Shown piece by piece: positions 1-58,693 of a DNA stretch of 58,693 bases. Below the pieces are notes generated by a model. The model saw only the letters and a list, made by a program, of their open reading frames with translations. It did not search any database and had not been told where the DNA came from. The DNA comes from Lachnospiraceae bacterium (GTDB lineage: Bacteria > Bacillota > Clostridia > Lachnospirales > Lachnospiraceae): assembly GCA_017467805.1 (NCBI GenBank), contig JAFUKJ010000024.1, positions 1 to 58,693 on the forward strand, written 5' to 3'. Within the stretch, counting starts at the first letter, position 1; every line of letters starts with the position of its first letter. A program made the translations under genes and the position numbers.

Positions 1-1657
1 AGAGCTTCACAGACCATACATTGATGAAGTGACATATCCATGTCCTAAGTGTGGTAAGACTATGCGTCGTGTACCAGAGGTTCTTGATTGCTGGTTCGAC
101 TCAGGAGCTATGCCATTTGCACAGCATCATTATCCATTTGAGAATAAGGAGTTATTTGAGTCACAGTTCCCTGCACAGTTCATTTCAGAGGCTGTTGACC
201 AGACTCGTGGATGGTTTCATTCTCTGATGGCAGAGTCTACATTGTTATTTAACAAGGCTCCTTATGAGAATGTTATCGTATTAGGTCATGTACAGGATGA
301 GAACGGACAGAAGATGTCTAAGTCTAAGGGAAATGCAGTTGACCCATTTGAAGCATTAGAGACATATGGTGCAGATGCAATTCGTTGGTACTTCTATATT
401 AACTCAGCTCCATGGCTTCCTAACCGTTTCCATGGTAAGGCAGTTCAGGAAGGACAGCGTAAGTTCATGGGTACATTATGGAATACTTATGCATTCTTCG
501 TACTGTATGCAAACATTGATAACTTCGATGCAACAAAGTATACATTAGATTATGATCAGCTTCCTGTAATGGATAAGTGGTTATTATCTAAGCTCAACTC
601 AGTTGTTAAGGCTGTAGATGACAACTTAGATAACTACAGAATCCCTGAGGCAGCAAGAGCATTAGATTCCTTCGTGGATGAGATGAGCAACTGGTATGTA
701 AGACGCGGACGTGAGCGTTTCTGGGCAAAGGGTATGGAGCAGGATAAGATTAATGCTTACATGACACTTTACACAGCACTTGTTACAATCGCTAAGGCAG
801 CAGCACCTATGATTCCTTTCATGACAGAGGATATCTATAGAAACTTAGTATGCAGCATTGATAAGAGCGCACCTGAGAGTATTCACTTATGTGATTTCCC
901 TGAGGTAAGTGAAGCATGGATTGACACAAAGCTTGAAGAGGACATGGAGAATGTTCTTAAGGCAGTTGTTATGGGTCGTGCTTGTAGAAATACAGCAAAC
1001 ATCAAGAATCGTCAGCCTATTGGTAATATGTTTATTAAGGCTCCATTCACATTAGATGAGTTCTATCAGGAAATTATCCGTGAAGAGTTGAATGTTAAGA
1101 ATGTCGTATTTACAGATGATGTAAGAGAGTTTACATCTTATACCTTCAAGCCACAGCTTAGAACAGTAGGACCTAAGTATGGTAAGCAGCTTGGCGGTAT
1201 CCAGAAGACTCTTGCTTCTATCGATGGCAATTCTGCTATGGATGAGCTTAAGGCAAACGGCTTTATTGCATTTGATGTAGATGGCGTAGAGGTTAAGCTT
1301 GCTGAGGAAGACTTATTAATCGATATCGCTAAGAAGGAAGGCTATGTAACAGAGGCTGATAATGTAGCGACTGTTGTATTAGACACTAACCTTACAGAAG
1401 AGTTAATCGAGGAAGGCTTCGTATATGAGGTAATCAGCAAGATTCAGACTATGCGTAAGGATTCAGACTTCGAGGTTATGGACCATATTAAGGTATACTT
1501 AAGTGGTAATGCAAAGATTGCTGACGTAGTAGCTAAGAATGAAAATGCAATCGGTGAGAAGGTTCTTGCAGATGCATTCGTAGAGGGCACATGTGCAAAC
1601 TCTAAGGAATGGAACGTAAACGGCGAGAACGCTACAATTGGTGTAGAGAAAATCTAA
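1..1657 (+). CDS. ileS: Isoleucyl-tRNA synthetase, C-terminal part (5' end outside window)
   Basis: Charges tRNA-Ile with isoleucine in the cytoplasm. The reading frame is open from base 2, so the gene starts upstream of the window and the HIGH motif is not visible. Visible are ELHRPYIDEV, the CP-x-CG metal-binding-like pair, the conserved DCWFDSGAMPFAQ block, and the class I signature GQKMSKSKGN at about 297-330, followed by the anticodon-binding domain (NWYVRRGRERFW). The C-terminus ends without the zinc-finger extension of E. coli-type IleRS, which suggests the eukaryote-like IleS2 form; that is an inference. A strong terminator follows the stop directly. Confidence 0.96.
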   Translation, partial: ELHRPYIDEVTYPCPKCGKTMRRVPEVLDCWFDSGAMPFAQHHYPFENKELFESQFPAQFISEAVDQTRGWFHSLMAESTLLFNKAPYENVIVLGHVQDENGQKMSKSKGNAVDPFEALETYGADAIRWYFYINSAPWLPNRFHGKAVQEGQRKFMGTLWNTYAFFVLYANIDNFDATKYTLDYDQLPVMDKWLLSKLNSVVKAVDDNLDNYRIPEAARALDSFVDEMSNWYVRRGRERFWAKGMEQDKINAYMTLYTALVTIAKAAAPMIPFMTEDIYRNLVCSIDKSAPESIHLCDFPEVSEAWIDTKLEEDMENVLKAVVMGRACRNTANIKNRQPIGNMFIKAPFTLDEFYQEIIREELNVKNVVFTDDVREFTSYTFKPQLRTVGPKYGKQLGGIQKTLASIDGNSAMDELKANGFIAFDVDGVEVKLAEEDLLIDIAKKEGYVTEADNVATVVLDTNLTEELIEEGFVYEVISKIQTMRKDSDFEVMDHIKVYLSGNAKIADVVAKNENAIGEKVLADAFVEGTCANSKEWNVNGENATIGVEKI

Positions 1658-1670
1658 TTGAACTATGAGA

Positions 1671-1702
1671 GGACGTTGTGTTTTATATACAACGTCCTTT
1701 TT
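1671..1702 (+). terminator. Rho-independent terminator after ileS
   Basis: A 9-bp perfect stem (GGACGTTGT with ACAACGTCC, 1671-1679 and 1689-1697) is followed by TTTTT. Confidence 0.9.
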
Positions 1703-1776
1703 GCGTAGACATAATATTGGGAAATTGTTAGAATATAAGGTAGGAATGATAAAAAATTTCACAGAAAGGAAACGTC

Positions 1777-3627
1777 ATGCGAATTACAGCCTTGCGCATT
1801 GCGCACTTTAAATCAATTCAGGAAATCAAAATTAAGAATATCGAAAATGCATTGATTCTTGTAGGACAGAATAATACGGGCAAGACTACAGTGTTGGATG
1901 CGATTCGCGCTGTGGGTGGTGACTATCAGATTAAGCCAGAGGACTTTGATGAAGCGGGTTCTAATATAGAGGTTGAAGTAACTGTTTCCTATCAGGAAGA
2001 AGATTTGGTCAAGCTACAGCAAAGCGGATGTATTAGCAAGTATCGAAAGCTGGATGCATGGAAAGCAGAATTTGAGAAAAAGCTACCGTCCTTTCAGAAT
2101 GGTGCGCTACATTTTACCTTTGTTGCTAATCGTGATGGAAAGATACGTTATGAGGATGGCTTTAAGAAGAATAATCCTTATATTAAAGAGGTGTTTCCAA
2201 AGATTTACTATATTGATGCTGAGCGTGATTTAGCGCAGTTTCAGGATGAGCTTTTAACTCTTCAGGAGGATGAACAGCTTAAGAATATGCGTAATAACAG
2301 CTGTATTTTCAGTAAAGCGAAGACCTGTACAAAGTGCTTTTCCTGCATTGGTTTGTTGAATCAGAAGACACCGCAGGAGCTTACGGCAATGGAAACAGCA
2401 AGGCTATTGGATTATAAGCTGTATCAGCTCAATCTTGACAGCTTTTCAAAGCGTGTGAATGAGAAATTTCGTAAAAATGGTGGTCAGGAGCAAATTTTAT
2501 TTTCCATGAATCGTAATGTGGAAAGTATGTTGAATGTAACGACAGAGTTATATCAGCCTGCACAGAAGGTTACAAGACCGATTGAACGTATGAGTAAAGG
2601 TATGAGAAGTATCTATATGCTTTCGTTATTAGAGGCTTATACGGAAGAGGCTGGTCAGATGCCGAGTCTGATTATGATAGAGGATCCTGAAATTTTCCTG
2701 CATCCGACCTCACAGAAGACGACAGGAGAGATTCTTTATAGGTTGTCTAAAAAGCATCAGGTTATTTTTTCGACGCATTCGCCGAATTTACTGCCTAACT
2801 TTAACAGTAAACAGATTCGTCAGATGGTATTGGATAGAAACGGTAATCCAATGCTTAGAGAAAAGACTGACATAAGTGTCATATTAGATGACTTGGGATA
2901 TACGGCAAATGATTTGATGAACGTAAACTTCGTGTTCATCGTAGAAGGAAAGCAGGATAAGAGCCGTTTGCCGCTGCTATTGAAGAAGTATTATTCAGAG
3001 GTATATGATGAGCAGGGACAGTTATCGAGAGTGGCAATTATTACGACGAATAGCTGCACAAATATCAAGACATATGCCAATCTTAAATACATGAATCAGG
3101 TGTATTTAAGAGACCAGTTTATTATGATTCGTGACGGAGATGGTAAGGATGCAGAGGAGTTGAAACGTCAGCTTTGTAAATATTATGAGGAGCGTAGCCA
3201 TGAGGATATTGATAAGCTTCCTAAGGTATTGTCGAAGAATGTTTTGATATTGAGGTATTATTCGTTTGAAAATTATTTCCTGAATCCTAAGATTATGGCA
3301 CAGCTTGGTGTGGTCAAGTCAGAAGAAGCCTTTTATCGAATATTCTTGGAAAAGTGGAAGGAATATCTGCATCGAATCAAGAGCGGAAAAAAGCTGCGGG
3401 AAGTCCTTGGGCACGATTTGGAAACGATAGAGGATGTGAAGGCTCATATGGAGGAGATCAGAATCTATATGAGGGGGCATAACTTATTTGATATTTTCTA
3501 TGGTAGATTCCGTTCGCAGGAGAACGAGCTTTTACAAAGATATGTGGAGCTTGCACCAAGGGATGATTTTAAAGATATTTTAGATTCTATCAATCAGTTT
3601 ATTTTCTTTGAGAGTAGAAAAAAGTAG
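1777..3627 (+). CDS. OLD-family ATPase with TOPRIM nuclease domain
   Basis: Predicted ATP-dependent nuclease of the OLD (overcoming lysogenization defect) type, 616 aa. The ABC-ATPase half shows Walker A GQNNTGKTT at residues 30-38, a signature-like MSKGMRS near 272, Walker B LIMIEDPE at 298-305 and the STHS switch at 332-335. The C-terminal TOPRIM half shows the acidic residue in FIVEGKQD (E390) and DGDG at 453-456. An unusual four-cysteine cluster (C176, C184, C187, C190) lies inside the ATPase lobe. It stands alone between ileS and a lysozyme gene. No UvrD-like helicase follows, so this is not a Gabija pair. OLD proteins are often phage-defence nucleases, but the role here is inferred from family only. 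A ribosome site (AAAGGAAA) precedes the ATG. Confidence 0.85.
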   Translation: MRITALRIAHFKSIQEIKIKNIENALILVGQNNTGKTTVLDAIRAVGGDYQIKPEDFDEAGSNIEVEVTVSYQEEDLVKLQQSGCISKYRKLDAWKAEFEKKLPSFQNGALHFTFVANRDGKIRYEDGFKKNNPYIKEVFPKIYYIDAERDLAQFQDELLTLQEDEQLKNMRNNSCIFSKAKTCTKCFSCIGLLNQKTPQELTAMETARLLDYKLYQLNLDSFSKRVNEKFRKNGGQEQILFSMNRNVESMLNVTTELYQPAQKVTRPIERMSKGMRSIYMLSLLEAYTEEAGQMPSLIMIEDPEIFLHPTSQKTTGEILYRLSKKHQVIFSTHSPNLLPNFNSKQIRQMVLDRNGNPMLREKTDISVILDDLGYTANDLMNVNFVFIVEGKQDKSRLPLLLKKYYSEVYDEQGQLSRVAIITTNSCTNIKTYANLKYMNQVYLRDQFIMIRDGDGKDAEELKRQLCKYYEERSHEDIDKLPKVLSKNVLILRYYSFENYFLNPKIMAQLGVVKSEEAFYRIFLEKWKEYLHRIKSGKKLREVLGHDLETIEDVKAHMEEIRIYMRGHNLFDIFYGRFRSQENELLQRYVELAPRDDFKDILDSINQFIFFESRKK

Positions 3628-3684
3628 GTTAACATAAATATTACTGATTATTACTTTACCAATATGGAAAAAAGCTGTAAAATG

Positions 3685-3833
3685 TTACTATTCAGAACCA
3701 TGCAAATTTATGAAATACAGGCCGAGTAAGCTTGCTTACAGAGGACTGTTTTCATAAATTTATATGGTGGTGTAACCACATGAGCAAAAGGAAAGTGCGA
3801 AGCACGATTTTGCGAATGGGTTCTGAATAGTAA
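3685..3833 (+). repeat. Structured dispersed element A, copy 1 (about 149 nt)
   Basis: A multi-branched inverted-repeat element. The outer stem pairs 3685-3701 with 3816-3833 (TTACTATTCAG...CTGAATAGTAA). Inside are a 12-bp perfect stem (3704-3715 with 3750-3761), an apical GTAAG/CTTAC hairpin (3726-3739), a GTGG/CCAC hairpin (3767-3779) and a GCAAAA/TTTTGC stem (3784-3789 with 3808-3813) capped by GTGC-GAA-GCAC. A second full copy lies at 11233-11383 on the minus strand. It lies 59 bp upstream of the lysozyme start, in the same orientation. Function unknown. Confidence 0.85.
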
Positions 3834-3837
3834 TATG

Positions 3838-3868
3838 AAAGAACCATGCGAATGGGTTCTGAATAGTT
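3838..3868 (+). repeat. Collapsed derivative of element A
   Basis: GAACCAT-GCGA-ATGGGTTC (3841-3859) followed by TGAATAGT reproduces the two ends of element A joined directly, with the interior missing. It lies immediately after copy 1, so the region holds a tandem pair of one full and one internally deleted element. Confidence 0.65.
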
Positions 3869-3892
3869 ATTGTGAAAGTGAAAGGGTAGCGA

Positions 3893-4918
3893 ATGAAGAC
3901 AGAAAAGAAGATTACAAAAAGAATTGCCTCTATGGTATTAGCGGCAGCGATGGCATTGACAGCATTAATGACACCTATGCAGGTGCAGGCAGCACCAGTA
4001 GAGGTGGCAACACCGGCCATTGGTATTGATGTTTCCAGATATCAGGGAGAGATTGACTGGGATCAGGTGAAAGCAGCAGGCGTACAGTTTGCAATTATTC
4101 GTGTTGGATACAGAACACAGACAACAGGAATACTAACAGAAGATCCATATGCAAGATATAATTTGCAGGAGGCTAACAGAGTAGGGATTAAAACGGGTGT
4201 TTATTTCTTTTCAACTGCAATAAACGCGGTAGAGGCAGTGGAAGAAGCAACCTGGGTTGCCAATTTAATTGATAAGTATAGTATTACATATCCTGTAGCA
4301 TATGATTGTGAGGGATATGAGAAGAAATCCAGCAGACATTATAGTTTGACAAAGGACCAGAGAACAGCTCTGGCAATTACCTTTATGGATACAATTGCGG
4401 CTAGAGGTTATACACCTATGTTCTATTCTTCTAAAAATTCATTAACTGATAATAGGGATTGGAATGCTACGGCATTGCAGACAAAGTATAAGATTTGGCT
4501 GGCATATTATCCGAAGTTTCCGTTTCCGCAGACTGTGTCACCAGAGTACGATGGGATTTATTCTATTTGGCAGTATAGTTGTAAAGCGAGAATTGCAGGA
4601 ATTGATGAAGAGGTTGATATGAACCTTTCATACTTTGATTATACAGAGATTGCACAGCCTAAGGATCCAAGTGGAGCACCGCATGTTAAAGCAACAGATT
4701 GCGTACAATATACAGAAGTATTAGATGTTGTAACACCTAACACTATAGTTAATGTAAGAACTGTGCCAAGTACAGAAGATCCGTCTACCATCGTGTTGAA
4801 GCTGAATCCTGGTGATATGATTTATAGAACGGGTGTTGGCAATAATGGCTGGTCAAAGGTTATATTGGGCGATAAGGCATTTTACATATATTCTAATTAT
4901 TTGGATAAGGTATTATAG
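3893..4918 (+). CDS. Secreted GH25 lysozyme (N-acetylmuramidase) with SH3-like tail
   Basis: Hydrolyses the MurNAc-GlcNAc bond of peptidoglycan outside the membrane; 341 aa. Residues 1-33 form a signal peptide (KK-rich start, alanine-rich core, cut near VQA-A). The GH25 barrel begins at GIDVSRYQGEIDW (conserved Asp46) and carries the D-x-E catalytic motif in VAYDCEGYE. Residues of about 275-341 (VNVRTVPST...GWSKVILG...IYSNYL) look like a bacterial SH3 wall-binding domain. The start is supported by AAAGGG six bases before the ATG. Its leader contains element A and its collapsed derivative. The role could be wall remodelling or attack on other bacteria; the sequence does not decide. Confidence 0.9.
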   Translation: MKTEKKITKRIASMVLAAAMALTALMTPMQVQAAPVEVATPAIGIDVSRYQGEIDWDQVKAAGVQFAIIRVGYRTQTTGILTEDPYARYNLQEANRVGIKTGVYFFSTAINAVEAVEEATWVANLIDKYSITYPVAYDCEGYEKKSSRHYSLTKDQRTALAITFMDTIAARGYTPMFYSSKNSLTDNRDWNATALQTKYKIWLAYYPKFPFPQTVSPEYDGIYSIWQYSCKARIAGIDEEVDMNLSYFDYTEIAQPKDPSGAPHVKATDCVQYTEVLDVVTPNTIVNVRTVPSTEDPSTIVLKLNPGDMIYRTGVGNNGWSKVILGDKAFYIYSNYLDKVL

Positions 4919-4949
4919 GATTTGTCATTGAAAGGACAAGGTTGACGAT

Positions 4950-6422
4950 ATGAGACAGTCAAGTAACAGAAATCTTTCCATGGTGATGGATTTGTATGAG
5001 TTAACCATGGCAAATGGATATTTTAATGATGGAGATAAGCAGGTAAAGGTAGCTTTTGATGTATTTTATAGAAGGAATCCTGATAGAGGCGGCTTTGCAA
5101 TTTTTGCAGGATTGGAGCAGATTATAGAGTATATTGAGGATTTGCATTTTTCGAAAGAAGATATAGAGTATCTGCGTTCATTGAATACTTTTACAGCGGA
5201 TTTTTTAATTTATTTGGAGAATTTCAAGTTCTCGGGAGATATTTATGCATTTCCTGAAGGAACTGTAATGTATCCCAATGAACCGATTATTACGGTAGTT
5301 GCACCGCTGATTGATGCGCAGTTAGTGGAAACGGCGATTCTTGCGTTAGTAAATCATCAGTCACTTGTTGCTACGAAGACGAGACGAATTGTGAAAGCAG
5401 CAGCTGGAAAGGCGGTATCGGATTTTGGAGCCAGACGTGCTCATAATATGGATGCGGCGGTGTATGGAGCGAGAGCTTCTTATATTGGTGGTGCATCAGG
5501 TACGGCAACTGTACTGGCAGGTCAGATGTTTGGCATTCCTGTAAGTGGAACTATGGCACACAGCTGGGTAATGTATTATCAGGATGAATATGAAGCGTTC
5601 AAGCATTATGCTGAAAACTACCCTGACAATACTGTATTGCTTGTTGATACTTATGATACCCTGAAGTCGGGTATTCCAAATGCGATTAAGGTAGCCAAGG
5701 AAGTCTTAGAGCCAATGGGCAAACGCTTAAAGGGTGTTCGTATTGATAGCGGAGACCTTGCATATCTATCTATTAGGACAAGGAAGATGCTAGATGAAGC
5801 GGGCTTAGAGGATTGTAAGATTATCGTATCGAACAGTTTGGATGAGTACACAATTACTTCCTTGAACAATCAGAAGGCAAGGATTGACAGCTATGGAGTT
5901 GGTGAGAGATTGATTACAGGAGCATCCAGTGAGTATTCTGATGACAATATTTCACTTCTTGGAGCGGTTTATAAGATTGCAGCAGTAGAGAAGGATGGAG
6001 TATTTGAACCTCGTATTAAGATTTCTGGTAACGTAGAGAAGATTACGAACCCTGGCTTGAAGAAGGTTTATCGAATTTATGATGCAAATGGTAAGGCAAA
6101 GGCAGATTTACTTGCAACTGCTGAGGAAGAGGTAGATTTAGCAAAGGAGTTCCGCTTTGTTGACCCTGAGATGCCTTGGAGAAATTTGTACTTTACAGAT
6201 TGTACTGCTAAGCCTTTGCAGATGAAGATATTTGAAAATGGTAAGCGCGTATACGAGCTTCCGACTCTTGAAGAGATTCGTGCATATGTAACACGTCAGC
6301 TTGAGGAAGAGATTTGGGAAGAGGAGCAGCGATTTGTCAATCCACACAGACACTACATGGATATGACACCTGCTTACTATGAGATGAAAATGGGTTTACT
6401 GCATAATTCGAGAAAACAATAA
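4950..6422 (+). CDS. pncB: Nicotinate phosphoribosyltransferase
   Basis: Makes nicotinate mononucleotide from nicotinate and PRPP (Preiss-Handler NAD salvage) in the cytoplasm; 490 aa, normal for the Gram-positive form. Recognised from the N-terminal LYELTMANGYF, the FDVFYRRNP block, VSDFGARRAH and GTMAHSW motifs, and the phosphoribosyl-binding region VRIDSGDLAYLS. It has its own terminator and sits 31 bp after the lysozyme gene without an evident functional link. The gene ahead has no terminator, so the two may share a transcript. Confidence 0.95.
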   Translation: MRQSSNRNLSMVMDLYELTMANGYFNDGDKQVKVAFDVFYRRNPDRGGFAIFAGLEQIIEYIEDLHFSKEDIEYLRSLNTFTADFLIYLENFKFSGDIYAFPEGTVMYPNEPIITVVAPLIDAQLVETAILALVNHQSLVATKTRRIVKAAAGKAVSDFGARRAHNMDAAVYGARASYIGGASGTATVLAGQMFGIPVSGTMAHSWVMYYQDEYEAFKHYAENYPDNTVLLVDTYDTLKSGIPNAIKVAKEVLEPMGKRLKGVRIDSGDLAYLSIRTRKMLDEAGLEDCKIIVSNSLDEYTITSLNNQKARIDSYGVGERLITGASSEYSDDNISLLGAVYKIAAVEKDGVFEPRIKISGNVEKITNPGLKKVYRIYDANGKAKADLLATAEEEVDLAKEFRFVDPEMPWRNLYFTDCTAKPLQMKIFENGKRVYELPTLEEIRAYVTRQLEEEIWEEEQRFVNPHRHYMDMTPAYYEMKMGLLHNSRKQ

Positions 6423-6437
6423 GATATAGAAGTGAGA

Positions 6438-6463
6438 AAGCGCACCGTGGTGGTGCGCTTTTT
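6438..6463 (+). terminator. Terminator after pncB
   Basis: AAGCGCACC (6438-6446) pairs with GGTGCGCTT (6452-6460), a perfect 9-bp stem with a 5-nt loop, followed by TTT. Confidence 0.85.
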
Positions 6464-6500
6464 AACTTTAATTCTTTGTTCTGTTCTTATAGCCTTTAGA

Positions 6501-6547
6501 TATAGGAAATGTCTATAACGGTTTAGAGGATATAGGAATTATACAAT
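6501..6547 (+). promoter_or_regulatory. MET-box-like dyad and -10 upstream of the SGNH esterase
   Basis: TATAG-N7-CTATA (6501-6517) is a LysR-type dyad, and its centre lies 31 bp upstream of a TATACA -10 (6540-6545). No good -35 is present, as expected for an activator-dependent promoter. The same arrangement, with identical spacing, precedes metN. The half-sites match the streptococcal MetR/MtaR box as I recall it. Confidence 0.55.
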
Positions 6548-6608
6548 GGAGAAAAATTATGATAATTTTTAAATAAATCAAGAAAAATTGTGAAAGAAGA
6601 TGAAATAA

Positions 6609-7238
6609 ATGAAAAGGATATTATGTTTTGGAGACTCCAATACATATGGATATATTCCCACAGGTATTGGCAGATATGGAGAAGATATTAGATGGACAGG
6701 GATATTACAGAGAAAGTTAGCAGCTGAAGCAACAATTGTGGAAGAAGGATTGTGTGGAAGAACGACTGTCTTTCAGGATGAATTAAGAAATGGAAGACGA
6801 GGAGTCGAACTTCTTCCTATTCTTTTGGAAAGTCATGCGCCATTAGATTTCGTAATTGTTATGCTAGGTACAAATGATTGTAAAAAGGTTTACGGAGCAT
6901 CGGCAGAGGTGATAGGTAAAGGTGTTGAGCAGCTTATCGGACAGGTAAAATCAATATCACCGCAATCGAAGATATTATTAGTTTCACCTATATTGTTAGG
7001 AGAAAATGTTTGGAAATCGGAATATGATCCTGAGTTTAGTAAGGAATCTGTGCAGGTTTCTAAGGATTTAAAGGCTGTTTATGAAAGAATTGCAAAAAAG
7101 AATGAGTGTATGTTCCTGGCGGCATCAGACGTTGCGAATCCCTCAGAAGCAGACCAAGAGCATTTGGATGTGAAGGGACATAAAGCACTTGCCAATGAGA
7201 TTTATGAGCGAATCATACATGACATTGCCGCAGCTTAA
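6609..7238 (+). CDS. SGNH/GDSL-family hydrolase
   Basis: Predicted cytoplasmic esterase of 209 aa with no signal peptide. Block I is CFGDSNTYGY with nucleophile Ser10, block III is VMLGTNDCK near residue 97, and block V is DQEH with Asp182 and His185. The GDSNTYG variant resembles the arylesterase branch of the family. The ATG follows a weak ribosome site. It lies between pncB and the methionine importer and shares with metN a LysR-type dyad at equal distance from the -10, so it is probably co-regulated with methionine uptake. The substrate is unknown; an O-acyl metabolite or a carbohydrate acetate are both possible. Confidence 0.85.
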   Translation: MKRILCFGDSNTYGYIPTGIGRYGEDIRWTGILQRKLAAEATIVEEGLCGRTTVFQDELRNGRRGVELLPILLESHAPLDFVIVMLGTNDCKKVYGASAEVIGKGVEQLIGQVKSISPQSKILLVSPILLGENVWKSEYDPEFSKESVQVSKDLKAVYERIAKKNECMFLAASDVANPSEADQEHLDVKGHKALANEIYERIIHDIAAA

Positions 7239-7287
7239 GCATATTGCAAGGTTTGCAGGTATCAGAAATAAAATAGAAACTATACGA

Positions 7288-7334
7288 GCTATAGGAAAAG
7301 CCTATAGCAAATAGAAGGATATCTGTATTATACA
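7288..7334 (+). promoter_or_regulatory. MET-box-like dyad and -10 upstream of metN
   Basis: GCTATAGG-AAAAG-CCTATAGC (7288-7308) is an 8-bp perfect inverted repeat containing TATAG-N7-CTATA. Its centre (7298) is 31 bp ahead of TATACA (7329-7334), exactly as in the promoter at 6501-6547. No S-box riboswitch is visible in the 177-bp leader. Confidence 0.65.
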
Positions 7335-7415
7335 ACCGATGAATATAGTGATATATTCTATTCATACAAAAACGATAGGAAAAATAAGCAAGCAGTTATA
7401 AAGGTGGTGAGCTAT

Positions 7416-8405
7416 GTGTATAGATTAGAGAACTTGAATAAAGAATTTGTTGAGAAAGGGAGTAAAGTTGTTGCAGTTCGAGATGTTAATCTTGAAATTG
7501 AAAAAGGAAAAATATTTGGAATTATCGGCTTTTCGGGAGCAGGCAAATCTACATTGGTTCGATGTTTAAATTTGTTGGAAACCCCGACTTCTGGAAAGGT
7601 TATTTTCAACGGGAAAAATCTTTTGGAAATGAGCAATGCTGAGCTTCGTAAGAGCAGACAAAAAATAGGTATGATTTTTCAATCCTTTAATCTCTTGGCA
7701 CAAAGAAATGTAGTTGATAATGTATGTTATCCCTTGGAAATAGCGGGAGTTAAGAAGAAGGAAGCAAGAAAAAGAGCTTTGGAGCTTTTAGATATGGTTG
7801 GTATTCAGGATAAAGCTGGAAATTATCCATCGCAATTATCTGGAGGACAAAAGCAACGAGTAGCGATAGCAAGAGCATTAGCAACGAATCCAGATGTATT
7901 GTTATGTGATGAAGCCACAAGCGCTTTAGATCCAATTACGACAACAGCCATATTAGAGCTACTGAAAGAAATTAACCAAAGGCTTGGTGTTACAATTATC
8001 ATCATTACACATGAGATGAAGGTGGTTGAACAGATATGTGACAATGTAGCTGTAATGAGTGAAGGAGTTATCGTTGAACAAGGTTTGGTAAAAGAAATAT
8101 TTGTAAGGCCAACATCGGATATCACAAAAAAACTTGTATTTAACAAAGCAATTGATGTAGCTGATGTTAAGAATAAGTATCTTAGGATTGTTTTTGAAGG
8201 TCAGTCAGCTTTTGAACCAATTATATCTTCTTTGACATTGGAGTGTAATGAGATGGTTAATATACTCGGTGCCAATACAGAGAATATATGTGGAAAAGCA
8301 TATGGACAGATGGTGATTGAACTACCGCAAAATCCGGTTTCAATCAATCGAATCAAAAGCTATCTCGATAGTAAATCAATAGCTTACGAGGAAGGAGGTA
8401 CATAA
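7416..8405 (+). CDS. metN: Methionine ABC transporter ATP-binding protein
   Basis: ATPase subunit of the MetNIQ importer of methionine, inner face of the membrane. Walker A GFSGAGKST (about residue 38), signature LSGGQKQRVAIARA (about 141), Walker B VLLCDEATSALDP (about 161) and the H-loop THEMKVVEQ are intact. The C-terminal 80 residues match the regulatory NIL domain that binds methionine. I place the start at GTG 7416 because AAGGTGG lies 8 bases upstream; an upstream GTG at 7404 in frame would overlap that site. metI starts two bases after the stop, making a tight metN-metI-metQ operon. Confidence 0.93.
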   Translation: MYRLENLNKEFVEKGSKVVAVRDVNLEIEKGKIFGIIGFSGAGKSTLVRCLNLLETPTSGKVIFNGKNLLEMSNAELRKSRQKIGMIFQSFNLLAQRNVVDNVCYPLEIAGVKKKEARKRALELLDMVGIQDKAGNYPSQLSGGQKQRVAIARALATNPDVLLCDEATSALDPITTTAILELLKEINQRLGVTIIIITHEMKVVEQICDNVAVMSEGVIVEQGLVKEIFVRPTSDITKKLVFNKAIDVADVKNKYLRIVFEGQSAFEPIISSLTLECNEMVNILGANTENICGKAYGQMVIELPQNPVSINRIKSYLDSKSIAYEEGGT

Positions 8406-8407
8406 GT

Positions 8408-9061
8408 ATGAGCGATCAAATGGTAGAAATTCTCATTACGGGAATATGGGAGACCTTATATATGACGGTTTTTTCAACATTTTTTTCATATTTGTTTGGT
8501 ATTCCTATAGGCGTGATTCTTTACATTACGGATAAGAAAGGGATATGTAATAATCGGATTATCAATTTTATAGTTGGAGTAGTCGTTAATATTATACGAT
8601 CTGTACCGTTTTTGATTTTGCTGGTTGCCATATTGCCTTTTACAAGACTTATTATTGGTACTACGATTGGCTCCACAGCGACCATTGTTCCACTGGTAAT
8701 TGCTGCCACACCATTTGTTGCAAGAATGGTCGAGTCATCCTTGAAAGAAGTTGATTTAGGTGTGATAGAAGCTGCAAAGGCAATGGGTTCATCTTCGGCG
8801 CAGATTATATTTAAAGTATTATTACCTGAAGCGAAGCCCTCTCTTTTGGTAGGATGTACGATTTCGCTTGCTACAATATTAAGCTATTCGGCTATGGCAG
8901 GATTTGTAGGAGGCGGAGGATTAGGAGCGATAGCGATTAATTATGGATATTATCGTTATCAGGGTGATATCATGTGGATTACAGTTGTCTTACTGGTAGT
9001 AATTGTACAGCTGTTCCAAGAAACTGGTCTCAAGCTTGTTAGTAAAGTGGACAAGAGATAA
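8408..9061 (+). CDS. metI: Methionine ABC transporter permease
   Basis: Membrane channel subunit of MetNIQ, 217 aa with about five hydrophobic segments. The coupling loop EAAKAMGSSSAQIIFKVLLP (near 119-138) is the typical EAA motif that contacts MetN. The ribosome site GGAGG lies in the last codons of metN, so translation is probably coupled. The length is usual for MetI. Confidence 0.94.
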   Translation: MSDQMVEILITGIWETLYMTVFSTFFSYLFGIPIGVILYITDKKGICNNRIINFIVGVVVNIIRSVPFLILLVAILPFTRLIIGTTIGSTATIVPLVIAATPFVARMVESSLKEVDLGVIEAAKAMGSSSAQIIFKVLLPEAKPSLLVGCTISLATILSYSAMAGFVGGGGLGAIAINYGYYRYQGDIMWITVVLLVVIVQLFQETGLKLVSKVDKR

Positions 9062-9096
9062 TAGAACATATTTTTAGAAAGAAAGAGGAGATTATT

Positions 9097-9906
9097 ATGA
9101 AGAAGAGAGTATTAAGTACATTATTGGTTTTAAGTGTTGCAACAACATTATTTACAGGATGTGGCAAAGCGGAAAATGACAATGTCATTAAGGTTGGTGC
9201 TACACCAACACCTCATGCAGAGATTTTACGAGTTATTGAAGATGATTTATTAGAAAAGGGTTATACTTTAGAGGTTGTGGAGTATAACGATTATATTATT
9301 CCAAATACTGCAACAGAGAGTGGCGAATTGGATGCGAATTATTTCCAGCATCAGCCTTATTTAGACGATTTTAATGCAGAAAATGATACACATTTAGTAT
9401 CGGTTGCAGGGGTTCATTTTGAGCCATTTGGTATCTATGCAGGAAAAACTACAAATCTCGCTGATTTACAGGAGGGAGCAGTAGTAGCTGTCCCAAATGA
9501 TACTACAAATGAAGCAAGAGCACTTTTGTTATTAGAGGCACAGGGTCTTATTACGCTCAAAGAGGATGCAGGAATGACTGCTACAGTGGCAGATATCGTG
9601 GAGAATCCATTAAATCTTGAGATTAAGGAACTGGAAGCAGCACAGGTTGCCAGAACAGTAAGCGATGTAGATATTGCATGCATTAACGGAAATTATGCTG
9701 CTGAAGCAGGCTTTACTGTAAATGACGCGCTTGCAACAGAAAGTGTAGATTCATTAGCAGCGCAGACCTACGTAAATATTGTAGTTGTGAAAGAGGGAAA
9801 TGAGAATTCAGAAAAGACAAAAGCTTTAGTAGAAGCAATCTTGTCTGACGAGGTAAAAGAGTATATTAATGCTCAGTATGATGGTGGTGTTGTTCCAACA
9901 TTTTAG
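9097..9906 (+). CDS. metQ: Methionine-binding lipoprotein
   Basis: Extracellular solute-binding lipoprotein delivering methionine to MetNI; 269 aa. The lipobox LFTG-C puts the lipidated cysteine at residue 22. The mature part begins with VIKVGATPTPHAEIL, the hallmark of the NlpA/MetQ family, and later shows LDANYFQHQPYLDDF. A good AGAGGAG site precedes the ATG. It is the last gene of the met operon and is followed by a bidirectional terminator. Confidence 0.94.
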   Translation: MKKRVLSTLLVLSVATTLFTGCGKAENDNVIKVGATPTPHAEILRVIEDDLLEKGYTLEVVEYNDYIIPNTATESGELDANYFQHQPYLDDFNAENDTHLVSVAGVHFEPFGIYAGKTTNLADLQEGAVVAVPNDTTNEARALLLLEAQGLITLKEDAGMTATVADIVENPLNLEIKELEAAQVARTVSDVDIACINGNYAAEAGFTVNDALATESVDSLAAQTYVNIVVVKEGNENSEKTKALVEAILSDEVKEYINAQYDGGVVPTF

Positions 9907-9928
9907 TGATTTGAAAGAAGTATAAAGT

Positions 9929-9956
9929 AAAGCCTACTGTTTGAACAGTAGGCTTT
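9929..9956. terminator. Bidirectional terminator between metQ and the DUF4317 gene
   Basis: AAAGCCTACTGTT (9929-9941) pairs with AACAGTAGGCTTT (9944-9956). A/T runs on both sides let it serve both converging genes. Confidence 0.8.
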
Positions 9957-9993
9957 GTCTATGATAACCATTTGGCTATTGCGGTGGGATGCA

Positions 9994-11202
9994 TTAAAAC
10001 TCTGTATCAATTCCATTAATTGTAATCTGCTCATCATCCGTTACAGGAATGATAATGCACTTCTTACCGTCAATATACTGAGAGGTAATCTCCTCAGCCT
10101 TTTCAGGAGCTACACGAAGTACAACATCTGAGCCTGAGTTTAAAGCCTTCTCCAAAGTCTCTACCTTTTGAACAAGCTCTAACTGACGCTTTTCCTTTGC
10201 ACTTTTCTCAAGAGCCTTTTCATCAATGACATTGATAGCGGCAGGAGGTGCGTCCTGAAACTCTTCTGTGAAACGCTCCTTAATATTCGCAACAGTAGCG
10301 TCAGGAATCTCACTCTGTGTAAGAATCTCTTCTACGATTTCAGGTGTGAGAATAATTTCTTCAGGTTCTACGCAGGCAAATTCTTCCTTTGTCTCAATAA
10401 TTGTATTCAGGTTCTCCTGAATCTCAATCATAACCTTGTCGCTTTCTTCGATGATTGGTGCGATAGCAGCCTTTACCATAGAGTGGAAGGTCTGCTTCTC
10501 TTCGGTAGCAGTACGCTTTGCGCTACAGCCAAGTGCATTCTCGATAAATTCAGCATGAGAATCAGAGGCATCCTTTACATAGTAGGTAAGTGAGTGAATA
10601 TCGCTGCTTCTCTCCTCAAAGGATGGGAATAAGAAACCAACATCAGGAGTACCAACTACCCAGTCCTGAATGCGGACACCGATGCGGTTCTCTTCCTCGC
10701 GATAGCCAAGTCCAGGCTTAGAAAGGCAGACAGGGCAGATAGCACAGAGAAGATATTCATATACTTCCTCGGATTCATCAATCTTCAAATCATCATTTGT
10801 CTTAGTGATAACATCGTAAGCATCATGGAAAATAAGAATCAAGTAATTTCCAACATAATCATAATGCTCAATAATCATATCATAGAGATGGTCTAATAAA
10901 GCATCATTCTTCAAGCGGCTTTCGCGAAGTCCCATAAGGAACTGCTGCTTACCGCCTAATTCCTCTTCTTCCTTAGGGAAGTAGAGCTGTAACATATTAT
11001 TTCCAATATTGCCTGATAATGCTTTCTTGGCAATTTCGAGATATTTATAGAACTCTTCATCGTCAAGGTTCAAGAAGGTTTCGCCGATATTTACGACCTT
11101 TTCCCTCTTGGCATTTACATAGCAGCCACACATTCTTGTGAATGTGCAGCCTTCCTTTTTCAATCTTTTCTTTAATTCAAGTATATCCTTTTTCTGTATC
11201 AT
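9994..11202 (-). CDS. DUF4317 family protein
   Basis: Uncharacterised 402-aa protein, recognised as DUF4317 from its N-terminal pattern (KKDILELKKRLK, then the TFTRMCGCYVN region) and the central HDAYDVI and LCAICPVCLSKPGLGY blocks. It has no signal peptide or membrane segment. The second half (about 230-380) is acidic and predicted helical, with repeated EE/EK stretches. It seems to be widespread in Clostridia and has no known function. On the minus strand it lies downstream of trpB2, with element A copy 2 between them in the same orientation, 31 bp from its start codon. The ribosome site is weak. Confidence 0.75.
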   Translation of the reverse strand: MIQKKDILELKKRLKKEGCTFTRMCGCYVNAKREKVVNIGETFLNLDDEEFYKYLEIAKKALSGNIGNNMLQLYFPKEEEELGGKQQFLMGLRESRLKNDALLDHLYDMIIEHYDYVGNYLILIFHDAYDVITKTNDDLKIDESEEVYEYLLCAICPVCLSKPGLGYREEENRIGVRIQDWVVGTPDVGFLFPSFEERSSDIHSLTYYVKDASDSHAEFIENALGCSAKRTATEEKQTFHSMVKAAIAPIIEESDKVMIEIQENLNTIIETKEEFACVEPEEIILTPEIVEEILTQSEIPDATVANIKERFTEEFQDAPPAAINVIDEKALEKSAKEKRQLELVQKVETLEKALNSGSDVVLRVAPEKAEEITSQYIDGKKCIIIPVTDDEQITINGIDTEF

Positions 11203-11232
11203 GTTAATACGTCCGTTTCTATAGATTTGTAG

Positions 11233-11383
11233 TAACTATTCAGAATCCATTCGCAAAATCGCCTTTATAAGGCTTTTCTTTTGCTCATGTCTGGCTTCTC
11301 GCCATATAGATTTATTAAAATAGTCTTTATCAAGCAAGCTTGAATAGCCTATTTTTATAAATCTGCATGGCTCTGAATAGTTA
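11233..11383 (-). repeat. Structured dispersed element A, copy 2 (151 nt)
   Basis: On the minus strand this matches copy 1 (3685-3833) along its length: outer stem TAACTATTCAG...CTGAATAGTTA, inner stem, TCAAG/CTTGA, TGGC/GCCA and GCCT/AGGC hairpins, and the shared single-stranded strings ATGAGCAAAAG and GATTTTGCGAATGG. Several stems differ from copy 1 by compensating changes. It lies between trpB2 and the DUF4317 gene, and no separate trpB2 terminator is visible. Confidence 0.85.
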
Positions 11384-11387
11384 CATA

Positions 11388-12761
11388 TTAATCAAGTTTG
11401 GGTAAATTCTTCAAAGCTTCTTTAATCTCTTCGTCGGTTGGAATGTAGTCGCTCATCTCACCGTTGTGGAAACGTTCATAAGCAAACATATCGAAATAAC
11501 CTGTACCTGTAAGACCGAATACAATCGTCTTTTCTTCGCCTGTTTCCTTGCACTTGAGAGCCTCATCAATAGCAACACGGATGGCATGGCTGCTCTCAGG
11601 AGCTGGTAATGTACCCTCAACTCTTGCAAACATCTCTGCAGCCTCAAATACCTTAGTCTGCTCAACAGAAACTGCCTCCATGAGACCATCATCGTATAAC
11701 TGAGAAAGAGTTGAACTCATACCATGGTAGCGAAGTCCGCCGGCATGGCTTGCAGATGGCATAAAGTTGCTTCCTAAGGTGTACATCTTGGATAATGGAC
11801 AAATCATACCTGTATCGCAGTAGTCATAAGCATAAGTTCCGCGTGTTAAGCTTGGGCATGATGCAGGCTCAACTGCGATGAAACGATAATCCTTTTCGCC
11901 TCTAATCTTCTCGCCCATAAATGGAGCAATCAGACCACCAAGGTTAGAACCGCCGCCAGCACAACCGATGATAATATCAGGTGTGATGCCGTATTTATCT
12001 AATGCAGCCTTAGTCTCAAGACCGATAATTGACTGATGTAACATAACCTGGTTCAATACGCTTCCTAATACATAGCGGTAGCCTTCCTGCTTCATAGCAG
12101 CCTCAACCGCCTCTGAAATCGCACAACCAAGGCTTCCGTTTGTACCTGGATGAGCAGCAAGGATACGTTTACCAACCTCTGTTGTAGTAGAAGGTGATGG
12201 TGTAACGTTAGCACCGTAGGTTCTCATAACTTCACGTCTGAAAGGCTTCTGTTCGTAAGAAACCTTAACCATGTATACCTGACAATCCATATCAAAGTAA
12301 GAACAAGCCATAGAAAGAGCTGTACCCCACTGACCTGCGCCAGTCTCAGTAGTAACACCCTTTAAGCCTTGCTTTTTAGCATAGTAAGCCTGTGCAATTG
12401 CAGAGTTAAGCTTGTGGCTTCCACTTGTGTTATTTCCTTCAAATTTGTAGTAAATCTTAGCTGGTGTCTGAAGCTTTTCCTCTAAGAAATAAGCTCTGGT
12501 AAGAGGTGCTGGACGGTACATCTTGTAGAACTTCAAGATTTCTTCTGGAATATCAAAGTAAGCAGTTGTTTCGTCTAACTCCTGCTTAGCAAGCTCTGTA
12601 CAGAATACCTCTGACAATTCTTCAAGTGTAATCGGCTTCATAGTCTTGCCGCTTAATAATGGTGCTGGTTTATTCTTCATATCAGCGCGTAAATTGTACC
12701 ACTGCTTTGGTAACTCGTCTTCTGATAAATAAATCTTATAAGGGATATTTTGTTCCTTCAT
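11388..12761 (-). CDS. trpB: TrpB2-type tryptophan synthase beta-like PLP enzyme
   Basis: PLP enzyme that would condense indole with a serine-type donor to tryptophan; 457 aa. The longer N-terminus (IYLSEDELPKQWYNLRAD) marks the TrpB2 class rather than the TrpA-partnered TrpB1. The PLP lysine is in EGNNTSGSHKLNSA, the glycine-rich phosphate loop is GCAGGGSNLGG, and ETGAGQWG is intact. No trpA or other trp gene is near, so it may salvage indole or act on a related substrate. The ATG has a good AAGGAG site. The leader (12762-12952) shows no T-box or leader peptide that I can recognise. Confidence 0.92.
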   Translation of the reverse strand: MKEQNIPYKIYLSEDELPKQWYNLRADMKNKPAPLLSGKTMKPITLEELSEVFCTELAKQELDETTAYFDIPEEILKFYKMYRPAPLTRAYFLEEKLQTPAKIYYKFEGNNTSGSHKLNSAIAQAYYAKKQGLKGVTTETGAGQWGTALSMACSYFDMDCQVYMVKVSYEQKPFRREVMRTYGANVTPSPSTTTEVGKRILAAHPGTNGSLGCAISEAVEAAMKQEGYRYVLGSVLNQVMLHQSIIGLETKAALDKYGITPDIIIGCAGGGSNLGGLIAPFMGEKIRGEKDYRFIAVEPASCPSLTRGTYAYDYCDTGMICPLSKMYTLGSNFMPSASHAGGLRYHGMSSTLSQLYDDGLMEAVSVEQTKVFEAAEMFARVEGTLPAPESSHAIRVAIDEALKCKETGEEKTIVFGLTGTGYFDMFAYERFHNGEMSDYIPTDEEIKEALKNLPKLD

Positions 12762-12952
12762 AATATGTAACTCCTTTCCACAAAAAACATCATATGTCTA
12801 ATATACTCCAAGTTTCAGTTGTCAGTCAACAATAAGGAAGGAGTAATGGAGACATTTAATTTATAAGTACGAAATGTGCAAAAGAATACAAAACAATTGT
12901 AAATTATGAAATAATATACTAACATAGTTTTGTAGTGTTGGTTTACATAAAT

Positions 12953-13420
12953 ATGGAAAAAAGGAAAGTATTATATGAAAAAAAGTATATAACTATAATT
13001 TCAATTATGATTATTATTCTTGTTTTGCTGTTTGCATTGTGGAAACAATATTGGTACGCACCAACAGTATCACAAGATATAGAATGTTTGCAGAAAATAA
13101 TTGTTCATAAATATATTAGAGAAACTCAAAAGTACGAAGAAATCATTATTGATGATTCCAAGCAAAGGGAACATATATATAATTTAATGAAAAATGCAAA
13201 ACATAGTTACTTTATTCATTATATTGATGATGATTGTGGAGCTGATGAACAATATTATATTTATTTCATTTATACAGATGGGGCAGACAGATTCAGAATT
13301 ATTGCAAGAAATGATAATAGATGGCATAGAGCAATATATGATGAAAAAGGAATGATAAAAGCATATCTTGAGATTATTTGTGATGAATTGACGCAATATC
13401 TTAATGAATTGGACATGTAA
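12953..13420 (+). CDS. Small membrane-anchored protein of unknown function
   Basis: I do not recognise this protein. The chosen ATG gives 155 aa: a basic N-terminus (MEKRKVLYEKKY), one transmembrane helix (about residues 11-31, IISIMIIILVLLFALW), then an extracellular domain rich in Tyr, Asp and Ile ending QYLNELDM. An in-frame GTG at 12935 would add six residues; neither start has a clear ribosome site. The gene is visibly more AT-rich than its neighbours, which may mean recent acquisition. It is a single-gene unit with its own terminator. Confidence 0.65.
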   Translation: MEKRKVLYEKKYITIISIMIIILVLLFALWKQYWYAPTVSQDIECLQKIIVHKYIRETQKYEEIIIDDSKQREHIYNLMKNAKHSYFIHYIDDDCGADEQYYIYFIYTDGADRFRIIARNDNRWHRAIYDEKGMIKAYLEIICDELTQYLNELDM

Positions 13421-13430
13421 AGTAAGTAAA

Positions 13431-13473
13431 GGACTCAAAAATCAACAAAATAAAGACTTTTGAGTCCTTTTTT
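13431..13473 (+). terminator. Terminator after the small membrane protein
   Basis: GGACTCAAAA (13431-13440) pairs with TTTTGAGTCC (13458-13467), followed by six T. Confidence 0.85.
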
Positions 13474-13506
13474 GGTACAATCAAAATAATCAAAAGGAGG
13501 GACAGC

Positions 13507-14151
13507 ATGATTTGCAGAAAGAATTACAGAGCATGTATTTTAAAGGAAAAGGATTTAGAGAATGCTTTAAAGCAAGATAAGAAGATTGTAGAGGAAGCAA
13601 TTAAATCAAAGAAATGCCTCACGGTGGCAATTTATCGTCATGAAAATATGCTATTCCTCTATATGGAAGCATTGGATGAAGAGTTAACACCAGTAGAATT
13701 GTTTCCTGAACTGTCAAAGCTATTAGCGTCATGGCCCCAGCGAGAAGGTATGGTAGCATGGGCATATATGTATCCGATTTTTTATCATGCAATACCTGAG
13801 AGCATAGATGAGTGGAAGCGCAGCGAGAAGAAGGTAAGGCGAGGAAGAATTGCTTACCTCAAGGAAGATAAGTTATTTTCCTATGTATATCACCACAAGG
13901 CCATCGTTGATGAGGGCTTGCTGGAGGGGGATAGATACCAGTTTATTGCATTGCATGAGGATGTTTTATTCTCATACTTTGAGGAGCCGAAGCAGTTTAC
14001 GCATATTAATAGCGAAAGCAAGGATTCTTCTAAGGTAATTGAGGAGTGGATAAAGGCAGACCCTGAGAGTCACTTTGATCATGAGCTGTCAGGAGAGGAG
14101 AATTTCCTGTTTCTGCCAGAGATATTCTCTATGGGGGCAGAAGATATATAA
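13507..14151 (+). CDS. L-rhamnose-mutarotase-like protein, apparently two-domain
   Basis: A 214-aa cytoplasmic protein of no certain family. The C-terminal half (about 115-210) has the pattern of RhaM-type mutarotases: an HH pair (YVYHHKAI), GLLEGDRYQFIALHEDVLFSYFE, a tryptophan (EEWIKADPE) and a final LFLPEIFSM strand. The N-terminal half (VAIYRHENMLFLYMEA...WAYMYPIFYHAIP) has a similar strand plan, suggesting a fused duplication of the dimeric ferredoxin-like fold. It lies 23 bp before a GH28 gene and probably shares its transcript, fitting anomer conversion of rhamnose or another pectin sugar. That function is inferred. The start is fixed by AAAAGGAGG 8 bases upstream. Confidence 0.6.
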   Translation: MICRKNYRACILKEKDLENALKQDKKIVEEAIKSKKCLTVAIYRHENMLFLYMEALDEELTPVELFPELSKLLASWPQREGMVAWAYMYPIFYHAIPESIDEWKRSEKKVRRGRIAYLKEDKLFSYVYHHKAIVDEGLLEGDRYQFIALHEDVLFSYFEEPKQFTHINSESKDSSKVIEEWIKADPESHFDHELSGEENFLFLPEIFSMGAEDI

Positions 14152-14174
14152 AGTAGAAGGAAGGTTATTAAACT

Positions 14175-15518
14175 ATGGCAAATACATATAACATATTAGA
14201 TTATGGCGCGGTTGCAGATGGTAAGACCAATAATGCAGCAGCGATTCAGCAGGCGATTGATGAGGCTACAAAGCAGGGCGGACAGGTTGTCATTCCAGCA
14301 GGTGAGTTTTATAGTGGAACGATTGTGTTAAAGAGTAATATTGATTTTCATTTGGAAAAGGGAGCAATTCTTATCAGTAGCCTGCAGGAAGAGGACATCT
14401 TAGACTTTGCAAAGCTCTTTGATGATGACAACGAGTGTACAGGCTGGGATGGAGGTTGCTTTATCTTTGCTTGTCATGCAGAGAATATTACCCTTTCAGG
14501 AGAGGGTGTTATCTACGGTCAGGGAGATAAAGTATTTATAGATGATAATGCGGACAACGGCGCACATGAGTGTCCTTTGCAGGTAGCGGCATTTCGTCCA
14601 AGAACTACCTTCTTAGAGGATGTTACGAATCTGACTATCAAAGACATTACCATCAAGGATGCGGCATTTTGGACCTTGCATATGGCGGGCTGTAAGCATG
14701 TACGCATTCAGGATATTAAGATATTAAATGACATCAGAGGTGCTAATAACGACGGTATTGACCCAGATACCTGTCAGGATGTGATGATCAGCGGATGTCT
14801 GATTAAGACAGGAGATGATGCCATTGTATTAAAGACCACAAAGCCAATGGCGGCAAAGTATGGAACCTGCGAGAATATCGTGATTAATAATTGTGTGCTT
14901 TATTCGAGAGATTCTGCTCTCAAGATAGGAACCGAAACGCATGGAGATATCAGAAATGTAATCTTAAGTGACTGTGTGATTAAGGATTGCTCAAGAGGTA
15001 TCGGTATCTGGGTAAGAGATGGCGCTACGATAGAGGATATTCATATTCATCATATTACAGGAAGCGTTTTGAAGTACGCAGACGGTATGAGGGAGCATGG
15101 ACCAACTAGATGGTGGGGTAATGGTGAGCCATTATTTATTAATGCTACGTATCGAAATGCAGAGCATAGATTCCCAGGAACGATTCGTAATATCACCTTT
15201 GACCATGTGTATATGAAGGCAGAGTCATCTATCTTCTTTGGTGGCGAGGAGGATGCAAGAATCAGTAATATTATTGTAGAGGATGCGAATATCATCATGT
15301 GTTCGCAGGGAACGCAGCAGTTTGGTTGCTTTGATGAGCAGCCATCTGAAAGAGATGTGTACCCTCATCACATTCCAGCGGTGTATGCCCGTTGTGTGGA
15401 CGGCTTGGAGGTAAGCGGAAGAATTCGCTTTGAGCATCCGTACTCTATGGAAGAGAATGGATTATATCAGTTAGAAAATTGTACGGGTGAGGAAGTACAT
15501 TTAAAGCAAATTGTATAG
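14175..15518 (+). CDS. Cytoplasmic GH28 family glycoside hydrolase (polygalacturonase-like)
   Basis: Predicted to release galacturonate or a related unit from pectin oligosaccharides; 447 aa. It lacks a signal peptide and starts directly with the fold (NILDYGAVADGKTNNAAAIQ). The beta-helix carries the GH28 acid residues in NNDGIDPDTC (about 190) and TGDDAI (about 213), and ETHG near 254 takes the G-H-G position. The usual Arg-x-Lys substrate motif is not present in its normal place, which reads GIGIWVRDG. This suggests a specificity other than plain polygalacturonate. It follows the mutarotase-like gene and ends at a terminator. Confidence 0.88.
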   Translation: MANTYNILDYGAVADGKTNNAAAIQQAIDEATKQGGQVVIPAGEFYSGTIVLKSNIDFHLEKGAILISSLQEEDILDFAKLFDDDNECTGWDGGCFIFACHAENITLSGEGVIYGQGDKVFIDDNADNGAHECPLQVAAFRPRTTFLEDVTNLTIKDITIKDAAFWTLHMAGCKHVRIQDIKILNDIRGANNDGIDPDTCQDVMISGCLIKTGDDAIVLKTTKPMAAKYGTCENIVINNCVLYSRDSALKIGTETHGDIRNVILSDCVIKDCSRGIGIWVRDGATIEDIHIHHITGSVLKYADGMREHGPTRWWGNGEPLFINATYRNAEHRFPGTIRNITFDHVYMKAESSIFFGGEEDARISNIIVEDANIIMCSQGTQQFGCFDEQPSERDVYPHHIPAVYARCVDGLEVSGRIRFEHPYSMEENGLYQLENCTGEEVHLKQIV

Positions 15519-15548
15519 TGCGTTGGAAAAATATAACAAATTATATAT

Positions 15549-15590
15549 GGAACTTGTAATATAAAAACTGATATTACGGGTTCCTTTTTT
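15549..15590 (+). terminator. Terminator after the first GH28 gene
   Basis: GGAACTTGTAATAT (15549-15562) pairs with ATATTACGGGTTCC (15571-15584, two G-U pairs), followed by TTTTTT. Confidence 0.85.
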
Positions 15591-15772
15591 GTGCAACTTA
15601 AAATATTTAAAATATAAAGAATATATTGTATAATATATAAAATAATAACGAATTTATTGTGTTAATTCGATTGAAAGATACATAATTTTTGTGAAAAAGC
15701 AACAAAATCAAACAAAACGAATATGTCTAGGGCGGATAAGATGAAGTCAGACATTGGAAAGGTATGGTTATT

Positions 15773-18226
15773 ATGATAAGAAAACCTGAAATTGACAAAG
15801 AAATGTTCAAAAGAAGCGTTCTGTATAATATTAAGACCTTATACAGAAAGAGTCTTGAAGAGGCAAATGAACAGCAGATTTTCCAGGCGGTTTCCTATGC
15901 GGTAAAGGATGCAATTGTTGATAATTGGATAAAGACACAGGAGGCATACGATAGAGAAGACCCTAAGATTGTATATTATATGTCGATGGAGTTTTTGATG
16001 GGACGTGCTCTTGGTAATAATATGATTAATCTCATGGCTTACAAGGAGTTTGCAGAGGCGTTAGAGGAGCTGGGACTTGATATTAATATGATAGAGGACC
16101 AGGAGCCTGATGCTGCCCTTGGAAATGGTGGTCTTGGCAGACTGGCAGCCTGCTTCCTTGATTCTCTTGCAACATTGGGATATGCGGCGTATGGATGCGG
16201 TATTCGTTATCGTTACGGTATGTTTAAGCAGGAAATCCGTGACGGTTATCAGATAGAGGCACCTGATGACTGGTTAAGAGAGGGTAATCCTTTTGAACTT
16301 AGAAGACCTGAGTATACCAAGATTATTAAGTTTGGTGGTAAGGTTTGCACCAGATGGGAAGACGGCAGAGATATTTATTATCAGGAGGATTATCAGTCTG
16401 TTAAGGCGGTACCGTATGACCTTCCAATCGTGGGCTATGGCAATGGCATTGTAAATACGCTTCGTATCTGGGATGCACAGCCAATGGATTGTTTTAGTTT
16501 GGATTCCTTTGATAAGGGCGATTATCATAAGGCGGTTGAGCAAAATAACCTTGCGAAAAATATTGTTGAGGTATTATATCCAAATGACAATCATTACGCA
16601 GGTAAGGAGCTTCGTTTGAAGCAACAGTATTTCTTTATTTCGGCTTCAGTGCAGACTGCAATAGAGAAGTATATGGCAAAGCATGATGATATTCATAAGT
16701 TTTATGAGAAGGTAACCTTCCAGCTCAACGATACACATCCAACGGTTGCGATTGCAGAGCTTATGAGAATTCTCTTAGATGAGTATAGATTAGAGTGGGA
16801 CGAGGCATGGGAGATTACTACAAAGACCTGTGCATACACTAATCATACGATTATGTCAGAAGCTCTTGAAAAGTGGCCTGTTGACCTGTTCTCAAGATTA
16901 TTACCTCGTATTTATCAGATTATCGAGGAAATTAACCGTAGATTTATTATTGATATTGTAAATAAATATCCTGATGCGGCAGACAAGATTAAGAAGATGG
17001 CGATTATCGGTGATGGTCAAGTAAAGATGGCGCATCTTGCCATTGTTGCAGGCTATTCTGTAAATGGTGTTGCCAGATTACATACAGAGATTTTAAAGAA
17101 GCAGGAGCTTAAGGATTTCTACGAGCTGTTCCCTGAGAAGTTTAACAATAAGACAAATGGAATCACTCAGAGAAGATTTTTACTGCATGGAAATCCACTC
17201 TTAGCTGATTGGGTAACTGACAAGGTGGGCGATGACTGGATTATTGACTTACCTGTAATCAAAGGTATCGAAAAGTATGCCGATGATATTACTGCGCAGA
17301 AGGAGTTCATGGCAATTAAGCGTCAGAACAAGGAGCGTCTGGCGAAGTATATCTTAGAGCATAATGGTGTAGAGGTTAACCCTGATTCTATCTTTGATGT
17401 GCAGGTAAAGAGACTGCATGAGTACAAGAGACAGCTTTTAAATATCCTGCATGTTATGTATTTGTATAATCAGTTAAAGGCAAATCCTTCGATGGATTTC
17501 TATCCAAGAACCTTTATCTTTGGTGCGAAGGCGGCAGCAGGTTATAAGAATGCGAAGCTGACGATTAAGCTGATTAATGCAGTTGCAGATGTAGTAAATA
17601 ACGATAAGAGTATCAATGGAAAGCTTAAGGTTGTCTTTATAGAGAACTACCGTGTATCTAATGCAGAGATGATATTTGCGGCAGCAGATATTTCTGAGCA
17701 GATTTCTACAGCCAGCAAGGAGGCAAGTGGTACAGGTAACATGAAGTTCATGTTAAATGGTGCGTTAACACTTGGTACAATGGACGGCGCAAATGTGGAA
17801 ATCGTAGAAGAGGTTGGTAGAGAGCATGCCTTTATCTTTGGTCTTAGCTCAGACGAGGTTATCCGTTATGAGAACTATGGCGGTTACAATCCGATGGATA
17901 TTTACCATCAGGATGCAGAGATTAAGAGAGTGGTAGACCAGTTGATTGACGGAACCTATTCTAAGGATAGAGAGCTGTTCAGAAGCTTATACAATTCACT
18001 CTTGAATACACAGAGTACGGATAAGGCAGACCGTTACTTTATCTTAAAGGATTTCCGCTCTTATGCAGAGGCGCATAAGGAAGTGGAGAAGGCTTACCGC
18101 AATACAAACGGTTGGGCTAAGAGTGCTATTTTAAATGTGGCAAATGTAGGCAAGTTTACCTCTGACAGAACCATCAAAGAGTATGTCGATGAAATCTGGC
18201 ACTTACACCATGTAGAGATAGAATAA
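15773..18226 (+). CDS. glgP: Glycogen/maltodextrin phosphorylase
   Basis: Releases glucose-1-phosphate from alpha-1,4-glucans with PLP as cofactor; 817 aa, typical of GT35. Diagnostic blocks are YYMSMEFLMGRALGNN, DAALGNGGLGRLAACFLDS, FQLNDTHPT, VKRLHEYKRQLLN and the PLP-lysine segment EASGTGNMKFMLNG. I chose ATG 15773 rather than ATG 15764: GGAAAGG ends 10 bases before 15773 but only one base before 15764. The AT-rich leader (15591-15772) probably holds its promoter. It is monocistronic, with an imperfect terminator after it. Confidence 0.96.
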   Translation: MIRKPEIDKEMFKRSVLYNIKTLYRKSLEEANEQQIFQAVSYAVKDAIVDNWIKTQEAYDREDPKIVYYMSMEFLMGRALGNNMINLMAYKEFAEALEELGLDINMIEDQEPDAALGNGGLGRLAACFLDSLATLGYAAYGCGIRYRYGMFKQEIRDGYQIEAPDDWLREGNPFELRRPEYTKIIKFGGKVCTRWEDGRDIYYQEDYQSVKAVPYDLPIVGYGNGIVNTLRIWDAQPMDCFSLDSFDKGDYHKAVEQNNLAKNIVEVLYPNDNHYAGKELRLKQQYFFISASVQTAIEKYMAKHDDIHKFYEKVTFQLNDTHPTVAIAELMRILLDEYRLEWDEAWEITTKTCAYTNHTIMSEALEKWPVDLFSRLLPRIYQIIEEINRRFIIDIVNKYPDAADKIKKMAIIGDGQVKMAHLAIVAGYSVNGVARLHTEILKKQELKDFYELFPEKFNNKTNGITQRRFLLHGNPLLADWVTDKVGDDWIIDLPVIKGIEKYADDITAQKEFMAIKRQNKERLAKYILEHNGVEVNPDSIFDVQVKRLHEYKRQLLNILHVMYLYNQLKANPSMDFYPRTFIFGAKAAAGYKNAKLTIKLINAVADVVNNDKSINGKLKVVFIENYRVSNAEMIFAAADISEQISTASKEASGTGNMKFMLNGALTLGTMDGANVEIVEEVGREHAFIFGLSSDEVIRYENYGGYNPMDIYHQDAEIKRVVDQLIDGTYSKDRELFRSLYNSLLNTQSTDKADRYFILKDFRSYAEAHKEVEKAYRNTNGWAKSAILNVANVGKFTSDRTIKEYVDEIWHLHHVEIE

Positions 18227-18245
18227 TTAACTATATATATGGAAA

Positions 18246-18290
18246 AAATAGGAACAGGAGATGTGTAAGAGCATTTTCTGTTCTTATTTT
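18246..18290 (+). terminator. Probable terminator after glgP
   Basis: AAATAGGAACAG (18246-18257) pairs with CTGTTCTTATTT (18278-18289, one G-U pair) over a 20-nt loop, with a T-rich tail. Confidence 0.6.
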
Positions 18291-18309
18291 ATTTGTGGGT
18301 GGTTAGGTC

Positions 18310-19119
18310 ATGTTTAGAAAGCGCATAACCAACGTTGTGATAATTATACTAATGATGAGCGCTTTTATATATTGGAACTGGATAAATGAAGCAATCGAAA
18401 GTACGCACATTATGCCAGAGGTAGAGAGAGTTAACATACACCCTATACTTATGGGACGCACATTGAATGATGAGAAAATACAGCTATTATCAGAGCAGAC
18501 TGGTGTAAATGAGAAGGTCGTTGAAAAGTTATTAGGAAATGGCGAGTATCAAAAGATATTAGAGCTGCAGGAGGCTTATTTTGAGCCAGTGTTAACAGAG
18601 AGCGTGAAAACAACGCCTCTTACCATATGCGAGTATGTAATCAATGAGGATGGGAAAAGTGCAAAAGGAATGCAGTTAGTGGATATTCAAGATGGAGATA
18701 TTCTTGTTACGAAGAACTCACGCTTCTTAGGCTGGCGCAATGGTCATGCAGGTTTGGTGGTGAATGCAGAGGAAGGCTTCATATTGGAAGCGGTGATGTT
18801 GGGAACAAATACGAAGCTGTGTGATGTGAAAGGATGGGAGGTGTATCCGTCCTTCTTAGTGTTGCGATTAAAGGAAGAATATCGGAAGTATTATTCGGTG
18901 CAGAAAGCAGTTGATTATGCGATGGAATATATGGTGGATATTCCCTATTATTTGTTTGCGGGCATATTAGAAGATAAAGGCACTCACTGCGCACATTTGG
19001 TATGGTATGCCTATCAGGAAATAGGGATTGATTTGGACAGTGACGGAGGATTTTTAGTGACGCCTTTTGATATTCAAAACAGTTCCTATCTGGAGGTGGT
19101 GCAAAGCTATGGCTACTAA
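18310..19119 (+). CDS. Membrane-anchored YiiX-like (permuted NlpC/P60) cysteine hydrolase
   Basis: A 269-aa protein with an N-terminal transmembrane helix (about 9-26) and an external domain. The second half shows DGDILVTKNSRFLGWRNGHAGLVV, with the His typical of YiiX/LRAT-like permuted NlpC/P60 enzymes, and later KGTHCAHLVWYAY with a candidate nucleophilic Cys, followed by FLVTPFDI. These enzymes cleave amide or ester bonds, often in cell-wall peptides or lipids; the substrate here is unknown. The first 120 residues are helical and unassigned. It lies after glgP with its own ribosome site and a bidirectional terminator after it. Confidence 0.72.
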   Translation: MFRKRITNVVIIILMMSAFIYWNWINEAIESTHIMPEVERVNIHPILMGRTLNDEKIQLLSEQTGVNEKVVEKLLGNGEYQKILELQEAYFEPVLTESVKTTPLTICEYVINEDGKSAKGMQLVDIQDGDILVTKNSRFLGWRNGHAGLVVNAEEGFILEAVMLGTNTKLCDVKGWEVYPSFLVLRLKEEYRKYYSVQKAVDYAMEYMVDIPYYLFAGILEDKGTHCAHLVWYAYQEIGIDLDSDGGFLVTPFDIQNSSYLEVVQSYGY

Positions 19120-19165
19120 AAAACCACCGCATTATAGGTTGATAACCCATAACACGGTGGTTTTT
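19119..19165. terminator. Bidirectional terminator between the YiiX-like gene and the pectinesterase
   Basis: AAAAACCACCG (19119-19129) pairs with CGGTGGTTTTT (19155-19165), with an inner stem TTATAGGTT/AACCCATAA. It serves the two converging genes. Confidence 0.85.
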
Positions 19166-19195
19166 GAAGGTTTTTATGATAATTGTGATTTTGGC

Positions 19196-22100
19196 TTATT
19201 TCTCAATCATAACCATAATCTGTGATAATTCGTTTGTTGTTAATGCAATATTACCGATTTCACTTACAGCGACAACATCCTTTCTCACGAACTGACCTGT
19301 TAAGGAGTCAAGAGAGAAGATATATGCAGTCTTGCCGATGTGCTCTTCGCCAACATGTACATGAACGGTTAAGCTACGAGCAAACTTCTGTGGCTGTGTA
19401 GGAATCACACGATAGGTTGCAAAGCCTTGCGCAAACTGTCTGATTTCAGAAAGTGATGCACCAAGCTGTACATCTGCTGTCATACTTGCAACGAAGTCAG
19501 TATCAATTGTATATCCGATACCATTTCCTAAGTGAGCAAGGACTGAGAGGTTCATTCCATGATACTTCTCGAATAACTTGATTCTTAATACCATCTGCTC
19601 CTGAGACAAGTTTACATTCAGGTACTCGCCTACGATCACTGCTGATTCTGCAAGAGGAACTTCCTCATCTTTAATCTGAGTATTCTGTGTAGTTGTGCTT
19701 GCTGATGGCTTGCTTGAGCTATTATTCTTACTTGGCTGACTCTCGGCAGGCTTAGATGAAGATTCAACCTCTGAAGATTCTTCCTCACTAGAGCTTTCTT
19801 CTTCAGTAGAAGACTCGACTTCACTTGAAGACTCCTCAACGCTAGAGCTTTCTTCCTTAGTAGAAGACTCAACTTCACTTGAAGACTCCTCAATGCTAGA
19901 GCTTTCTTCATCTGTAGAAGACTCAACTTCACTTGAAGTCTCCTCAGCGCTAGAGCTTTCTTCCTCAGTAGAAGACTCAACTTCACTTGAAGACTCCTCA
20001 ACGCTAGAGCTTTCTTCCTCGATAGAAGACTCAACTTCACTTGAAGACTCCTCAACGCTAGAGCTTTCTTCCTCAGTAGAAGACTCAACTTCACTTGAAG
20101 ATTCCTCAACACTAGAGCTTTCTTCAACAGAAGAAGATTCGTCCTCGTCAGGAGTTTCCTCCATGCCGTAGTAGTATGGTGCCCAGCTGCTAAATACTGT
20201 CTGTAAGTCAGGAATTGGATTCTCAGTTACTACAGTACCTGCTGTTCTTGATGACATATCAACAGGTGTTCCGTCCATATATGTAGTATTAAACTCTGTA
20301 TAATTTGCATTTTCAGGAGTAGAACCACTCATGGATGACCAGCCCTTAACATCAATCAAGCTGTTATCTGCAAGCTTTGTATTGATAAAGTATACAGTAG
20401 CTTGTTGTCTCCAAGGTCTTCCTAAGTAACCTGTGCCGAACTTTGTATTTGCATTTTCTGTAACGGTACAGTTGTTGAAAATATATCCTGTACGGTATGG
20501 CTCGGCAGCAGCAGTAATATAACCACCGGCTTCAGAGTCTGAGAAACCGTAGAAGCTTAATTCGCACTCGTCAAATACAATATTTCCGCCACCAAAGATA
20601 TAGTCTGTATTACCTTCGATTAAGCAATCCTTTAAGTAACATACGATATTTCCGCCAGTGTACATAGTGTCCTGACCACCCAAAATCTTACAGTTATAGA
20701 ACTCGGCATGATTTGCCTCTAATGCAAGTGCAGCAGCACGTTCCTTAGCAGCTGATGCAGTTACATCTGCGCCTCTTTCGCGAACAAATGCTGTAGATTC
20801 GCCGCTTACTTCAATACCATCTGCCAACTCTTCCTCTGTCAAATATCTATTGAAAGATGTCTCAAATGTAATATTTTCTGCTCTAAAGCCGATTGCTGCG
20901 CTCTTAATATAGGTAGCAGAACCCCATTTTGTTACAGTATTCTTCTCGTACTTATCATAAGCACGCTCTTCGTCATAGTACTGCTTAGAGCCTGCACTGT
21001 AATACTTGTAGCCGACACCGTAGTACCATGTCAGTTTTACTTCCTTAGAAGGTTCATCATTTACAAAAGAAACATAAGGAGCTTCTACAATAACCTGCTC
21101 ACGATATACACCAGGTGCAATGTGAACGGTAATTCTCTGTGCTTCACTTGTAGGATTCATAGCCTTACAAGCTGCAACAGCATCACGAACAGTGTCGTAG
21201 TTGTTTTCCTTTTCAGGATAGCCTACGTAGATATCGCTTACCCATGCAATAGCAGGAGCCGCACTTGTTGAAACAAATAGTAAATCTCTTGTCTGTTCAG
21301 CACCATTCACAATTACATGAGTGCTTGTGCTATAGCCGTTTACAACAGCAGTTGTAGAGTATGCACCATCTCTTAAAGCTACGCTGTAACCATTTCCTGA
21401 AATAGTACCAGTATAAGTATATCCGTCCTCTACATTGGTAAAGGTAAGTGAAGTAACTGCTACGTCACTAGGAACATTAAGGAAAGTACCTGCCACGTTG
21501 TAGCATGGCTTTGCAGTTACATCGATATTCTGCTGTGTATCAGCAGCGATATTTACAGTTGGATTAGCAACCATATAGTCATTTGCATTAACCAAAGTAA
21601 CTGTGTAAGTAATATTTGGCTCGATATATTCAGCAAAGGTCATATCCTCGGCAACCTTTACAGTAATATCTTCCTTTAAAGAAGCAGGGTCAGCGACTAA
21701 AATCACCTTAACATTTGACATATCATAGCCATCTAAGCCTGTTAATGAACCGCTAAATAAAGCGACATCCTTTTTTTCTGCCTTGAAAGACACGCCGCTC
21801 ATGCCACTTTCAACAGCGGCATCTGTGACAGAAAATGTCTTGCAGTCATAAGTAAAGGAAACGCCTACAACGCCAGTCATTACAGCTGTATATTCGTAGC
21901 CAGGTGTTAATGTAGCGCTAAAGCTTGTGCCATTTACAGATGCTACAGTTTCCTCTTCTGTTGTATTGTTGATGAACTTAATGCCGTAGTTCTCAACACC
22001 TGTATCGCTAAGATCTACACTACCTGTTACATTTACAGCAGGTACTCTTACGATTCTGTGATATACAGGTTTGAGGTTTGTAGTTGCATCAACATAGATT

Positions 22101-23986
22101 TTGTACTGTCCGTCATACTTTGCAACGAAATCATAACGAACACCACCATTGTTAATCATATCTTTATTGCGATTTAATACGTCTGTTCCATCATTCTGAG
22201 CACCGTTAGAACCCATATACAGGAAGTGAAGCTGATCTTCTTCTACAGTGTGAGAACCCATGTATACACTAACACGGTCGCCAGCTTTTACATTATTTAA
22301 AATAACGCATCTTCTACCTGTTCCACCCTTACCGTTTGTATGCCATACACCAGTTGAAGTATAGCCATCAGGATAAGAGATTACAGTGTACTTGGATGCA
22401 GAGGCATCCTGTCCTACAGAGCCGCAAATCTTATCACCATTCTGGATAACAAGCTGTGCGTCGCCGAAGGTTACAGTAGTAGTTCCAAGGCTTGTAGATA
22501 AGTCTAAGCCTGTTGTTGCCCATGCTTCCTGGGTAATATGGTTGTTATAGATATCGCCAGCTTCAGCCTTTGCACCAATATCCCATACATCAATCTTGCC
22601 AGTTGTTATAGTTGGTTCAGAAGGTGTTACATCTGTATTACCATCATCGCCACCTTCAGACTCGCCACCTTCAGACTCGCCACCTTCAGACTCGCCACCG
22701 CTTGTCTGTTCTGCGTCAGTTGTTACTGTCATGCCGTGCAAGTAACCAGAGCCTGTTACAGAGAAGGTCAAAGTGGTTGCAGGACCTTCATAACGAATAG
22801 ATGCTTCATTTTTACATGCTGTACCGTTGAAAGCAACGCTGTCAGCAGATACAGTTGCTCCTTCTGGAACACCTGATACTACTAAATTACCGCCGCTTCC
22901 GTATAAGCACTGCTGGAAGGAAATATCTGCATTTCCCGGTAATTTAATGTCAAAGCTGATACCTTCCTTGATGGCAATTTCGCCGCCGTTGTGATAGAGT
23001 GAGCCATTACCATTTACGGTTAATAAACCATCTCTTGATGTGATTGTCTGTAAGAAATCACCGTACTTGAATACCTTTGGAATGACAGATTCATCACTGA
23101 AGTTGTAAGATGTAGTTTCACCAAATGCTGGTGTTGCATTTAATCCGCTGTCATATACATTTAATGTAAAGGATTCAGGCTTCATATCGCTGTCGTTGAA
23201 TGTGATTTCCACATTATAGCCTGATACCTTAGCTGTAATATTGTCACTTAGATTTGATAACAAAGCATCTGTTAATGTCTTTCCGCCTAAATCAACGCTA
23301 ACAATACCCTCTGTAGTTCCCTGATATAATACGTTGCCACCAGAGATAGAAGCTTTATCGGTATCGGATGCAGCACCTGTCACAGATACGGTTGTACCGT
23401 TAATATCTAATGAGAAGTTCTTCTGTGCCCATTTTGCAAGCTGATAGTCATCAGCTAAAGGTGTTACCATGATATGTGGTACATAGCCTGTGCTCTGAAT
23501 GCTAACACTACCTGCATCACCAACATAATAGAAGTCAACAGTATCTCCTTCACCGTTGTTATTTACATTCCAGCATTTTTCTGTCCGTGCAGTCTTCTGT
23601 GTTGCATCAAATGCACCAGTCTCAGAGCTAGCCTTGAATACATCGCTTGAACCTGTGTAGCAGCAGCTTCCCATACTGATTTTGCAGTTACCTGCTACCT
23701 GAATGGTAAAGGTTACGCTACCTACAACACCGTGGTCTGAGCCGTGGTGTCTGTAGTTACTGCCACCTTCGACGGTAAGTAAACCATAAGTTCCTGATGT
23801 GGCAAGGTTTGTATTTTGCTGAAAATCAAACTCATAGGTTGTACCCTTCTCAGGAGTTGAAATAGTAGTTCCGTCAACAATACCTGCAGCATTAGCAGTA
23901 ATGGTGTCAAATGACAGACCGCTAAGAACCAACAGGAAGGATAACAGAAAACTGCATACTCTTTGGAATATTTTTCTCTTTTTCAT
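19196..23986 (-). CDS. Very large secreted pectin methylesterase (CE8) with multidomain N-terminus
   Basis: Removes methyl esters from pectin outside the cell; 1596 aa. I start it at ATG 23986 (MKKRKIFQRVC), which has GGAGGG 5 bases upstream, rather than at the longer frame open to 24040. Order: signal peptide to about residue 33; several beta-sandwich, probably carbohydrate-binding, modules with a (GGESE)3 linker near residue 440; CE8 beta-helix about 905-1200 with GGQDTMYTGG, GNTDYIFGGG and YLGRPWRQ catalytic motifs; a Ser/Glu-rich repeat stretch about 1280-1415; and a C-terminal globular domain of about 175 residues. No LPXTG motif, SLH domain or C-terminal membrane anchor was seen, so how it stays on the cell is unclear. 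Confidence 0.93.
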   Translation of the reverse strand: MKKRKIFQRVCSFLLSFLLVLSGLSFDTITANAAGIVDGTTISTPEKGTTYEFDFQQNTNLATSGTYGLLTVEGGSNYRHHGSDHGVVGSVTFTIQVAGNCKISMGSCCYTGSSDVFKASSETGAFDATQKTARTEKCWNVNNNGEGDTVDFYYVGDAGSVSIQSTGYVPHIMVTPLADDYQLAKWAQKNFSLDINGTTVSVTGAASDTDKASISGGNVLYQGTTEGIVSVDLGGKTLTDALLSNLSDNITAKVSGYNVEITFNDSDMKPESFTLNVYDSGLNATPAFGETTSYNFSDESVIPKVFKYGDFLQTITSRDGLLTVNGNGSLYHNGGEIAIKEGISFDIKLPGNADISFQQCLYGSGGNLVVSGVPEGATVSADSVAFNGTACKNEASIRYEGPATTLTFSVTGSGYLHGMTVTTDAEQTSGGESEGGESEGGESEGGDDGNTDVTPSEPTITTGKIDVWDIGAKAEAGDIYNNHITQEAWATTGLDLSTSLGTTTVTFGDAQLVIQNGDKICGSVGQDASASKYTVISYPDGYTSTGVWHTNGKGGTGRRCVILNNVKAGDRVSVYMGSHTVEEDQLHFLYMGSNGAQNDGTDVLNRNKDMINNGGVRYDFVAKYDGQYKIYVDATTNLKPVYHRIVRVPAVNVTGSVDLSDTGVENYGIKFINNTTEEETVASVNGTSFSATLTPGYEYTAVMTGVVGVSFTYDCKTFSVTDAAVESGMSGVSFKAEKKDVALFSGSLTGLDGYDMSNVKVILVADPASLKEDITVKVAEDMTFAEYIEPNITYTVTLVNANDYMVANPTVNIAADTQQNIDVTAKPCYNVAGTFLNVPSDVAVTSLTFTNVEDGYTYTGTISGNGYSVALRDGAYSTTAVVNGYSTSTHVIVNGAEQTRDLLFVSTSAAPAIAWVSDIYVGYPEKENNYDTVRDAVAACKAMNPTSEAQRITVHIAPGVYREQVIVEAPYVSFVNDEPSKEVKLTWYYGVGYKYYSAGSKQYYDEERAYDKYEKNTVTKWGSATYIKSAAIGFRAENITFETSFNRYLTEEELADGIEVSGESTAFVRERGADVTASAAKERAAALALEANHAEFYNCKILGGQDTMYTGGNIVCYLKDCLIEGNTDYIFGGGNIVFDECELSFYGFSDSEAGGYITAAAEPYRTGYIFNNCTVTENANTKFGTGYLGRPWRQQATVYFINTKLADNSLIDVKGWSSMSGSTPENANYTEFNTTYMDGTPVDMSSRTAGTVVTENPIPDLQTVFSSWAPYYYGMEETPDEDESSSVEESSSVEESSSEVESSTEEESSSVEESSSEVESSIEEESSSVEESSSEVESSTEEESSSAEETSSEVESSTDEESSSIEESSSEVESSTKEESSSVEESSSEVESSTEEESSSEEESSEVESSSKPAESQPSKNNSSSKPSASTTTQNTQIKDEEVPLAESAVIVGEYLNVNLSQEQMVLRIKLFEKYHGMNLSVLAHLGNGIGYTIDTDFVASMTADVQLGASLSEIRQFAQGFATYRVIPTQPQKFARSLTVHVHVGEEHIGKTAYIFSLDSLTGQFVRKDVVAVSEIGNIALTTNELSQIMVMIEK
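19807..20130 (-). repeat. Six 54-bp tandem repeats in the pectinesterase gene
   Basis: The string TAGAAGACTC (plus strand) recurs at 19807, 19861, 19915, 19969, 20023 and 20077, an exact 54-bp period. Each unit encodes 18 residues of the type ESSSVEESSSEVESSTEE. Partial units flank both sides. Copy-number change would keep the frame and alter spacer length. Confidence 0.92.
22651..22700 (-). repeat. Three perfect 15-bp tandem repeats encoding GGESE
   Basis: CCACCTTCAGACTCG occurs three times in a row (22651-22695) plus CCACC. It encodes a flexible (GGESE)3 linker between N-terminal domains of the pectinesterase. Confidence 0.9.
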
Positions 23987-24440
23987 ATAATACCCTCCAT
24001 AATTAATTACTGTCTCCCCCAAGACAGTACGATTATTCATTGCGCTGTTGAATAATAGTTACATAAATTGTTGCATGGAAACTATATCAAATTTGTGCAT
24101 ATTCTGGCAATATTTTAAAAAATGTTCCCTTTTTTTGGCATTAATAACTAATATTTTGGCATGTTTGGAATGGGTAGTATGTTAAACTGCTGAGTCTTAG
24201 ATATATCAGACGATGCTTATTGTTGCTTTGTGGTTGCTTTAGCTTATTTAGGACCCTTACTTTAATGCATATGAGTAAAAAGGTTGTTCATTATATGCAC
24301 GACTGAACTGTGAATTATGACTTGCATAATCAGTGTATGTTATAGTATATTAATAAAGATTTAAAGTATTTTTGTACAGTATAAGTTTGCATAAATATAC
24401 AAATATACGTGTGATATAAATAGAAAGGATAGGTGTTAAC
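23987..24440. promoter_or_regulatory. Divergent intergenic region, pectinesterase (-) / hydratase (+)
   Basis: No gene is visible in 454 bp. AATGTTCCCT (24121-24130) and TATGTTAAAC (24178-24187) both also occur, in the same order and orientation, upstream of the pectin transporter gene at 41955. TTTTGGCAT is directly repeated at 24133 and 24154, 21 bp apart; the second copy contains TTGGCA, a possible -35 for TATGTT at 24178. A further candidate promoter near the hydratase is TTGCAT-N18-TATATT (24322-24351). Ahead of the hydratase ATG, AGAAAGGA is the ribosome site. Confidence 0.4.
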
Positions 24441-26729
24441 ATGATTCAGTTAATGGACGGCGGTGTTTACTTAGTTGGCGGTACAGAGCTTGTTGCAGAT
24501 AATGCAGAGGCAGTAGCTGCGATTAAGGCAAAGACTGGTAAAGATGTAAATAAGCAGGAGGCAGCAAAGGAAACGATTGCTTACGGAATCCTTGAGAAGC
24601 ATAATACATCTGGTAACATGGATAAGCTGAAGATTAAGTTCGATAAATTGACATCTCATGATATTACTTTCGTTGGAATTATTCAGACAGCCCGTGCATC
24701 AGGACTTACTAAGTTCCCAGTTCCTTATGTATTAACAAACTGCCACAACTCACTTTGTGCAGTAGGTGGAACAATCAACGAGGATGACCATATGTATGGT
24801 CTTACATGTGCGAAGAAGTACGGCGGAGTTTATGTACCACCTCATCAGGCTGTTATTCATCAGTTTGCAAGAGAGATGCTTGCAGGTGGCGGTAGAATGA
24901 TTCTTGGTTCTGACTCACATACTCGTTATGGTGCTCTTGGTACTATGGCGATGGGCGAGGGTGGACCTGAGCTTGTTAAGCAGTTATTGAATCAGACATA
25001 TGATATCAATATGCCTGGCGTTGTAGCTGTATACTTAGAGGGAGAGCCTGTATTAGGCGTTGGTCCTCAGGACGTTGCTTTGGCAATTATCGGAGCTGTA
25101 TTTAAGAACGGCTACGTTAAGAATAAGGTTATGGAGTTCGTTGGACCTGGTGTGGCTTCACTTTCAGCTGATTTCCGTATCGGTATTGATGTAATGACAA
25201 CAGAGACAACATGTCTTTCATCTATCTGGCAGACAGATGATAAGATTAAGGAGTTCTATGATATTCATGGAAGAAGCGAGGATTACGCAGAGCTTAATCC
25301 TGGCACAGTTGCGTACTATGATGGATGTATCAAGGTAGACTTAAGCAAGGTTAGACCTATGATTGCTATGCCATTCCATCCAAGCAACACATATACAATC
25401 GAAGAGTTAAACGCTAACCTTATGGATATCCTTGATGATTGTGAGAAGAAGGCTCTTGTAAGTCTTGATGGAGCAGTTGACTTCACACTCAAGGATAAGG
25501 TAAGAAATGGCAAGTTATATGTAGAGCAGGGTATCATTGCAGGTTGTGCAGGTGGTGGATTCGAGAATATCTGTGCAGCAGCTGATATCTTAGACAATGC
25601 AAGTATTGGACCAGATGAGTTCACACTTAGTGTATATCCAGCATCTATGCCTGTATACATGGAGTTAGTAAAGAACGGTTGCGCAGCTAAGTTGATGCAG
25701 ACAGGTGCTGTATTAAAGACTGCATTCTGTGGACCATGCTTTGGTGCAGGAGATACACCTGCTAACAATGCATTCTCTATCCGTCACTCTACAAGAAACT
25801 TCCCTAACAGAGAAGGTTCTAAGCTTCAGAGTGGACAGATTGCATCTGTTGCACTTATGGATGCTCGTTCTATCGCAGCTACAGCAGCTAATAAGGGATA
25901 CCTTACACCTGCTACAGAGTTCGATGGCAAGTTCAATCAGTATAAGTACTTCTTTGATAAGAAGATTTACGAGAATAGAGTATTTGATTCTAAGGGCGTT
26001 GCTGATGACAGCGTTGAGATTAAGTTTGGTCCAAACATTAAGGACTGGCCAGCAATGGTAGCTTTAACAGACAATCTCTTATTAAAGGTTGTTTCAGAGA
26101 TTCATGATCCTGTAACAACAACAGATGAGTTAATTCCTTCAGGTGAGACATCATCTTACCGTTCTAATCCTTTAGGACTTGCAGAGTTCACACTTTCAAG
26201 AAAGGATCCTAACTATGTAGGTCTTGCTAAGGAAGTACAGAAGGCTGAGAAGGCAAGAGAAGAGCAGGCTTGTCCTGTTGAGGCATTCCCAGAGCTTGAA
26301 GCTGCTTGGAAGGCTATGAAGGAGATTACTCCAGATGCAGATAGCACTAACACAGGTATTGGTAGTACAATCTTTGCTGTAAAGCCAGGTGATGGTTCAG
26401 CAAGAGAGCAGGCAGCAAGCTGCCAGAAGGTACTTGGTGGATGGGCTAACATCGCAAACGAGTACGCTACTAAGAGATATCGTTCTAACCTCATCAACTG
26501 GGGTATGCTTCCATTCATCATTGAGGAAGGCGAGCTTCCATTCAAGAACTTAGATTATATCTATGTTCCTGGCATCAAGAAGGCAGTTGAAGAGAAGGCT
26601 TCTGTAATCAAGGCTTATGTAGTAGGCGAAGGACAGACAAAGGAATTCAACCTTACACTTGGTGAGTTAACAGACGAAGAAAGACAGATTATCTTAAAGG
26701 GTTGCTTAATCAACTACAATAGAGTATAA
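24441..26729 (+). CDS. Aconitase-family hydratase (YbhJ-like)
   Basis: Iron-sulphur hydro-lyase of the aconitase superfamily, 762 aa. Visible motifs are [43 protein letters not shown] and [15 protein letters not shown]; the cysteines of the last two blocks and the early CHNSLC are candidate 4Fe-4S ligands. The sequence resembles the E. coli YbhJ branch more than citrate-cycle AcnA/AcnB, so the substrate is uncertain even though databases may call it aconitate hydratase. It is monocistronic, divergent from the pectinesterase and followed by hairpins. Codon use is regular and strongly biased, as in well-expressed genes. Confidence 0.85.
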
Positions 26730-26756
26730 AACGAAAAATTATATTTCGTTAATAAC

Positions 26757-26786
26757 GAGCCGGAGCTTCATTAGAGGCTTCGGCTT
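26757..26786 (+). terminator. Probable terminator after the hydratase
   Basis: AGCCGGAGC (26758-26766) pairs with GCTTCGGCT (26777-26785). A smaller AACGAAA/TTTCGTT hairpin (26730-26750) lies just before it. The T-tail is weak. Confidence 0.6.
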
Positions 26787-26940
26787 AAGTTTTATCGACT
26801 TTTATCGGCATTTGCTCTGATTCTTGGTTAATGCCGTAAAACCAGAAATAAGATATTTGCTTTCGTGCTAATTCTGATTACAATATTAGTGTGTAAGTAA
26901 GAGGTTTTATAAATCTTAAATATTATTGAGGTATACTATT

Positions 26941-27462
26941 ATGGATATTTTATTTAGTTCAGCAGATATTGATATTCGTTTAATGGGTTATGATGATATT
27001 CCTTTAATTTGTAAAGCAGATAGCGATGAAAGTGAACAGAATATAGCATATTTGAGAAAACAATTAGAAAATCAAGAAAAGCAAGAATGTAGTGCGTTAT
27101 TAGCTTTGTATAATGGCGAAATAGCAGGATATGTATTTTTGTACTATAAATGTAGATGGGGCGGTTTGGCTAATTGTGACTTGCCGTGCGTTATAGATTT
27201 AATTGTGTTTGCAAAATATAGGGAAAACGGGATAGCAACTGCATTGATGAATATTGCAGAAGAAATAGCAAAAATGCATAGTGATAAAGTGTATTTGGAT
27301 GTTTGTTTGAATAGCGAATATGGACCGGCTCAACGATTGTATGTAAAAAGAGGGTATGTACCAGATGGAAAAGGTGTATATTATGAGGAAAAAGTTTGCG
27401 GAACAAATGCTATTTGCAAGAACGATGATGAATTAACATTGTGTCTGGTGAAAGAATTATGA
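26941..27462 (+). CDS. GNAT family N-acetyltransferase
   Basis: Transfers an acetyl group from acetyl-CoA to an unknown amine; 173 aa. The fold is seen from the N-terminal DIDIRLMGYDDIP strand-helix, the central IDLIVFAKYRENGIATALMNIAEE (motif A, acetyl-CoA pyrophosphate loop as RENGIA), and the C-terminal SEYGPAQRLYVKRGYVPDG. ATG 26941 has GAGG 9 bases upstream; a TTG at 26926 in frame does not. The gene is AT-rich and stands at the edge of the repeat-bearing, gene-free stretch, so it may belong to an acquired segment. Confidence 0.85.
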   Translation: MDILFSSADIDIRLMGYDDIPLICKADSDESEQNIAYLRKQLENQEKQECSALLALYNGEIAGYVFLYYKCRWGGLANCDLPCVIDLIVFAKYRENGIATALMNIAEEIAKMHSDKVYLDVCLNSEYGPAQRLYVKRGYVPDGKGVYYEEKVCGTNAICKNDDELTLCLVKEL

Positions 27463-27980
27463 TTATGCGTTCGTGTTAAAATTTGTCATACTTTGAGCAA
27501 GTACAGAGATACTTGTGGTTTCTAACTAACCTAATTTGTGTATATAGGAAAAAATTGTTACTGCTTCCACAATTTCGGGATGTTATTTGAGGATTTCATA
27601 TGGAAAATCGGCGTTTTTGTATATATAGAAAAAAATGTTTTCTGGCTACACAATATTTTACGATTTTCTGTGTATATGAGAAAGATTTTTTTGCATATCC
27701 ACAAAATTACCTATTTTACGCTTTGGGATAAGCAAAGGGTGATTAAAATTGTGTAGCAAGAAGAAGTTTTTTTCTATATACACAATTTTCAATACTTTAC
27801 CTCGTATCAGCCGAACAAAGCGGGAACAGCTCTATAATCCCCTTGTTTTATGAGTTAGGCACGGTATAAATCGTCATTTATGCGTTTTCTACACCCGTGA
27901 ATCAGTTGGGACTGGATATCAAGTGAACTTGACTGAAGCGAGACAGAACAAAGAGAGAATTTGAAAAGGAGGAAGCAAGT
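27463..27980. other. Gene-free 518-bp stretch between the GNAT and GGADGPT genes
   Basis: No convincing gene. It contains the four copies of a short repeat listed separately (27535-27789). From 27790 to 27960 I see only a TCAAGT-GA-ACTTGA palindrome (27919-27932) and no terminator or riboswitch I recognise. AAAAGGAGG near 27965-27973 serves the downstream ATG. Confidence 0.6.
27535..27789. repeat. Four copies of a 41-46 nt AT-rich repeat, one inverted
   Basis: Copies at 27535-27575, 27615-27660 and 27667-27708 (plus) and 27745-27789 (reverse complement) share TTTTGTGTATATAGAAAAAA, a variable middle of about 12 nt, then GGCTACACAATTTT. Each unit begins TTGTGTA and ends TACACAA, so its ends are inverted repeats of each other. 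Spacing is irregular, about 80, 52 and 78 bp. Function unknown. Confidence 0.75.
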
Positions 27981-28502
27981 ATGTCAGACAGTATAGATAT
28001 CATAGGTGGAGCGGATGGACCAACAGCGGTGTTTGTAGCTGGTGATGTAGGGATGAATTGGTTGAATATATTTGGGTTGATATTGGTTGTACTTTTGTTG
28101 ATTCCAAACATTATCTATGCAATCAAAGTAAAAAACCAGAAAAACAATTGTACCAATACGTTAATGAATGCCATGGAGCAAATTGGTCGTTACGGATGCA
28201 TGATTTTAATGGTATTTAGCATGGGAATAAGGGAATTCGGTTATCCATCTGTAGGAGACTTTTTAGCCTATTTATTCGGAAATGCGTTTTTGATATTATT
28301 GTATTGGATAATATGGATATTGTATTTTAAGAAGAACACATATGCGAAGCAGATATTATTAGCTGTGATACCTACCTGTATATTCTTGCTAAGCGGAATT
28401 ACCCTGCGTCACTATCTTTTAATCGTATTTGGGGTAATCTTTGGGGTAGGACATATATATGTTACAAATTGCAATAGAGAGGAAAAGGAGACATTATGTT
28501 AG
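27981..28502 (+). CDS. Membrane protein with N-terminal GGADGPT motif
   Basis: A 173-aa protein with about four transmembrane helices and an N-terminal peptide SIDIIGGADGPTAVFVAGD. The GGADGPT string is a hallmark of the beta subunit of Na+-translocating decarboxylases (OadB/GcdB/MmdB), where it lies within the membrane and carries an ion-binding Asp. The rest of this protein is not OadB and is less than half its length. It has a strong AAAAGGAGG site. Its stop overlaps the start of the next GH28 gene (ATGTTAG), so translation is coupled. It could be a transport or sensing partner of that enzyme; the function is unknown. Confidence 0.7.
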   Translation: MSDSIDIIGGADGPTAVFVAGDVGMNWLNIFGLILVVLLLIPNIIYAIKVKNQKNNCTNTLMNAMEQIGRYGCMILMVFSMGIREFGYPSVGDFLAYLFGNAFLILLYWIIWILYFKKNTYAKQILLAVIPTCIFLLSGITLRHYLLIVFGVIFGVGHIYVTNCNREEKETLC

Positions 28503-29878
28503 ATTTTAAAGTAAAAATGCCGGTAATTCCGGAAGTAGAGTATAATATTAAAGATTTTGGCGCTGTAAATGGCGGCGTGGTTTCAAATACACAGGCGATT
28601 CAGAAGACTATTGATACTGCGGCGGTAAATGGCGGTGGAAAGGTTGTGATTCCAAGAGGAATCTGGCTGAGTGGTCCGATTCGTTTGCGGTCTAAGATTA
28701 ACCTTCATGTAGAGACAGGTGCTGTATTATTATTTAGTAAAAATGAGGAAGAATATCCTTTATACTGGTCAGACTATGAAGGTATGCCAGCCATTCGTAC
28801 ATTGTCACCGATTATGGCTGAGAATGTAAGTGATATTGCCATTACAGGCGGTGGAACAATAGATGGTAACGGACAGCTTTGGAGACCTGTAAAGCAGTTT
28901 AAGATGACTGAAAGGCAGTGGAACGAGTTGTTAAAGACCTCGCAGTATCTGGTAGAAGAAAGGGATGGCTTTATTTGGATGCCGACCAAGTCCATTCATG
29001 ATGCGTGGCTGCTTTCAAGAGAGCAGTCGCCTAAGTTAGAGAACTTGGAAACTGCTAAGGAGTACTATGATTTCTTTAGACCTGTTATGGTGCATTTATA
29101 TCAGTGTAAGAATATTCTAATAGAAGATATTACCTTACAGAACTCTCCAGCATGGAATTTGCATCCTTGCTTCTGCGAGCACGTAACCATTCGCAATGCT
29201 AAGATTCGTAATCCATACTATGCGCAGAATGGAGATGGATTAGACTTGGAGTCTTGTAAGTATGCAGATATTATTGGTACTACCTTTGATGTGGGTGATG
29301 ATGCCATCTGCATGAAGTCTGGAAAGGGTGCGAAGGCAAGAGAGATAGAAGTACCGACAGAGTATGTAAGAATCCAGGACTGTACCGTATATCATGGACA
29401 TGGCGGCTTCGTAGTTGGTAGCGAAATGTCCAGAGGTATTCGCCATGTAGAGGTTAAGAACTGCTCCTTTATTGGAACGGATGTAGGTATCCGCTTTAAG
29501 TCTGCAATGGGCAGAGGTGGAGTTGTCGAAGACATTTTATTAGAGGATATTCAGATGATGAATATCGAGAAGGAAGCCATTATTTTTACTATGGGTTATG
29601 TACTCGACTATAGAGAGTCTGGCGAGCTTGCGCCTACAGTTCAAGCTGATGATATTCCATATTTTAAGAAGATTCGTATGAACCGTATTGTTTGCAATGG
29701 GGCAGGTATTGGTCTTAAGGTTGAGGGCATTGATTTGTCTAATACAAATGTAGTTGGCGACTATGACGGAGTACCTGTGATTGATGAGATTATTGTAGAG
29801 AATTCACATATTGTAGCTGATAAGGATATGAGCATTACCAATGCAGGGAAAATTGTTTATGATAATCTTGCCAAATAG
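28496..29878 (+). CDS. Cytoplasmic GH28 exo-polygalacturonase-like hydrolase
   Basis: Predicted to cleave galacturonic acid units from oligogalacturonides inside the cell; 460 aa, no signal peptide. It has the full GH28 set: NGDGLDLESC (about 244), VGDDAICMKSG (about 266), GHGGFVVGSE (about 301) and the RFK form of the Arg-x-Lys motif in GIRFKSAMGRGG (about 331). The YVLDY region and long inserts fit exo-acting bacterial members. The start ATG overlaps the stop of the GGADGPT membrane gene. An AAC(3)-like gene and spoIID follow within about 900 bp on the same strand, with no terminator seen between. Confidence 0.93.
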   Translation: MLDFKVKMPVIPEVEYNIKDFGAVNGGVVSNTQAIQKTIDTAAVNGGGKVVIPRGIWLSGPIRLRSKINLHVETGAVLLFSKNEEEYPLYWSDYEGMPAIRTLSPIMAENVSDIAITGGGTIDGNGQLWRPVKQFKMTERQWNELLKTSQYLVEERDGFIWMPTKSIHDAWLLSREQSPKLENLETAKEYYDFFRPVMVHLYQCKNILIEDITLQNSPAWNLHPCFCEHVTIRNAKIRNPYYAQNGDGLDLESCKYADIIGTTFDVGDDAICMKSGKGAKAREIEVPTEYVRIQDCTVYHGHGGFVVGSEMSRGIRHVEVKNCSFIGTDVGIRFKSAMGRGGVVEDILLEDIQMMNIEKEAIIFTMGYVLDYRESGELAPTVQADDIPYFKKIRMNRIVCNGAGIGLKVEGIDLSNTNVVGDYDGVPVIDEIIVENSHIVADKDMSITNAGKIVYDNLAK

Positions 29879-29943
29879 CTTTTGGATGAATGCATAAAGC
29901 AGTTGATGAAGTATAAGTGTTAGAAAGGTATGGTTATTGGAAA

Positions 29944-30729
29944 ATGCATACGAGAGAAACATTAGTGGAAGATCTTAGAAGACTTGGAGTGGCAAAGGAC
30001 GATATTTTACTTGTTCATTCTTCCATGAAAGCGATAGGAGAAGTAAATGGTGGCGCAGATACTGTATTAGATGCTTTGATAGAGGCAGTAGGGGATGGAA
30101 TGCTGATACTGCCTACCCATACATGGAAGCAGATGTCGAACGAGTATCCTATCTATGACTCGGAAAATGAGGAGGCGTGTGTTGGTATCTTGCCGAACAT
30201 CTTTCGTAAAAGAGCAGGCGTCATGCGTTCTCTACATCCTACACATTCAGTAGCGGCATATAGCAATAATCGCAGATTATTGGAGGATTTTGTGTCTGGC
30301 GAGGAGAAGTTTTCAACACCGTGTCCAAGACAAGGCTGTTATGGAAAGCTCTATGATTTAGATGCTAAGGTATTAATGCTTGGCGTTGGATTGAACCGCT
30401 ACACATATCTTCATGGTGTAGAGGAGTGGTTTGGTATTGAAGAACGTTTGGAAAAGGAAGCATTAGCTTTACAGATAAAGCTTCCAAGTGGCGAATTATT
30501 ACCAGTTGCTATGCATAAGCATTTTAAGCCGAATAATATTAGCGTTTCTGAATATTATATAAAAATGGAAAAGCCTTTTATGGAAAAGGGAGCATTAGTA
30601 AAGGGTAGGATTGGTAACGCTGAAAGTATGCTTTTATCAGCAAGACAGACTGCTGACATTACAACAGAGTATTTAAAGAAGGATAGAAATCTTTTCCTTT
30701 CACATAATCCGATTGATGGCATAGTGTAG
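29944..30729 (+). CDS. AAC(3)-family N-acetyltransferase
   Basis: Acetyl-CoA-dependent acetyltransferase of the aminoglycoside 3-N-acetyltransferase (YokD-like) fold, 261 aa. Motifs: LRRLGVAKDDILLVHSSMK, LPTHTW, RSLHPTHSVAA and MLGVGLNRYTYLHGVEE. Many chromosomal members have no proven drug substrate, so resistance should not be assumed. The frame is open to a GTG at 29917; I prefer ATG 29944 because family members begin about here, though its ribosome site is poorly placed. It sits after the second GH28 gene and 30 bp ahead of spoIID. Confidence 0.85.
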   Translation: MHTRETLVEDLRRLGVAKDDILLVHSSMKAIGEVNGGADTVLDALIEAVGDGMLILPTHTWKQMSNEYPIYDSENEEACVGILPNIFRKRAGVMRSLHPTHSVAAYSNNRRLLEDFVSGEEKFSTPCPRQGCYGKLYDLDAKVLMLGVGLNRYTYLHGVEEWFGIEERLEKEALALQIKLPSGELLPVAMHKHFKPNNISVSEYYIKMEKPFMEKGALVKGRIGNAESMLLSARQTADITTEYLKKDRNLFLSHNPIDGIV

Positions 30730-30759
30730 TAGTGAGAAATTGTTTTGGGGTACGAAGCT

Positions 30760-31737
30760 ATGTTGAAGCGGATAAAAAGAAGAGCAATAGGCATACTGAT
30801 ATTGCTTTGTATTCCATTTTTAATTGGAATTGCCATCAGGGATGAGGAACAGCAGGAAATGCTGGAGCATAAGATAAGTGATGCGGGCTTTCAGGTTGTG
30901 GTAACGGATGCAACAGGCAGTTATACATATGACCCTGAGGAGCTGATTCCTTATATGGTGGCAGCGATTGTGCCATTTGGCTCTGAGGAGCAGCTATTGC
31001 AGGCTTTTGCGATTCTTTGCAGAACCAATCTGGTGTATTATTGGGAAGTAAGCGGCAGACAGGAGACACTGGCCTATGAGGAATGTGGACTACCTGTATG
31101 CAGCTTTGGAGAATATAAAGAGTTATTAGAATATAAAATAGATAGTGCAGAAGATAAAGAGGATGATATCAAACGTGCAGTGGAGGCTACGGAGGGTATC
31201 ATCCTTTTATATGAAGGAGATACGATAGAGGCTCCTTTTTTCTATTTGAGTGCAGGGCAGACCAGAACGGGGAATGACGGGCAGGCATACTTACAAGGAA
31301 AGATTTGTGACGAAGATATTCATCATAGCAGTTATTTGAACAAATATTATTTTGAAAAGGAAGATTTCTGGAATAAGCTGGAAGCACTTATGCCTGGGAG
31401 TATTGATGGCGAAAGGATGACTGCACGAATCATGAAAGACTGGAGCCTTCCTGCCGATGAATCAGGCTATGTATATGGACTGTTATATGAAAAGGAACAG
31501 GTTTATATAGATGCAATAAGCTTTTGTAATCAATTTGAGCTTTGTTCCTCTTGCTTTGAAATAGAGGAAAGAGAAAAGCAGATGGTGATTACAACAAGGG
31601 GCGTTGGGCATGGTTTTGGCTTAAATATGACATATGCAGCCAAGCAGGCGCAGAATGGAATGTCCTATTATGAGATTTTGAATTACTACTTTGCGAATAC
31701 AAAAAAGGATAAAGGGTATAATGTTAGTGTCGAGTAA
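30760..31737 (+). CDS. spoIID: Stage II sporulation protein D (SpoIID/LytB amidase-like)
   Basis: Membrane-anchored lytic enzyme that cuts glycan strands during forespore engulfment; 325 aa. A transmembrane helix (about 7-24) precedes the SpoIID domain: YTYDPEELIPYMVAAIVP, LLQAFAILCRTN, a diverged YEGDTIEAPFFYLSAGQT, and the C-terminal TRGVGHGFGLNMTYAAKQAQNG, a strong family signature. ATG 30760 has GGGG 9 bases upstream; a TTG at 30745 lies in the same frame. spoIIQ follows, the usual clostridial pairing. Confidence 0.9.
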   Translation: MLKRIKRRAIGILILLCIPFLIGIAIRDEEQQEMLEHKISDAGFQVVVTDATGSYTYDPEELIPYMVAAIVPFGSEEQLLQAFAILCRTNLVYYWEVSGRQETLAYEECGLPVCSFGEYKELLEYKIDSAEDKEDDIKRAVEATEGIILLYEGDTIEAPFFYLSAGQTRTGNDGQAYLQGKICDEDIHHSSYLNKYYFEKEDFWNKLEALMPGSIDGERMTARIMKDWSLPADESGYVYGLLYEKEQVYIDAISFCNQFELCSSCFEIEEREKQMVITTRGVGHGFGLNMTYAAKQAQNGMSYYEILNYYFANTKKDKGYNVSVE

Positions 31738-31752
31738 AAAATAAATGCAATA

Positions 31753-31776
31753 ATGCCAAGCAAACTTGCTTGGCAT
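31753..31776 (+). other. Strong hairpin between spoIID and spoIIQ
   Basis: ATGCCAAGCAA (31753-31763) pairs with TTGCTTGGCAT (31766-31776). No T-run follows, so it is a weak terminator or an mRNA-stability hairpin rather than a certain stop. Confidence 0.6.
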
Positions 31777-31819
31777 GAATAAAATTTGCAGGAAGGGCAA
31801 TCCTATTGATGAGGTAATA

Positions 31820-31896
31820 GTTTGAAAATAAATTTTCAAACGCAAATTTGTGCCTTGCACAAAGTTTGCAAGGTTACGGAAAGGCATGGTTATAGA
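31820..31896 (+). repeat. Leader element B, copy 1, ahead of spoIIQ
   Basis: GTTTGAAAAT/ATTTTCAAAC (31820-31841) is a perfect 10-bp hairpin. It is followed by CGCAAATTTGTGC, a CCTTGCA/TGCAAGG hairpin and the ribosome-site string GGAAAGGCATGGTTAT, ending right at the ATG. Copy 2 precedes pyrD at 47258-47335. Confidence 0.8.
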
Positions 31897-32775
31897 ATGA
31901 ACAAACGTAATAATCGAAATAATCGTTCGGGTTTGCACAAAGAAAAAATGACAATGATAGCAGCAGCTGTATTTGTGCTATCGGCACTAACTCTGACGGG
32001 AGTATATATGGCATCCAATGACGAGGCGGGGCAGGAAGAAAATCAGATTGATTTTGCAAAGCTTGAAGAACAGAGTCAGACAAAAGAAACAAAGCAGCAA
32101 TCTACCAAAGAGCTTAATCTGGCACAGAATGAGGAAAAAACAGACACTGCACAGGCAAATACAAAGGTAGCAGGAAATGATAAGCAGAAGCTTTTAGATG
32201 AGGCAAGATACATTAATGAAAACACACAGAAAATTCTAGAACAGCAAAAAGCGCAGGCTCAGGCTTTGGTTACTGTACAGGATGAGGTGACAGAGGCAGA
32301 AGCAATTGTTGCAGAGGAAGAAAAGGAGCAGGAGGCAAGCGTTGTGACAGAGCATCCTGTATTTGAAGAAGGAGAAACCCTTCAATGGCCAATCGTTGGT
32401 GAAGTGCTTTTGAATTACAGCATGGACAAGGCTGTTTATCATGAGACCTTACAGCAATATCGATATAATCCATCTATCGTGATTGCAGCAGAAGAAGGCT
32501 CTGTGATTACTTCGGCAGCAGATGCGGTAATCAAGGAAGTTGGTTCAAATCCGCAGCTTGGTAATATGGTAGTCTTTGATTTAGGAAACGGATATGAGCT
32601 TACCTATGGTCAACTGCAGGATATTGCGGTAATAGAAGGTCAGGTTGTACAAGCTGGTGATATTGTAGGATATGTTGCAGCTCCAACCATTTATTATTCA
32701 GAGGAAGGCAGTAATGTTTACTTCAAATTGACCAAAGATGGTGTTGCCGTAGACCCATTAGGAATGATGGAATAG
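31897..32775 (+). CDS. spoIIQ: SpoIIQ-like M23-fold protein
   Basis: Forespore membrane protein expected to zip with SpoIIIAH during engulfment; 292 aa. Basic N-terminus, one transmembrane helix (about 20-37), a Gln/Glu-rich linker, then an M23 (LytM) fold from about 165 (TLQWPIVGEVLLNYSMD). The usual metal ligands are missing: the His-x-x-x-Asp site reads SIVIAAEEG and the HxH strand reads NVYFKLTKDG, so it should be structural, as in Bacillus SpoIIQ. I chose ATG 31897 with GGAAAGG upstream; the longer frame to 31822 only translates leader element B. Confidence 0.85.
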   Translation: MNKRNNRNNRSGLHKEKMTMIAAAVFVLSALTLTGVYMASNDEAGQEENQIDFAKLEEQSQTKETKQQSTKELNLAQNEEKTDTAQANTKVAGNDKQKLLDEARYINENTQKILEQQKAQAQALVTVQDEVTEAEAIVAEEEKEQEASVVTEHPVFEEGETLQWPIVGEVLLNYSMDKAVYHETLQQYRYNPSIVIAAEEGSVITSAADAVIKEVGSNPQLGNMVVFDLGNGYELTYGQLQDIAVIEGQVVQAGDIVGYVAAPTIYYSEEGSNVYFKLTKDGVAVDPLGMME

Positions 32776-32785
32776 TAGAAAAATA

Positions 32786-32838
32786 TGCGCTTGCTGAAGC
32801 AAAGGAACAGATACAAAAAATAATGCTTCAGCGGCGCA
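32786..32838 (+). other. Long inverted repeat between spoIIQ and the GH9-like gene
   Basis: TGCGCTTGCTGAAGCA (32786-32801) pairs with TGCTTCAGCGGCGCA (32824-32838), 14 pairs with a small internal bulge. No T-run follows. It may terminate weakly or protect the spoIIQ 3' end. Confidence 0.55.
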
Positions 32839-32924
32839 ATAATCTATCCTTCAAAAGACTTTACTTGTACAAAAATAACGTGTAAAATGAAGTCAAGTTT
32901 GTGATATGAAGGTGAGAATACTAG

Positions 32925-34211
32925 ATGAAGAAACGTATACTATGCTTAGGGCTGAGTGTTCTATTACTAATCATGGGAAGCAGTAGTCAGGCGATGGCAA
33001 CAGAGGTCTCATATACATATAAGGTACCTGTTAGTACAGTAAAGGTTCTCGTGGACCATAACGGATATAGCGTGGACGCGGATAAGTACGTTTATTTTCT
33101 TGGCGTTGAGCACTCAGAGAGTTTTCGTGTAATAGAGAAGGATACCTGGAAGACAGTTTATACAGGGGAAATAGAAAAGGAAAGATATGATAAGGAAAGC
33201 GGTTACTATGTCAGTGTCGGTGAATTTTCTGAGGTAGTGGAGCCAGGAACTTATTTTATTGAAACAGATATCATAGGAAGGTCTTATTCCTTTGAAATAG
33301 CCGAGGAACCGATGCAGAAGACCTTTCAAAGTCTGTTAGGGGCAATGGGTTCTATTGATTACGAGGAAACACCTAAGGGTGTTATTGATGCATGCTTTAA
33401 TATGCAGGCACTTTTTATGGCATTGCATCAGCATGGTGCAACCTTTGAGAAGGATAATGATTTGATTACCCAATTACTGAAGGTGGCAGAATGGATGACG
33501 GCGATTCAGGATGCTGATACGGGTAGTATCTACGAGGATTATGAGGCGACGGCAGCATTTTGTGGAATTATGGCTGTTTGTGCGGACAGATTTGGTAAGT
33601 ATGAGGATGGCCTTGCTGCAGAGTATACAACTGCATACAAGAAGGCGTGGAAATGTCTTGCATCTTGGAATAAGGCGGCAGGGCAGGAGACATATCCTGA
33701 GGCGTATTTTTATGTAAATACGCAGTTGTACAGATATCATCAGAATAAGACTTATCAGACGGCAATACATACATATTTGAAGAATAGAAAAGATAGTATT
33801 ACAGATGATAGATTTTCCTTCTATGGAGCAGTTGCATATCTGGAGACCGAGAAGGGAACGGATAGAGATTTATGCAGTGGTCTGATGCAGGAGCTGGTAG
33901 AGGAGGCTGAGAAGATTTCGGAAGCTTCTAAGGCAGATACTTTTCTGGTTTATGCAGAGGATATTGCGCTGGATTTGGAGAAGGCGCTAATCATTGGATT
34001 GGTAGATTATATTACACCAAGTAAGGAATATGAAGTCATTTTAGAGAATATGATTCACTATATACTGGGAAGTAATGAGTCTGGAAAGTGTTATCTGACG
34101 TCGGATGGTCAGTGGGAATTAACAGATAAGGCAGAGAGTTGGACTGCAGAGTGGAATGGTATTTTGCTGTTCTGCCTGAGTAATTTATTAGATAAAGAAA
34201 GTAATAACTAA
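32925..34211 (+). CDS. Secreted GH9-like protein lacking the usual catalytic block
   Basis: A 428-aa exported protein with a signal peptide (1-25, cut near AMA-TE). Residues of about 30-125 match the immunoglobulin-like N-terminal domain of GH9 cellulases (VLVDHNGYSVDADKYVYF). The remainder has the GH9 helical barrel pattern (ATAAFCGIMAVCADRF, then ENMIHYILGSNESGKCYLT near the C-terminus). The canonical DAGDY catalytic block is not visible, and the C-terminal acid-base region is diverged (ESWTAEWNGIL). It is probably a non-cellulolytic or binding homologue. ddl starts 15 bp after its stop, so it is likely co-transcribed with ddl-murF. Confidence 0.65.
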   Translation: MKKRILCLGLSVLLLIMGSSSQAMATEVSYTYKVPVSTVKVLVDHNGYSVDADKYVYFLGVEHSESFRVIEKDTWKTVYTGEIEKERYDKESGYYVSVGEFSEVVEPGTYFIETDIIGRSYSFEIAEEPMQKTFQSLLGAMGSIDYEETPKGVIDACFNMQALFMALHQHGATFEKDNDLITQLLKVAEWMTAIQDADTGSIYEDYEATAAFCGIMAVCADRFGKYEDGLAAEYTTAYKKAWKCLASWNKAAGQETYPEAYFYVNTQLYRYHQNKTYQTAIHTYLKNRKDSITDDRFSFYGAVAYLETEKGTDRDLCSGLMQELVEEAEKISEASKADTFLVYAEDIALDLEKALIIGLVDYITPSKEYEVILENMIHYILGSNESGKCYLTSDGQWELTDKAESWTAEWNGILLFCLSNLLDKESNN

Positions 34212-34225
34212 TTTTGGAGGTTAAT

Positions 34226-35257
34226 ATGAAAATTGTAGTTCTTGCAGGAGGAACAAGTACTGAGAGAGATGTGTCCTTGGTAACAGGTTCCATGATATAT
34301 AAAGCATTGGTGAGAAAGGGTCATCAGGCAGTTTTACTGGATGTATATTTAGGCTACGAGGGAGAGGATTATACAGATATTTTTGCTTTGGAAAGAGACT
34401 GGAGTGAAAAGGTTGGTGCGATTTCAGCACAGAATCCTGATATTGCACAGATTAGAGCTATGCGCAAGGATAATCCGAATTGTGCAATAGGACCTCATGT
34501 CATTGATATTTGTTCACAGGCTGATATTGTATTCCTTGCATTACACGGTGAGAACGGTGAGGACGGTAAGATTCAGGCAATGTTTAATCTGCTTGATATT
34601 AAGTATACAGGAACTGATTATTTGTCCAGCGCACTTGCTATGGATAAGGCAATTGCAAAGGAATTATTTGCGAAATATAATATTCCGACACCAATGGGAA
34701 TCACAGTAACAGAGGGAGAGGAGTTTGAGTGGAATACCTTCCCTTGCATTGTTAAGGTAAATTGTGGCGGCTCCAGCGTTGGTGTATACAAGGCGGAGAA
34801 CCAGGAAGAGCTTGCAGATGCCTTGAAGCAGGCATTTGGCTTTGAGAAGAGAGTATTAATAGAGCAGTTTATTGATGGAAGAGAGTTCTCTATTGGTGTA
34901 ATCGAAGGCAGAGCATTGCCAATTATTGAGATTGCGCCGAAGGTTGGCTTCTATGATTATAAGAATAAATATCAGGCAGGCTCAGCAGTAGAGACTTGTC
35001 CTGCCGAGCTTCCAGCAGAGGTGACGAAGGCAATGCAGCAGGCGGCAGAAGCAGTATTTGCGGCACTTAGACTTTGCACCTATGCACGAATTGATTTTAG
35101 AATGGATAATAATTATGCATTCTATTGTCTGGAAGCAAACACTCTTCCTGGTATGACACCGACTTCATTACTGCCACAGGAGGCAGCAGCAGAAGGCATG
35201 GAATTTGATGAGCTGTGTGAGCATATTATAAAGATTTCTATGAAGAAATATGAATAG
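34226..35257 (+). CDS. ddl: D-alanine--D-alanine ligase
   Basis: Joins two D-Ala for the peptidoglycan stem peptide (ATP-grasp enzyme), 343 aa. Motifs: VVLAGGTSTERDVSLVTG, FLALHGENGEDGKIQ, KVNCGGSSVGVYKA, IEQFIDGREFSIGVI and CLEANTLPGMTPTSLLP. ATG 34226 has TTTGGAGG upstream; the frame is open to 34214 but that part overlaps the ribosome site. It lies in a tight operon between the GH9-like gene and murF. Confidence 0.95.
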   Translation: MKIVVLAGGTSTERDVSLVTGSMIYKALVRKGHQAVLLDVYLGYEGEDYTDIFALERDWSEKVGAISAQNPDIAQIRAMRKDNPNCAIGPHVIDICSQADIVFLALHGENGEDGKIQAMFNLLDIKYTGTDYLSSALAMDKAIAKELFAKYNIPTPMGITVTEGEEFEWNTFPCIVKVNCGGSSVGVYKAENQEELADALKQAFGFEKRVLIEQFIDGREFSIGVIEGRALPIIEIAPKVGFYDYKNKYQAGSAVETCPAELPAEVTKAMQQAAEAVFAALRLCTYARIDFRMDNNYAFYCLEANTLPGMTPTSLLPQEAAAEGMEFDELCEHIIKISMKKYE

Positions 35258-35268
35258 TTGGAGTAATT

Positions 35269-36654
35269 ATGAAGAATTTAACCTTAGAAAATATTGCAAA
35301 GGCAGTAAAGGGTACATTATATAATGCACCATTGGATTCAACAGCAGAGGTTTGCGGAGTGGTATTAGATTCCAGAAAGGTAGAGCAGAATTACCTTTTT
35401 ATTGCAACCAGGGGTGAGCGTGTCGATGGGCATTCCTTTATTAATGATGTATTTGCAAAGGGTGCGATGGCAGTAATTTGCGAAAAAGAGCCACAGCTTA
35501 ATGAAGAGAATAGCCAAAAGCCTTATATTATTGTGCATGACAGCTTTCAGGCACTAAAGGATGTGGCAACCTTTTATAGAAAGCAGTTATCTGTTAAAGT
35601 AGTAGGAATTACAGGAAGCGTTGGCAAAACCAGCACAAAGGAAGTAATTGCCAGTGTATTGTCAGCAAAGTATAAGGTATTAAAGACAGAGGGAAATTTT
35701 AATAATGAGGTTGGGTTACCTCTTACGGTTCTGCGTATTCGCGATGATATTGAAATCGCTGTATTGGAGATGGGTATCAGTGATTTTTGCGAGATGCATC
35801 GACTGAGTTGTATTGCCAAGCCAGATGTGTGCGTGATTACGAATATAGGTCAGTGCCATTTGGAAAATCTGGGTACCCGAGATGGTATTTTGAAGGCAAA
35901 GACAGAGATTTTTGATTATATGCAGCCTGATGCAAGCATCTGCCTGAATGGTGATGACGATAAGCTGATTACAGTAGGAGCGGTAAAGGGCAGAAAACCT
36001 ATTTTCTTTGGATGTTCAGAGAGCTTTGCGATTCATACAACACAGTATGAGAATAAGGGCCTTGCGGGTATTTCCTTACAGATAAGCAGACCTGGCGAGG
36101 TGTTTGAAGCGGAAGTTCCACTTCCTGGAGAGCATATGGTAAATAATGCACTTGCAGCAGTAGCAGTAGGAACGGTATTTGGATTGACCAAAGAGGAAAT
36201 AATCGAAGGTTTAGCCAAAGTAGAGGCAGTAGGTGGTAGAAGCCATATTATTCAGACAGATAAGCTGACGATAGTGGATGACTGCTATAATGCCAATCCT
36301 GTATCTATGAAGGCGGCAATTGACCTTTTGAATATGGCAAATACAAGAAAAGTAGCTATACTTGGTGATATGTTTGAGCTTGGAATGAAGGAGAATGAGT
36401 TCCATGCGGAGATTGGACGATATGCAGCAGCTAAGAATATAGATTGTATTATCTGCGTCGGTAAGCTGAGCAGGAATATGTATGAAGGGGCCGAAGGCGT
36501 TGGAGAAAGTTTTAGTAAAGTAATTTACTGTGAAACAAAGCAGGATATGCTGGCATCGCTTTCTTCTATATTAGAAGAGAAGGATACTGTGTTGGTGAAA
36601 GCATCACACGGTATGCATTTTGAAGAAATTGTAAAGGCATTACAGGATATGTAA
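35269..36654 (+). CDS. murF: UDP-MurNAc-tripeptide--D-Ala-D-Ala ligase
   Basis: Adds D-Ala-D-Ala to the UDP-MurNAc tripeptide, the last cytoplasmic step of precursor synthesis; 461 aa. P-loop GITGSVGKTSTKE (about residue 116), the FNNEVGLPLTVL and ILEMG-type block, VDDCYNANPVSM and ILGDMFELG are intact. It starts 11 bp after ddl with TTGGAG as ribosome site. The product of Ddl is its substrate, so the order is functional. A strong terminator closes the operon. Confidence 0.96.
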   Translation: MKNLTLENIAKAVKGTLYNAPLDSTAEVCGVVLDSRKVEQNYLFIATRGERVDGHSFINDVFAKGAMAVICEKEPQLNEENSQKPYIIVHDSFQALKDVATFYRKQLSVKVVGITGSVGKTSTKEVIASVLSAKYKVLKTEGNFNNEVGLPLTVLRIRDDIEIAVLEMGISDFCEMHRLSCIAKPDVCVITNIGQCHLENLGTRDGILKAKTEIFDYMQPDASICLNGDDDKLITVGAVKGRKPIFFGCSESFAIHTTQYENKGLAGISLQISRPGEVFEAEVPLPGEHMVNNALAAVAVGTVFGLTKEEIIEGLAKVEAVGGRSHIIQTDKLTIVDDCYNANPVSMKAAIDLLNMANTRKVAILGDMFELGMKENEFHAEIGRYAAAKNIDCIICVGKLSRNMYEGAEGVGESFSKVIYCETKQDMLASLSSILEEKDTVLVKASHGMHFEEIVKALQDM

Positions 36655-36656
36655 AT

Positions 36657-36690
36657 AAAAGGATTACATCACATTACGATGTAATCCTTT
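36657..36690. terminator. Bidirectional terminator between murF and plsC
   Basis: AAAGGATTACATC (36658-36670) pairs with GATGTAATCCTTT (36678-36690), perfect, with A and T flanks on the two sides. Confidence 0.88.
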
Positions 36691-36715
36691 GTTATTTGCA
36701 TCCCATGGCACAAAT

Positions 36716-37471
36716 TTATACTAATTCTTTGTTTCTAAAATAGGTTTCCTGAATAATCTTAGAACAGTAGCCTGCAATATCCTTCTGATCCTCAGGTGCT
36801 AATTCGTTAATATGAATTGGCTTACCAAACTCAATGACAACATGTACCTTTTTTACCTTCGGGAACTGGTCCTCAAAGATAGAATGAGTGTTGTTAAGAG
36901 TTACAGGGATAATTGGACATTTGGCTTTCTGTGCAATCTTAAAGCTGCCTGAGTGAAAAGGAAGAAAGGCATCAGGCTCCTTGCTTCTGGTTCCTTCAGG
37001 AAAAATAAAAATGGAAATACCATTCTTAATGGATTCGATAGATTCTAATATTGTTTTCAAGCCAGCCTTTACATCATCACGGTCAAGGAACTGACAGTGA
37101 AGAAGACACATCCATGTAGACATCAGAGGAACCTTACGCATCTCTTTCTTAGAAATATAGCCTGTAGGTCCTACCATCTTAGGGTAAGTTAATACGATAT
37201 CAAAAATACTTCTGTGATTTGCAACAAATAATACTGCTTTATCCTTTGGGATATTCTCAAGACCAATGTACGTTACATCTGTTCCGCAAAACCATGCAGC
37301 AGTACGAATTGCCCATTGAACAATTCTAAGAGAAGAACGGTTTTTCAAGTCCATATTAAACTTGCCGATAATCCACTCTATAAAGAAAATAGGAATACTG
37401 CAAATCAGGAATAGCGAAATAAATGTGACAGCGGAAATAAAACGAATCATAGAAATTTCAATTCCTTTCAT
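36716..37471 (-). CDS. plsC: 1-acyl-sn-glycerol-3-phosphate acyltransferase
   Basis: Makes phosphatidic acid from lysophosphatidic acid at the membrane; 251 aa. An N-terminal hydrophobic helix (FISAVTFISLFLICSIPIFF) is followed by the HX4D motif NHRSIFD (about 86-92), FLDRDDVKAG, and the glycerol-phosphate motif FPEGTRS. The start may instead be ATG 37450 (MIRFIS), which has AAAGGA 12 bases upstream; the two differ by seven residues. It is the only minus-strand gene in this part. Confidence 0.92.
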   Translation of the reverse strand: MKGIEISMIRFISAVTFISLFLICSIPIFFIEWIIGKFNMDLKNRSSLRIVQWAIRTAAWFCGTDVTYIGLENIPKDKAVLFVANHRSIFDIVLTYPKMVGPTGYISKKEMRKVPLMSTWMCLLHCQFLDRDDVKAGLKTILESIESIKNGISIFIFPEGTRSKEPDAFLPFHSGSFKIAQKAKCPIIPVTLNNTHSIFEDQFPKVKKVHVVIEFGKPIHINELAPEDQKDIAGYCSKIIQETYFRNKELV

Positions 37472-37595
37472 TATAAAAATGCTATTCCTAATTATATCTG
37501 TTAGTTATTGGAAAAGCAACTATCTATATGGCAAAGAAGCATAGGAATTAAGCGTACTTCATAGAATAGGAATAAAATCATGAATAGGAGAAATC

Positions 37596-38039
37596 ATGAA
37601 GAAAATAGTAAAAAGCAGATATGATTTCATAAGAAGGGGAATCTGGTTTATTTTATGTCTGGTGATAGCGGTATTTCTGGGAGGTTGCGGACAAATGCAG
37701 GATACACAGGAAGAAAAGCTAAGAGATTTGGAATTCACCGTAGTAGCATCCGCAGAACAACCGCAAACACTGACTGAGGTAATCGAAGAGAAAAAAGCGG
37801 AAGGCTTTCAGATATGCTATACGAAGGGCGAATTTCTATATTTGGCAATTGGTTATGGAGTACAGCAGACGGGCGGCTATAGTATCAGTGTGAATGCTGT
37901 ATACGAGACAGAGAATACAATTGTGGTGGATACAACCTTGATTGGTCCAGAATCTCAGGAAGCGGCGGGGACGGTAGAGTCCTATCCGTATGTGGTTATA
38001 AAAATAGAAAATATTGATAAAACCATTCAATTTCTGTAA
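37596..38039 (+). CDS. Lipoprotein with PrcB C-terminal-like domain
   Basis: A 147-aa secreted lipoprotein. A long basic N-terminus (to residue 14) and hydrophobic helix lead to the lipobox FLGG-C with Cys31. The mature domain shows LYLAIGYGVQQTGGYSISVNAVYE and then VVDTTLIGP...ESYPYVVIKIE, the pattern of the PrcB_C family (TG-GYSI core and a proline before the last strand). The family takes its name from a protease complex subunit; its role in Firmicutes is unclear. It precedes pyrC by 76 bp without a visible terminator. Confidence 0.7.
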   Translation: MKKIVKSRYDFIRRGIWFILCLVIAVFLGGCGQMQDTQEEKLRDLEFTVVASAEQPQTLTEVIEEKKAEGFQICYTKGEFLYLAIGYGVQQTGGYSISVNAVYETENTIVVDTTLIGPESQEAAGTVESYPYVVIKIENIDKTIQFL

Positions 38040-38115
38040 GTCTACTATTAAAAGATAAGATTTTTTGATACAATGAAATCGCCGAATGGCGTTTGTAAAA
38101 GAAAGGAAGACGCAA

Positions 38116-39387
38116 ATGATTATAAAAAATGGACTTGTAATAGACCCTGCAACGGGAAGAGAAGAAAAGGCTGATATTTTAGTAGAGGCTGGAAAGATTG
38201 CAAAGATTTGTGAGGCAGGACAGTTATCTGTGACTGATAATAACGTAATTGATGCAGAAGGCATGGTAGTTGCACCTGGTCTGGTGGATGTACACGTACA
38301 CTTTAGAGACCCAGGCTTCACTTATAAAGAGGATATTGAGACTGGTGCAAAGGCAGCACTTGCAGGTGGTTTTACCAGTGTTGTGTTGATGGCAAACACA
38401 AAGCCTGCAGTTGATAATGAAGAAACGCTTTCCTATGTGATTGAGAAGGGAAGGACAACAGACCTTCGTGTATATACCTGTGCCGCAGTAACCAAGGGAC
38501 TTGGCGGTAAGGAAATGGTCGATGTGAATCAGCTTTATGACAAGGGGGCAGTAGGCTTCACGGATGATGGTATTCCTATTATGGATGCTGATTTGATGCG
38601 AAATGCCATGGAAGCGACCGCAAAGCTTAATGTTCCAATCAGTTTATATGAAGAAGACCCTAGTCTTATAACAAATAATGGTATTAACAGAGGGGCAGCA
38701 TCAGAGCATTATGGAATTGGTGGTTCTCCAAGAGAAGCGGAGATTACTCTGATAGAGAGAGATATGCAGTTGGCATTAGAGACAGGCGCAATCTTAAATA
38801 TTCAACATATCAGTACCAAAGAAGGTGTAGAGCTGGTTCGTAAGGCGAAGAATGACCCTAGAGGAAAGAATATTCATGCAGAGGCAACTCCTCATCACTT
38901 TACATTGACACAGGAGGCTGCAATTAAGCATGGAACACTTGCAAAGATGAATCCGCCGCTTCGCGAGGAAGCTGACAGACAGGCAATTATCAAGGGCTTG
39001 CAGGACGGAACGATAGATATTATTGCAACAGACCATGCACCTCATAGTAAGGAAGAGAAGGAAAAGGCGATAACAGAGGCACCAAGTGGCATTATTGGTC
39101 TTGAAACAGCTTTGTCTCTTGGCATAACTTCCTTAGTGGATAAAGGTTTACTTTCCATGAAAGCTTTGATTGCAGCTATGAGTACAAATCCAGCAGCAAT
39201 GTATGCCTTAGATGCAGGTTGCATTGCAGAAGGAAAGGCAGCAGATTTGGTAATCTTTGCTCCTAATGAGAGCTGGACAGTAGAAAGCTTTGTTTCGAAG
39301 TCAAGTAATTCACCTTTTACAGGCGAGACACTAAAGGGTGTTGTACATTACACCATTGTGGATGGAAAAATTGTATATCAGAAATAA
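38116..39387 (+). CDS. pyrC: Dihydroorotase
   Basis: Closes carbamoyl-aspartate to dihydroorotate in UMP synthesis; 423 aa, type I. Zinc site VDVHVHFRDPG (about 56-66), then IQHISTKEG, HAEATPHHFTLT and the catalytic ATDHAPHSKEEK. ATG 38116 is fixed by GAAAGGAAG 6 bases upstream; the frame open to 38086 is too long at the N-terminus. Its pathway partners pyrK and pyrD lie 7 kb downstream, beyond a pectin-uptake locus. Confidence 0.95.
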   Translation: MIIKNGLVIDPATGREEKADILVEAGKIAKICEAGQLSVTDNNVIDAEGMVVAPGLVDVHVHFRDPGFTYKEDIETGAKAALAGGFTSVVLMANTKPAVDNEETLSYVIEKGRTTDLRVYTCAAVTKGLGGKEMVDVNQLYDKGAVGFTDDGIPIMDADLMRNAMEATAKLNVPISLYEEDPSLITNNGINRGAASEHYGIGGSPREAEITLIERDMQLALETGAILNIQHISTKEGVELVRKAKNDPRGKNIHAEATPHHFTLTQEAAIKHGTLAKMNPPLREEADRQAIIKGLQDGTIDIIATDHAPHSKEEKEKAITEAPSGIIGLETALSLGITSLVDKGLLSMKALIAAMSTNPAAMYALDAGCIAEGKAADLVIFAPNESWTVESFVSKSSNSPFTGETLKGVVHYTIVDGKIVYQK

Positions 39388-39390
39388 GAA

Positions 39391-39418
39391 AAAAGGTTCG
39401 CATATTTGCGAACCTTTT
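39391..39418. terminator. Bidirectional terminator between pyrC and the AraC regulator
   Basis: AAAAGGTTCGCA (39391-39402) pairs with TGCGAACCTTTT (39407-39418) over a 4-nt loop, perfect. Confidence 0.92.
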
Positions 39419-39432
39419 GTAACAAAACGGTA

Positions 39433-41691
39433 TTATTTATTGTCTCTCATACTGCTTGGAGTAACTCCATATGTTTTCTTAAATGCACGTCTAAAGCTTG
39501 TTGCATTATTATATCCGACAGAGATATATAACTCATTTAAGCTGATGTCAGTTTCCTTGATTAATCTGGTAGCTTCACGCATACGAATGTTTTCAAGATA
39601 GGTTGAGAAATTAACACCCAGCTTCTCTTTAAACATATGCGAGAAATAGCTCTCTGATATTTGGAATTCGTCTGAAATCTTATTTAATCCCATGGAAGGG
39701 TCTGTGTAATTGCTTTCAATATATTTTTCAATCGTAGCAATCAGATTGTTATCTTCTGTCTTTGTTGTAAATAAATCACAAAGCTTTAATGCAATATCCT
39801 CGCATAACTTGAAGGTGATGTGCTGATTCAGCTGTTCGTCTATCTGCTTGATGATATCCGCAGATGTTGTACTAGGTAGGGCGAAACGTGCCTTCAGCAA
39901 GGTGTTACGAATATCTGATAAGAGGAACTTCAGTATATGAATCGGCAAAGCACGTTCCTCAATATTCTCACGGTGAATCAAATTAAATAATTCCAAGGTC
40001 TGTGCAGTATTACCTGTCGTAATAAAGTGAATCAGCTTCGTAGAAAGCTCTGAAGGGTAATAAAATACATTGGAATCCTTCTTAATAAACTCATATGGGA
40101 AGAAGAAGTAATTTTTACTTGTATAGCTGACTGATTCAGTAGCCTGCTGATAAGATTCCCATACATTCATTAAGTCATTAGTATTCATACCGATACCTGC
40201 AAATAACCAGATACCATAGGAGTCGAGCAAATAATTGTGAAGCTTTACGATGACTTCATTTGTATGCACCACAAAATCCTTCTCATCATCCTTGTGACAG
40301 GCAAGTAAAACAGCATAGGTTCTGTCGGACGGACTAAAGCAATATAATGGAAGACCTAAGAATTCCTGAAGTGCATCCCTGACGATGCAGTTAAAGTCTT
40401 CAGCAGACTGGAAATTCTTTTGTAATGTGTCCTGAGAATCATTTGCATTATTATATACGCAGATATATAAACCGTTAAAATATAAATTCTCATCTGCAAG
40501 ATTCAGATATTCTTTAATATAGGAAAGCTCCTCTTCAGTAGTAACTGCACCTGTAAGCAACTGTCTTACATAGGAATTACAAATAATCGGACGCTGATTC
40601 TCTACAACCTCCTGCAGCATGTTCTGCGCAGCAACTGCCTCATCAAGCTCCTGCTCAAGCTCAATAATCGGCTGAACGTTACGTTTGGCTAATACAACTA
40701 CGATGAAAGCACCGACGATGAATGCAAATACTAATAAGGAGACGTAAATTGTATTCTTAGCAGCCATTAATGAGGTCTCCTCAAAAGGCATTATACTGTA
40801 ATAGTAAGTATATCCTGTATTAGAGGAAGTATAGCGAAGTATCGTAGCTTCGTAATCCTCTGTTTGATAGGATGAACAGAAATCTTCATATTTTAAAGAT
40901 ATAATTCCTGCAATATTCTTGGTATTAAAGTCGCCAAGATTGAGAATTACTTCGTTTTTCTCATTCATAACGAATAAATTATTAGAGAAAACAGAATCGT
41001 TGGAGGATACAGTATTAAACAAGGAAGTAAGCTTATCCTGCTCCATCACAAAGCAGACAACGGCATTCGCATCCATAATATACAAATCATCCAGATTCAT
41101 TACATACATATAATAATGTTCGCTAAAAAATGGTGTCATCTCATCCATGGAAAGAAACTTGTAATAACCAGATGATGTTGTAAGAGCTTTCAGCCAACTT
41201 TCATAAGCATCCATAGAATAACGCTTAAACCAGTCATAATAACGCTCACTGGATACAAAATAATTAGGCGAAAGGATGGAATCTGAGTTTGGAAGGTAAC
41301 AGTACACCTCTTCTATCGGTAAAAGCGACTCAGGATACACATCGGTGGAAAGGACTGTCGCCATCTCAGTTCCCTTGATAATGAGGTCTGTATTCTCCGC
41401 TGTCATATCGTATAGCTTACGGAAGGTATTGTTCTGTAATAGCTGTCGGCAATACACCTCCATAATCTCAAAATCTTTTTCGAATAATTCAATATTACTA
41501 ATAAGAGTGGATTGCTCCTGTTTATTATAGGAATCACGAAGATTTCCTAATGTAGAATAGTACAAAGAAAAACACAAAATAAGTATGATAATCAAAAAGA
41601 TGCTGTAAGAGGTTACCATCTGGAGCATAAGATGCTGATTATCCGTTGTGCAATTTGTATCATTTTTAGTTTGTTTTCTATATAAAATCAT
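39433..41691 (-). CDS. Membrane-spanning AraC-family regulator of pectin uptake
   Basis: One-component sensor-regulator, 752 aa. A first transmembrane helix (about 26-45) and a second (about 318-340, VSLLVFAFIVGAFIVVVLAK) bracket an extracellular Cache-like sensor region; a coiled linker and a cytoplasmic region follow. The C-terminal 100 residues are an AraC DNA-binding domain (LNKISDEFQISESYFSHMFK, then LYISVGYNNATSFRRAFKKT). The start ATG 41691 has CAGGAGA 9 bases upstream; a TTG at 41712 lies in frame. It is divergent from the solute-binding protein and transporter it probably controls. The ligand, perhaps an oligosaccharide or binding protein, is inferred. Confidence 0.88.
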   Translation of the reverse strand: MILYRKQTKNDTNCTTDNQHLMLQMVTSYSIFLIIILILCFSLYYSTLGNLRDSYNKQEQSTLISNIELFEKDFEIMEVYCRQLLQNNTFRKLYDMTAENTDLIIKGTEMATVLSTDVYPESLLPIEEVYCYLPNSDSILSPNYFVSSERYYDWFKRYSMDAYESWLKALTTSSGYYKFLSMDEMTPFFSEHYYMYVMNLDDLYIMDANAVVCFVMEQDKLTSLFNTVSSNDSVFSNNLFVMNEKNEVILNLGDFNTKNIAGIISLKYEDFCSSYQTEDYEATILRYTSSNTGYTYYYSIMPFEETSLMAAKNTIYVSLLVFAFIVGAFIVVVLAKRNVQPIIELEQELDEAVAAQNMLQEVVENQRPIICNSYVRQLLTGAVTTEEELSYIKEYLNLADENLYFNGLYICVYNNANDSQDTLQKNFQSAEDFNCIVRDALQEFLGLPLYCFSPSDRTYAVLLACHKDDEKDFVVHTNEVIVKLHNYLLDSYGIWLFAGIGMNTNDLMNVWESYQQATESVSYTSKNYFFFPYEFIKKDSNVFYYPSELSTKLIHFITTGNTAQTLELFNLIHRENIEERALPIHILKFLLSDIRNTLLKARFALPSTTSADIIKQIDEQLNQHITFKLCEDIALKLCDLFTTKTEDNNLIATIEKYIESNYTDPSMGLNKISDEFQISESYFSHMFKEKLGVNFSTYLENIRMREATRLIKETDISLNELYISVGYNNATSFRRAFKKTYGVTPSSMRDNK

Positions 41692-41954
41692 GAATGGTTT
41701 CTCCTGATTCAAGACAAAGTGACATCGTAACTAGCGTTATTGTAACATTGTTGAACAAAAAAAACAATATGTAAGTACTTACACAAACCTTGAAAAATGG
41801 GGCTTTGTACGGGGTGACACTCAAATAATGTTCCCTCTGTCAAAATTTGTTTCTTGCGGAACAGTATATGAAAATGTTATGTTAAACCCACGCAGAACAG
41901 TTTCGTTTTGTGGAGACACTAAGATAATTTAATATTAGGGAGGAAAAGAAAGAA
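41692..41954. promoter_or_regulatory. Divergent control region of the pectin-uptake locus
   Basis: Contains a perfect 14-bp palindrome TGTAAGTACTTACA (41770-41783), the string AATGTTCCCT (41827-41836) and a probable plus-strand -10 in TATGTTAAAC (41878-41887). The last two recur upstream of the hydratase (24121 and 24178). TTGCGG about 18 bp before the TATGTT is a weak -35. No gene lies in this stretch. Confidence 0.45.
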
Positions 41955-43619
41955 ATGAAGAAGAAAGCATTATCTTTACTTTTAGCATCTACTATGGTTA
42001 TGTCCTTAGCAGCATGCGGAAACAATGATGCAGCTACAACAGATTCTACATCTAACGATTCTGCTTCTACAACAGAGAAGACAGATTCTTCAGATGCTAA
42101 GACAGATGCAGCTACAGATTCAGCAGCAGCTGATTATCAGCATTCAACTCTTAAGATGGTAGTTAACGGTACTTTAACAGCTACAGTTGACAACGGTCAG
42201 GCTGATTTCGAAGCTCAGTGGGAAGCTGCAGTTAGCGAGAGAATGGGTTATGCTGTAGATTTACAGATTCAGCAGTTAGACCACTCTGGATATACAGATG
42301 CAGTAGGACGTTTGTTCGCATCTCAGGATTATCCAGACGTTATGATTATGTCAGCTGAGCAGTTCAAGCAGTATGCACCTACAGGTATCCTTTGGGATAT
42401 GGCTGATGCATATGCAAATGCTGAGTTCCAGAATCGTATTACATTAACAGCTATTAATGAGAACTTAAAGGATAAGGAAGGCCGTCTTTACGGATTTGCT
42501 CCTACATATGGTAACGGATGTGTTACATATGTTAAGAAGGCTTGGTTAGACGCTTTAGGAATTAACGCTGATGACATCAAGACATATGATGATTATTTAA
42601 ATATGTTAGTTAGATTCCATGACGAAGATCCAGATGGAAACGGTGTAGCTGGAGATACTTATGGTGTAGTTGCAGCTGGTTTCTTAGGAAACGAGGCTCC
42701 ATATATCAACTACTTACCAGAGTTCTGGCAGGATGCTTACCCAGCTATCTTAGAGGATGCTAACGGAGTATGGTATGATGGATTCAATACTCAGGAGACA
42801 AAGGATGCTTTGTTAAGATTACAGGATGCATACAACAAGGGTGCTATCGACCCTGAGTCTTTAACAGCTTCTACGAAGATTGCTCGTGAGAAGTGGTTCT
42901 CAAATGACCAGACAGGTTCTTCAGGTGTATTCACATACTGGGCAGGTTCTTGGTATCAGACACTTACAGATAACTTAGTAAAGAACGAAGTTGACTCTGA
43001 GTTAGTTCAGTTAGCTCCTATCGAAGAAGTTGCAGCTATTGGTGGATACTTGAACAGAGAGGCTCCAGTTTGGGTTATCATTGATGACGGTGATGGAGAC
43101 AACGCACGTGAGCAGGAAATCTTTGATATGTTCATCGATACAATGTTAGATGGTGATGTAGTTCAGACACTTTGGACATATGGTGCAGAGGATGTTCACT
43201 GGTCTACAAAGGCTGAAAGCTTCACAACAAACGCTGGTACAGACAGTGCTAAGGAGTACAACTACGAAGAGGGTAAGTTCCACTTAAAGCAGTCTCCTAA
43301 CGATCCTAACTCTGTATGGAAGAAGAACCACTTAGATCCAGCTTTAGTTGTATCTCCATTAACAAATGGTTATGTTGATCAGTCTGAGTTAGCAGCAGCT
43401 GGTAACAAGTTCTTTACAGACAACTGTATTGATGCTCCATCTTCTCCAACATCTGAGACATATACAAACGAGTCTGGTACAATCTACGATGCTAAGATGG
43501 CAGTTGTAACAGAGGTTGTTACAAACAACGGTAACGTTGATGACGCTATGCAGACACTTTATGTTGATGTTGTAGGTGCTACAATCGAGACAATCTTAGC
43601 TGAGTTAAATGCACAGTAA
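41955..43619 (+). CDS. Extracellular solute-binding lipoprotein (YtcQ/LplA type)
   Basis: Captures oligosaccharides for ABC import; 554 aa. The lipobox SLAA-C gives Cys21, followed by a Ser/Thr/Asp-rich linker to about residue 60. The mature protein has the family 1 pattern: DVMIMSAEQFKQYAP, LYGFAPTYGNG, YVKKAWLDALGI and a calcium-like DEDPDGNGVAGDTYG segment. The size and neighbourhood match the B. subtilis YtcQ-YteP-YtcP system for rhamnogalacturonan products. A hairpin after the stop probably lets it be made in excess over the permeases. Codon use is strongly biased, suggesting high expression. Confidence 0.9.
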   Translation: MKKKALSLLLASTMVMSLAACGNNDAATTDSTSNDSASTTEKTDSSDAKTDAATDSAAADYQHSTLKMVVNGTLTATVDNGQADFEAQWEAAVSERMGYAVDLQIQQLDHSGYTDAVGRLFASQDYPDVMIMSAEQFKQYAPTGILWDMADAYANAEFQNRITLTAINENLKDKEGRLYGFAPTYGNGCVTYVKKAWLDALGINADDIKTYDDYLNMLVRFHDEDPDGNGVAGDTYGVVAAGFLGNEAPYINYLPEFWQDAYPAILEDANGVWYDGFNTQETKDALLRLQDAYNKGAIDPESLTASTKIAREKWFSNDQTGSSGVFTYWAGSWYQTLTDNLVKNEVDSELVQLAPIEEVAAIGGYLNREAPVWVIIDDGDGDNAREQEIFDMFIDTMLDGDVVQTLWTYGAEDVHWSTKAESFTTNAGTDSAKEYNYEEGKFHLKQSPNDPNSVWKKNHLDPALVVSPLTNGYVDQSELAAAGNKFFTDNCIDAPSSPTSETYTNESGTIYDAKMAVVTEVVTNNGNVDDAMQTLYVDVVGATIETILAELNAQ

Positions 43620-43668
43620 TTTGAATAGTATATAGTCTATAGTATATAGAATATACACATGATATAGG

Positions 43669-43696
43669 CTGTCCTGTTCCGTAAGGAACAGGACAG
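43669..43696 (+). terminator. Hairpin between binding protein and permease genes
   Basis: CTGTCCTGTTCC (43669-43680) pairs with GGAACAGGACAG (43685-43696), perfect over a GTAA loop. The following TTATT is a weak tail, so partial termination or 3'-end protection is likelier than a full stop. Confidence 0.75.
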
Positions 43697-43796
43697 TTAT
43701 TCATGAAAGCAAAAAGCTTTACATGAGAGAGATATGGCCGTTCTACCCGGCCTGAGAAATCGTGGTATGAGTAAGTAGGAAAGGAAGAAGAACGGT

Positions 43797-44768
43797 ATGA
43801 GTAAGAAGAACGTAGCATTGACTTCAAGCGGTGCTGAGATTCGTAAGAAGCCACTTAGTCTTCGTATTTGGAATAACAGAGGATACTATGTAATGTTCCT
43901 CCCTGTTTTAATCTTTGTTTTGATTTTATATTACTGGCCTATGTTAGGTGTGCGTTATGCATTCTATGAATATAAGCCTGTTGGAACTCCTACATTTGTA
44001 GGTTTAGCTAACTTTGAAAAGATGTTTGGTACTAATGTCAAAGCGTTTATGACAGCGTTTACCAATACATTAGAGCTGAGTATTGTAAGATTATTACTTA
44101 CAAACTTGTCAGCTATTATTGTTTCACTCTTCTTAAATGAAATGGGAAATCTCTTTGCGAAGAAAACTTTGCAGACTATTATATATTTGCCACACTTTAT
44201 GTCATGGGCAGTAGTTGCATCTATTTTCTCATTGTTCCTCTCACCATCATCAACAGGTCTTGTTAATGGTATGTTGAGAGAGTGGGGAATCTTAGGAGAT
44301 GCAGATAAGAACATCTACTTCCTTGCAAATTCTGATTGGTGGCGTCCAATCTTCCAGGGTATTAATATCTGGAAGGAAACAGGTTGGGGAACTATCGTAT
44401 TCCTTGCAACCTTATCAGGTGTAAATCCTGAGCTGTACGAAGCAGCAGATATTGACGGTGCAACACGTATGCAGAAGATGTTCTATGTAACATTACCTGC
44501 ACTTGGTAGCACAATCATCACAGTATTGATTCTTAACCTTGCTAAGGTTTTAAATATGTTCGAGCCTGTATTCGTACTTTACAACAATGCAGTATACGAT
44601 GTAGCAGACGTTATTTCTACATACACATATCGTCAGACATTCGCAATTGCATTGCCAAACTACGGTTATACTACAGCGGTTGGTCTCTTCAGATCATTGG
44701 TTGGATGCGTTCTTGTTCTCTTGAGTAACTGGTTGAGCAAGAAGGTTCGTGGCCGCGGAATTATTTAG
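43797..44768 (+). CDS. Sugar ABC transporter permease (YteP/LplB type)
   Basis: Inner-membrane channel subunit, 323 aa with six predicted helices. The N-terminal MFLPVLIFVLILYYWPMLGV and the coupling loop YEAADIDGATRMQKMFYVTLP (near residue 220) are typical of LplB/YteP permeases. It pairs with the next gene, which starts 11 bp after its stop. The locus has no ATPase gene; as in Bacillus (MsmX), a shared ATPase encoded elsewhere is expected. Confidence 0.92.
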   Translation: MSKKNVALTSSGAEIRKKPLSLRIWNNRGYYVMFLPVLIFVLILYYWPMLGVRYAFYEYKPVGTPTFVGLANFEKMFGTNVKAFMTAFTNTLELSIVRLLLTNLSAIIVSLFLNEMGNLFAKKTLQTIIYLPHFMSWAVVASIFSLFLSPSSTGLVNGMLREWGILGDADKNIYFLANSDWWRPIFQGINIWKETGWGTIVFLATLSGVNPELYEAADIDGATRMQKMFYVTLPALGSTIITVLILNLAKVLNMFEPVFVLYNNAVYDVADVISTYTYRQTFAIALPNYGYTTAVGLFRSLVGCVLVLLSNWLSKKVRGRGII

Positions 44769-44779
44769 GAGGTGCGAAC

Positions 44780-45622
44780 ATGGGACGTAAAAAGAAAATT
44801 CATTTATTTGACGTAGTTAACTATATTGTATTTATTTTAATTGGTTTGATTATCATTATTCCTATGTGGAAGGTATTGGTTGACTCCTTCAATAAGGTAG
44901 GTGTATACCAGTTCCAGTTGTTCCCAAGCCATCCTACAATTGATGGTTATAAGACAATCATTGAGACGGAAGCATTATACAGACCATTCCTTAACTCAAT
45001 TATTACAACTATTTTAGGAACATTACTTGGCCTTGTACTTTGTACATTAGGTGGTTATGTATTAGTTCAGTTTGATATGCCTGGACGTAATGCATTCGCA
45101 TATTTCTTACTCTTTACTATGATTTTCTCAGGTGGTATGATTCCAGAGTACTTAGTAATGAGAAAGATTGGTCTTGTAAACAACATGTGGATTCTTGTAA
45201 TCAAGCATGGTATGAACGTTTACAACCTTGTATTGATGAGAAACTTCTTCGAGGGTATCCCTGGTTCTCTTTATGAGGCAGCTAAGATTGACGGATGTTC
45301 TCCAATGGGAATTTTCTTCAGAATTGTTCTTCCATTGTCAAAGGCAGCTCTTGCATCAATCGGTTTGATGTTTGCTGTAACAGTATGGAACGACTATACA
45401 ACAGTTAAGATTTACATCACAGACCCAGATCAGGTTAACTTCCAGTATAAGTTAAGAAACATGATTATGGACGGTGATACACCAACAACATCATATCAGG
45501 TATCACAGAATACACTGTTTAATGCAGGTATTATTGCTGCGATTCTTCCATTCATGATGTTATATCCATTCTTACAGAAGTACTTCGTTAAGGGTGTTAA
45601 TATCGGAGCTGTTAAGGAATAA
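44780..45622 (+). CDS. Sugar ABC transporter permease (YtcP/LplC type)
   Basis: Second channel subunit, 280 aa with six predicted helices. It has the LplC/YtcP traits VDSFNKVGVYQFQLFP, the coupling loop YEAAKIDGCSPMGIFFRIVLP (near residue 172) and the C-terminal FLQKYFVKGVNIGAVKE, a close family signature. Ribosome site AGGAGG overlaps the end of the upstream gene. A strong terminator follows. Confidence 0.93.
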   Translation: MGRKKKIHLFDVVNYIVFILIGLIIIIPMWKVLVDSFNKVGVYQFQLFPSHPTIDGYKTIIETEALYRPFLNSIITTILGTLLGLVLCTLGGYVLVQFDMPGRNAFAYFLLFTMIFSGGMIPEYLVMRKIGLVNNMWILVIKHGMNVYNLVLMRNFFEGIPGSLYEAAKIDGCSPMGIFFRIVLPLSKAALASIGLMFAVTVWNDYTTVKIYITDPDQVNFQYKLRNMIMDGDTPTTSYQVSQNTLFNAGIIAAILPFMMLYPFLQKYFVKGVNIGAVKE

Positions 45623-45673
45623 TCAAATATTGAAAAGCCAAAGCTTTCTAAGTTTTGTGTTGAATGTTATTTA

Positions 45674-45706
45674 CGAGGGAAACTTAGTCAGTTTCCCTCG
45701 TTTTTT
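45674..45706 (+). terminator. Terminator after the pectin-transporter genes
   Basis: CGAGGGAAACT (45674-45684) pairs with AGTTTCCCTCG (45690-45700), followed by TTTTTT. Confidence 0.93.
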
Positions 45707-45767
45707 AAAAGCGGGAATATAAATTATAAAGGAATACTATTTGGAAGTTTTAGAGGAGTTATCAAAG

Positions 45768-46454
45768 ATGAAAAATATATTTTGGGCGGCAGATTCTACC
45801 GTACAAACAAATGATATCACTACTTATCCACAGACAGGCATCGGTCAGGTTTTTTCTTTGTTTTTAAAAGAAGATGTAGCTGTTAAGAATCATGCTAAAA
45901 ATGGAAGAAGTACAAAGAGTTTTATTGATGAAGGACGTCTTAAGAAAATAGATGAAGAGATTCAGGCTGGAGATTTTTTGTTTATCCAGTTTGGACATAA
46001 CGATGAAAAAACAGAGGATCCAACAAGATATACAGAACCGTTTTCTACATATATGGAGAATCTTAAGATATATATTGATGTAGCAAGAAAGCATTGTGCA
46101 TATCCGGTATTAATTACACCTTTGGAGAGAAGATGCTTTGTAGATGAGAAGCATTTGGGAATTGGGGCGCATTCTGACTATGTGGCAGCCATGAAACAGA
46201 CAGCAGAACAATACAATGTACCTTTGGTTGACTTGTATAGCATGAGTAGAAACGAGCTGAAACGTGCTGGTGAGTTAGCAAGTAGAAAATGGTATATGTA
46301 TTTTAATAAGAACGAATACGATAATTATCCAGAAGGAAAAACAGATAATACCCACTTGCGCTATGAGGGTGCTGTGATGTATGCTAGTCTAATAGCAAGA
46401 GGTCTTACAGAATTAGGCGGCATATATAAGGACTTGCTGTTAGAGATATCATAG
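45768..46454 (+). CDS. Rhamnogalacturonan acetylesterase-like SGNH hydrolase (CE12)
   Basis: Predicted to remove acetyl groups from rhamnogalacturonan fragments; 228 aa, no signal peptide, so it acts on imported oligosaccharides. Block I is FWAADSTVQ (Ser10), then NHAKNGRSTKSF, the block III Asn in FIQFGHNDEK, and the C-terminal DNTHLRYEGA with Asp and His. It resembles B. subtilis YesT/YxiM-type RGAEs. ATG 45768 has GAGGAG 9 bases upstream; the frame is open to a TTG at 45741. It lies between the transporter terminator and pyrK, whose start follows by 15 bp. Confidence 0.88.
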   Translation: MKNIFWAADSTVQTNDITTYPQTGIGQVFSLFLKEDVAVKNHAKNGRSTKSFIDEGRLKKIDEEIQAGDFLFIQFGHNDEKTEDPTRYTEPFSTYMENLKIYIDVARKHCAYPVLITPLERRCFVDEKHLGIGAHSDYVAAMKQTAEQYNVPLVDLYSMSRNELKRAGELASRKWYMYFNKNEYDNYPEGKTDNTHLRYEGAVMYASLIARGLTELGGIYKDLLLEIS

Positions 46455-46469
46455 TAGGAGGATAAAGCA

Positions 46470-47246
46470 TTGGAGCAGATGAGAAAAGAAACCGCAACAG
46501 TGTATAGTCAGCAGGAGCTAGCAACAGGAATCTACGATATGTGGATTGAGACAGGATTGGCATTGATGGCGAAGCCAGGACAGTTTATCAGTGTATATAC
46601 AAAGGATAAATCTGCCTTATTGCCTAGACCAATCAGTATTTGCGAAGTGGATCAGGATCATCAGAGACTTAGAATTGTATATAGAGTAGCTGGTAAGGGA
46701 ACAAAGGAGTTTTCAGGATATCAGAAGGGCGATAGCATTGATATTCTTGGTACTCTTGGTAATGGTTTCCCATTAGAGGCTGCTAAGGGCAAGAAGGTAT
46801 TCTTGATTGGTGGTGGAATTGGTATTCCGCCAATGCTTGAGTTAGCTAAGCAGTTAGCTGCAGAGAAGAGTATTGTTGTAGGTTATAGAAACGATGAGCT
46901 TTTCTTAGCAGATGAGTTAGCAAAGTACGGAAAAGTATATATTGCTACAGAGGACGGTAGTGTAGGAACAAAAGGTAACGTATGTAATGCGATAGAAGAG
47001 CAGGGATTAAAGGCAGACGTTATTATGGCTTGTGGTCCTATGCCGATGCTTCGTGCTTTGAAGGCATACGCAGAGAAGGAAGGTATTCCTGCATATATTT
47101 CTCTTGAAGAGAGAATGGCATGTGGTGTAGGCGCATGTCTTGGATGTGTTGTTAAGACAAAGGAAAAGGATCATCATTCACATGTAAACAATGCCAGAAT
47201 CTGTACAGATGGACCAGTTTATTTGGCAAGTGATTTGGATATTTAA
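46470..47246 (+). CDS. pyrK: Dihydroorotate dehydrogenase electron-transfer subunit
   Basis: FAD and 2Fe-2S subunit linking PyrD to NAD; 258 aa. FAD motif LLPRPISICEVD, NAD-binding IGGGIGIPPMLELAK, and the cysteine cluster MACGVGACLGC...ARICTDGPVY. The start is TTG: AGGAGG lies 8 bases before TTG 46470, whereas the next ATG (46479) would be 17 bases away. pyrD follows after 89 bp containing leader element B. Confidence 0.94.
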   Translation: MEQMRKETATVYSQQELATGIYDMWIETGLALMAKPGQFISVYTKDKSALLPRPISICEVDQDHQRLRIVYRVAGKGTKEFSGYQKGDSIDILGTLGNGFPLEAAKGKKVFLIGGGIGIPPMLELAKQLAAEKSIVVGYRNDELFLADELAKYGKVYIATEDGSVGTKGNVCNAIEEQGLKADVIMACGPMPMLRALKAYAEKEGIPAYISLEERMACGVGACLGCVVKTKEKDHHSHVNNARICTDGPVYLASDLDI

Positions 47247-47257
47247 TGATAGGTGCA

Positions 47258-47335
47258 GTGTGAAAATAAATTTTCACACGCAAATTTGTGCTTGCAGCCA
47301 AAGTTTGCAGGCATTGGAAAGGCTAGGTTATCTAT
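47258..47335 (+). repeat. Leader element B, copy 2, ahead of pyrD
   Basis: GTGTGAAAAT/ATTTTCACAC (47258-47279) is a perfect 10-bp hairpin. It is followed by GCAAATTTGTGC, a TGCTTGCA/TGCAGGCA hairpin and GGAAAGGCTAGGTTAT before the ATG. It aligns end to end with copy 1 at 31820-31896; both hairpins differ from copy 1 by paired changes. Confidence 0.8.
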
Positions 47336-48238
47336 ATGAATACAAAAGTAACAATTGCAGGTGTAGAATTTAAGAATCCTGTTATGACTGCGTCAGGAAC
47401 TTTTGGCTCAGGTATGGAATATTCAAATTTAGTGGATTTGAATGGTCTTGGAGCTGTTGTAACAAAGGGTGTTGCAAATGTACCATGGGAAGGTAATCCA
47501 ACACCACGAGTGCAGGAAACCTATGGCGGTATGCTGAATGCAATCGGCTTACAGAATCCTGGTATTGACGTATTTATCGAAAGAGATATTCCTTTCTTGA
47601 AGCAGTTTGATACAAAGATTATCGTAAATGTATGTGGAAGAAGTATCGCAGATTATGTTGAGGTTGTGGAAAAGTTAGGCGACCAGCCTGTAGATATGTT
47701 GGAGATTAACGTTTCCTGCCCTAATGTAAGTCATGGTGGTATTGCTTTCGGTCAGAAGGCAGATTGTCTCTATGAGATTACACAGGAGATTAAAAAGAAG
47801 GCAAAGCAGCCAATTATTATGAAGCTTTCACCAAATGTAACAGATATTACAGAGATGGCAAAGGCTGCAGAGGCGGCAGGAAGTGATGCTGTGTCTTTGA
47901 TTAATACTATTACAGGTATGAAGATTGATATTCATAAGAGAACCTTTGCTTTGGCGAATAAGACAGGCGGTATGTCAGGTCCTGCGATTAAGCCTGTAGC
48001 AGTTCGTATGGTATATCAGGTTGCCAATGCTGTTAAGATTCCGATTATCGGTATGGGCGGTATTGCTAACGCTGAGGATGCGATTGAGTTCATGCTTGCA
48101 GGTGCAACAGGTGTTGCGGTTGGTGCGATGAACTTTGTGAATCCTTATACAACTAAGGAGGTTGCTGAAGGCATCGAGCAGTACATGAAGCAATATAACA
48201 TCGAGAATATTATGGATATTGTTGGAACAGTAAGATAG
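47336..48238 (+). CDS. pyrD: Dihydroorotate dehydrogenase, catalytic subunit (class 1B)
   Basis: Oxidises dihydroorotate to orotate with FMN; 300 aa. Motifs: NPVMTASGTFGSGMEY, VNVCGRS, LEINVSCPNVSHGG (class 1B catalytic Cys in the loop), IINTITGM-type SLINTITGMKID and IIGMGGIANAEDAIEF. Its partner PyrK is encoded just upstream. The ATG directly follows leader element B, which supplies its ribosome site (GGAAAGGC). Confidence 0.96.
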   Translation: MNTKVTIAGVEFKNPVMTASGTFGSGMEYSNLVDLNGLGAVVTKGVANVPWEGNPTPRVQETYGGMLNAIGLQNPGIDVFIERDIPFLKQFDTKIIVNVCGRSIADYVEVVEKLGDQPVDMLEINVSCPNVSHGGIAFGQKADCLYEITQEIKKKAKQPIIMKLSPNVTDITEMAKAAEAAGSDAVSLINTITGMKIDIHKRTFALANKTGGMSGPAIKPVAVRMVYQVANAVKIPIIGMGGIANAEDAIEFMLAGATGVAVGAMNFVNPYTTKEVAEGIEQYMKQYNIENIMDIVGTVR

Positions 48239-48260
48239 AAATAACGATAAAATCATAATT

Positions 48261-48324
48261 AGACCTTTCAGGGAATACAATGAAATGTAACGATACATGG
48301 ATTGGTTCCTTGGGAGGTCTTTTT
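48261..48324 (+). terminator. pyrD terminator whose 3' arm contains the sipL ribosome site
   Basis: AGACCTTTCAGGGAA (48261-48275) pairs with TTCCTTGGGAGGTCT (48306-48320), 15 pairs including three G-U, then TTTT. The loop contains ATGTA/TACAT. GGGAGG in the 3' arm is the ribosome site for the ATG at 48327. Confidence 0.8.
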
Positions 48325-48326
48325 GT

Positions 48327-49916
48327 ATGGAGTTAATGAAGAAAAGCATACATACTGAGAGGATAAAAGCAAAAGCCTTATTGCAGATTCCGATAGAAGA
48401 GGATATGAACGTATCCGATACTAAGCCAGATGTAGGGAAACTGTTATTTCATCGTGGACGAATTAAGATAGATGAAATCAAAACAGGGGTTAATAAGGTA
48501 TGGATAAGAGGAAGGCTTTTGTATAGCGTTCTCTATGTTTCTGATGAGAAGGATGCAGGGTTGGATATGCTGGAGGGAGAAATTCCACTGACAGAAGAAG
48601 TGTATATGGAACAGGCTATGGCACAGGACAGAGTAATATGTGCTACATTTCTGGAGGATATGCGTGTTAGCATGATTAATTCCAGAAAGCTGAGTGTCAG
48701 GGCTGTTATTACACTGAAACCGAGAATTATGGAGCATGCAGAGGATGAAGTATGTACAGATTTGAATGGGTATGAGGATAAGCGTAGAGGAGAGCCTCTT
48801 AGACTGGAGTATCAGAAGAAAAATCTAGAGTATTTGGAAAGTGTTGTATGTAAGAGGGATGTATTCCGAATTCACGAAGAGGCGACATTACAGGCAGGAA
48901 TGGGAAGTGTTGGAAAGGTGTTATGGAAAAGTGCTGACCTTTCGCATATTACCTTTCGACCTTTAGATGAGAAAATCAGTGTATTTGGAGATATGAATCT
49001 GTTCCTTATCTATCGGGAGGAGAATAGTAATGAGATAAAGTGCTATGAAACATCATTATCATTTCATGGAAATGTAGAGTGCCAAGGCTGCTGGGAGAAG
49101 ATGACAGCAGATATTGCATATGATATCGCAAATGAGGAGATTACAATACGAGAAGATTCGGACGGAGAGGACAGAGTAATCAGTGTAGATATGGCATTAG
49201 AGCTGGAGCTTCTTTTGCAAAATATTGGTAGCACACAGATGGTTGCAGACGTCTATGGTGTTACCTGTAACGCAGAGGCGATAACAGAGAAAAAGGAATT
49301 TCGCCAGCTTCAATATGAAGGGGAGATTGCCGAAAAGCTAAGTGGAACCTTCGCATTACAGGATGCAAAGCAAAGAATTCTCCAGATTTGTCACAATCAG
49401 GCAGAGATGGAAATAGAGGAATGCCTGTTAAGAGATGATGCAGTGACCCTAAGAGGAGATATGAAGATAGGGGTACTTTATACTACAGGTGAAGAGGATA
49501 TCTATTTTGCATACGAGGATGTGCGAATTCCATTTGAAATTACGAGACAGATTTTAGGGATGGATTTAGGAATGGAGTGTTCTGTTTTGGGGCAGGTAGA
49601 ACAGCTTCAGGTAGTGATAAAAGAGGATAATGTCGTGGAATGGCGTGCAACAGCAGATATTCATATGATTGTGTATCGTATCCAACAGGAAGACATTTTG
49701 GTGGATTTGAATATTGGAGAAATAGACGCCGCGAAGCTGGAAACATTGCCTGGATTTGCTATTTATTTTGTGCAAGATGGAGATTCTCTGTGGAAAATAG
49801 GTAAGAAATACTATGTAAGTGTGGATAATATTAAGGAAGTAAATGGATTAAGTGGAAATGAGGTTCGCCCAGGAGATAAGCTTTTGATCGTAAAATCAGG
49901 TGAGAGAGCAGAATAA
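48327..49916 (+). CDS. sipL: DUF3794 and LysM protein, SipL-like spore coat morphogenetic protein
   Basis: Predicted spore-assembly protein of 529 aa. The N-terminal and middle parts carry DUF3794 repeats (HTERIKAKALLQIPIEEDM, VSDTKPDVGKLLFHRGRIK, and a later matching set near 215-430). Residues of about 480-525 form a LysM domain (FVQDGDSLWKIGKKYYVSVD). This architecture and length match Clostridioides difficile SipL, which binds SpoIVA during coat assembly. I set the start at ATG 48327 behind GGGAGG; the frame extends to 48297 but that lies inside the terminator hairpin. Expression in the mother cell is inferred. Confidence 0.82.
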   Translation: MELMKKSIHTERIKAKALLQIPIEEDMNVSDTKPDVGKLLFHRGRIKIDEIKTGVNKVWIRGRLLYSVLYVSDEKDAGLDMLEGEIPLTEEVYMEQAMAQDRVICATFLEDMRVSMINSRKLSVRAVITLKPRIMEHAEDEVCTDLNGYEDKRRGEPLRLEYQKKNLEYLESVVCKRDVFRIHEEATLQAGMGSVGKVLWKSADLSHITFRPLDEKISVFGDMNLFLIYREENSNEIKCYETSLSFHGNVECQGCWEKMTADIAYDIANEEITIREDSDGEDRVISVDMALELELLLQNIGSTQMVADVYGVTCNAEAITEKKEFRQLQYEGEIAEKLSGTFALQDAKQRILQICHNQAEMEIEECLLRDDAVTLRGDMKIGVLYTTGEEDIYFAYEDVRIPFEITRQILGMDLGMECSVLGQVEQLQVVIKEDNVVEWRATADIHMIVYRIQQEDILVDLNIGEIDAAKLETLPGFAIYFVQDGDSLWKIGKKYYVSVDNIKEVNGLSGNEVRPGDKLLIVKSGERAE

Positions 49917-49919
49917 ACG

Positions 49920-49953
49920 AATAAGCGGTTCGCTACATGGCGAACCGCTTATT
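49920..49953 (+). terminator. Terminator after sipL
   Basis: AATAAGCGGTTCGC (49920-49933) pairs with GCGAACCGCTTATT (49940-49953), a perfect 14-bp stem. Confidence 0.85.
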
Positions 49954-49993
49954 TGGTCCAATAAGCCGTCTCGCAAAGCGTGGCGGTGTTTGG

Positions 49994-50033
49994 TGCGCCT
50001 ATAGGCGCAATTGTTATCTAACGATAACAATTG
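49994..50033. other. Two overlapping palindromes between convergent genes
   Basis: TGCGCCTATAGGCGCA (49994-50009) is a perfect 16-bp palindrome. It overlaps by two bases a second hairpin, CAATTGTTATC-TAAC-GATAACAATTG (50008-50033), 11 perfect pairs. They may terminate the minus-strand gene, but there is no T-run on that strand. Confidence 0.65.
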
Positions 50034-50048
50034 ATATCGGATACGGAT

Positions 50049-50720
50049 TTAAAGTAATTTATCAGTTGTTATATCGGCTGTGGCAGTGTCTTTTACGACA
50101 ACATTGCCTTCATCTGTAGGTTCAGCAGCTTCCTCTTCCTTATTCATGAGCTTGTCAAATTTGGCAAGAACTGCATCATAGGTTTTCTGAGAGATTTCAG
50201 GGAGCTTACCGCCCCAGGTTTCCTCTGCCTGCTCATATCCCTTTAAGAAAGCATTCTTCATTTCTTCTAAAGCTTCCTCATCATCACCTGCAAGTGCCTT
50301 GGCGAAATCAATAATTCTCTGTGAGGTTTGTTCTACACCCCAGTAGCCGTCTTCAGATATATCTTCCTGTGCTTTTTTCTTGGTAGCTTCATCCACTGTG
50401 AAATCACCTTTAGCAAGGAATTTCCAAATATCTGTAGCGTTACCAAAGGTTTCTGCCTGCTTAGACATCATATTGGTAACTAATTGTGTGAGCTGTTCCT
50501 GACGTCTCTCCTGATCAGCCTTTAACTGTTCAATGATTGCTTCGCGGTCAGCTTCGGTAATTTCTTTTTTCTCATATACTGCAGCAGTATCAGCTGTAGT
50601 TTTTTCAGTAGTAGCAGCTTCTGTTGCAGAAGCAGTAGTATTTTCAATTTTTTCTTTCGCGGTAGTATTAGAAGTATACATATCGCTGATATTGGTATTA
50701 TTAATTCCATTTACGCTCAT
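50049..50720 (-). CDS. Conserved hypothetical protein, Ala/Thr-rich N-terminus
   Basis: I do not recognise a named family. The 223-aa product starts MSVNGI..., has a low-complexity Thr/Ala/Glu-rich stretch (about 20-50), then a helical part with a DREAIIEQLKADQERRQEQL coil, WKFLAKGDFTVDEATK, and a C-terminal block DFAKALAGDDEEALEEM followed by KGYEQAEETWGGKLPEIS. No signal peptide or membrane segment. Similar C-terminal blocks occur, from memory, in uncharacterised clostridial proteins. The start may be GTG 50729 or ATG 50720; I prefer the ATG, which has AGGTG 6 bases upstream. Confidence 0.7.
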   Translation of the reverse strand: MSVNGINNTNISDMYTSNTTAKEKIENTTASATEAATTEKTTADTAAVYEKKEITEADREAIIEQLKADQERRQEQLTQLVTNMMSKQAETFGNATDIWKFLAKGDFTVDEATKKKAQEDISEDGYWGVEQTSQRIIDFAKALAGDDEEALEEMKNAFLKGYEQAEETWGGKLPEISQKTYDAVLAKFDKLMNKEEEAAEPTDEGNVVVKDTATADITTDKLL

Positions 50721-50893
50721 ACCAATCACCTATTTCCTTTCTTATCCATGAAATACGTCTAATATTGACGACTCATTGTGCATCCATGCTTCTTGTATAG
50801 TGTGTATCGGTCAAAGTAAGGCTAAGCTTTAGCTTTTTCATTGATTTTCTTTTAGAAATTGTATATAATTTAATACAATGTAATAAGAATTCA

Positions 50894-50930
50894 GAGCAAA
50901 AGGAAAGCCTCGAAGAGGCGATTTTGCGAA
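50894..50930 (+). repeat. Orphan hairpin of element A in the ispE leader
   Basis: GAGCAAAAGGAAAG, then GCCTC-GAA-GAGGC, then GATTTTGCGAA. This is the fourth stem of element A with the loop strings conserved but a different apical stem (GTGC/GCAC at 3795-3805, GCCT/AGGC in copy 2). The outer arms of element A are absent. It lies 34 bp before the ispE start, in the same orientation. Confidence 0.75.
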
Positions 50931-50964
50931 TAATGGCAGAACAACGATAAGTATGGAGTGAATC

Positions 50965-51840
50965 ATGGATAAGATGGAATGTAAAGCGAGAGCGAAGGTA
51001 AATCTCGGGCTTGATGTATGCAGACGCTTGGAAAATGGCTATCATGAGGTAAAGATGGTCATGCAGATGATAGATTTGTATGACGTATTAGAGTTTACCC
51101 GCAGAAAGGATCCTGATATTATTCTTTCGGTAGATAGCAGAGATGCGCTGGGAGATATTTCTAATAATCTTATTTTTAAGGCGGCAAAGCTGATGATTGG
51201 AAGATTTTCTATTAAGGAGGGAATCGAGATTCATCTTAGCAAAAACATTCCTGTAGCGGCTGGTATGGCAGGCGGCAGTACTGATGCAGCAGCTACAATT
51301 ATGGCTATGAATGAGATATTTGAACTGGGACAGACGAAGGAACAGCTTATGGAGCTGGCATTGCAGTTAGGAGCGGATGTTCCGTTTTGCATTATGGGCG
51401 GAACGGCATTGGCTGAGGGTATTGGTGAGAAGCTGACAAAGCTTCCTGCACCGCCACAGACAGTAGTGTTAATTGCGAAGCCTTCTGTTATGGTATCAAC
51501 TAAGGAAGTATATGAGAATTTGAGATTGGATGCACTAGAGAAGCATCCTGATATTGATGGAATGGTGGATGCCATCCATGCAGGTAATCTTGCAGGGATA
51601 TCCGATAGGATGGAGAATGTTTTGGAGTCAGTTACGATAGCATTACATCCTGAGATTGAGAAGATAAAGACCTTTATGAAAGAGCATAAGGCAATCAATG
51701 CGATGATGAGTGGAAGTGGTCCGACTGTGTTTGGTTTGTATGCCTCAAAGGAGGAAGCACAGGCGGCTGCAGATGCTTTGAAGGAGACAGGACTTGCCAG
51801 AGATATATGTGTGACAGAATTTTACAACGAAGAAAGGTAG
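50965..51840 (+). CDS. ispE: 4-diphosphocytidyl-2-C-methyl-D-erythritol kinase
   Basis: GHMP kinase of the MEP isoprenoid pathway, 291 aa. N-terminal ARAKVNLGLDVCRRLENGYHEV, the ATP loop IPVAAGMAGGSTDAAA (about 93-108), ADVPFCIMGGTALAEGIGE and the C-terminal MMSGSGPTVFGLY are diagnostic. The ribosome site is GGAGTG. A GntR-type regulator starts 9 bp after its stop, so the two share a transcript; no functional link is known. Confidence 0.96.
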   Translation: MDKMECKARAKVNLGLDVCRRLENGYHEVKMVMQMIDLYDVLEFTRRKDPDIILSVDSRDALGDISNNLIFKAAKLMIGRFSIKEGIEIHLSKNIPVAAGMAGGSTDAAATIMAMNEIFELGQTKEQLMELALQLGADVPFCIMGGTALAEGIGEKLTKLPAPPQTVVLIAKPSVMVSTKEVYENLRLDALEKHPDIDGMVDAIHAGNLAGISDRMENVLESVTIALHPEIEKIKTFMKEHKAINAMMSGSGPTVFGLYASKEEAQAAADALKETGLARDICVTEFYNEER

Positions 51841-51849
51841 CGGATAAGT

Positions 51850-52536
51850 ATGAGTGATAACTTACAAGTAAAGGCTGATGAATTTTTACCTCTGCGAGAT
51901 GTTGTATTCAATACCCTCAGACAAGCCATATTAACAGGCGAGATGAAGCCTGGCGAAAGATTGATGGAGATTCATCTGGCGAATAAGCTGGGTGTCAGCA
52001 GGACTCCGATTCGAGAAGCAATCCGTAAGCTTGAGCTGGAAGGATTGGTAATCATGATTCCGAGAAGAGGCGCGGAGGTTGCTCAGATTACATGGAAGAA
52101 TCTCAAGGATGTTCTGGAGGTCAGAAAGGTATTGGATGTGCTGGCAATAGAGCTTGCCTGTGAACGTATGACAAGAGAGGAGCTTGCGCAGCTTAAGACT
52201 GCCTGTGAGGAGTTTGAGGCAGCAACTATAACACAGGATGCTACGGTGATTGCCAAGGCAGATGTGGCACTCCATGATATTATTGTGGCTTCTACCAGAA
52301 ATGACAGATTGATTCAGCTTGTAAATAATCTCGCGGAGCAAATGTACCGTTACAGATTCGAATATATTAAGGATATGAGCCAGCATCATATATTAGTAGA
52401 AGAACATAATGCGATGTACCAGAGTATTCTGCAGAAGGATAAGGAGTCTGCGGCGGCTGTTGTACGCAAGCATGTAGACAATCAGGAAGAAGCGATTATC
52501 AAGCAGCTACAGCTGGAGCGCGTCGAGACGAAATAG
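51850..52536 (+). CDS. GntR-family (FCD domain) transcriptional regulator
   Basis: DNA-binding repressor or activator of the FadR/VanR subfamily, 228 aa. The winged helix-turn-helix (residues 15-85) shows VFNTLRQAILTGEMKPGERL and LANKLGVSRTPIREAIRKL. The C-terminal FCD domain has the metal-binding pattern DVALHDIIVASTRN and later HNAMYQ/VRKHV histidines. FCD regulators usually sense small organic acids; no target gene is evident here. It is translated just after ispE. Confidence 0.9.
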   Translation: MSDNLQVKADEFLPLRDVVFNTLRQAILTGEMKPGERLMEIHLANKLGVSRTPIREAIRKLELEGLVIMIPRRGAEVAQITWKNLKDVLEVRKVLDVLAIELACERMTREELAQLKTACEEFEAATITQDATVIAKADVALHDIIVASTRNDRLIQLVNNLAEQMYRYRFEYIKDMSQHHILVEEHNAMYQSILQKDKESAAAVVRKHVDNQEEAIIKQLQLERVETK

Positions 52537-52559
52537 TAATTATAATAGAAAGACTTTGT

Positions 52560-52590
52560 ATAATGGACAGAATTTCTGTCCATTATGTTA
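52560..52590 (+). terminator. Probable terminator after the GntR gene
   Basis: ATAATGGACAGA (52560-52571) pairs with TCTGTCCATTAT (52575-52586), perfect; the tail GTTATT is modest. Confidence 0.7.
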
Positions 52591-52628
52591 TTAGATGAAT
52601 ATTTTTAATAACATTAGGGGGCAGAGTC

Positions 52629-52859
52629 ATGAAGAAGTGGAAAAATGTAATTACGACATTTGGAATATTATTATGGATAGGGGCGATTAGTCCAGAGATT
52701 TTTGTGGACCCTGCAATGGGATGCTTTGTTGATGAAGAAGGAGAGGCTCTGACAGAGGAAGAAGCAAGACAACTGTTTGAGGAGTTGTTTCTACAGGAGG
52801 ATGGACAGGTTCAGATAACCTTTCGTAGCAGAATCTGGGAATGGTTCATGAGCCGATAG
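52629..52859 (+). CDS. Small single-pass membrane protein, unknown
   Basis: A 76-aa protein with a hydrophobic N-terminal segment (about residues 8-25, VITTFGILLWIGAISPEIF) and an acidic tail rich in Glu (EEGEALTEEEARQLFEELF) ending in a basic FRSRIWEWFMSR. Ribosome site GGGGGG 7 bases before the ATG. It lies 10 bp before a DUF1934 gene whose ribosome site overlaps its end, so they are co-expressed. I recognise no family. Confidence 0.65.
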   Translation: MKKWKNVITTFGILLWIGAISPEIFVDPAMGCFVDEEGEALTEEEARQLFEELFLQEDGQVQITFRSRIWEWFMSR

Positions 52860-52869
52860 GAGGATAGTA

Positions 52870-53325
52870 ATGACAAAAGAGGTATTAATATCGATAAGAG
52901 GCTTGCAGATTGGCGAGGATGCGGCAAATGAAGAGGAATTTGAGCAGATAGAAACAATCTGTACAGGAGAATATTTTTATAGAAACGGTTCTCACTTTGT
53001 ATTATATGATGAGCTTATGGAGGGTTTTGAGGAGCCATGCCGTAATATGCTTAAGTTTCGAGAAAAGGAATTTTCACAGACGAGAAAAGGTCCTGTAAAT
53101 GTGCAGATGGTGTTTGAAGACGGTAAAAAGACCATGACAAGCTATGTGACACCGTTTGGAAATATCATGATGTCCTTTGATACAGACGTAATAGAGATAG
53201 AGGAGACAGAGGACTTGATTAAGGTACATATTTCCTATGTATTAGAGGCGAATTGTCAGTTTGTTGCCAATTGCAATATTTATGTAGAAATCAAAGCTAA
53301 GGAAAGTGCAGATAAGACGCCGTAA
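52870..53325 (+). CDS. DUF1934 family beta-barrel protein
   Basis: A cytoplasmic 151-aa protein of the DUF1934 (YwiB-like, calycin-type) family. It starts KEVLISIRGLQIG, continues with a Glu-rich turn, YFYRNGSHFVLYDE, the RKGPVNVQMVFEDGKKTMTSY strand pair and YVTPFGNIMMSFDT, and ends with YVLEANCQFVANCNIYVEIK. The function is unknown. It is in an operon with the small membrane protein before it and ends at a terminator. Confidence 0.82.
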   Translation: MTKEVLISIRGLQIGEDAANEEEFEQIETICTGEYFYRNGSHFVLYDELMEGFEEPCRNMLKFREKEFSQTRKGPVNVQMVFEDGKKTMTSYVTPFGNIMMSFDTDVIEIEETEDLIKVHISYVLEANCQFVANCNIYVEIKAKESADKTP

Positions 53326-53341
53326 AGCTTGATGAAAATAA

Positions 53342-53387
53342 AAAGAACACTTCGTAATGTGCTTATAACACATTGGAAGTGTTCTTT
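53342..53387. terminator. Bidirectional terminator after the DUF1934 gene
   Basis: AAAGAACACTTC (53342-53353) pairs with GAAGTGTTCTTT (53376-53387), with an inner AATGTG/CACATT stem. It serves the converging gene at 53402 too. Confidence 0.85.
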
Positions 53388-53401
53388 ATTGTTGTGGTTG
53401 C

Positions 53402-53875
53402 TTATTTGATTGGCTTAGCGCCAGCCTTCTCCTGCATCTTATCAACCCATGCCTTAAGCTTGCCCTTCTTCTTACCTGCAACTGGAGTAGCCATACTTCC
53501 GCGGATACCCTTAACCTCTGTGATATAGATACCGCTGATAGTTGCCTTTACTTCCTTCTTAACAGGAATGCTGTCAAAGATTGCATTATCTGCAATTAAT
53601 GACATAATCTGTGGTCCAATCTTAGCTTTAACGATAGGGAACTTAGCACGTCTTGCCATCTTAGGTGTCTGTGCAATAACCGCAGCGGGAAGACCCGATT
53701 CGGAAAGTTTAACTCTCTTCTTGTCAATTACCAAAATATTAACAGTCTGTTTGGTAGCCTCAATCTGAGCTTCCTGTTCAGCCTGCTTCTTCTGCATCTT
53801 TTTACCAACAAAATATAATATAACTAAAAGAACAGCCAAAACAATTACAATACCTAATAAAATTTTCCAGAACAC
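53402..53875 (-). CDS. Membrane-anchored protein of unknown function
   Basis: A 157-aa protein with an N-terminal transmembrane helix (residues 2-23, FWKILLGIVIVLAVLLVILYF), a charged coil (KKMQKKQAEQEAQIEATKQ), then a basic domain with ILVIDKKRVKLSESGLP, RRAKFPIVKAKIGPQIMSLI and a Lys-rich tail. GTG start at 53875, fixed by AGGAGG 6-7 bases upstream. Similar proteins occur in Lachnospiraceae from memory; no function is known. Confidence 0.72.
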   Translation of the reverse strand: MFWKILLGIVIVLAVLLVILYFVGKKMQKKQAEQEAQIEATKQTVNILVIDKKRVKLSESGLPAAVIAQTPKMARRAKFPIVKAKIGPQIMSLIADNAIFDSIPVKKEVKATISGIYITEVKGIRGSMATPVAGKKKGKLKAWVDKMQEKAGAKPIK

Positions 53876-54177
53876 AATAAACCTCCTACTAACTTTAAAC
53901 TCATATGGATTGTAACATTAAATACAGTAAAGCGCAAGGTTTCAAAGGATGAAAAAAACATAAAAAGTAGACTGGTGATTATGCCATGATTTTCTATCAA
54001 ATATTACAAGGATAGTGATGTTTATTCGTTAAATATATCTCTTCCCAAGTGAAGGATTTTGTGGTATAAAAGATATATCGTGTGTTTTTTATAGGCACAC
54101 TGTTTCATGTAGGGACATAGGTAGTTTACTAAAAGGAAAGACAACAATTTAAGGATTATTTAGATGGGAGTTATATC
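53876..54177. other. 302-bp divergent intergenic region
   Basis: No gene seen. It must hold promoters for the minus-strand membrane protein and the plus-strand FKBP lipoprotein. A short GTGTG/CACAC hairpin with a T-rich loop lies near 54080-54102. GGGAG at 54163-54169 is the ribosome site for the lipoprotein. No riboswitch or repeat was recognised. Confidence 0.45.
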
Positions 54178-55356
54178 ATGAAAAGAAAGTTATTAGCGAT
54201 GGGTTTAGCCGTAGCAATGGTATTAAGTGTAAGTGCATGCGGTAAGGAGGAAGTATCGACAGATACAGTGACAGGAGAGCAGACAGTAGAGAGAGAGAGT
54301 ACACAGGAGAGCGTTGTAGCAGAGACAGAGACATCAGCAGAGGAAGCAACAATTGTTGATATTACAGCTTTGGATATGTCAGAGTACGTTACATTGAATC
54401 AGTACGATGGAATGACAGTACAGGTAAGCAAGACAGAAGTAACAGATGAGAATACAGAGTATTATATTAATAACAATATTTTAAAAACATATCCTATTAC
54501 AGACAGAGCAGTAGCGACAGGGGATGTTGCATTAATCGATTATGTTGGTAAGAAGGATGGCGTTACATTTGAAGGTGGTTCTTATGAAGGCTATGAGCTT
54601 GAGATTGGTTCAGGCAACTTCATTCCTGGTTTTGAGGATGGATTAGTAGGTGTTATGCCAGGTACTACAGTAGATTTGAATCTTACTTTCCCTGAGGATT
54701 ATGGTAATGCAGAGCTTGCAGGTCAGGCTGTAGTATTTACAGTAACTGTACATTCTATTAATGGAACAACAGATTATGCAAATGTAACACCAGAGCAGAT
54801 GGCATTGATGGGATTAACATATCAGACTAAGGACGAGCTTTGGGAGGCTGGTAAGCAGCTTCTTGCAGAGGAGTTGGCGGCAGCATACGAGAGCAATGTT
54901 AAGGGTGCAATCTTTGCAAAGCTTTACGAAGAGTGTCAGGTAACATCTGCTCCTGCAGAGCTTGTTGAGGAAGAGCTTAATGGAAGCATGACATATATGG
55001 AGATGATTTGTCAGGCATATTATGCATGTGACCTTGAGACATATGTAACTGCTATGTATGGCATGACACTTGATGAGTTCAAGGAGGAAATGAGAGCTAC
55101 AGCTGAAGAGACTGTTAAGCAGTACCTTGTTATTGAAGCAACAGCAAAGGATATGGGCATTGAGTTAACAGAGGAAGAGTTCATGGCAGTTGTAGAAGAG
55201 GATGCAGCATATGCGGGTTATGCATCAGCAGAAGAGTATTTAGCAGATTCAGGTAAGACAGCTATCCGTGCTACATTACTTTACGATAAGGTAATGGAAG
55301 AGTTACTTAAGTGTGTAGTTGTTGAAGACATCGTTGAGGATGTTACAATCGAATAA
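54178..55356 (+). CDS. FKBP-domain lipoprotein with trigger-factor-like C-terminus
   Basis: Predicted extracellular peptidyl-prolyl isomerase and foldase, 392 aa. The lipobox SVSA-C gives Cys21, followed by a Thr/Glu-rich linker. FKBP domain about 105-200 (VALIDYVGKKDGVTFEGG, IPGFEDGLVGVMPGTTVDL). The remaining 190 residues match the trigger-factor C-terminal arm pattern (YLVIEATAKDMGIELTEEEF). A lipid-anchored trigger factor fits a role in folding secreted proteins at the membrane. Single gene with a terminator. Confidence 0.9.
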   Translation: MKRKLLAMGLAVAMVLSVSACGKEEVSTDTVTGEQTVERESTQESVVAETETSAEEATIVDITALDMSEYVTLNQYDGMTVQVSKTEVTDENTEYYINNNILKTYPITDRAVATGDVALIDYVGKKDGVTFEGGSYEGYELEIGSGNFIPGFEDGLVGVMPGTTVDLNLTFPEDYGNAELAGQAVVFTVTVHSINGTTDYANVTPEQMALMGLTYQTKDELWEAGKQLLAEELAAAYESNVKGAIFAKLYEECQVTSAPAELVEEELNGSMTYMEMICQAYYACDLETYVTAMYGMTLDEFKEEMRATAEETVKQYLVIEATAKDMGIELTEEEFMAVVEEDAAYAGYASAEEYLADSGKTAIRATLLYDKVMEELLKCVVVEDIVEDVTIE

Positions 55357-55378
55357 TCAGATTAAATGAAGAATATGG

Positions 55379-55418
55379 AAGTGTCTGTAGCGGAGAAATC
55401 TGTTACAGACACTTTTTT
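55379..55418 (+). terminator. Terminator after the FKBP lipoprotein gene
   Basis: AAGTGTCTGTA (55379-55389) pairs with TACAGACACTT (55404-55414), followed by TTTT. Confidence 0.88.
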
Positions 55419-55481
55419 ATGCAAATTAATAATGCTATAATAATGATATAGTATTAATAGTTGATATATGGGGAATGGTAA

Positions 55482-56660
55482 ATGAGAAAAAGAATCGTAA
55501 GATTATTATGCCTATCATTGGCGATGTTACTGGTGGTACATACGAATATGTCCGTGTGGGCAGATAAGATAAGTGATTTGAAGGAACAGAACAAGCAGGA
55601 CCAGGCTGCCCTTGATGAACTTGACGAAGAGATGGAGAATCTGGAGTTAGAGCAGGAGGGAATTGCCAGCGATATGCAGGAGGTTGAGCTTGCGATTGTC
55701 GATTTGATGGCAAGTATCGCTTTGATAGAAGAGGATATTGAGACAAAGCAGTCGGAAATTGCCCAGGCGGAGCTTGATTTGACAGCGGCACAAGTACAAG
55801 AGCAAGAGCAGTATGAGGCGATGAAGCTTCGTATTCAATATATGTATGAAAAGGGGGAAACCTCTTATCTTGAATTGCTGATGCAGGCTTCTTCTTTTCA
55901 AAGTGCATTGAATAATGCTGATTACATAGAGCAGATGTATGCATATGATAGAAAGATGCTGACACAGTATGAGGAAACAAGACAGCAGATAGAAGAGATG
56001 AAGGAAAGTCTTGAATTGGAGTATGCAGAGCTTGAGGTATCCAAGGCAGAGTGCGAGATGGAGCAGGCAGGCTTGGAGGATGCACTTGCAGAACTTGCGA
56101 AGCTTAGTGAGGATTATGAGTTACAGATCAGCAAGGCAAAGCAAGAGGCAGAGGTCTATAAGAGCAAGATTAAGAAACAGAATGCTGAGATTAAGAAGCT
56201 CGAGGAAGAAGCTGCTAGAAAAGCTAGGGAAGAGGCTGAAAGACTGGCAGCAATGAAGAATAAGCCTATCGGAACAGCTAAGGTAGACACGGCATCTATT
56301 ATGGCAGCAAACGGTAGCGCAAAAGGTAAGGAAATCGCGATTTATGCCTGTGGATTTGTTGGCAATAAGTATGTTTGGGGTGGTACAAGCCTTACAAATG
56401 GTGCGGATTGTTCAGGCTTTACGCAGTCAGTGTATAAGGCATTTGGTTATAAGATTCCAAGAACCTCTTATCAGCAGAGAAGTGCAGGAAAAGCAGTTAC
56501 TTATGCGGAGGCTCAGCCTGGAGATTTGATTTGCTATGCAGGACATGTTGCCATGTACATTGGTAATGGCAGGATTGTACATGCAAGTTCGGCGAAGACG
56601 GGTATTATTATAGGTTATGCTACTTATAAGCCAATATTAGCGGTAAGAAGAATTGTATAA
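55482..56660 (+). CDS. Secreted coiled-coil NlpC/P60 peptidoglycan hydrolase
   Basis: Cell-wall peptidase of 392 aa. A signal peptide (1-27, cut near VWA-DK) is followed by a long coiled coil (about 30-255) of the PcsB/CwlO type, rich in Glu, Gln and Lys with a break near the YMYEKGETSYLELLM segment. The NlpC/P60 domain (about 280-392) has catalytic Cys in NGADCSGFTQ (about 310), His in AGHVAMYIG and a third residue in IVHASS. CwlO-type enzymes cut D-gamma-glutamyl-diaminopimelate bonds and are usually controlled through the coil by FtsEX; that control is inferred. Confidence 0.92.
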   Translation: MRKRIVRLLCLSLAMLLVVHTNMSVWADKISDLKEQNKQDQAALDELDEEMENLELEQEGIASDMQEVELAIVDLMASIALIEEDIETKQSEIAQAELDLTAAQVQEQEQYEAMKLRIQYMYEKGETSYLELLMQASSFQSALNNADYIEQMYAYDRKMLTQYEETRQQIEEMKESLELEYAELEVSKAECEMEQAGLEDALAELAKLSEDYELQISKAKQEAEVYKSKIKKQNAEIKKLEEEAARKAREEAERLAAMKNKPIGTAKVDTASIMAANGSAKGKEIAIYACGFVGNKYVWGGTSLTNGADCSGFTQSVYKAFGYKIPRTSYQQRSAGKAVTYAEAQPGDLICYAGHVAMYIGNGRIVHASSAKTGIIIGYATYKPILAVRRIV

Positions 56661-56671
56661 TTGAGATATGG

Positions 56672-56710
56672 GAGACTGTACATATAAGTATGTATGGTCT
56701 CTTTGTTTAT
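56672..56710 (+). terminator. Probable terminator after the NlpC/P60 gene
   Basis: GAGACTGTACATA (56672-56684) pairs with TATGTATGGTCTC (56689-56701) through 11 Watson-Crick and two G-U pairs, followed by TTTGTTTATT. Confidence 0.7.
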
Positions 56711-56752
56711 TTCTTACAAAGGAGATTACTCTATTTTGTGAATATGTAGTAA

Positions 56753-56820
56753 TTGTCACAATGAAAATTGTAGTGTTATAATAAAGGAAACTCGGAAACT
56801 AAAAAGAGTTTCCAAGTTTC
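56753..56820 (+). promoter_or_regulatory. Promoter with large operator for the TetR gene
   Basis: TTGTCA (56753-56758) and TATAAT (56777-56782) with an 18-bp spacer form a good sigma-A promoter. Immediately downstream, GAAACTCGGAAACT (56787-56800) and AGTTTCCAAGTTTC (56807-56820) are a 14-bp inverted repeat with one mismatch, covering the expected transcription start, a classic repressor position. Confidence 0.75.
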
Positions 56821-56854
56821 TGATAAAAGGATTTCCTTTAAGGAGGACAACAAA

Positions 56855-57415
56855 ATGAACGAGATAAAAGAGAAGATTATCAATGCAGCAATAGACGAAT
56901 TTGGTAAAAAGGGATTGAAGTTTACCATGGACGATATTGCGAAGAATCTTGGAATGAGTAAGAAGACATTATATAACGTATATGCAAATAAAGAGGAAAT
57001 GCTGCTGGAGCTTGCGGATTACTGCTTTGCAGATATTAAGCGAAGTGAACGCGAGATTGCAGAGAATCCTGATATGGATATTGTGACAAAGATAGAGAAG
57101 ATTATGGTGGTACTACCTGAGAGATATCAGAATATCGGTTTGAATAATCTATATCAGTTACAAGAGAAGTTTCCTAATATTTACGGTAGAGTAGCCAATT
57201 ACTTGGCAACAGATTGGGATACAACCATAGCATTGTTAGAGGAAGGTATGGCGCAGGGAGTGATTCGCCCGATTTCCATACCGATTGTCAAGACAATGGT
57301 AGAGGGAACGATTCAGAGGTTCTTTGCAGAGGGTGTGTTGGTAGAGAATGGAATTGGCTATGAAGAGGCTCTGCAGGAGATGATAAGTATCATTATGCGA
57401 GGAATAAAGGAGTAA
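56855..57415 (+). CDS. TetR-family transcriptional regulator
   Basis: A 186-aa repressor. The N-terminal helix-turn-helix (residues 6-52) shows KIINAAIDEFGKKGLKFTMDD and IAKNLGMSKKTLYNVYANKEEM; the C-terminal helical domain should bind a ligand. Ribosome site AAGGAGG 8 bases before the ATG. It is preceded by a promoter overlapped by a large inverted repeat, probably its own operator. The beta-galactosidase gene starts 5 bp after its stop, with the ribosome site inside the tetR end, so the regulator and enzyme form one operon and it probably represses both. Confidence 0.92.
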   Translation: MNEIKEKIINAAIDEFGKKGLKFTMDDIAKNLGMSKKTLYNVYANKEEMLLELADYCFADIKRSEREIAENPDMDIVTKIEKIMVVLPERYQNIGLNNLYQLQEKFPNIYGRVANYLATDWDTTIALLEEGMAQGVIRPISIPIVKTMVEGTIQRFFAEGVLVENGIGYEEALQEMISIIMRGIKE

Positions 57416-57419
57416 GAAA

Positions 57420-58693
57420 ATGAGAGAAGGACGTATCTATTGGAATCATGACTGGCAGTTCGTGAAGGAATATTCCCCGACAATGCTGGAGAAGGATTGG
57501 AAGACGGAAGGTGTAGAGCAGGTAACGCTTCCTCATACGGTGCAGGAGGTACCTTATCACTACTTTGATGAGAATATCTACCAGATGGTGTGCGGTTATC
57601 GAAGATGCTTCGTGCCAGAGGAGTCATGGCAGGGAAAACATGTACTGATGACGATTGAGGCAGCAGGACATTCGGCAACGGTGTATTTGAATGGAAAGCA
57701 GCTGACAGAGCATAGAAATGGTTATACAGCATTTACAGTGGATTTGTCCAAGGAATTATGTTTTGGGCAGGAAAATGTGCTAGTAGTTAAGGTCAACAGT
57801 AGAGAAGACCAGAATATACCGCCATTTGGACACGTAATCGATTATATGACATATGGTGGCTTATACAGAGAGGTATATCTGGAAATCAAGGAAGAAGCCT
57901 ATATAGAGGATGTATTTGCAAGAACCAAAGGGATTGTAGAGAATAAGCCTGTACTGGATTGTGATGTCACAGTAAGAGTTGGGGAACAGACATACACAAA
58001 TTGGGTTGATGGATATAGGATTTGTCAGAGCTTATTGGATGCCGATGGTAATATGATCGTAAGCTTTAAGGCAGGCGAGTTAAAGCATGCTGTATCGGGA
58101 ATAGAACTGTGGGAGATGGAGAATCCAAAGCTTTATATTGTGAGAACACAACTATATAAAGATGATGTTTTGATGGATACAAGAGAAGACAGAATTGGAT
58201 TTCGTGAGGTTGAGTTCAAGGTAGACGGATTCTATTTGAATGGTAAGAAACGCAAGCTACGTGGTTTAAATCGTCATCAGAGTTATCCGTATGTGGGCTA
58301 TGCGATGCCTAAGTCCATGCAGCAGTTGGATGCAGATATTTTAAAGAATGAGCTTGGTGTAAATGCAGTGAGAACTTCACATTATCCACAGTCACATTAT
58401 TTTATTGATAGATGTGATGAGCTGGGACTTTTGGTATTTACTGAGATACCAGGCTGGCAGCATATCGGTGATGAGGTATGGCAGCAGCAGGCGATTCAGA
58501 ATACAGAAGAAATGGTAATGCAGTATCGCAATCATCCGTCAATTATTCTTTGGGGAGTGCGTATCAATGAGTCTCAGGACAATGATGCCTTTTATCTACA
58601 GACGAATGAGATGGCACATCGTTTAGATGACACCAGACAAACCAGTGGTGTTAGATACATACAGAAAAGCTCTTTATTGGAGGATATTTATTC
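57420..58693 (+). CDS. GH2 beta-galactosidase/beta-glucuronidase family enzyme (3' end outside window)
   Basis: Retaining glycosidase; the first 424 codons are present and the frame is open to the window end. The jelly-roll domain begins near WNHDWQF with LPHTVQEVPYHYFDENIYQ and the AGHSATVYLNGK turn. The catalytic domain starts near KRKLRGLNRHQSYP, continues NAVRTSHYPQSHYFIDRCDE, and shows ILWGVRINES with the acid-base Glu of GH2 (about residue 383). No signal peptide, so it is cytoplasmic. ATG 57420 has AAAGGAG 8 bases upstream in the end of tetR. The substrate could be a galactoside or a glucuronide/galacturonide; the visible part does not decide. Confidence 0.93.
   Translation, partial: MREGRIYWNHDWQFVKEYSPTMLEKDWKTEGVEQVTLPHTVQEVPYHYFDENIYQMVCGYRRCFVPEESWQGKHVLMTIEAAGHSATVYLNGKQLTEHRNGYTAFTVDLSKELCFGQENVLVVKVNSREDQNIPPFGHVIDYMTYGGLYREVYLEIKEEAYIEDVFARTKGIVENKPVLDCDVTVRVGEQTYTNWVDGYRICQSLLDADGNMIVSFKAGELKHAVSGIELWEMENPKLYIVRTQLYKDDVLMDTREDRIGFREVEFKVDGFYLNGKKRKLRGLNRHQSYPYVGYAMPKSMQQLDADILKNELGVNAVRTSHYPQSHYFIDRCDELGLLVFTEIPGWQHIGDEVWQQQAIQNTEEMVMQYRNHPSIILWGVRINESQDNDAFYLQTNEMAHRLDDTRQTSGVRYIQKSSLLEDIY

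Follow-up and report, generated by a model that had tools for sequence, protein, structure and literature searches.

The folded element that is present twice in full in the window (the whole stretch of 58,693 nt of Lachnospiraceae DNA that was analysed) is very probably a non-autonomous IS66-type MITE that carries a Clostridiales-1-like RNA and is sometimes retained between genes. Sequence comparison supports well the assignment of IS66/ISBst12-type MITE ends around a Clostridiales-1-like RNA interior, and there is moderate support for the occasional retention of the element as an intercistronic RNA, for which a putative mechanism is outlined below. The simplest reading of the window's own copies is that they are recent or decaying insertions. 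That close relatives of Clostridiales-1 are carried by an IS66-type MITE whose partner element has been identified provides a testable account of the abundance of that RNA family, and the canonical Clostridiales-1 copies, which are multicopy and have transposon-like ends, feed the same account.

A previous sequence-only reading had placed two full copies at 3685-3833 (plus strand) and 11233-11383 (minus strand), and both were found there, copy 1 extending one base further on each side (Table 1). It had also described both copies as facing the start of the next gene, which is the case, at 59 nt on the plus strand and at a measured 30 nt on the minus strand, where 31 bp had been given. The outer arms of the element, which form the closing stem P1, are transposon-type terminal inverted repeats, a feature that had been missed. 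The genome of the window contains the element several times over, as shown by 12 model matches in 11 separate places, and a locus orthologous to the site of the truncated third copy (L065) contains a fuller copy.

Table 1. Positions of the element copies, their parts and the neighbouring genes in the window.
Feature	Positions	Strand	Remarks
Element copy 1, full-length	3684..3834	+	own model 160.7 bits; RF01699 39.6 bits
Copy 1, left terminal inverted repeat (5' arm of P1)	3684..3699	+	GTTACTATTCAGAACC
Copy 1, right terminal inverted repeat (3' arm of P1)	3819..3834	+	GGTTCTGAATAGTAAT
Copy 1, P2 long hairpin	3704..3761	+	minimum-energy fold; 3697-3768 in the consensus fold; cap GCTTGC at 3730-3735
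Copy 1, P3 short hairpin	3765..3778	+	loop of relatives often GAGA or GAGAA
Copy 1, P4 conserved hairpin	3779..3818	+	CATGAGCAAAAGGAAAG..CGATTTTGCGAATG; common to the RF01699 consensus
3'-end remnant or tandem duplication, directly after copy 1	3841..3869	+	
Element copy 2, full-length	11232..11384	-	own model 160.8 bits; RF01699 29.6 bits
Third copy, truncated	50838..50947	+	43.7 bits; P4 kept at 50894-50931
AAA ATPase gene, upstream of copy 1	1777..3627	+	
Glycosyl hydrolase family 25 gene, downstream of copy 1	3893..4918	+	
PLP-dependent enzyme (PALP) gene, upstream of copy 2	11388..12761	-	
DUF4317 gene, downstream of copy 2	9994..11202	-	

A 3' module, consisting of P4 and the 3' arm or part of them, stands in tandem after the copies at L147, L153, L165 and L197, as well as after copy 1 of the window, and behaves as though it were able to duplicate by itself. 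Elsewhere in the window's genome, a 5' half copy on contig C84 (L006) ends at an apparent insertion of IS3 type, and four loci on contigs C41, C20, C70 and C11 (L186 to L189) hold relatives of RF01699 that score weakly (28-32 bits); the left end is of GTTGAGCCATGC type in three of these, and their 3' flanks are alike in pairs.

Folded alone, copy 1 reaches -57.5 kcal/mol (z -8.94) and copy 2 -52.8 kcal/mol (z -7.71), values equalled by none of 200 shuffles in either case. Stem P1 closes the structure; inside it lie a long P2 with a GCTTGC cap, a short P3, which is paired in copy 1 and open in copy 2 in the minimum-energy folds, and P4, with its ATGAGCAAAAG...GATTTTGCGAAT frame. The stem exchanges between the two copies on which the sequence-only reading had relied proved real when checked on the alignment, and its claim of covariation holds more widely: in an alignment of 13 full copies made from sequence alone, 28 of the 52 pairs predicted by RNAalifold show double changes. 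When 96 copies (95 distinct) were aligned with a model built from those 13, an alignment that is thus fitted to the structure, double changes appear in 43 of the 52 pairs, and 93.7% of cells pair, compared with 73.0% in shuffled sets and 33-45% with the structure slid. Seven pairs, all within P4, are invariant in the 96-copy set and uninformative either way, and the conservation of P4 is partly a selection artefact, since the P4 pattern was used for fetching loci. Among the P3 loops of the same 96 copies, GAGAA (21) and GAGA (15) are found together with scattered others, and 20 copies have no hairpin by a simple rule.

Whether this fold is maintained at the RNA or at the DNA level is a separate question, as strong covariation by itself does not distinguish regulatory RNAs from mobile repeats that fold, and template switching in palindromes can likewise produce paired changes. 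The sequence-only reading had concluded that the element is an RNA rather than a DNA site. Covariation does point to selection for the fold; a strand test that compares G·U with A·C, however, is strong only on the model-fitted alignment (114:43, one conserved-G·U column excluded) and gives 7:6 and 17:12 on sequence-only alignments with pairs predicted on both strands. The sense strand folds more stably in 91 of 97 cases, an advantage that is mostly a matter of composition, since letter-shuffled controls go in the same direction in 53 of 60. The GCUUGC cap, the GNRA-like P3 loops and the kinship with an Rfam family nevertheless favour RNA.

This kinship concerns RF01699, the Clostridiales-1 RNA. 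The sequence-only reading could name no known family and had proposed a search of Rfam, in which the window gave no matches at the gathering threshold, whereas a lower-threshold scan matched both full copies to RF01699 over model positions 1-166; the element is thus a below-threshold relative of Clostridiales-1. The curated cutoff of 48 bits lies above the scores of both window copies (39.6 and 29.6) and is exceeded, at 48.4 bits, by a single relative (L071) among eight loci scanned. In the cmscan alignments, both share with the family, in the same order, the closing stem, the GCUUGC-capped long hairpin and the P4 hairpin with UGAGCA...UGCGAAU. By contrast, the window copies score under the cutoff and have no proper counterpart of the extra 3' hairpin of RF01699, which is deleted in the alignment at 11237, while in the one at 3693 its stretch is partly filled by sequence outside the element and pairs poorly. 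As regards what has been published, a table in Weinberg et al. 2010 gives Clostridiales-1, from Clostridiales and the human gut, as probably an RNA and probably not cis-regulatory (PMC2864571), the Rfam entry is typed 'Gene; sRNA', and a search of the literature under the name Clostridiales-1, judged by titles, found no function in print.

RF01699, too, occurs in many copies per genome. At E 0.001, and with below-cutoff and some window-type copies included, there are 78 matches in Lachnospiraceae bacterium GAM79 and 68 in Hominisplanchenecus faecis; matches occur in 10 of 11 genomes tried and lie above the cutoff in 8. The canonical Clostridiales-1 copies of GAM79 and other genomes have transposon-like ends of their own, TGATGCCAGGGTC...GACCCCGACATCA, which differ from the IS66-type GTAACTATTC of the window element. 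Exact 5-bp duplications flank 5 of the 9 readable canonical copies among 18 examined (null mean 1.0, max 5), so that the TGATGCCAGGGTC-type ends may also mark 5-bp-duplicating insertions, although this is suggestive only. Examples of canonical ends are found at L190, L208, L192, L201, L209 and L216, the 5-bp duplication of the last being recognized by eye only.

The mobility of the window element is indicated by its ends. The arms GTAACTATTCAGAGCC/GGCTCTGAATAGTTAC are also the ends of an IS66-family (ISBst12-type) insertion sequence in GAM79, and the left end of copy 1 is of the same type. This partner is present in two 1.8-kb copies (L183 and L184), each with a 485-aa frame that matches DDE_Tnp_IS66 (E 1.2e-42 for L183), and the copies are flanked by exact 8-bp duplications, ATTTTTAT at the first and GTTTTTTT at the second. 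Unlike the partner, the window element has no transposase frame, and only the outer ~15-16 bp are common to both. IS66 has been described with 8-bp repeats and ends beginning GTAAGCG (PMC11946415), and ISDge4, of the ISBst12 group, as a one-ORF element with the termini GTAACTGCTCAGCA/GTGACTACTCAGCA and a repeat of 8 bp (PMC12898284). The terminal repeats of the element begin GTAAC, as in the IS66-type element (GTTAC in copy 1, one change), and continue as GTAACTA rather than GTAAGCG. The element family fits the ISBst12 group rather than IS66 proper; it has in common with ISDge4, as described in that source, the GTAACT..TCAG ends and the 8-bp duplication, while the partner in GAM79 resembles ISDge4 in its single long transposase frame (PMC12898284).

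Many copies of the element have the outer arms GTAACTATTCAGAGCC...GGCTCTGAATAGTTAC and an identical 8 bases flanking both sides. In a count of 113 copies, those with both arms at most one change from consensus over 10 bases were considered to have intact ends. Among these 45 copies, 8-bp duplications are exact in 10 and present with at most one mismatch in 19 (2000 shuffled pairings: mean 0.8, max 5), and 26 have none at that tolerance; among the 68 altered-end copies of the same count, no 8-bp duplications were found. At copies 1 and 2 of the window, the two flanking 8-mers differ from each other at 6 and 5 positions, respectively, and no clear duplication is seen. In the complete genome of GAM79, where the survey did not use the P4 pattern and covered 64 of 65 matches, one overlapping match being left out, 8 of 35 intact-ended copies have duplications (null mean 0.34, max 4). 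The arm sequence occurs there 58+71 times at up to two mismatches, versus 1+2 times for a reversed control, and 57 of the 64 copies are free of overlap with called ORFs, the ORFs having been called by script from a length of 70 codons upwards rather than taken from curated annotation. An IS66 transposase was sought without success in the draft genome of the window, and likewise in 5 of 10 other element-bearing genomes. The palindromic mobile repeat, one of the options of the sequence-only reading, is borne out by the transposon-type ends, the duplications in the family and its dispersal. Most 8-bp targets are AT-rich. The flanks of five loci (L106, L055, L089, L049 and L056) show insertions in the T-run of apparent intrinsic terminators, which suggests that the element may prefer such T-runs as a target.

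The altered-end copies, which seem to be older, have kept a paired fold. Their arms pair with their own partner at 7.32 of 10 positions, compared with a shuffled mean of 5.81 and a maximum of 6.26 (1000 shuffles, n=68). Between co-directional genes, 33 of them lie in sense and 7 in antisense (p 4e-5, shared loci merged), a bias that rests on loci obtained with the P4 pattern and to which a single metagenome-assembled genome, JAFUKH, contributes 8 of the 33 sense and 5 of the 7 antisense copies. The duplication-bearing copies are distributed 6 sense to 9 antisense (Fisher p 0.006 versus altered-end copies). Dispersal as randomly oriented MITEs with target duplications had been named beforehand as evidence against a structured RNA; the duplication-bearing copies do correspond to this description, whereas the altered-end copies across genomes are mostly in sense and one is conserved in place. 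In GAM79, the ratios are 16:11 for intact and 12:9 for altered ends and, thus, the sense bias of altered-end copies is not general.

Of the 33 sense copies, 21 start no more than 10 nt from the stop codon of the preceding gene, and in 18 the element's end is separated from the next start by 12-37 nt; since TAA is contained in the element ends, some upstream stop codons may come from the insertion. The flanking genes were read from translations, some of them checked with Pfam, and several names are presumptive. The sites include atpE-atpF (ATP synthase c and b subunits), the ATP synthase gamma and beta genes (atpG-atpD), L10 / L7/L12, FliE-FliF and ParA-ParB, besides others that show no such link. 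L12, FliE and ParB have Pfam matches, while the L10 piece, which has none, is named by context.

The copy between atpE and atpF is the concrete locus at which an RNA role could be tested. Its arms are fully changed (CAATAAAACA/TGTTTTATTG) with pairing kept, and it folds with the same P1, P2 and P4 (z -8.38). Among the 29 genomes of the genus to which the Pseudobutyrivibrio xylanivorans record belongs, 15 have some match to it, and 4 contain it nearly unchanged (98-100%) with the same two genes around. Among these four, identity amounts to 141-145/145 for the element, 206-239/240 for the end of atpE and 198-299/305 for the start of atpF, which thus falls to 65%; the low atp values are all due to comparisons with a single divergent genome (L318), in which the element still matches at 141-144/145. 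A fifth genome (L324) has the 5' half of the element followed by other sequence. The element is thus more conserved at this site than the adjoining coding DNA, which is the best evidence that some copies act.

It was also considered that the element could be a vertically inherited, riboswitch-like leader that regulates the downstream gene in cis, as the sequence-only reading had suggested among its options. The orientation of both full window copies towards a start codon, the 18 altered-end sense copies that end shortly before one and the strong conservation of the atpE-atpF copy are in line with this idea, which is, however, very improbable: the downstream gene varies among copies, and the 8-bp duplications, together with the end common to an IS, are marks of insertion. 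For the copy at 11233, it is largely refuted. Of 39 genus genomes, 36 have the DUF4317 gene that lies behind this copy (11202), and in the comparison of 30 loci the element was absent from all 29 orthologue loci of other genomes, 4 of which are cut or offset so that the stretch before the gene is not clearly visible; a riboswitch or conserved leader was consequently rejected for this copy. A free-standing small RNA gene multiplied by duplication is also very improbable. It would agree with the Rfam typing and with the judgement in the 2010 table of an RNA that is probably not cis-regulatory (PMC2864571), but many copies fit closely into the gaps between co-directional genes, some overlapping the stop codon of the gene before, and RF01699 itself is multicopy, its canonical copies bearing transposon-like ends.

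A more serious alternative, although still an unlikely one, is that of a purely selfish MITE without any RNA role, whose fold would serve the DNA level only, through single-stranded hairpins in transposition or replication, or would result from template-switch repair. This would be compatible with the lack of sense bias among duplication-bearing copies (6:9), the small bias of altered-end copies in GAM79 (12:9), the weakness of the strand test on neutral alignments and the L050 copy, which lies antisense to its neighbours and yet has paired but changed arms. Against it stand the resemblance of the interior to a described RNA family, the maintenance of P4 while the stems change (in part an effect of how loci were selected), the 33:7 sense excess in the cross-genome set and the atpE-atpF copy, with its higher conservation than adjacent coding sequence.

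In the preferred reading of a MITE with a Clostridiales-1-like RNA that is sometimes retained, an IS66-type transposase would act in trans on the terminal inverted repeats of the element, and insertion would duplicate 8 bp of a mostly AT-rich target, new insertions being mostly intergenic and in either orientation. The interior would be a Clostridiales-1-type structured RNA in which the transposon ends form the closing stem P1. Some older copies would then have lost the end sequence and kept the paired fold, mostly in sense between co-directional genes, and those retained in mRNA could function as intercistronic structural elements in processing, stability or translation coupling. Such a role is suggested by the position of P1, which in many copies includes or abuts the upstream stop codon, and by the short distance, often a few tens of bases, from the end of the element to the next start.

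A broader proposal, for which we would claim rather less than even chances, is that the Clostridiales-1-type RNA is a mobile intercistronic module that has spread in Lachnospiraceae on at least two kinds of transposon ends and has been repeatedly retained in sense in core operons, where P1 would set mRNA processing or translation. The two kinds of ends are the IS66/ISBst12-type GTAAC ends with 8-bp duplications and the TGATGCCAGGGTC-type ends with apparent 5-bp ones. If so, the module would be retained between genes whose products the cell requires in different quantities (atpE-atpF, rplJ-rplL, atpG-atpD), and the closing stem over the upstream stop codon would set the processing or translation of the neighbouring genes.

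Comparable repeats are known, among them bcr1, with a 5-bp duplication. The repeats bcr1-bcr3 of the Bacillus cereus group, a different host group, are described as MITE-like and often located in UTRs or in operon intergenic regions, and within that account only bcr3 correlated with the mRNA decay rate (PMC3446304). ERIC, Correia and BOX are presented as MITEs with folding transcripts, those of Correia being cut by RNase III, whereas ERIC can unmask an RNase E site (PMC10969869). Both sets are likened here to the element by description and not by sequence.

The element was detected in 6 of 39 genus genomes by DNA similarity and in 17 of 39 by the model, the window's genome included, and in 41 of 250 family genomes (249 genera) at E 1e-9 with stricter filters. 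Because scoring covered 150 of the 1737 first-look candidates and, in the 250-genome survey, no more than 12 per genome, counts per genome are lower bounds. The P4 pattern occurs in at least 118 stretches of species genomes whose titles give Lachnospiraceae, 'bacterium' or single genera of Lachnospiraceae. Context statistics are based on 117 typed matches of 163, excluding antisense matches of the same element, most contig-end-cut matches and several weak ones; the removal of two short-flank and two identical copies left the 113 counted above, which were then merged into 105 groups. A phage origin was rejected, as neither the P4 pattern nor the left-end pattern gave exact matches in viral contigs, and searches of the literature on MITEs in Lachnospiraceae and on MITEs of IS66 yielded, judged by titles, nothing on the element.

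At one intergenic site shared by two species, the elements (L108:563-713 and L050:3507-3657) belong to very different subtypes, with stems that are internally paired, and are antisense to both neighbouring genes; they may represent either divergence or independent insertion. No duplication was seen by eye around a 39-nt element (L314). Finally, several genus genomes contain a relative of ~180-185 nt (L149, L150, L151, L154, L155, L156, L163, L164 and L167), with GTAACAGTTCAGCC-like ends, an elongated P4 and several copies per genome, and 8-bp duplications are visible by eye at L149 and L150.
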